A stretch of DNA of 20,689 bases from IMG/VR virus record IMGVR_UViG_3300034082_001123, positions 1 through 20,689 of that record, one strand, 5' to 3'. Position 1 is the stretch's first letter. Every line of letters starts with the position of its first letter. The translations under genes and the position numbers were made by a program. The notes beneath the pieces are model-generated. The model was given only the letters and a program-made list of their open reading frames with translations. It was not told where the DNA came from and searched no databases. The stretch comes from a virus. Of the stretch, positions 1 to 20,689 are shown piece after piece.

Positions 1-1
1 C

Positions 2-211
2 CCACTGCGTCGCTGCGTTACCGGCGAAGGCGTGAGGGTCGTCGAGCAGGCACTCGCGAGCCAGTTTGCGCATGAGTCCCTTCGATGCCGCTGCGAGCTT
101 GCCTGTCGGTGTTATGATGCCAGCCGCTTGTGATGCGGTGAGCTTGCCCTTCCGAGCGTTGAGCCATTCCTCGGTTCCTTGCTCAAGGTTGACGATGTGG
201 TAATGGTTCAC
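2..211 (-). CDS. YqaJ/lambda-type recombination exonuclease, N-terminal fragment
   Basis: The reading frame starts with GTG at 211 and runs open to the left edge, so only about 70 N-terminal residues are visible. Translation begins MNHYHIVNLEQGTEEWLNAR and continues with GKLTASQAAGII. The pattern G-T-x-E-W-x-x-x-R followed by K-x-T-A-S is the opening signature of the YqaJ viral recombinase family, which degrades one strand of a DNA duplex to leave single strands for an annealing protein. The catalytic Asp, Glu and Lys of the family lie beyond the window. The GTG overlaps the stop of recT (GTGA) and is preceded by AGGAGG at good spacing, one of the few strong Shine-Dalgarno motifs in the window; this decides the start. 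Position directly after recT fits the usual exonuclease-annealase pairing. Confidence 0.85.
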   Translation of the reverse strand, partial: MNHYHIVNLEQGTEEWLNARKGKLTASQAAGIITPTGKLAAASKGLMRKLARECLLDDPHAFAGNAATQW

Positions 212-984
212 GCTTCGCCTCCTTCCTGTGCAGGCTCCATCTCTATCGCTGGCACCATAGCTGCGAACGGGTTGATTGCCTCGGCACGAACTGTCGGTGT
301 GACGTTGCGAGCCTGTACGAACTCACGATCTTCGTCGGTGCGAATCGCCTCTTGAATCTCAGGTGAGAGCGGGAGCCATTTCGACGCGCGACGAAACACT
401 GTCTTTTTCGCCATCTCGTCGAAGTCGGAGATCCACGGTCCAGAGTTGCCAGCACGTGAGCGCTTGCGAATGCCTTCGACCTCGTCACGAGTCATGACCT
501 CACACTTTTCTGACCCGTCCTTGAATGTCACGATGACATAAAATGCGTATGCGTTACCGCGAGGCGCTTTGTAGTCAACGACATGCTGTTCGATCTTGCC
601 GCGGTTGACTACGAACTGATCTTGTTCGCAGACCTTGTCGGCATGGATGCTCGTCACGGTGCCGCTGCGCATGACCAGCTCGGCGATTCCCTTATAGTCG
701 AGAATGAGCGTGCATTCTTTTCCGTAGGGGATCAAGTGAGCGCGGCGACCGTCTGGCTCGATGCCGAGCGCGCTGAGATCCAGCAGGCAACGCATGAAGC
801 TTTCCGGTGTGCAGTCCTGCAGCTTCGGCGTGCGTGTTAGCGCAGTGATAGCGACCCGTGCGAAGCGATCAACGCTCAGGTGCTTTGGTAGAGCCAGAGC
901 GAACTGGTTCTTGACGTTCTCCTCGGTTAGCAGACCTTTGAGAGTCCGTGGCTTATTGGCGATTTGTGTATTTTCTGTTGTCAT
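208..984 (-). CDS. recT: RecT family single-strand DNA annealing protein
   Basis: This 258-aa protein is a RecT family annealase. RecT proteins coat single-stranded DNA and anneal complementary strands, working with a partner exonuclease in phage recombination or end repair. Family landmarks are visible: CLLDLSALGIEPDGRRAHLIPYG-type central region near residues 66-90, the LILDYKG segment, and the highly typical GPWISDFDEMAKKTVFRRASKWLPLSPE stretch in the C-terminal third (quoted in parts: GPW, DFDEMAKKT, FRRASKWLP). Length is normal for the family. I chose ATG at 984; an in-frame TTG at 1035 would add 17 residues but overlaps the upstream micropeptide. No Shine-Dalgarno motif is seen before the ATG. 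Its stop overlaps the GTG of the exonuclease gene, so the two are probably translationally coupled. Confidence 0.95.
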   Translation of the reverse strand: MTTENTQIANKPRTLKGLLTEENVKNQFALALPKHLSVDRFARVAITALTRTPKLQDCTPESFMRCLLDLSALGIEPDGRRAHLIPYGKECTLILDYKGIAELVMRSGTVTSIHADKVCEQDQFVVNRGKIEQHVVDYKAPRGNAYAFYVIVTFKDGSEKCEVMTRDEVEGIRKRSRAGNSGPWISDFDEMAKKTVFRRASKWLPLSPEIQEAIRTDEDREFVQARNVTPTVRAEAINPFAAMVPAIEMEPAQEGGEA

Positions 985-1003
985 GGTAGTTTGGTTTGGT
1001 TGG

Positions 1004-1105
1004 TTAGAATGCGAATGCGTAGAAAAGTGCTGCAATGCCGAAGCCGGTTGCGACTCCGAATGCGTAGAGGGCGATGATGCCTAAAATTGGTGGGTTATCG
1101 TTCAT
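1004..1105 (-). CDS. 33-aa single-span membrane micropeptide
   Basis: A small frame fills exactly the gap between the SSB-like gene (stop at 1110) and recT (start at 984). It begins ATG at 1105, four bases after the upstream stop, and ends TAA at 1004. The peptide has a short polar start (MNDNPP) and then one long hydrophobic segment containing LGIIALYAFGVATGFGIAAL, which would span a membrane once. I do not recognise a family. Phage early operons often hold tiny membrane peptides that act on host functions, but no role can be read here. Tight packing with both neighbours on the same strand is the main argument that it is real; there is no clear ribosome binding site. Confidence 0.55.
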   Translation of the reverse strand: MNDNPPILGIIALYAFGVATGFGIAALFYAFAF

Positions 1106-1109
1106 AGGT

Positions 1110-1460
1110 CTAAAAAGGCACGTCATCAAAATCATCATCGGTAGTATTAGCCGCTTGCCGTGGCGCTGCGCTAGGTGCCGAGCTGCTGCCGAACTCCAGA
1201 GTCTTACCATTGCCGATGTAGATCTTTGTAGCCTTAGCCTGTCGTTCTTCCTTCGTTTGTTGCAGCGCGATATTGTGAGTGTTTTTGTAATCGTCGATCT
1301 CTCTGCGCTCGGTGAGGTCGCAGTTTAGGTATGCTCCCTTTTCCCCGATATAGACCGCAGGGTGAGGGATGGCAACATGCAAGCTTCCGTCCTTCGCTGT
1401 GAATTTGCGTGCGCCTGGTATCTTCAAGAGATCAATTTTTAGTGGGTGTATTATGCTCAT
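1110..1460 (-). CDS. Putative single-stranded DNA-binding protein with SSB-type acidic tip
   Basis: This 116-aa protein ends in DDDFDDVPF (residues 108-116), which closely matches the acidic, Pro-Phe-ending tip that bacterial SSB proteins use to dock partner enzymes. It is preceded by a Ser/Ala/Pro-rich linker (residues 91-107), again as in SSB. The N-terminal body of about 90 residues (SLHVAIPHPAVYIGEKGAYL, then NCDLTERREIDDYKNTHNIA) is beta-rich but shorter than a canonical SSB OB fold, so it may be a divergent phage version. The start ATG at 1460 overlaps the upstream stop (ATGA). Co-transcription with recT and the exonuclease supports a role in DNA recombination or replication. The function is inferred from the tail and context; no whole-length family was recognised. 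Confidence 0.65.
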   Translation of the reverse strand: MSIIHPLKIDLLKIPGARKFTAKDGSLHVAIPHPAVYIGEKGAYLNCDLTERREIDDYKNTHNIALQQTKEERQAKATKIYIGNGKTLEFGSSSAPSAAPRQAANTTDDDFDDVPF

Positions 1461-1648
1461 TTTGTTAGTCTTGGTTTTGTTTCGATTTTGAGTTCGCCGG
1501 TCAGAACGCGGTCAATGCCTGAGAAGATCAGAGCCTTGGCAACGCTTGCCGGTTTTGTGTTTGCACGCTTGGCAGCAGCGCGTAGCTGTGCAAGCCCATC
1601 TTTGCCCAGCGCGATAGTGACCGCGCCTCGTTTGTTTGTTGGTATCAT
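1457..1648 (-). CDS. Small ribbon-helix-helix-like DNA-binding protein
   Basis: A 63-aa basic protein leads the recombination operon. After a short basic N-terminus it shows a beta-strand-like GAVTIAL (residues 8-14), an amphipathic helix DGLAQLRAAAKRAN (17-30) and a second helix KPASVAKALIFSGIDRVL (32-49). That strand-helix-helix order and length fit CopG/Arc-type ribbon-helix-helix proteins, which bind DNA as dimers at tandem or inverted short repeats, often in front of their own gene. Such repeats lie just upstream (1676-1689 and 1749-1853). The ATG at 1648 is preferred over a TTG at 1702 because the longer N-terminus would overlap the likely promoter. Its stop overlaps the start of the SSB-like gene (ATGA). 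Fold assignment is by eye. Confidence 0.6.
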   Translation of the reverse strand: MIPTNKRGAVTIALGKDGLAQLRAAAKRANTKPASVAKALIFSGIDRVLTGELKIETKPRLTK

Positions 1649-1659
1649 GTGACGCGCAA

Positions 1660-1689
1660 AGAATAGTCGATTCCCTTGTAAATTGTAAA
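1660..1689 (-). promoter_or_regulatory. Candidate sigma70-type promoter of the recombination operon
   Basis: On the minus strand TTTACA (1689-1684) and TATTCT (1665-1660) are separated by 18 bases. They match the -35 and -10 consensus at 5 and 4 of 6 positions. Transcription would begin around 1653, only a few bases before the ATG at 1648, giving a nearly leaderless message. The -35 box lies inside a tandem heptamer, TTTACAA twice (1689-1676), that could serve as an operator. Confidence 0.35.
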
Positions 1690-1748
1690 GCACAAATTGC
1701 AATTATTTTCACTTTGTCGATTTTCCTTTATTCTACAAGGGTTGCAGC

Positions 1749-1853
1749 GCGGGAAATCTGAAATTCCCGTGCGGGAAATCCGCGGGAAATCCTATGCAAA
1801 CCCTATGCAAACCCTATGTTGCCATACGTCTGCCATACGTCCGATTTACGTCC
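1749..1853. repeat. 11-bp-phased array of short tandem repeats
   Basis: On the plus strand GCGGGAAATC(T/C) starts at 1749, 1771 and 1782; the 1749-to-1771 step is exactly 22 bases. It is followed by TATGCAAACCC at 1793 and 1804, a truncated TATGTT at 1815, GCCATACGTC(T/C) at 1821 and 1832, and GATTTACGTCC at 1843. Every step is 11 bases except the 6-base remnant at 1815-1820. Three different 11-mers are therefore each duplicated in tandem and kept in register, roughly one helical turn apart. The intervening unit at 1760-1770 carries an inverted partial copy (ATTCCCG). This resembles binding-site arrays for oligomerising DNA-binding proteins or origin iterons. Confidence 0.8.
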
Positions 1854-1864
1854 GATGATACCGG

Positions 1865-1887
1865 TCATGCTCGATATCTGAGCTTGA
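1865..1887. repeat. Operator-like inverted repeat
   Basis: TCATGCTC (1865-1872) and GAGCTTGA (1880-1887) are inverted copies matching at 7 of 8 positions around a 7-base centre GATATCT. The size and symmetry fit a binding site for a dimeric regulator. No regulator for it can be named from the window. Confidence 0.45.
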
Positions 1888-1957
1888 ATTTACCCGATTC
1901 TCTGGTATTATTCTCGCGAACTTGCGAAACGCAGCATTGCGCGTAGTAAGTGGGATT

Positions 1958-2013
1958 CCCGCCCCGACTGAAAGTTGACTTCATGCCATTGCGTAAGCTA
2001 GGTCGGGCGCGGG
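1958..2013. repeat. Long inverted repeat, possible RNA stem-loop
   Basis: CCCGCCCCGAC (1958-1968) pairs with GTCGGGCGCGGG (2002-2013) over 11 bp with a single-base bulge, closing a loop of about 33 bases. The loop itself holds a smaller imperfect inverted repeat (TGAAAG with CTTCA, 1969-1983). It is GC-rich and without a T tract, so it is not a terminator. It could be a structured leader, an origin hairpin or a packaging or regulatory element. Confidence 0.4.
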
Positions 2014-2087
2014 TTTCCATTCTCAGCAGATCCACCATGCCTCTCAACGATGCACACTTGGTGGATATTTTTTCACAAAACTGATAG

Positions 2088-2118
2088 AAAAAAACCCCGC
2101 CAGTGGGTGCTGACGAGG
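2088..2118 (-). terminator. Intrinsic terminator ending the late transcription unit
   Basis: On the minus strand CCTCGTCAG (2118-2110) pairs with CTGGCGGGG (2103-2095) over 9 bp including two G-U pairs, with a 6-base loop and then seven T residues (2094-2088). This is a standard rho-independent terminator in the direction of all the structural genes, about 95 bases after the stop at 2213. In the plus direction there is no T tract, so it is one-way. Confidence 0.85.
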
Positions 2119-2122
2119 TTGA

Positions 2123-2212
2123 ATGGCTAAGTCTGGTTCGCTTCGCAAGAGTCGCGCAACTAGCACTGTCACGGGAAAATCTAGCACTATCGGGCGCGGA
2201 GTCAAGGCATAA
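2123..2212 (+). CDS. Possible 29-aa basic peptide on the plus strand
   Basis: ATG at 2123 opens a frame of 29 codons ending TAA at 2212, one base before the convergent stop at 2213. The peptide starts MAKSGSLRKSRATSTVTGKS and ends IGRGVKA. It is rich in Lys, Arg, Ser, Thr and Gly, with no acidic residue. GAGG lies a few bases before the ATG, which is unusual here because most genes lack such a motif. No family is recognised and no good plus-strand promoter is evident. The same DNA holds the stretch after the last late gene, so it may be chance. Confidence 0.25.
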   Translation: MAKSGSLRKSRATSTVTGKSSTIGRGVKA

Positions 2213-2464
2213 TCACGCTTTGCTAGTAGCGTCCGAGTAAGCATTGCACTGCTTGCCGTTGAGCTTGATTTTTCGACTCTTCAATTTGCCAAGTTTGACC
2301 AGCTTTTTCAGCTCCCACCGGCTGGAGTCATAGGTGGTATATAGCCCAAGCTTTTTCAATTTTTCGATGTATTGTTCAGTCGTGAATTCGTCATCGCGGA
2401 GCTTCGGCATGACTAGATCAGCCATCTGCATCATGAGCTTTTCTGCATTGCCTATTTTTTTCAT
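2213..2464 (-). CDS. Small winged-helix-like protein, last gene of the late unit
   Basis: An 83-aa basic protein starting ATG at 2464, one base after the stop of the phosphoesterase gene. Residues 26-77 read like a small winged helix-turn-helix: a helix FTTEQYIEKLKKLG, a second helical stretch SSRWELKKLVKLGKL that would be the recognition helix, and a beta wing SRKIKLNGKQCNAYS. Such a fold would bind DNA, possibly as a late regulator or as part of packaging, but neither role is shown. It is followed by the intrinsic terminator at 2088-2118. A longer in-frame extension upstream to 2584 would run through the phosphoesterase gene and is not favoured. Confidence 0.7.
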   Translation of the reverse strand: MKKIGNAEKLMMQMADLVMPKLRDDEFTTEQYIEKLKKLGLYTTYDSSRWELKKLVKLGKLKSRKIKLNGKQCNAYSDATSKA

Positions 2465-2465
2465 A

Positions 2466-3260
2466 TTACTCGGCTGTATAAACTCTTGAGTGAACGATTG
2501 GCAGCTCGGTCTTGTCCTGATTCCGAGCGTCGAAAATGATCGCACTTGGCTGCGGGATAGCGTCTGGGACGACTTTGAACCCATAGCGAGTCAGCCCCTG
2601 CCATGCACCGGTGATTGCGCTGATCTGATTGCCGTCCTGCCAGATCCCATGTCGATGACGGTGAGCGCGGATCATCACGTCTGGCACTCGCTTCTTGGCT
2701 CGCGCTCGTGCGTGGGTCAAGTTGCCGAGCATGATGCTGTGAGCCGATGCCTCCAGGTATGTCCGAGCGGTCGCTGAGATGTGATGCGCGAAGTTGTAGA
2801 GCTTGCCGTTCATCTCCAGATCCAGAACGTCCCATGCGTGCTGACCATTGGATTTGTTTTTGCTCGCCCCGAGTGCGCGACCGACTGCGATCTCTTGGTT
2901 GAGCGTATGCGATTCCGTGCCTTTGATGATGTGGATCGTTGACGAGCGTTCCATGAGTTCGCCGAGGATCTGCTTCACTGCCGTAACTTGGTCGCCGAGA
3001 TCGGGTGTCATGACCTGAAGCGTTTTGTGGTGGATCCCGTCCACGATATCGCCGTTGATGACAATGTCGTAGGGTTGCCCATCGGTGACTTTTGCCGCCC
3101 ATGCGTTCATGTCGATCCAACATCTCCAAAGCCATTTTTGGAAATGATTCTGCCCTATCGGGTTGCCTTCGTTGCTGACAAAATCCGCAGGCCACAAGCC
3201 CACGGTGCTTCCGACATGGAGGTCGCTGAGAACCAGAATGAGCCTGTTTGTAGTTTTCAT
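2466..3260 (-). CDS. Calcineurin-like metallophosphoesterase
   Basis: This 264-aa protein has the ordered metal-binding blocks of the calcineurin-like phosphoesterase fold: LSDLHVGS (Asp13, His15), NGDIVDG (Asp71), KGTESH in the place of the usual GNH(D/E) block (residues 113-118), the AHH pair (159-160) and IRAHRHRH (His200, His202, His204) in place of GHxH. Substrate cannot be predicted; family members cut phosphomonoesters, phosphodiesters or nucleic acids. The third block lacks the usual Asn, so activity or metal use may differ. ATG at 3260 starts two bases after the endolysin stop, giving a compact operon. Phages often carry such enzymes in DNA metabolism; here it sits after the lysis genes, which is less usual. 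Confidence 0.85.
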   Translation of the reverse strand: MKTTNRLILVLSDLHVGSTVGLWPADFVSNEGNPIGQNHFQKWLWRCWIDMNAWAAKVTDGQPYDIVINGDIVDGIHHKTLQVMTPDLGDQVTAVKQILGELMERSSTIHIIKGTESHTLNQEIAVGRALGASKNKSNGQHAWDVLDLEMNGKLYNFAHHISATARTYLEASAHSIMLGNLTHARARAKKRVPDVMIRAHRHRHGIWQDGNQISAITGAWQGLTRYGFKVVPDAIPQPSAIIFDARNQDKTELPIVHSRVYTAE

Positions 3261-3262
3261 AG

Positions 3263-3760
3263 TTATACGGTAAAAGTGATCCAATCGCGAACGTCCTTGA
3301 TGTTCCGAGTTCTTATCATGACGCAGCCGCCATCGCGCGATCCCTTAGCGTTGGTATTGCCTTCGATTGTCTGAAAATTGCCAGCTTTTGTCGGTGCTGA
3401 AATAGCAATGCCGCAATGGCTCGTAGAGTGCAATGAGAAAATGCCGATTGCCTCGCCTGTGTGGCTCCTGCGCGTCTTTGTGCTGCGATCCTGAGTGAGA
3501 CTCCATTCGTCGAAGCCGTAAGCCGCTGCGGTCTTTGGACGCGCAAATGTCAGTTTGCTTCCATGTTCCTTTTCCCATCGTGCCATTGCCTCGCGAACTA
3601 CGAAGCAAATAAACGCTGCGCACCATGGCCAGCCAGTGCCATCGAGTGACGTTGCCGCTTGGTATTGTTGCACGCGTTTGCCCGTGTTACTGTAGCCGAT
3701 TTCCTTCGTGCCGATTTCCTCGGTGGCAACCTCCCTGATTTGTTCGCTGAGCGTTTTCAT
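3263..3760 (-). CDS. Endolysin-like cysteine/histidine peptidase (CHAP or NlpC/P60 type)
   Basis: A 165-aa single-domain protein. GWPWCAAFICF places a candidate catalytic Cys at 47 at the start of a helix; TSHCGIAI gives a candidate His at 115; and TIEGNTNAKGSRDGG supplies the acidic or Asn third residue near 133-135. This order Cys, His, Glu/Asn is that of papain-like CHAP and NlpC/P60 amidases, which cut peptide cross-links or the sugar-peptide bond of peptidoglycan. The GNT...G.R.G stretch is common in small phage peptidases of this kind. There is no signal peptide, so it would rely on a holin. Location two genes after a holin-like gene supports a role in lysis; a virion-associated muralytic role is the alternative. 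The 77-base gap upstream is the largest in this part of the operon. Confidence 0.8.
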   Translation of the reverse strand: MKTLSEQIREVATEEIGTKEIGYSNTGKRVQQYQAATSLDGTGWPWCAAFICFVVREAMARWEKEHGSKLTFARPKTAAAYGFDEWSLTQDRSTKTRRSHTGEAIGIFSLHSTSHCGIAISAPTKAGNFQTIEGNTNAKGSRDGGCVMIRTRNIKDVRDWITFTV

Positions 3761-3837
3761 GGTATTTTTTTGTTATGTGAAACCATTGGTATTGCGATGT
3801 TTTCTTGATGTTGGCGAAACGGATTTCGTTGACATGC

Positions 3838-4296
3838 TCATAATGACTTTGAATGCACGCTCTTATCCTTCTTCCAGTAGTCCTCCCCGAAACTCATCAC
3901 CGCCTGATAGTATGGCTCCGAGAGCGGAAAGCGATCCTTGCGCATGATCGAGCGGAAAATGCTGTTGACTTGGCAGAACGTGAAGCGGAAATGCTTCGTT
4001 GCCGAGAACTGAAACAGAACGTCATGCACCAGCGATGCGTGGACGTTGCTGGCTGTGTCGGGAGTCCCGATCCACACTCCAAGAACCTTTCGCTTCGGAC
4101 TGCATCCATTCCAAGCGTAACCTTGTGAGATATACAAGATGCCTTCTTCGATCGTTGCCCAGACTCTGCCGCTGCTATCGCAGAATGCGGCGTTGCGGTG
4201 AAAAAACGGGAGCGGTGTCGCGATGATTCGCTTCGTCACAAAGCGGTAAACTTTGCTGCCATTGGTTTTCTCGTAGTCTGTGCCTAAGTGTATCAT
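3838..4296 (-). CDS. DUF1353-like phage protein
   Basis: This 152-aa protein carries the pattern of the DUF1353 family: GYAWNGCSPK (about residues 58-67), GVWIGTPD, ASLVHDVLFQF (about 87-97) and a C-terminal FGEDYW. The conserved Asp/His in LVHD suggests a catalytic or metal-binding site, but the biochemical role of the family is unknown. Members are usually found beside lysis genes in phages of many hosts, as here between a holin-like gene and the endolysin. The start at 4296 overlaps the upstream stop (ATGA). Confidence 0.7.
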   Translation of the reverse strand: MIHLGTDYEKTNGSKVYRFVTKRIIATPLPFFHRNAAFCDSSGRVWATIEEGILYISQGYAWNGCSPKRKVLGVWIGTPDTASNVHASLVHDVLFQFSATKHFRFTFCQVNSIFRSIMRKDRFPLSEPYYQAVMSFGEDYWKKDKSVHSKSL

Positions 4297-4601
4297 TTTT
4301 TGTTCACCGCCTCGGTGAGTTTGTCGAGAGCGGTTGAGAGTTTCTCACGCGATTGAGCAGACATTGCCGCCGCTTCGACTTCGCGGTCGTGCATCGCGTC
4401 AAGTCGCTTCTGCCGCTCGTCACGCTCTGCCCTGAGTGCGCGGACTGCCAAGACCAGAAAGACCAAGCAAAGCCCAGTGCCGCCTCGTTCTAGCCAAACG
4501 TCAAGACCGTCTGGCATGACCTGAGCAAGAGAGATGCCGCCGAACTGTGAGACGATGGCAGCGAGGGAAAAGCCCATGATTTTGGCTTCGAGTTCGATCA
4601 T
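4293..4601 (-). CDS. Holin-like small membrane protein
   Basis: A 102-aa protein with a weakly hydrophobic N-terminal stretch (MGFSLAAIVSQF, residues 9-20), one clear membrane segment GTGLCLVFLVLAVRAL (about 41-56), and then a highly charged helical tail (ERDERQKRLDAMHDREVEAA and onwards) likely to form a coiled coil in the cytoplasm. One or two spans plus a charged C-terminus is a usual holin plan. The position just before DUF1353 and the endolysin supports this; there is no family-level match that I can name. Overlaps at both ends (ATGA at 4598-4601 and 4293-4296) show tight coupling with its neighbours. Confidence 0.6.
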   Translation of the reverse strand: MIELEAKIMGFSLAAIVSQFGGISLAQVMPDGLDVWLERGGTGLCLVFLVLAVRALRAERDERQKRLDAMHDREVEAAAMSAQSREKLSTALDKLTEAVNKK

Positions 4602-4996
4602 ACTTCGGGTTCTGGTTCGATGATTTGCTCGTCAACAATTACCACGGGAGCGGTATAGGAAAACGCTTTGCCATCGTTGGTGTATCCTGTGGGCATAGCG
4701 ATAGGCACACGCAAGGCATGACCTGCATCGGAGAGCCATTGGTTCACGGTTGTCGCCATAAGGTAGTGCTTCACGTTGCGCTGGTTCGCAAGCGCATAGT
4801 CTGCATTCAGGTCGGCAACAATCGCTTCAGGTGTGCGACCGACGAAGCCTAGCAGCTCATTGACCTCTGGCTTCAAGTTCCAGAAACGGTCGTATGATTC
4901 CGTTAAGACCGTGGCAAGATGCACGATGCCTTTGAGCGTTTGTTGCTCGATGGCAGAGTTTTGATAATTGATCGGGAGTGGTGTTAGGAGTGACAT
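4598..4996 (-). CDS. Hypothetical protein downstream of the tail fibre
   Basis: This 132-aa protein is not recognised. It is mostly helical by appearance (for example QTLKGIVHLATVLTESYDRF), then has a beta-like Gly/Ala/Pro region and a short acidic end EPEPEV. It lies just after the fibre gene (5 bases) and overlaps the start of the holin-like gene (ATGA). Proteins at this position are often fibre chaperones or adhesin accessories, but nothing in the sequence proves it. Confidence 0.6.
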   Translation of the reverse strand: MSLLTPLPINYQNSAIEQQTLKGIVHLATVLTESYDRFWNLKPEVNELLGFVGRTPEAIVADLNADYALANQRNVKHYLMATTVNQWLSDAGHALRVPIAMPTGYTNDGKAFSYTAPVVIVDEQIIEPEPEV

Positions 4997-5001
4997 AAAT
5001 T

Positions 5002-6678
5002 TTAAGTTTGAGCGTAAAACATTGCATCGTAAAGCGCGGCAGCAAGTGGTAATGTGCCGCTCGCGGAATTTGCAACATGCACCTCAATAAATGATTGTGC
5101 AGAAGTCCCTGTTGTAGTAGGGCCTCCAGTGGTTGTTATGGTGGATAATGTTCTTGATCCATTTACTCCAAGACTAGCGGTAATGGTTCCACTTCCGTTG
5201 CTCATCACTGATAAAAAAATTCGAATTCGTAATATGTCTGTGCCTAAGCCCGTATTCGACCATGCGCTGTATGTTATTGATGTTCCGTTATGTCCGTAAA
5301 CTCTCCAATCATGCGAGCTTCCACGCGCTTTGATTTCAACGCCAAATCCTCGATACGCAACAGCGTCAACTCCATCAGCAACTGGGGTGTTATCTGATCC
5401 GAATCGCAATCTGAAAATGTTCAAATTGTCAGTAGCGGCAGAATTAGCGATCCACAAAACAATGGAAACCCCCAGCTTTGAAGCAAAGTTGATGCCAGCA
5501 CCTGATAAAGACGGAACGGTTGTAAGACCTCTGCCGATTTGCGCTCTAGCCCATCCGCTATTGGCAGTCCCAGAGCTTAATCCTGCCCATCGGTCACCTG
5601 CTGATTGCGTTGCGCTGGACGACCCAGTGCCGCTATTTGCAAAAGCTGGAGTTGCTGACACGCGAAAAACACTTCCGAGGTTATAAAAAGGCTCTAGCGC
5701 AACATCATCTCTTGTCATGAGAGATGTAGCCGCTGGCGTTCCCGTGCCTGCCGATGTTGGGCGGGTTGTCCCTGTAAATGCTGCCGTTCCATCGATTGAC
5801 GGACTCGTCAAAGTCGCGCCCTCCGCTCGGACAAAGCCGCCGCCTGTGCCGTTCTCATCGGTGAGTGCCGATGCTAGGTTTGCGCTAGTTGGGAACTCAA
5901 GGAAGTTTGCTACGTTTGCCGCTGGTGTCGTCGTGGCTAGTGTTGTAAGCCCCAAAGCCGTGCGATGCGCTGCCGCTGCCCCTGTGCCGTAGATGTAGGA
6001 GGTGGTGTTAAAGGTTGTAGCCCCGCTGATCGTCCCTGCTGTCAGCTTGTCGGGCTCGCCGTTTGCTGCGGAGGTTAGTGCAAATGTTCCGCTTGCGTCT
6101 GGTATCGTGCATTGCCCGCCATTGCCCAATGGTTCTTTGATGCTGAATTGCTTAGTTCCAAAAAGCCAAGATATGGGAGTATCAGAAACTATGAAGCTTG
6201 CATAATTGTCGCCATCAAATGACTGGAAAGCTCCTTGAGAATAGAAATTTACCGCGTTGATCGCACCTTCGCCATCATACAAAGCCGCAACCTCTTCGTA
6301 TAGTTCTGTTGTCTCGTTATACACTGGCACGGTGCTAGCGTCTGTGATATCTGCGCTTGCGATTTGAATCGCATCTTTCAATGCTTGCGCTGAGCCTTCC
6401 GCAAAAGTATATGTCAACGTATCGAATACAACTTCATCCAAAATGTTGCAAATTCCAACGGCTAAAGTATCAAGCATTATTTGACCCGTGCCATCGCTTG
6501 TCGTTGCGCTGGTTACGGAGTTCGGGCCAGCAGGGCCAGTTGCTCCAGTGTTACCTGTCGCGCCTGTGTCGCCTTTCGGTCCGATGTTCATCACGATGAG
6601 ATCCGGCTCGGTATTGCTACCGACCTGCACTTGATCTGGTCCGCTGAAAACGCGCACTTCTACTTTGTCAAAGCTCAT
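5002..6678 (-). CDS. Tail fibre with collagen-like triplets
   Basis: A 558-aa protein. After a short N-terminal beta domain, residues 33-52 form a collagen-like Gly-X-Y run (GPKGDTGATGNTGATGPAGP), which trimerises shafts in many phage fibres. The rest is low-complexity, rich in Gly, Ser, Thr and Ala with repeated phrases such as ATTSDGTGQIM and TRPTSAGTGTPAATSLMTRD, ending in a beta-rich jelly-roll-like region (from about residue 340) that may bind the host receptor. ATG at 6678 overlaps the upstream stop (ATGA) and is preferred over an in-frame start at 6717. The protein probably recognises the host surface. Confidence 0.8.
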   Translation of the reverse strand: MSFDKVEVRVFSGPDQVQVGSNTEPDLIVMNIGPKGDTGATGNTGATGPAGPNSVTSATTSDGTGQIMLDTLAVGICNILDEVVFDTLTYTFAEGSAQALKDAIQIASADITDASTVPVYNETTELYEEVAALYDGEGAINAVNFYSQGAFQSFDGDNYASFIVSDTPISWLFGTKQFSIKEPLGNGGQCTIPDASGTFALTSAANGEPDKLTAGTISGATTFNTTSYIYGTGAAAAHRTALGLTTLATTTPAANVANFLEFPTSANLASALTDENGTGGGFVRAEGATLTSPSIDGTAAFTGTTRPTSAGTGTPAATSLMTRDDVALEPFYNLGSVFRVSATPAFANSGTGSSSATQSAGDRWAGLSSGTANSGWARAQIGRGLTTVPSLSGAGINFASKLGVSIVLWIANSAATDNLNIFRLRFGSDNTPVADGVDAVAYRGFGVEIKARGSSHDWRVYGHNGTSITYSAWSNTGLGTDILRIRIFLSVMSNGSGTITASLGVNGSRTLSTITTTGGPTTTGTSAQSFIEVHVANSASGTLPLAAALYDAMFYAQT

Positions 6679-6992
6679 AAATTCGGGGTGTATTTTGGTC
6701 TGATTTTCTGCGTCCACTGATGGATCACGACCGGCACCGTGCTAGTCGAGATTTGCACGTCTGCGCCGTAAATTCCTGCCGGTATTTCAGAGGTCGAAAC
6801 GTTGATGAGAATCACTCCGTTCGCCGGTGTCGGTATCGTTGGAGAAAGGTTGAGAATCACTTCACCATTGACTGATGACCGCATGACTCCCTGGACGGTT
6901 TTTCCCGTCAGGTCGTAAGGATCGCCATTGAGCGTAGCGGTAAAACTCATGGAGATGTTTTCCCCTTTATATACTTCGTAAATTGGCAACAT
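6675..6992 (-). CDS. Small baseplate-like protein, possible BppU-like N-terminal domain
   Basis: A 105-aa beta-rich protein with the phrases YEVYKGENISMSF, YDLTGKTVQGVMR and GIYGADVQIS. This resembles small immunoglobulin-like domains at the N-terminus of BppU-type baseplate proteins, which anchor receptor-binding proteins to the tail tip. It directly precedes the fibre gene and overlaps its start (ATGA), which fits an adaptor between tail tip and fibre. Recognition is by pattern only. ATG at 6992 is 19 bases after the glycosyltransferase-like stop. Confidence 0.55.
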   Translation of the reverse strand: MLPIYEVYKGENISMSFTATLNGDPYDLTGKTVQGVMRSSVNGEVILNLSPTIPTPANGVILINVSTSEIPAGIYGADVQISTSTVPVVIHQWTQKIRPKYTPNL

Positions 6993-7011
6993 GACTTTGA
7001 CGGGTTATATT

Positions 7012-7719
7012 TTATTTCTGAGAATTTGCAAGCGTAAAGTTGAAGTCGTTGAGGCGCTTCATCGCCAGCGTGATTTCGAGAGCGCGGTCTTTCCAGCCCG
7101 ATTTCGGCACATTGCCAAAGGTCAGCACGTCGAACTTCGCGCAGTCCACCGGGTCGAACGTCTGCGGAACTGCTGAGAAAGCGCCGCCGCTCGGATCGAA
7201 ATCGTGGAGCTTGTGTCGGATGTTCAAACGTTTGATTGATTGCCAGATGAGAACGTCCTCTGGTCCGTGTGGATCGTCCATCGCAGCGAGATCGTCACGC
7301 ACTCGGCGAGCTGCATCGCGTGTCAGAGAATAGCAGCACCCGAAAGCTTCGCGCCGGTTCATCGTCGATGAGCAGACTCCGCTGCTGATGCCCTGGAAGC
7401 GATCAACTCGCTGAATGATCGTGTCACTGTCGACCTTGAAGGCATGTCCCGTGTGAGTGAGCCTCATCGCCTCATACAAGCACTTGGCGATGCCCGCTGC
7501 GCACTCGGTGCCGTTGAGATTGCCGCGACGGTTGAAGTCGCTCTGGAAATACAATCCACCTTGTGATTCGACCCATGACCAGACGGTGCGCCCTAGTGGA
7601 TTTGCGGAGTCATCGATGACGATTGGAAGAAGCCCGACGATTTTCGCCCCTCGGACGCACTCGCGAAGTGGAAGCGAATCTGCTGAGTAGGTGAAAATGC
7701 AAGCCGGTATCAACGCCAT
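7012..7719 (-). CDS. Glycosyltransferase-like protein (GT-A type DxD motif)
   Basis: A 235-aa protein beginning MALIPACIFTYSAD, with a first strand and Rossmann-like start. GHAFKVDSDTII (Asp97-Ser-Asp99) looks like the DxD metal and nucleotide-sugar site of GT-A glycosyltransferases, and GPEDVLIWQSIK (152-163) resembles the acidic E-D catalytic block in the C-terminal half. Eight cysteines are spread through it. There is no membrane span or signal peptide. It lies between two tail genes and overlaps the upstream stop by 10 bases, so it is expressed with virion genes. It may modify the fibre or host surface sugars; assignment rests on motifs alone and a non-enzymatic tail role is possible. Confidence 0.55.
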   Translation of the reverse strand: MALIPACIFTYSADSLPLRECVRGAKIVGLLPIVIDDSANPLGRTVWSWVESQGGLYFQSDFNRRGNLNGTECAAGIAKCLYEAMRLTHTGHAFKVDSDTIIQRVDRFQGISSGVCSSTMNRREAFGCCYSLTRDAARRVRDDLAAMDDPHGPEDVLIWQSIKRLNIRHKLHDFDPSGGAFSAVPQTFDPVDCAKFDVLTFGNVPKSGWKDRALEITLAMKRLNDFNFTLANSQK

Positions 7720-8648
7720 AAGATTGAGCCTTCGTGAATTTGAATTAGTAAGCCGTTGCCGTCGCTGTATGCAATCGGAACGTATTCGAGATGTGTTGCG
7801 TTCGCCGGTAACGAAGTCGCGAAGAACGGACCTGTCACCGCTGTAAAATTCGATCCTGACTTCTCGATCTCAATATAGACGTAACCGAGCTTCGGGAATG
7901 CCGGTGAGAGCGTGACAGCCATGTTGAAAGGTTGTGAATCGCCGTATGTAGTCTCACCGTAAGCAGTCGAGGTGAATGTGCCGCTCGGTGAGTCGGGCGA
8001 GTAATCCGCTGAGCGTGTCGCAACATCATCCGTGCCGTCGTTGATTTGAGCGGTGCCGTCTGAATTCGTGGTCAGCAGCCATGTCGTGTTCGTCCACTCG
8101 CGAAATGCAGTCAGAGCGTATTCGCCATCGAGCGCCGTCCCTCTGGACGTTAGCACATTAGCCGTGCTGGTGCGTCTGACGCCATCGTAGCTGATGTCGA
8201 GGGTAAATGCCGTGCCGCCGTTGTAAGTGTCCTCTCCGAACGTTGTAGCGGTAAAGGTGCCGACCGGCGCGAATGTGAATGAGCCTGAGAACGTGGCGAT
8301 TGCTGTGTTTGTCGGGTCAACGATTTCCGCTGTGCCTGCTCCGAAGTCTGCGATAACTTTGTTGCCGACCGAGTCCGTCCATTCGTCAGTGTCCGTTTGT
8401 CCGAACCAGCCGACGGGTGATAGGGTCGCGGTGATCGTGCCAGACGATTTGACGCTGCCCCCGCCGCCTCCGAGGAATATCGGCGCGGCGCTCGTGCTTG
8501 TTCGCAAGTCCTCTGTCGCTGTGAGCAATGAGGTCGGCGTGCCTCCCACGATGTAGTGTGTGCTGGTTGCTGCCTTGAGATCCACGACATAGCCGCCATT
8601 GCAAAGAATGTTGCCGTTAGAATCGACTGTGCATTGAAATTGTGTCAT
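7710..8648 (-). CDS. Tail tip protein with glycine loop and two internal repeats
   Basis: A 312-aa beta-rich protein. A poly-Gly stretch (residues 60-64) follows an N-terminal domain with two Cys. Two copies of a similar domain follow: about residues 71-153 and 170-248. The C-terminal parts align as GTFTATTFGEDTYNGGTAFT (130-149) against GTFTSTAYGETTYGDSQPF (223-241), and both contain a W(T)..(T/S)-type start with DxGTA. This indicates an internal tandem duplication, as is common in adsorption proteins. No family is recognised. The start overlaps the hub-like stop (ATGA), and the stop overlaps the glycosyltransferase start. Confidence 0.65.
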   Translation of the reverse strand: MTQFQCTVDSNGNILCNGGYVVDLKAATSTHYIVGGTPTSLLTATEDLRTSTSAAPIFLGGGGGSVKSSGTITATLSPVGWFGQTDTDEWTDSVGNKVIADFGAGTAEIVDPTNTAIATFSGSFTFAPVGTFTATTFGEDTYNGGTAFTLDISYDGVRRTSTANVLTSRGTALDGEYALTAFREWTNTTWLLTTNSDGTAQINDGTDDVATRSADYSPDSPSGTFTSTAYGETTYGDSQPFNMAVTLSPAFPKLGYVYIEIEKSGSNFTAVTGPFFATSLPANATHLEYVPIAYSDGNGLLIQIHEGSILWR

Positions 8649-10621
8649 GGATTGAAAACGATGTTGTCTTGTGAAGTTCTGCGGATTTTGTCGGTGAAGC
8701 TGCGGTAGTCGAGACGAGGTGGAGTGCCAAGCGTCAAGTCAGTGGTGCCGTTCTTCAGGTCGAGCGTTTCCTCTGCGACCATGGCACCCATGCTGGCAAG
8801 CTCGGATCGTGTGTTTGCAAGATTGACTTTGCAGCCTCGATAGCGTGTGCCGCCTGCTGTCTCCTCGGTGATCCGCACCGTGCCTTCATAGGGGATGAAA
8901 TTCATGGTCGTGAGCAAGTTTGCCGCGAGGTTCGCCGGTGGTGAGATGAAAGAGTAATCGGCTGGTGCAAACACTTTCGCGCCGAGAATTCGATACGGAA
9001 AGCCTGATCTTGTAGCTGGTCCAGTTGCCGTCGTGTATGTCGCCGCCTTTGTCGTGCCGTTGTAACCCGTGATCGTGGCGATATACCAAACATCGTTCAC
9101 CCCGTCTGGTCCGCCTGTTCCGGGCTTCTGCATGTAGGCGATTCTCATGCCTGTATAAAATCCGTCAATCGAGCTTGCTGTCGTTGCGAGGATCAAGACG
9201 CCTGAACCAGTGCCAGTGCGCGTCGTGCCATACATGTGCGGCAGCGTCGAGCTGCTGGTCGTGTAACCTTGCACGGTGTATTCGCCACCGACTAAAATGT
9301 AGTGGAAATCGCCATCCCAGAATGAATCTCTCTGCGTTCCTGACAGTGACGCGATCCATGGAGGTAATCCTTCGTTCGATACATAACCAGTTCCGAGATT
9401 GTAGATTGTGTCCTTCCATTCGTAAATCCATTGCCCAGATATGACGATAGGTTTGAGATTGTGTGCCGTAATTGCCCACTCTGGCAAGTTGTCGGAAAGG
9501 ATCAACTGAGATCCAAGAGTCGCAGGCTGCCCTGTGTCATCAGTAACCGACGCCGCCGGTTGAGTGTATTGCACAGATCGAGTTCCGCTGAATGAACCAG
9601 TGGAAGGACTTCTTCCGGATGAATAGCCGCTGTATTGCCGCTGCCCTTGCTGAATGCTGATGCCGGTGAAACGTAGCCCGTTGGCGACCGCTCCAGCAAA
9701 TTCTGATGATGACAAAACGAAGTCCTCGAACTGCGTGGAAAGTGGGAAGCCAGTGAGCGTAGCGGAATCGAAATACTCGCTCGGCAGGAAGGTATCAAGT
9801 TCTGGACCGCTGATGGTGAGAACTTGAACCTTGCCCGTTGCTGCCGTGCCTGATGATTGAGTCTGGTAGCTGGTCAGTCCGTTGGTGTCTCGCGTGACGT
9901 AGGGGAGAACCACCTGCGAGACTTGCAGTTCGATCATCGGATTTACTTCGAAATCCTCCACCGGCGAGGTGCCGATAATCAGCGTCTGCGTGGTCGCTGC
10001 TGCCCGCCTGACGACGTTGAATGTCGGCGTGGTGTTCGTATAGTCGAAATACGTCATCGTGTCAGGAACGAGCCTTACAAGCTCACTAATGACCTGCGCA
10101 CAAGTTGACTGGTTGAGCGTTACGCGTGGAATGTCGAAATATGTTCCGACCGTGCTGCCGCCTGTGATGTTTGCCATCGGCACGCCAAGTGAAACGCTCG
10201 TATCAATCGCAGTCTGAATCGCCGTGGTGAGATTCGTCCCGCTGGTCGCATTGCCGAAAACTCCAGTGATCCGATTTGCACTTGCTCCGGCTCCATCAGT
10301 CTGGCTCGTCACATAGTTGATGCGTTCCATGAACCACCACGCATTACTGATCGTGACCGTGATCGAGTTGTTCGATGTGGTTCGCACGTTCGTAACGTAG
10401 CCGGTGAAGAACCGCGAGCCATTGCGGAAAAGATCGACTCTCTGCGCGTAGGTGGGAATCGTGTAGCTGACCACGTTCTCTGGTGAGATGTTCAGCACAA
10501 GCTCATCGACTCCGACGCTGCGAAACGTGAGCGATGCGTTTTCTACCGCACGCTCTGCCAGCGTCTTGGAGGTTGTGTCCCAAGCTTTTGCTGCTTCTCC
10601 TGTTATGGTCCAAACTGGCAT
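8645..10621 (-). CDS. Baseplate hub / tail-associated structural protein
   Basis: A 658-aa protein placed immediately after the tape measure gene, where the distal-tail or tail-hub protein belongs. The N-terminal 100 residues (VYTIPTY, DLFRNGSRFFTGYVTNV, ISNAWWFMERI) resemble the first domain of hub proteins such as T4 gp27, Mu gpP and siphovirus Tal, in which an F/Y-N-G-x-x-x-F-x-G-Y pattern opens a barrel. The long middle and C-terminal parts are rich in Ser, Thr and Gly and probably beta-structured. It probably forms the tail tip and carries later adsorption proteins. Its ATG shares one base with the tape measure stop (TAATG). Confidence 0.65.
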   Translation of the reverse strand: MPVWTITGEAAKAWDTTSKTLAERAVENASLTFRSVGVDELVLNISPENVVSYTIPTYAQRVDLFRNGSRFFTGYVTNVRTTSNNSITVTISNAWWFMERINYVTSQTDGAGASANRITGVFGNATSGTNLTTAIQTAIDTSVSLGVPMANITGGSTVGTYFDIPRVTLNQSTCAQVISELVRLVPDTMTYFDYTNTTPTFNVVRRAAATTQTLIIGTSPVEDFEVNPMIELQVSQVVLPYVTRDTNGLTSYQTQSSGTAATGKVQVLTISGPELDTFLPSEYFDSATLTGFPLSTQFEDFVLSSSEFAGAVANGLRFTGISIQQGQRQYSGYSSGRSPSTGSFSGTRSVQYTQPAASVTDDTGQPATLGSQLILSDNLPEWAITAHNLKPIVISGQWIYEWKDTIYNLGTGYVSNEGLPPWIASLSGTQRDSFWDGDFHYILVGGEYTVQGYTTSSSTLPHMYGTTRTGTGSGVLILATTASSIDGFYTGMRIAYMQKPGTGGPDGVNDVWYIATITGYNGTTKAATYTTATGPATRSGFPYRILGAKVFAPADYSFISPPANLAANLLTTMNFIPYEGTVRITEETAGGTRYRGCKVNLANTRSELASMGAMVAEETLDLKNGTTDLTLGTPPRLDYRSFTDKIRRTSQDNIVFNP

Positions 10622-12207
10622 TATTTTGTTGGGATGTTGCTGATCTTTTCTTTTAGCCCTTTGATTTGATTCGACATTTGCTGCATTTTCACTCCAATCG
10701 TATCATTGAGCGTCAAAAGCTCACGAAGCGTTGTCAGATTGCCTTCTTGCCCAGTCTTGAGCGAACTCATGAGGGTTCTGAGATTGCCAGAAATGAGCTT
10801 CTGGTCTTGTGCGGTGATGATACCATCGCTTGCTGCTCCTAGTGCTTCTGCCTTCGCCTGCTGTTGGAGAGGTGTCACTGCATCGAATTCACTGATGACT
10901 TTGACGATTTCAGCCGCGCCCTTGGTGATGAGTTCTGTCGTCGCACCGAGTTCCTGCGCTTTCGTCGTTAGGTTGAATTTCTCGTTGATCTTTGCAATCT
11001 GTGAAGCTGAATCATCAACTAGATTTTGCAGCGATGATGCTGAAACAATCGCTTGATTTGTGATCTCTGCGAGTCTTTCAGGAGCTTTGTTGATGATATT
11101 GTAAATGCCGCCGATTTCTTTTTTCAGCGCATCCATCTCCGCTGTTAAAGCGTTCGTTTTGCCAGATGTCTCATCTTGTCCGAGCGTTCCAGCATCTCGA
11201 CTTTGAGCGTCCATTCTACGGCTGAAATTCAAAGATGACATGAGTTCTTGCTGCCTTTTTTCAAGTTCAGCAAGTCGCTTTTGTGCCTGATCGGTCTGAC
11301 CTTGGACTTCTTGATATTGATCTGAATACTGCTTGTAACGCTCTCGCGCGACTGTCACTTGATTCTCAATGTCTTGTATCTGTGCCGCCTTTTGTGCTTC
11401 TGCCTCTGATTTTCTGATTGCTGCCAGTTGCTTTTCAGCGTTCACAGTCTGCCCTATGGTCTGAAGATATTTTACAGCCGCCACTTCCAGAGCTGATTGT
11501 GAGGCGATGATGGACGAGTCAGCTTCTTGACGGTCTAAACGTGCTTCTAGCAAGTCCACTTCTACTTCACGCAATGACTGCGCAATGTTTGTTTGATTTT
11601 GCAACTGCGCGTTGAAGTCCTCGATTGATTTCTTCGCCTGATCGTCAAACGCTTCTTTGAGCTTGTCGCTCATGTCCTCCATCGCCTCGCCTGTCACTGC
11701 GGAAGCGACAGCCATGTCGTAGAACACTTTTGCCGCAACTGCACCGACACCGATGAGAGCGCCAACAATGGCTCCCTGTGGACCAAAGATGCTGGCAATC
11801 TGCGTGCCTTGCTGTGCCAAGATCGTGACTGCGTTCGTTCCCATCTGCGCCTGCACCGCAATGTCCTGAGCCTGTAATCCAACTTGCCCAGCCATCTGAC
11901 TGCGCCTACTTGCTGATTTTGCTGTAGCTTGTTCTACTTGCGCTTGAGCTTTTTGTTCCGCTTTGACTCGCTTCGCTGCTTCCGCTTCTGTCGCTGCGGT
12001 CTTTCGTTGTTCCTCCCGAACTGCTGCATCAGCAGCTTTTTGTGCTGCTTGCTCGGCTTTTAGTGCCGCTCTTTCTTCTGCAGAGATTCTTTTCTTACTG
12101 GATTTTTCTGCCTCCTCGCCTACTTTTTTTAGACCATCTTCCGTCTGCTTCGCGCCTGTCCCGCTCGCAGTTGTGTTGATCTTAATATCGACGTTCTTCG
12201 CTGCCAT
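10621..12207 (-). CDS. Tail tape measure protein
   Basis: A 528-aa protein, long and strongly helical. The first 100 residues are Ala, Glu, Lys and Arg coiled coil. Residues 109-142 (LQAQDIAVQAQMGTNAVTIL, then AQQGTQIASIFG) match the conserved start of lambda-type tape measure proteins. A hydrophobic segment (GAIVGALIGVGAVAAKVF, about 145-162) could insert in the host membrane. The rest, to about 500, is again coiled coil. Tape length of 528 residues predicts a tail of about 80 nm at 1.5 Angstrom per residue. No overlapping tail chaperone pair with a slippery site is seen upstream. Confidence 0.9.
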   Translation of the reverse strand: MAAKNVDIKINTTASGTGAKQTEDGLKKVGEEAEKSSKKRISAEERAALKAEQAAQKAADAAVREEQRKTAATEAEAAKRVKAEQKAQAQVEQATAKSASRRSQMAGQVGLQAQDIAVQAQMGTNAVTILAQQGTQIASIFGPQGAIVGALIGVGAVAAKVFYDMAVASAVTGEAMEDMSDKLKEAFDDQAKKSIEDFNAQLQNQTNIAQSLREVEVDLLEARLDRQEADSSIIASQSALEVAAVKYLQTIGQTVNAEKQLAAIRKSEAEAQKAAQIQDIENQVTVARERYKQYSDQYQEVQGQTDQAQKRLAELEKRQQELMSSLNFSRRMDAQSRDAGTLGQDETSGKTNALTAEMDALKKEIGGIYNIINKAPERLAEITNQAIVSASSLQNLVDDSASQIAKINEKFNLTTKAQELGATTELITKGAAEIVKVISEFDAVTPLQQQAKAEALGAASDGIITAQDQKLISGNLRTLMSSLKTGQEGNLTTLRELLTLNDTIGVKMQQMSNQIKGLKEKISNIPTK

Positions 12208-12210
12208 GGC

Positions 12211-12954
12211 TTAGTATTTACCGAGTAGTGTTACGTTTTGCAAGATCGAAACTCCGTTCTGCGCGAGATTGACCACGCATGAGACGCTGCTGAGCGTTTT
12301 CGAGTTCGAGATTGTCGGAGCGACTCCAGAGGCTGTCGTTCCGCTTGTTGCCCCGGTGATGTTCGGCGATTGTGTGCCGTTCGTCGTGACCAGAGCAAGC
12401 GTAGCGTCATTGGCTTCTGCCTGCCGCTTCGTGATGATGACATTCGCGCCTGAGCTGGTGATGATATAGCGGAAGGCGATGCTTGAATTCGCGTTGAGCG
12501 ATGTCGCAATCTTCGCCGCGTATTGTGTCGGCGTGTCACCTGATAGCACCGCGGTCGTTCCGCTTGCTGTCACGTCCACGCTGGTAAATGACCAGTTGAT
12601 GTTGCCAGCTCCTGTCGTTGTGCCGACACAAGTGAGTGTTTCAGATTGCACTGTGCCTGCTGCTGTCAGCCTGCCAATCGTAGCCGTCTGGCTCGCCTGT
12701 GAGAGCAAGCCTTGAGGCATGTTGAGCAAGTAGTTCTCGGCGTCGGTTAGTGACGTGAATGTCAGCACGCTGTCAAAACTGACAGTCGTGCTAGATCCAC
12801 CACGGAAGAACTGATCGAACTGGTCAGCCTCGATGTATTGCACCTGCTGAAAGTTCGGCTCAGCCGAGATTTGGAAGTTGGACGTTTCGCTTCTTTGACC
12901 GTCGCCACCGGCGAGGTCGTAAGCAATCGCGCCGCGCTGGAGTCTTACGAACAT
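12211..12954 (-). CDS. Tail protein with apparent inserted domain
   Basis: A 247-aa protein between the tail tube and tape measure genes. N- and C-terminal parts (residues 1-98 and 213-247) look like one domain: RLQRGAIAYDLAGGDGQRSE and the closing CVVNLAQNGVSILQNVTLLG. Between them residues 100-212 read as a separate module rich in Thr, Ser, Gly and Ala with LSGDTPTQYAAKIATSLNA and ITKRQAEANDATLALVTTNG. Similar modules are inserted in tail proteins of many phages, where they are thought to decorate the virion. In most siphoviruses this position holds tail assembly chaperones, but this protein does not look like one. Function is unassigned. Confidence 0.6.
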   Translation of the reverse strand: MFVRLQRGAIAYDLAGGDGQRSETSNFQISAEPNFQQVQYIEADQFDQFFRGGSSTTVSFDSVLTFTSLTDAENYLLNMPQGLLSQASQTATIGRLTAAGTVQSETLTCVGTTTGAGNINWSFTSVDVTASGTTAVLSGDTPTQYAAKIATSLNANSSIAFRYIITSSGANVIITKRQAEANDATLALVTTNGTQSPNITGATSGTTASGVAPTISNSKTLSSVSCVVNLAQNGVSILQNVTLLGKY

Positions 12955-12957
12955 GGC

Positions 12958-13872
12958 TTATGCGGTTACTGCTGCGACTGCAAATAAGGTGACTGGTGCT
13001 CCGGAGTTGAATTTACGCTTGGCGCTCATGGTGAGCGTGCCGAGTCGGTTGTCACTCGCTGAGAAGTTGCGCTGCAATTCTGTGACTTGTACCTCTGCGC
13101 AGTCGAAGTCCAATCCTCCCACTGTGGTGGTTTTGATTTCGAGCAAGCTCACTGCCAAATCCTCACCTGCGCTTAGGTTGTCGAAGAAGGTATCGAAGTC
13201 GAGTTGGGCAATGCCTGTCGGAATGCAAGTGATATTGCAGCCTAGATTTCCCATGCTCATGTCCACCGTGCCGATGCCGTCAACGACTACCGGATTAAGC
13301 GACAAGTCGAAGCTGATCTCAAAGCCTTCTGCACTCATGAATGGATCAAGTGCTCCAAGTGTCGCGGTGTAAGGTGCGGTGTAGATCAAGGACGGATTGA
13401 ATCCTGTGCCGATGCTATCGCCGCCTGCGGTCGTGTAGTAGTCCTCGATGTTCTGTGGGTCGCCGTCTTTCTTGAGTAATCCTGTGAACTGCACCGATCC
13501 GAATGCTGTCTTGGTCGCACTGCACGAAATAGTCGGCATTTGCGTGATCTGAGCGTTGAGGATCGTGTAGGTTTTATCAGCCGATACGATGACAAGGCTC
13601 TTGTCGGTGTTGCCGTAGATGCTGGCACCCATTGCGGTGTTGCCATGCGGGAAGAGAACTGCGAGCGCCTCGATCTCGCCTACCGGCTCAAATTCAACAA
13701 CGATGGTGAAGTCGGTTTTCGACTTGCTCACGACTCCGTAAGCATCGGTTTCTTTATCGAATGTCGAGTTAGTCGTGGTCAGCACAACTCCAGCTTTGGA
13801 GTAGAAGGTCTGCGTGTCATAGGTGACTTTGCAAGGACCGCGAACGATGGTGGTTCTGTCGAATGTTGGCAT
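12958..13872 (-). CDS. Major tail tube protein
   Basis: A 304-aa beta-rich protein whose place, after the tail terminator-like gene and two genes before the tape measure, is that of the tail tube subunit. Features: GPCKVTYDTQTFYSKAGV at the start, repeated beta stretches FEISFDLSLNPV and VEFEPVGEIEALAVLFP, and a Ser/Thr-rich C-terminus ending FAVAAVTA. It is longer than lambda gpV (about 246 aa), so it may carry an extra domain. Identity is inferred mainly from context and composition. Confidence 0.6.
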   Translation of the reverse strand: MPTFDRTTIVRGPCKVTYDTQTFYSKAGVVLTTTNSTFDKETDAYGVVSKSKTDFTIVVEFEPVGEIEALAVLFPHGNTAMGASIYGNTDKSLVIVSADKTYTILNAQITQMPTISCSATKTAFGSVQFTGLLKKDGDPQNIEDYYTTAGGDSIGTGFNPSLIYTAPYTATLGALDPFMSAEGFEISFDLSLNPVVVDGIGTVDMSMGNLGCNITCIPTGIAQLDFDTFFDNLSAGEDLAVSLLEIKTTTVGGLDFDCAEVQVTELQRNFSASDNRLGTLTMSAKRKFNSGAPVTLFAVAAVTA

Positions 13873-13878
13873 GAGGTA

Positions 13879-14364
13879 TTAGCGTGTTGGAGTTGTATTT
13901 TGTAGCCCCACTGGGCAGTTGAAAGTGATGATTTGTTGAAGCATTGGAGGCGTCGCGTCCTCCTGCATGGAAGCGAATGTGAGAATGCCGCCGGTTAGTG
14001 AATCGCCGTTTGAATCGAGCGGTTTGTGATGGTGAAGAATGCGTGAAACAGCCTCACCGATCTCCGTTGCGCTTGGCTTCGACATGTTGCCAGCCTGCTG
14101 TCTCCATACGCTCGGGATCTCCGAGCAAGTGACGGAGAACGTCGCCGAATCCATGTATGGTCCGGGTGTGTCGGGTGACGATGCTTCGCTTTGTGAAAAG
14201 TTGACCATGACGAAGGCGCCTGCCTTGCTCATTGCGTTCTCGATCTCACGGTCGATGTCCTTGTGGTCTTGAACCAGCACGGGAATAATCGGCACGGTGC
14301 GGAAATACGCATGATCTTTCAGCGTCTTTGCCATGCTTTCGACTATCTGACGAATGAGGCTCAT
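13879..14364 (-). CDS. Tail terminator / tail completion-like protein
   Basis: A 161-aa protein between connector and tail tube genes, the usual place of the tail terminator, which caps the tail tube and joins it to the head. Its opening (MSLIRQIVESMAKTLKDHAY, then VPIIPVLVQDHKD) is an alpha-beta start consistent with the gpU/TT fold, followed by beta segments such as FVMVNFSQSEAS and FSVTCSEIPSV. No decisive motif was found. Its ATG overlaps the connector stop (ATGA). Confidence 0.5.
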   Translation of the reverse strand: MSLIRQIVESMAKTLKDHAYFRTVPIIPVLVQDHKDIDREIENAMSKAGAFVMVNFSQSEASSPDTPGPYMDSATFSVTCSEIPSVWRQQAGNMSKPSATEIGEAVSRILHHHKPLDSNGDSLTGGILTFASMQEDATPPMLQQIITFNCPVGLQNTTPTR

Positions 14365-14813
14365 GGTGATTCTGAGAAGTTCATGACAGCAGCGCCGCCA
14401 TAGCGAAAAGAACTGCCAGTTGTAGAAGCGAATGATTCGGCTCCGGTGTCATCGGAGTCTGCGTTATTGTTTGCAAGGTCATCGAAGTAGCTGTTTGCTT
14501 CCTCGACCGATCTGCGGCGATCCTCACCGTTGAATTCAGCGAGAGATGGATATGAGTCCGTCAGTTCTTGACGGCAGAGATTGTAGGCGTGTCGGCGCGC
14601 GCCTGGTGGCACATACAAGCCGGTGTTGACGACCGGTGGTAGTCCACGCTTGCGCCTGCCAGAGTTGACGCGTGAAGCAATGTCTTGTGCTACGCTCGTT
14701 AGGATCTCATGCGCTTTATCCTCTGAGGTTGGACATTCAGCAAGTAAACGATTCAACTCCTCGGTTGAGAGTCTGTCACGAAGTGCGGAGTATGTAAGAG
14801 CGAGCCAAGCCAT
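14361..14813 (-). CDS. Head-tail connector protein
   Basis: A 150-aa largely helical protein. The pattern TYSALRDRLSTEELNRLLAE, then ILTSVAQDIASRVNSGRRKR, and PPGARRHAYNLCRQEL matches the helical architecture of Mu gp36-like or gp6-type head-tail adaptors, which fill the portal ring base. It is followed by an acidic low-complexity tail with DDLANNNADSDDTG. Position after the capsid and before the tail terminator supports the assignment. It begins 79 bases after the cement gene, with a strong hairpin in between. Confidence 0.65.
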   Translation of the reverse strand: MAWLALTYSALRDRLSTEELNRLLAECPTSEDKAHEILTSVAQDIASRVNSGRRKRGLPPVVNTGLYVPPGARRHAYNLCRQELTDSYPSLAEFNGEDRRRSVEEANSYFDDLANNNADSDDTGAESFASTTGSSFRYGGAAVMNFSESP

Positions 14814-14836
14814 GATGTTATGAGTTTCAAGAATTT

Positions 14837-14871
14837 AGGGCGACGGAGGAAACTACCAACTCCGTCGCCCT
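14837..14871 (-). promoter_or_regulatory. 12-bp-stem hairpin between cement and connector genes
   Basis: AGGGCGACGGAG (14837-14848) and CTCCGTCGCCCT (14860-14871) are perfect inverted copies around an 11-base loop. On the minus-strand message the stem is followed by TAAATTC, not a T tract, so full termination is unlikely. It would more plausibly act as a partial terminator or as a barrier against 3'-to-5' decay, protecting the abundant capsid messages upstream. Confidence 0.7.
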
Positions 14872-14892
14872 TTGCACACAAGTTCCAACGGA

Positions 14893-15291
14893 TTAGAACA
14901 AAAGCTTGGCGACCATGTTGCCAGTAACAGTGCCAGCCGAGGCGGTCATCGTCTGAGCGATGCGCACATAGCGGCGGGTGTTAGCTGGAACGCGGAAGCG
15001 AACCTCTTTGGCAACGATGCCGGAGCCAGTAGCGGTCTGAGTCGTGCTGATCGCTGGATCAACGGCTGCCCATGAAGAACCGTCGGCGCTGTCTTGCAGT
15101 GCGTAGGTCACGACTTTGGTGTCGGCGATGCCAGCAGCGGTCGGAGCGGAAAGTGAGAAAACCACTTTCTCGATGTCGCCGCCGACTACTTGCTCAAGGT
15201 CAAATGCTGCGGTGTTAGCACCTGCCTGCGCGATGGCAACAGTAGAGGTGTAATTCTTGTCTTGAAGGTTACGATTGAATTCGAAGCTCAT
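14893..15291 (-). CDS. Capsid cement/decoration protein (Bbp16-like)
   Basis: A 132-aa beta-rich protein directly downstream of the major capsid gene. The pattern VTYALQDSADGSSWAAVDP near residues 61-79, then a late RFRVPANTRRYVRIAQTMTA, is like the Bbp16-type capsid cement family, in which a tYaLqdSaDG strand and RRYIR near the C-terminus are the most constant features. Such proteins bind the outside of the capsid and stabilise it. Size is typical. No Shine-Dalgarno motif is visible; the ATG at 15291 is 18 bases after the capsid stop. Confidence 0.75.
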   Translation of the reverse strand: MSFEFNRNLQDKNYTSTVAIAQAGANTAAFDLEQVVGGDIEKVVFSLSAPTAAGIADTKVVTYALQDSADGSSWAAVDPAISTTQTATGSGIVAKEVRFRVPANTRRYVRIAQTMTASAGTVTGNMVAKLLF

Positions 15292-15309
15292 GATTTGATA
15301 TGGTTAGAA

Positions 15310-16248
15310 TTAGCTGAGGGTTTCGGTGTCAACGATCGAGTCGGTGATGATGATCGGAATGCCGAAGGATTCCGTTGGCACGCCGGGAAGGATGCCGGTG
15401 AAAGCTTCCTGCTTCGACGATGGGGTTGTATTCCGGCTGACTTGGAGCTGGAACGCGGAACGGCGTGACATGAGCAAGTGGCTCGGACGCTCACCAACTG
15501 GGAACTTGCTGATAAGCTCAGCAATCTTGGCGTCGGTGCAGCCTTTGCCGTTGTCTGCGGTGAGCTTTTTCAAACGACCGATTGCGTTCTTGTTCACGCA
15601 CTGGAAGCCCACCCAAGCGGTGAGGTCAGCGATGAATGCAGCGTAGCGCTTAGCGTCGGCGTCAACTGCATCACCTTCGCGGAATGGCGAGAGGTCGAAT
15701 GTTGTGCCGTTGCCGTAAACGTATTGGACGCCGGTGTTGCCAGCCTTGATGGCGTAAACCGAGGAACCAGTTGCGGAGGTTGTGCCGCCTGCGTCAACAA
15801 CGATGTCGCTGCCGAGAGCAGTTACCAAAGTTTGCAGACCGGCGAAGCCTTTCGAGCTTGCGTTGTCACCATAGATGGTTTGAGTTCCAACTGTGGACAG
15901 AGCAGCGCGCATGACGCCCATGGCTTCGATTGCTTGCAGAGCCTCGGCACCGTCTTCGTAACCGCGAGCGACAGCCTTATCGACTTCGATGCGAGCGGAG
16001 AGAATGAAGCACTCAACGAGACGCTCGGTGAAGTTCGATTTAGTCGCATCCGTGCCTTCGTTGGCTTGACGGAATGCAACGCTCGGACGACTGTTACGGG
16101 TCACTGTCTTGTAGGACGTGCCGCGGATCGTGCGAGCTGGGATGATTGTCACCTCAGGAGATGCGGTGGCTACTTCCTCAATCAGACCGACGATGGGATC
16201 ATGTCCGTTGAGCTTGGCAAGGTCTAACAGAGTTAGGTTGTTTGGCAT
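15310..16248 (-). CDS. Major capsid protein (HK97 fold)
   Basis: A 312-aa protein following the protease-scaffold gene and preceding the cement gene, the standard place of the capsid subunit. The body shows KTVTRNSRPSVAFRQANEGT (the N-arm/E-loop region), ARIEVDKAVARGYED, a helix-rich stretch AIEAMGVMRAALSTVGTQTI with FAGLQTLV, and a beta-rich C-terminus ESFGIPIIITDSIVDTETLS that resembles the P and A domain end of HK97-like capsids. Length is normal. No long N-terminal delta domain is present, consistent with the separate scaffold encoded upstream. Confidence 0.8.
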   Translation of the reverse strand: MPNNLTLLDLAKLNGHDPIVGLIEEVATASPEVTIIPARTIRGTSYKTVTRNSRPSVAFRQANEGTDATKSNFTERLVECFILSARIEVDKAVARGYEDGAEALQAIEAMGVMRAALSTVGTQTIYGDNASSKGFAGLQTLVTALGSDIVVDAGGTTSATGSSVYAIKAGNTGVQYVYGNGTTFDLSPFREGDAVDADAKRYAAFIADLTAWVGFQCVNKNAIGRLKKLTADNGKGCTDAKIAELISKFPVGERPSHLLMSRRSAFQLQVSRNTTPSSKQEAFTGILPGVPTESFGIPIIITDSIVDTETLS

Positions 16249-16260
16249 AATGTTGTTTGT

Positions 16261-17256
16261 TTAGTGAGATTGGTTTTGAGCTTTGAAGGATGCTTCGACG
16301 AGTGCGAGTCCTTTGAGTTCGGTTTGTTTGGTGCCTTCGTCAGCTTTACCTGCGAGAACGGTTTCGCCGTTCACTGGCTTCGATGGGATGGCGTTGAGAA
16401 TTTCCACAGAGTTCTTGTCGGCTTTGATTTGAGCCTTCCAGAATGACTTGGCTTTTTCATCTTGCGGAGCAATGCGACCAGCTTTGACAGCCTCGTCGAT
16501 GACCGAGTCAGCAGCTTTGTCCTCGATCTCAGCAAGTGATGCTTTGAGCGTTTCCACTTCGCTGGCGAGAGCGTCACGCGATGCCGTGACTGTCTCCAGT
16601 TCGTTGGCGTGGTTCGCAGCAGCTTGCACTGCGTCGGCTTCCTTCGTCATGTAGCCAGCCTCGATCTCAGCGATCTTGTTTTTCATGGCTTCGATTTCGA
16701 GCTTGGCAATTTCCATTGCTTTCTCCGGGTCAACATCCTCGGCAACAAGACCGAGTTCGATTAGTGGTTTGATGTCCATATTGGTTTCGTTGTATGATGC
16801 AGCGATTTTTTCCATCGCCTCGAATGCTGGCTCGTTAACGAGCGAACCGATCTCGCCATGTGTCGGCAGACCTGCTGGTGTGCCGTTGGCGAGTAGAAAG
16901 TTTGGCGAGAAGTAGGAGTAGTCCTTGCCTTCGACGGCGCTCTTGCCTGCCTGCGTCCACTCGATTTCGAGAACCAGACCGACGCCTGATTGGTATCGGA
17001 ATTCCTTTGGGATGAATGATGCAGGACCGGCTTTGTGATCGAAGCCAGCGAATGGTCGCACGTTGCGAGATTGGCGAGCTTGCAGGTCGCTTGCGAATGC
17101 AGCGAGGATCGACTCATCGACCGTCACCTTGCGCTTGGCAGCTTTGCCATTGACGGTAGCATGGATTTCATGCTCGCCTTCAGGGAGATAAACAATGCTC
17201 TCAGCCAAAGCTTCCACTTCGGTCTGGAATGATGCACTGATGATTTCGTTCGCCAT
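16261..17256 (-). CDS. Mu gpI-like protease fused to scaffold
   Basis: A 331-aa protein. The N-terminal half resembles the Mu I prohead protease: PFAGFDHKAGPASF gives a candidate catalytic His74, LVLEIEWTQAGKSAV is the typical central strand and helix, KDYSYFSPNF provides a candidate Ser117, and SLVNEPAF (139-145) corresponds to the closing TN-P-A block. From about residue 180 to 250 there is a charged coiled coil (AMEIAKLEIEAMKNKIAEIE), as in a scaffolding protein. In Mu the I gene yields both protease and scaffold. It is upstream of the capsid gene as in Mu. ATG at 17256; no Shine-Dalgarno motif. Confidence 0.85.
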   Translation of the reverse strand: MANEIISASFQTEVEALAESIVYLPEGEHEIHATVNGKAAKRKVTVDESILAAFASDLQARQSRNVRPFAGFDHKAGPASFIPKEFRYQSGVGLVLEIEWTQAGKSAVEGKDYSYFSPNFLLANGTPAGLPTHGEIGSLVNEPAFEAMEKIAASYNETNMDIKPLIELGLVAEDVDPEKAMEIAKLEIEAMKNKIAEIEAGYMTKEADAVQAAANHANELETVTASRDALASEVETLKASLAEIEDKAADSVIDEAVKAGRIAPQDEKAKSFWKAQIKADKNSVEILNAIPSKPVNGETVLAGKADEGTKQTELKGLALVEASFKAQNQSH

Positions 17257-17303
17257 TTCGAATAGAAGATTACCACCCGATTCTGGCTTGTAATTGCTTT
17301 TTT

Positions 17304-17909
17304 TTAAGTAGCTCCCTCGATCTGTGCGATGATGCTTTCAAGCGCTCCGTTCGCGAATGCGTTGATGTAGGATTGCTCCGGTGGCAGCGCGTTCTTCCAT
17401 GGCTTCTGAGTGATGGATTTCTTCAGCACGAATACCGGTTTGATACCGGTGGGAGAGTTTTCATCTGCCTGCGCTAGCACACCTTTGACCGCGAATAGCG
17501 GGGCGATTGTTCGGCTGTATGTCCGAGCTGTCAGCCCGTGCGCCTCTGGCACAATCGGGATCGTGAGGAACTTTGCACGCCGCGCGGTGATTGTCCCGCC
17601 GGTGACTTTGTGCGAGAATCCGATGGCACCTTTGCTGCGCAGTGTCACGCCTGATCCACTCGCGCCCATGATCGACCAACTTCCTGAGACTTTGCGCCAC
17701 CACTGAGTTTTTTTCCTACCCGGACCATGAGTCGGAAGCGATGGGTTTTCCCATAGCTGCGATCCGTTCATGTTGTAGTATTTTTCGACGACTTCCAGAG
17801 CATCCTGCGCGCCGGTGAGAACTGCGACCTTGCGCACCGATGCCGATTGCAAGCGGATCATCGACGCCTTCACTGGATCGAGTCCTGTTGCTGTGATGGT
17901 TATCTTCAT
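17304..17909 (-). CDS. Mu gpG-like virion morphogenesis protein
   Basis: A 201-aa basic protein. The stretch HKVTGGTITARRAKFLTIPI (about 100-119) matches the conserved core of Mu gpG-like virion morphogenesis proteins, in which a Gly-Gly turn is followed by K/R-F-L-T-I-P. The N-terminus (TATGLDPVKASMIRLQSASV) also fits. gpG-like proteins act in tail completion or head-tail joining. It lies between the portal genes and the protease, as G precedes I in Mu. The stop is followed by a run of A residues. Confidence 0.65.
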   Translation of the reverse strand: MKITITATGLDPVKASMIRLQSASVRKVAVLTGAQDALEVVEKYYNMNGSQLWENPSLPTHGPGRKKTQWWRKVSGSWSIMGASGSGVTLRSKGAIGFSHKVTGGTITARRAKFLTIPIVPEAHGLTARTYSRTIAPLFAVKGVLAQADENSPTGIKPVFVLKKSITQKPWKNALPPEQSYINAFANGALESIIAQIEGAT

Positions 17910-18145
17910 AGTTCTCGCTCCAATGATTTGACGATTGCCGCGCCGATCTCATTCTCCAGCGATGTTTCAAGCGCTCGTTTGTCGAGCATGAAAAATAACT
18001 GTGGTATGCGCTCGATGACTTGCTCGACCTCGATCTGAAATGCGCCTGCGGTCATACGATAGCTTTTGTCGATCAAGTCGGCAAAGATTTGATCCACTGG
18101 TGCGAGCCATTGCCCCGCAACTTCACGCATCTGCTCATCCGTCAT
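17906..18145 (-). CDS. Small head gene, possible detached portal C-terminal domain
   Basis: A 79-aa acidic helical protein. Its ATG at 18145 overlaps the portal stop by 11 bases and its stop overlaps the gpG-like start (ATGA). The body (GQWLAPVDQIFADLIDKSYR, then VEQVIERIPQLFFMLDKRAL) resembles the helical end of DUF935 portals, where a bundle of about 80 residues follows the body and ends in a short ALxxALxxAxLxG helix. In this phage the portal instead ends in another domain, so this ORF may be a separated piece of the portal. It may also be an independent small head protein. A longer version starting at 18265 is less likely. Confidence 0.6.
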   Translation of the reverse strand: MTDEQMREVAGQWLAPVDQIFADLIDKSYRMTAGAFQIEVEQVIERIPQLFFMLDKRALETSLENEIGAAIVKSLEREL

Positions 18146-19814
18146 TTTCGATTTGTTTGAGCTTTGCGTTTGCCCACTCTCTGCCAGCATCACCGCCCCA
18201 GCCGTTCCATGCTTGCCAGCCCTTGCCTTTGTCATCCCATGTCTCGCCTTTTTTGTCGATCTCATGGCGAGCGAAGAATGATACCATGCGCTTCACGGTC
18301 TCAGCAGATAGCTCAGAACGATTGGAGATGTCCCGTGCGCGTGCGATGCCCACCGCGGTCATGCCGCGCTGCGATGCTGGCTTCTGCCTGCGAATCTCAA
18401 GTGCATCTTGTGCTGCCTTCGCCATGTCATCGGTCGGACGCAGGTCAATGTCCGCGCGTGCCGCTTCGGTGATTTCAGGGAGTAACGGAAGCGGATCTTC
18501 GACTTCGCCAAATAGTGCCTCGCCTTCTTGCGGTTCAGCAATGCCGAGTTCGTTGTAGATCCATTTGTTCGATACTGGCAGTCCGATGTCCTTCGTCACG
18601 ATCTTGATGCGCTCGGCGATTGCCTTCTCATCCTTTGGCTTCGGAATGACGATTTCAGCGTAAGGCATGTCCTCGCTGGCGATTCCTGCGCCGTAGTTCA
18701 TCCGCACGATGGCAGGGATCAACTGTGTTGTCACGACCTGCCCGATCCATGTCGCGACCGCCTGCAAAATGTCGCCGCGGACCGTAGCATGGACGTCGCC
18801 AAGCGCTCGGCTTCCGCTGTCACCCACGTCTGTGGTTAATGTCTGCCCAAGCATCAGAATGTCACAAGCTTTGTCTGACTCATTCATCAGCGCGACCTGT
18901 GGCAGCGATTCGCCGCCCTTGATGCCGTCCATAATGGAGAACTTAACCCCGGGTCCTGTGACTGCGTAGCCGCTGGTGCCGATGTTTTCGAGCATTTCCT
19001 GCGCCTTCATCATTGCCTCATCGCTGCCGTCCGTCTCCGCGTGTCGCCAAGGGATCGAGTAGAGCTGCGCGTATTGCATGAACCAGCCGAGTCCGTAAAT
19101 TGCACCGAGCCAGAACTTCGTGAGAGCGCGGAGGTTGGCAGAATGGATCGGATGACAGCCGCCTTGCTGCCAGATGGCGATCAGGAACTTGTCAGGTGGG
19201 AAGTCGATGAGCGTGTCATAGTTGACGCCGTTCGGTGCCATCATGAGTCTGTCGATCTCGTTCGATGCTGATGGATAGGCGAGATATTTCGCAGGAACTG
19301 GAGCGTAGCAGCGCGGTGAGATGATACCGTTCTCAGTGTGCCAGATGATCTCGACCACGCTGATTCCTTTGGCGTATGCGTCGATCAGCGCACGCATCAT
19401 GCCCTTCGTGTCGAGTTCCCAATGGCTCGGACGCGGTGCATACGATTCAAGCGCTCGTTCGACTGTCTCGTAGATCTGCAATGCCTGCGGTGTTGGCTCC
19501 TCGGCACCTTCGCGAATACCTGGCTTGATCTCGATCTGCAATGACGTGACGTTACCGGCGATCTCATTGATGCACTTGCGCAGACGCGACCAAGAATCGA
19601 CCATCATGCGAAAGAGTCGATCCTGATCTTCCAGCTTGCCGGTGCGCACGTTGCGTAGAATGCTGCGCACTTGCTCTGGCGTCACGTTTGCAAGGTCATA
19701 GTCCTGCGTGCGGTAGGAAGCTGGCAAAGGCGCTACGATGCCTTTTCTTTCGTCTGCGGTCATGGTGAGCATCGCAATAGCATGCAATGCAGCCCATGGC
19801 AAGCGTAAAATCAC
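18135..19814 (-). CDS. Portal protein (Mu gp29-like, DUF935) with extra C-terminal domain
   Basis: A protein of up to 559 aa. The body matches DUF935/Mu gp29 portals: VTPEQVRSILRNVRTGKLED near the N-terminus, the helical SRLRKCINEIAGNVTSLQIE, YAKGISVVEIIWH, FLIAIWQQGG, and the most typical block ILMLGQTLTTDVGDSGSRAL with GDVHATVRGDI. The ring of portals is the DNA gate of the capsid. Residues 489-559 form a separate motif, GIARARDISNRSELSAETVK then RMVSFFARHEIDKK and AWNGWGGDAGREWA, a module seen in other phage proteins but not in standard portals. Start is uncertain: GTG at 19814 overlaps the terminase stop (GTGA), while ATG at 19772 would give 545 aa. I give the longer version because of that overlap. 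Confidence 0.9.
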   Translation of the reverse strand: MILRLPWAALHAIAMLTMTADERKGIVAPLPASYRTQDYDLANVTPEQVRSILRNVRTGKLEDQDRLFRMMVDSWSRLRKCINEIAGNVTSLQIEIKPGIREGAEEPTPQALQIYETVERALESYAPRPSHWELDTKGMMRALIDAYAKGISVVEIIWHTENGIISPRCYAPVPAKYLAYPSASNEIDRLMMAPNGVNYDTLIDFPPDKFLIAIWQQGGCHPIHSANLRALTKFWLGAIYGLGWFMQYAQLYSIPWRHAETDGSDEAMMKAQEMLENIGTSGYAVTGPGVKFSIMDGIKGGESLPQVALMNESDKACDILMLGQTLTTDVGDSGSRALGDVHATVRGDILQAVATWIGQVVTTQLIPAIVRMNYGAGIASEDMPYAEIVIPKPKDEKAIAERIKIVTKDIGLPVSNKWIYNELGIAEPQEGEALFGEVEDPLPLLPEITEAARADIDLRPTDDMAKAAQDALEIRRQKPASQRGMTAVGIARARDISNRSELSAETVKRMVSFFARHEIDKKGETWDDKGKGWQAWNGWGGDAGREWANAKLKQIENDG

Positions 19815-20689
19815 AGAGCGTTAAAACCTCGGACCGTTCGACTTGCAAATGTGTTCCGCGATGTGGTAACCGATGCCGCGCCTGTCATGGCTCCGGTGAT
19901 CCTGCTGCCAAGTGCAATGCAAGCAAGCAATGCGTCGGCTCGGTCTGGTGACTTCATGCTTTTCGCTGCCATCTTTTCCTTAGATTCGACGCGGAGCTTG
20001 CCGGTTTCGTTCCACTCGCTTTTCCGCGTGGTGATCTGTGAGAAGGTGGTCGGGTCGAGTTCACCGACGTGAATTCGTCCACGCTCGATCTCGCGACTGG
20101 CAACGTGCCAGACCTGCGCGATCAGGTTCGCGTATTCGTCCTTCTCGCTCGCAGGCTTGCCGCCATGGAAGCGATTGATGTGCCAGCCAAGCTCGGCGAA
20201 CTGGTCACAGAAGCCGGTGCCAAGTCCGTCTGCATCTCCCCAGACTTGACCTGCGCTTAGTCCTTCCGCTTCAAACATTCGTATAAACTCTCGTGCCGCT
20301 TGCACTGTGTCCCGCTCCTGCCATGCTTTGACGATGCGTGCATGATTGCCGCGTCGGATTGCCAGAACGTTTTCGTCACGCCCTGCCGCGAAGTCACAGA
20401 ATGCCACTACCTCACCAAACGGCGCTGGCTTTGGCTGAATGTCCAGTGCGTTGCGCAAAAGGTCAGGAGCTAGCACCAAGCGGTCGAAGTCCTCGGTGAA
20501 CTCGGCGAGGTGCTTTGAGCGGTAGAGCGGGTGACTTTCTCCATATTTCAGGCGATCCAGTTCGCGCTTCTCAGCGCTGATGTGTGCGCAGTCTGTCGAT
20601 GGCACGCGGATCGTCTTGTAGAGGCTGGAGTTCTTGTGGAACGAGTCATAGAACTGACCCCGCGGCGCTCCAGGTGATGACACCCAAAG
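19811..20689 (-). CDS. terL: Terminase large subunit, C-terminal part
   Basis: The frame is open at the right edge; 292 residues of the C-terminal half are visible, and the ATPase domain lies outside. The visible part begins LWVSSPGAPRGQFYDSFHKN, typical of the coupling segment after the ATPase core. The nuclease domain then shows VVAFCDFAAGRDEN with Asp99, VWGDADGLGTGF with Asp152 and SPDRADALLACIA with Asp249, the three acidic sites that bind metal in the RNase H-like nuclease. It cuts and packages phage DNA with the portal encoded next. Its TGA overlaps the GTG of the portal gene. Confidence 0.92.
   Translation of the reverse strand, partial: LWVSSPGAPRGQFYDSFHKNSSLYKTIRVPSTDCAHISAEKRELDRLKYGESHPLYRSKHLAEFTEDFDRLVLAPDLLRNALDIQPKPAPFGEVVAFCDFAAGRDENVLAIRRGNHARIVKAWQERDTVQAAREFIRMFEAEGLSAGQVWGDADGLGTGFCDQFAELGWHINRFHGGKPASEKDEYANLIAQVWHVASREIERGRIHVGELDPTTFSQITTRKSEWNETGKLRVESKEKMAAKSMKSPDRADALLACIALGSRITGAMTGAASVTTSRNTFASRTVRGFNAL

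Follow-up and report, generated by a model that had tools for sequence, protein, structure and literature searches.

Described systems that resemble the locus

Several described systems share features with the phage locus reported here. The half-sites of Arc-type RHH operators lie about 11 bp apart. AbiF, which acts in a type III toxin-antitoxin system, is a relative of the ancestors of Cas13. Some phage replication origins are located inside the initiator gene and consist of 11-base iterons plus an AT- or purine-rich element. Winged-helix response regulators such as ArcA typically bind tandem 11-bp repeats, and the sites of ArcA comprise two to five direct repeats with centre-to-centre distances of 11 or 22 bp (PMC3798270). 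RCd22, which is an abiF RNA, acts in trans to neutralise AbiF (PMC12373285).

What our locus has in common with operators of the ArcA, PhoB and OmpR type (PMC3798270) is a set of direct repeats, spaced by 11 or 22 bp, that vary in number and lie beside promoters. It differs from these in that several unrelated repeat sequences stand side by side, and in that they reside in a phage. We treat the resemblance to ArcA-type sites as an analogy and not as membership of that class.

Organisation of the repeat array

The window analysed is a stretch of 20,689 nucleotides (IMG/VR virus record IMGVR_UViG_3300034082_001123, positions 1 to 20,689). It shows no nucleotide match to known phages, and no tRNA genes were found in it with ARAGORN. 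An array of 11-base repeats, arranged in modules C, B and A, fills the space between two divergent predicted promoters, which we call P_early (for the RHH-like, SSB-like and RecT genes) and P_sRNA. The features of the region are as follows.

208..981, minus strand: RecT gene (PF03837, E 3e-45)
1110..1460, minus strand: SSB-like gene, matching two PHROG families of unknown function only
1457..1648, minus strand: RHH-like gene, the first gene of the early operon
1660..1689, minus strand: putative early promoter (TTTACA 1689, N18, TATTCT 1660), a consensus match only, conserved in relatives
1686..1746, minus strand: conserved AT-rich stretch CTTGTAGAATAAAGGAAAAT, between module C and the early promoter
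1749..1792, minus strand: module C, on the early-operon side, with GCGGGAAATCY sites (plus strand) at 1749, 1771 and 1782
1764-1769: inverted module C site TTCCCG, which completes the palindrome TTCCCGTGCGGGAA at 1764-1777
1793..1818, no strand assigned: module B, two copies of TATGCAAACCC plus TATG
1820..1863, plus strand: module A, two copies of TGCCATACGTC, then CGATTTACGTC and CGATGATACCG, adjoining the small-RNA promoter
1884..1911, plus strand: putative small-RNA promoter (TTGAAT 1884, N16, TATTAT 1911), a consensus match only
1918..2075, plus strand: predicted structured small RNA with two or three hairpin domains and a T-run at its end
2031..2066, plus strand: abiF RNA motif (RF03085), followed by a T-run at 2067-2074
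2093..2120, minus strand: putative intrinsic terminator of the late operon
2213..2464, minus strand: gene for a small winged-helix protein on the far side of the region, a candidate regulator

The SSB nature of the 1110..1460 product rests on the reading of its sequence, both in the initial annotation and by us. In other relatives, the small-RNA promoter is of the TTGACA-N17-TATCTT type, again as a consensus match. A translated leader running across the early promoter was considered and rejected upon inspection by eye, as the frame is not kept (a stop occurs in the relative L009).

The initial annotation had described three different 11-base units, each in tandem duplicate, and a check against the sequence found all of its unit positions to be correct. 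The unit GCGGGAAATCC occupies 1771-1781 and 1782-1792, and an additional near copy (GCGGGAAATCT) stands at 1749, precisely 22 bases upstream of 1771. TATGCAAACCC is found at 1793-1803 and 1804-1814, and a partial third copy follows at 1815-1818, while TGCCATACGTC is found at 1820-1830 and 1831-1841. The single off-register step reported for the window is likewise present, measuring 17 bases between modules B and A. The duplicates are real, but the array comprises four units in three modules rather than three units. The features that had been missed are CGATTTACGTC at 1842-1852, followed by CGATGATACCG at 1853-1863, and the palindrome in module C (TTCCCG-N2-CGGGAA).

These repeats constitute the strongest 11-base periodicity in the window. 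The best lag-11 self-match scores (33/44 and 57/90) exceed every value obtained from 100 first-order Markov shuffles, whose maxima were 26 and 43, and none of the other lags from 4 to 40 came close to the lag-11 score in the real window sequence. In the related loci too, repeats are most often spaced at lag 11 (28 places), and near lags that are not multiples of three, such as 8, 10, 13, 14 and 16, give 0 to 4 places. Searches with degenerate ACGTA and ATTTCCCG tandem patterns returned many 11-base arrays in other phages, both intergenic and in ORFs, although they provide no control for over-representation because the pattern itself requires tandem copies.

Each module has its own roughly 11-base lattice, with internal steps of 11 (or 22) bases, or of 10 or 11 bases for module A. 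The steps between modules are 12 and 17-19 bases, so that the 11-base phase is lost at these points and no single lattice spans the whole array.

Gain and loss of modules among related phages

Upstream regions were read for 20 contigs in which the RHH gene was found. Across approximately 18 related phage contigs, modules have been gained or lost in near-whole helical turns. Modules A, B and C occur together in the window and in L002, L006, L009 and L016. Module B is present in the arrays of the window and four relatives and is missing from others, and many relatives carry A and C without B. Modules also occur alone. Module A stands by itself in L147 and in members of a second phage group (L231, L235, L242, L254 and L263), where it is still kept although the early-promoter flank and the first genes differ; in L147, L231, L242 and L254 it is accompanied by the small RNA. 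Module B forms a ten-copy array of its own in L039/L040, and L012, L017 and L140 have C but neither A nor B; the strict C pattern was seen in this phage family only. L012 and L017 contain additional units (GCGCGAAANTT) at a spacing of roughly 11, and in them the small RNA is replaced by a tRNA-like gene (with tRNA Rfam hits). L020 has kept A and lost the small RNA, and L140 has kept the small RNA and lost A. The gene order is kept in L003/L004, L005 and L007/L008, which have one degenerate C site and no B. The comparison suggested in the initial annotation, namely whether the 11-base phase is kept in related phages while the sequence drifts, gives a positive answer within modules.

A more distant RecT relative (L070, 50% identity) carries GACGTATGGC repeats at 3704-3751 that are 11-spaced with GACGT; their location near an integrase-like gene is suggestive.

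Spacing within module A and the distances from the modules to the predicted promoters are regular. Across 18 distinct A arrays, each of the 58 steps measures 10 or 11 bases, and the exact distance from the last A site to the -35 element is preserved in 20/20 cases whatever the unit number (27 bases for the TTGAAT type, 11/11; 19 bases for the TTGACA type, 9/9), with the caveat that these distance and spacing counts are not independent, given that the records share ancestry. On the other side, in the relatives that have it, module C starts about 99-100 bp away from the early-promoter motif GACGCGCAAAG, or 89 bp, one turn less, in two records.

These observations bear on whether the array is a neutral product of repeated local slippage in 11-base steps, as had been offered in the initial annotation. 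Exact duplicates and a variable number of units are what slippage would leave behind. Moreover, part of the perfect identity of the window's C units is private to this phage, which has two identical copies where relatives read ...CGGGAAATCTGCGGGAAATCC.... Slippage is likely the manner by which units arise and vanish, but it leaves unexplained both the segregation of units by module and the fixed distances to the two predicted promoters. Nor does it account for A being conserved in two phage families whose flanks otherwise differ, or for same-unit substitutions shared between phages, as in the second B unit of L009 and L016. The fixed distances, the cross-family conservation of A and the shared substitutions argue that units are retained under constraint, and we consider a purely neutral origin of the array improbable.

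A proposed modular operator

On the basis of sequence comparisons, we regard the array as somewhat likely to be a modular regulatory region, or operator, between divergent promoters. The multi-site operator named in the initial annotation is favoured in its general form by the divergent predicted promoters and the fixed distances, and the direct repeats at about 11 bp near predicted promoters are as found in operators of the OmpR/PhoB type. We infer that proteins bind the array and that both promoters are active, and the candidate binders named below are put forward on the same footing. P_early would drive the RHH-like, SSB-like and RecT genes from the minus strand, and P_sRNA would drive, from the plus strand, the small structured RNA that ends in an abiF antitoxin-like hairpin. 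Each module would present head-to-tail binding sites one helical turn apart, such that proteins could sit along the same face of the helix and bind cooperatively. Module A would serve P_sRNA and module C would serve P_early, with B as an optional insert. Units would be gained and lost by 11-base duplication and deletion, while selection would maintain helical phasing and the spacing to each promoter. If correct, this would represent a compact and evolvable regulatory design in which unrelated types of 11-base sites are swapped in near-whole helical turns, and the natural module variants are ready for testing.

Relation to replication origins

The initial annotation had found an iteron-like replication origin attractive, in which case the phage initiator would recognise the 11-mers as its iterons, and the AT-rich stretch would be an unwinding element. 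The AT-rich neighbour and the early recombination genes adjoining the array are consistent with such a role. So too are the TATGCAAACCC-like (B-type) 11-mers that form iterons within the initiator genes of the unrelated phages L161 and L163. However, B and most of C are missing from contigs with the same gene order (L003/L004, L005 and L007/L008), and A and B are missing from L012 and L017, whereas origin iterons would be present in all members with the same replication system. The window stops before the initiator gene, and therefore the evidence on this gene comes from relatives. In these, a gene of the PHROG replication initiation families lies about 4-5 kb downstream and has its own 11-base iterons inside, followed by purine-rich repeats in the copy that was read closely (L009). 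The module sequences do not track the initiator's own iterons.

Origins inside initiator genes resemble the array in their 11-base iterons, and B-type sequence recurs there. The array differs from them in that it lies between genes, is optional among the relatives and stands apart from the initiator-gene iterons. Given the natural deletion variants and the separate initiator-gene iterons, we rejected an origin as the main function. An essential origin at this position appears unlikely from these sequence comparisons, and we have little confidence in the array being a replication origin. B may nevertheless have to do with replication, since 11-mers of its type serve as origin iterons in unrelated phages. 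It could, for instance, be that iterons for the initiators of other phages accumulate in the array, which would then act as a decoy.

The 11-base iterons of the initiator genes (L009:10544-10640, L161, L163 and others) are very different in sequence between phages, and purine-rich (or pyrimidine-rich) repeats follow them in several of these genes.

Candidate binding proteins

The RHH-like protein yields a structure model of modest confidence (pLDDT 69). A fold search with this model gave no significant hit, and most of its weak matches were RHH proteins (PutA, ParG, Arc and CopG). As with operators of the Arc, Mnt and CopG type, a small RHH-like gene adjoins the array, and module C consists of a palindrome plus half-sites. 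The initial annotation had offered an operator for this protein as one possibility, and autoregulation through the whole array would fit the half-site spacing of Arc-type operators. It would also fit the invariance of the presumed DNA-contacting strand (RGAVTIALG) and the finding that nearly every record with the C palindrome has this RHH gene downstream, an association that shared descent also predicts. Unlike in such operators, module A is common to phages with different RHH proteins: it is identical beside proteins of the HVKMPLE or SVKMPIA type, and lies at P_sRNA. We conclude that module A lacks specificity for any one RHH protein and, on account of A, we rejected the neighbouring RHH-like protein as the binder of the whole array. 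In addition, B occurs without this RHH protein, and three C-bearing loci, which are short or cut, show no RHH in the available stretch. An operator of the RHH protein extending over all three modules is therefore unlikely in our judgement, although C is possibly bound by it.

The product of the gene at 2213..2464 is confidently modelled as a winged helix (pLDDT 82), with matches to PadR-like winged helices (best E 4e-3). Our guess is that winged-helix proteins, of either host or phage, bind module A.

The repeats might instead act via intrinsic DNA curvature and not through sequence-specific binding. With our own unvalidated wedge model, the calculated bend amounts to 53 degrees across 105 bp. 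This places the array at the 93rd percentile of the window, which is not exceptional, and the A units are without phased A-tracts. Since specific sequences are conserved across families, we consider curvature a very improbable explanation.

An orphan abiF-like RNA

Under the modular operator that we favour, module A would control a small RNA whose fold (-57.9 kcal/mol, z = -3.6) is predicted over 1918..2075. The abiF motif within it scores 40.9 bits with the RF03085 covariance model, for which the gathering cut-off is 37. Most relatives exceed this cut-off, and four score below it (29-32). Three of the ten abiF stem pairs have changed on both sides (2-32, 3-31 and 7-23), and pair 4-30 exhibits one both-side change plus G-U variants. 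In a comparison of 12 variants that carry the array, pairing is lost in just one variant-by-pair cell across the ten pairs, and four pairs show compensatory variation. A second conserved hairpin domain (1918-2030, plus strand, CCCGCCCCGAC...GTCGGGCGCGGG) precedes the abiF motif, and some relatives have a different 5' domain in the small RNA.

The abiF core (GCCUCUCAACGAUGC) and stem are shared with the RNA of the AbiF type III toxin-antitoxin system (RF03085; RCd22, PMC12373285), but the phages differ in lacking the toxin gene. In cell genomes, the core immediately precedes an Abi_2 gene; the family is present in 21 of 27 genomes, and at most loci with a gene at this place, that gene starts 9-36 bases past the core. 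No adjacent Abi_2 gene of this kind accompanies the phage RNA. An Abi_2 (PF07751) gene was found in 0/24 related records including the window, all of which may be fragments, and in none of at least 66 further viral records with the abiF core, many of which are fragments. The phage abiF RNA is in this sense an orphan, and such orphan antitoxin-like RNAs are present in at least 66 other phage records.

Given that RCd22 acts in trans (PMC12373285) and that the phage RNAs are orphans, it is plausible by analogy that they serve as anti-AbiF decoys, an idea that we did not find stated in any paper in a limited literature search. If our reading of the locus is right, the idea that free-standing copies of a bacterial toxin-antitoxin RNA serve phages in silencing AbiF becomes testable. 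More tentatively, the phased array could act as the switch that controls an RNA cassette for phage counter-defence, governing both this AbiF antitoxin mimic and the early genes.

A recurrent intergenic hairpin-like element (GGGGCGCGACTGTAACGCGC) was also observed before small genes in the early operons of L002, L003, L007 and L040.
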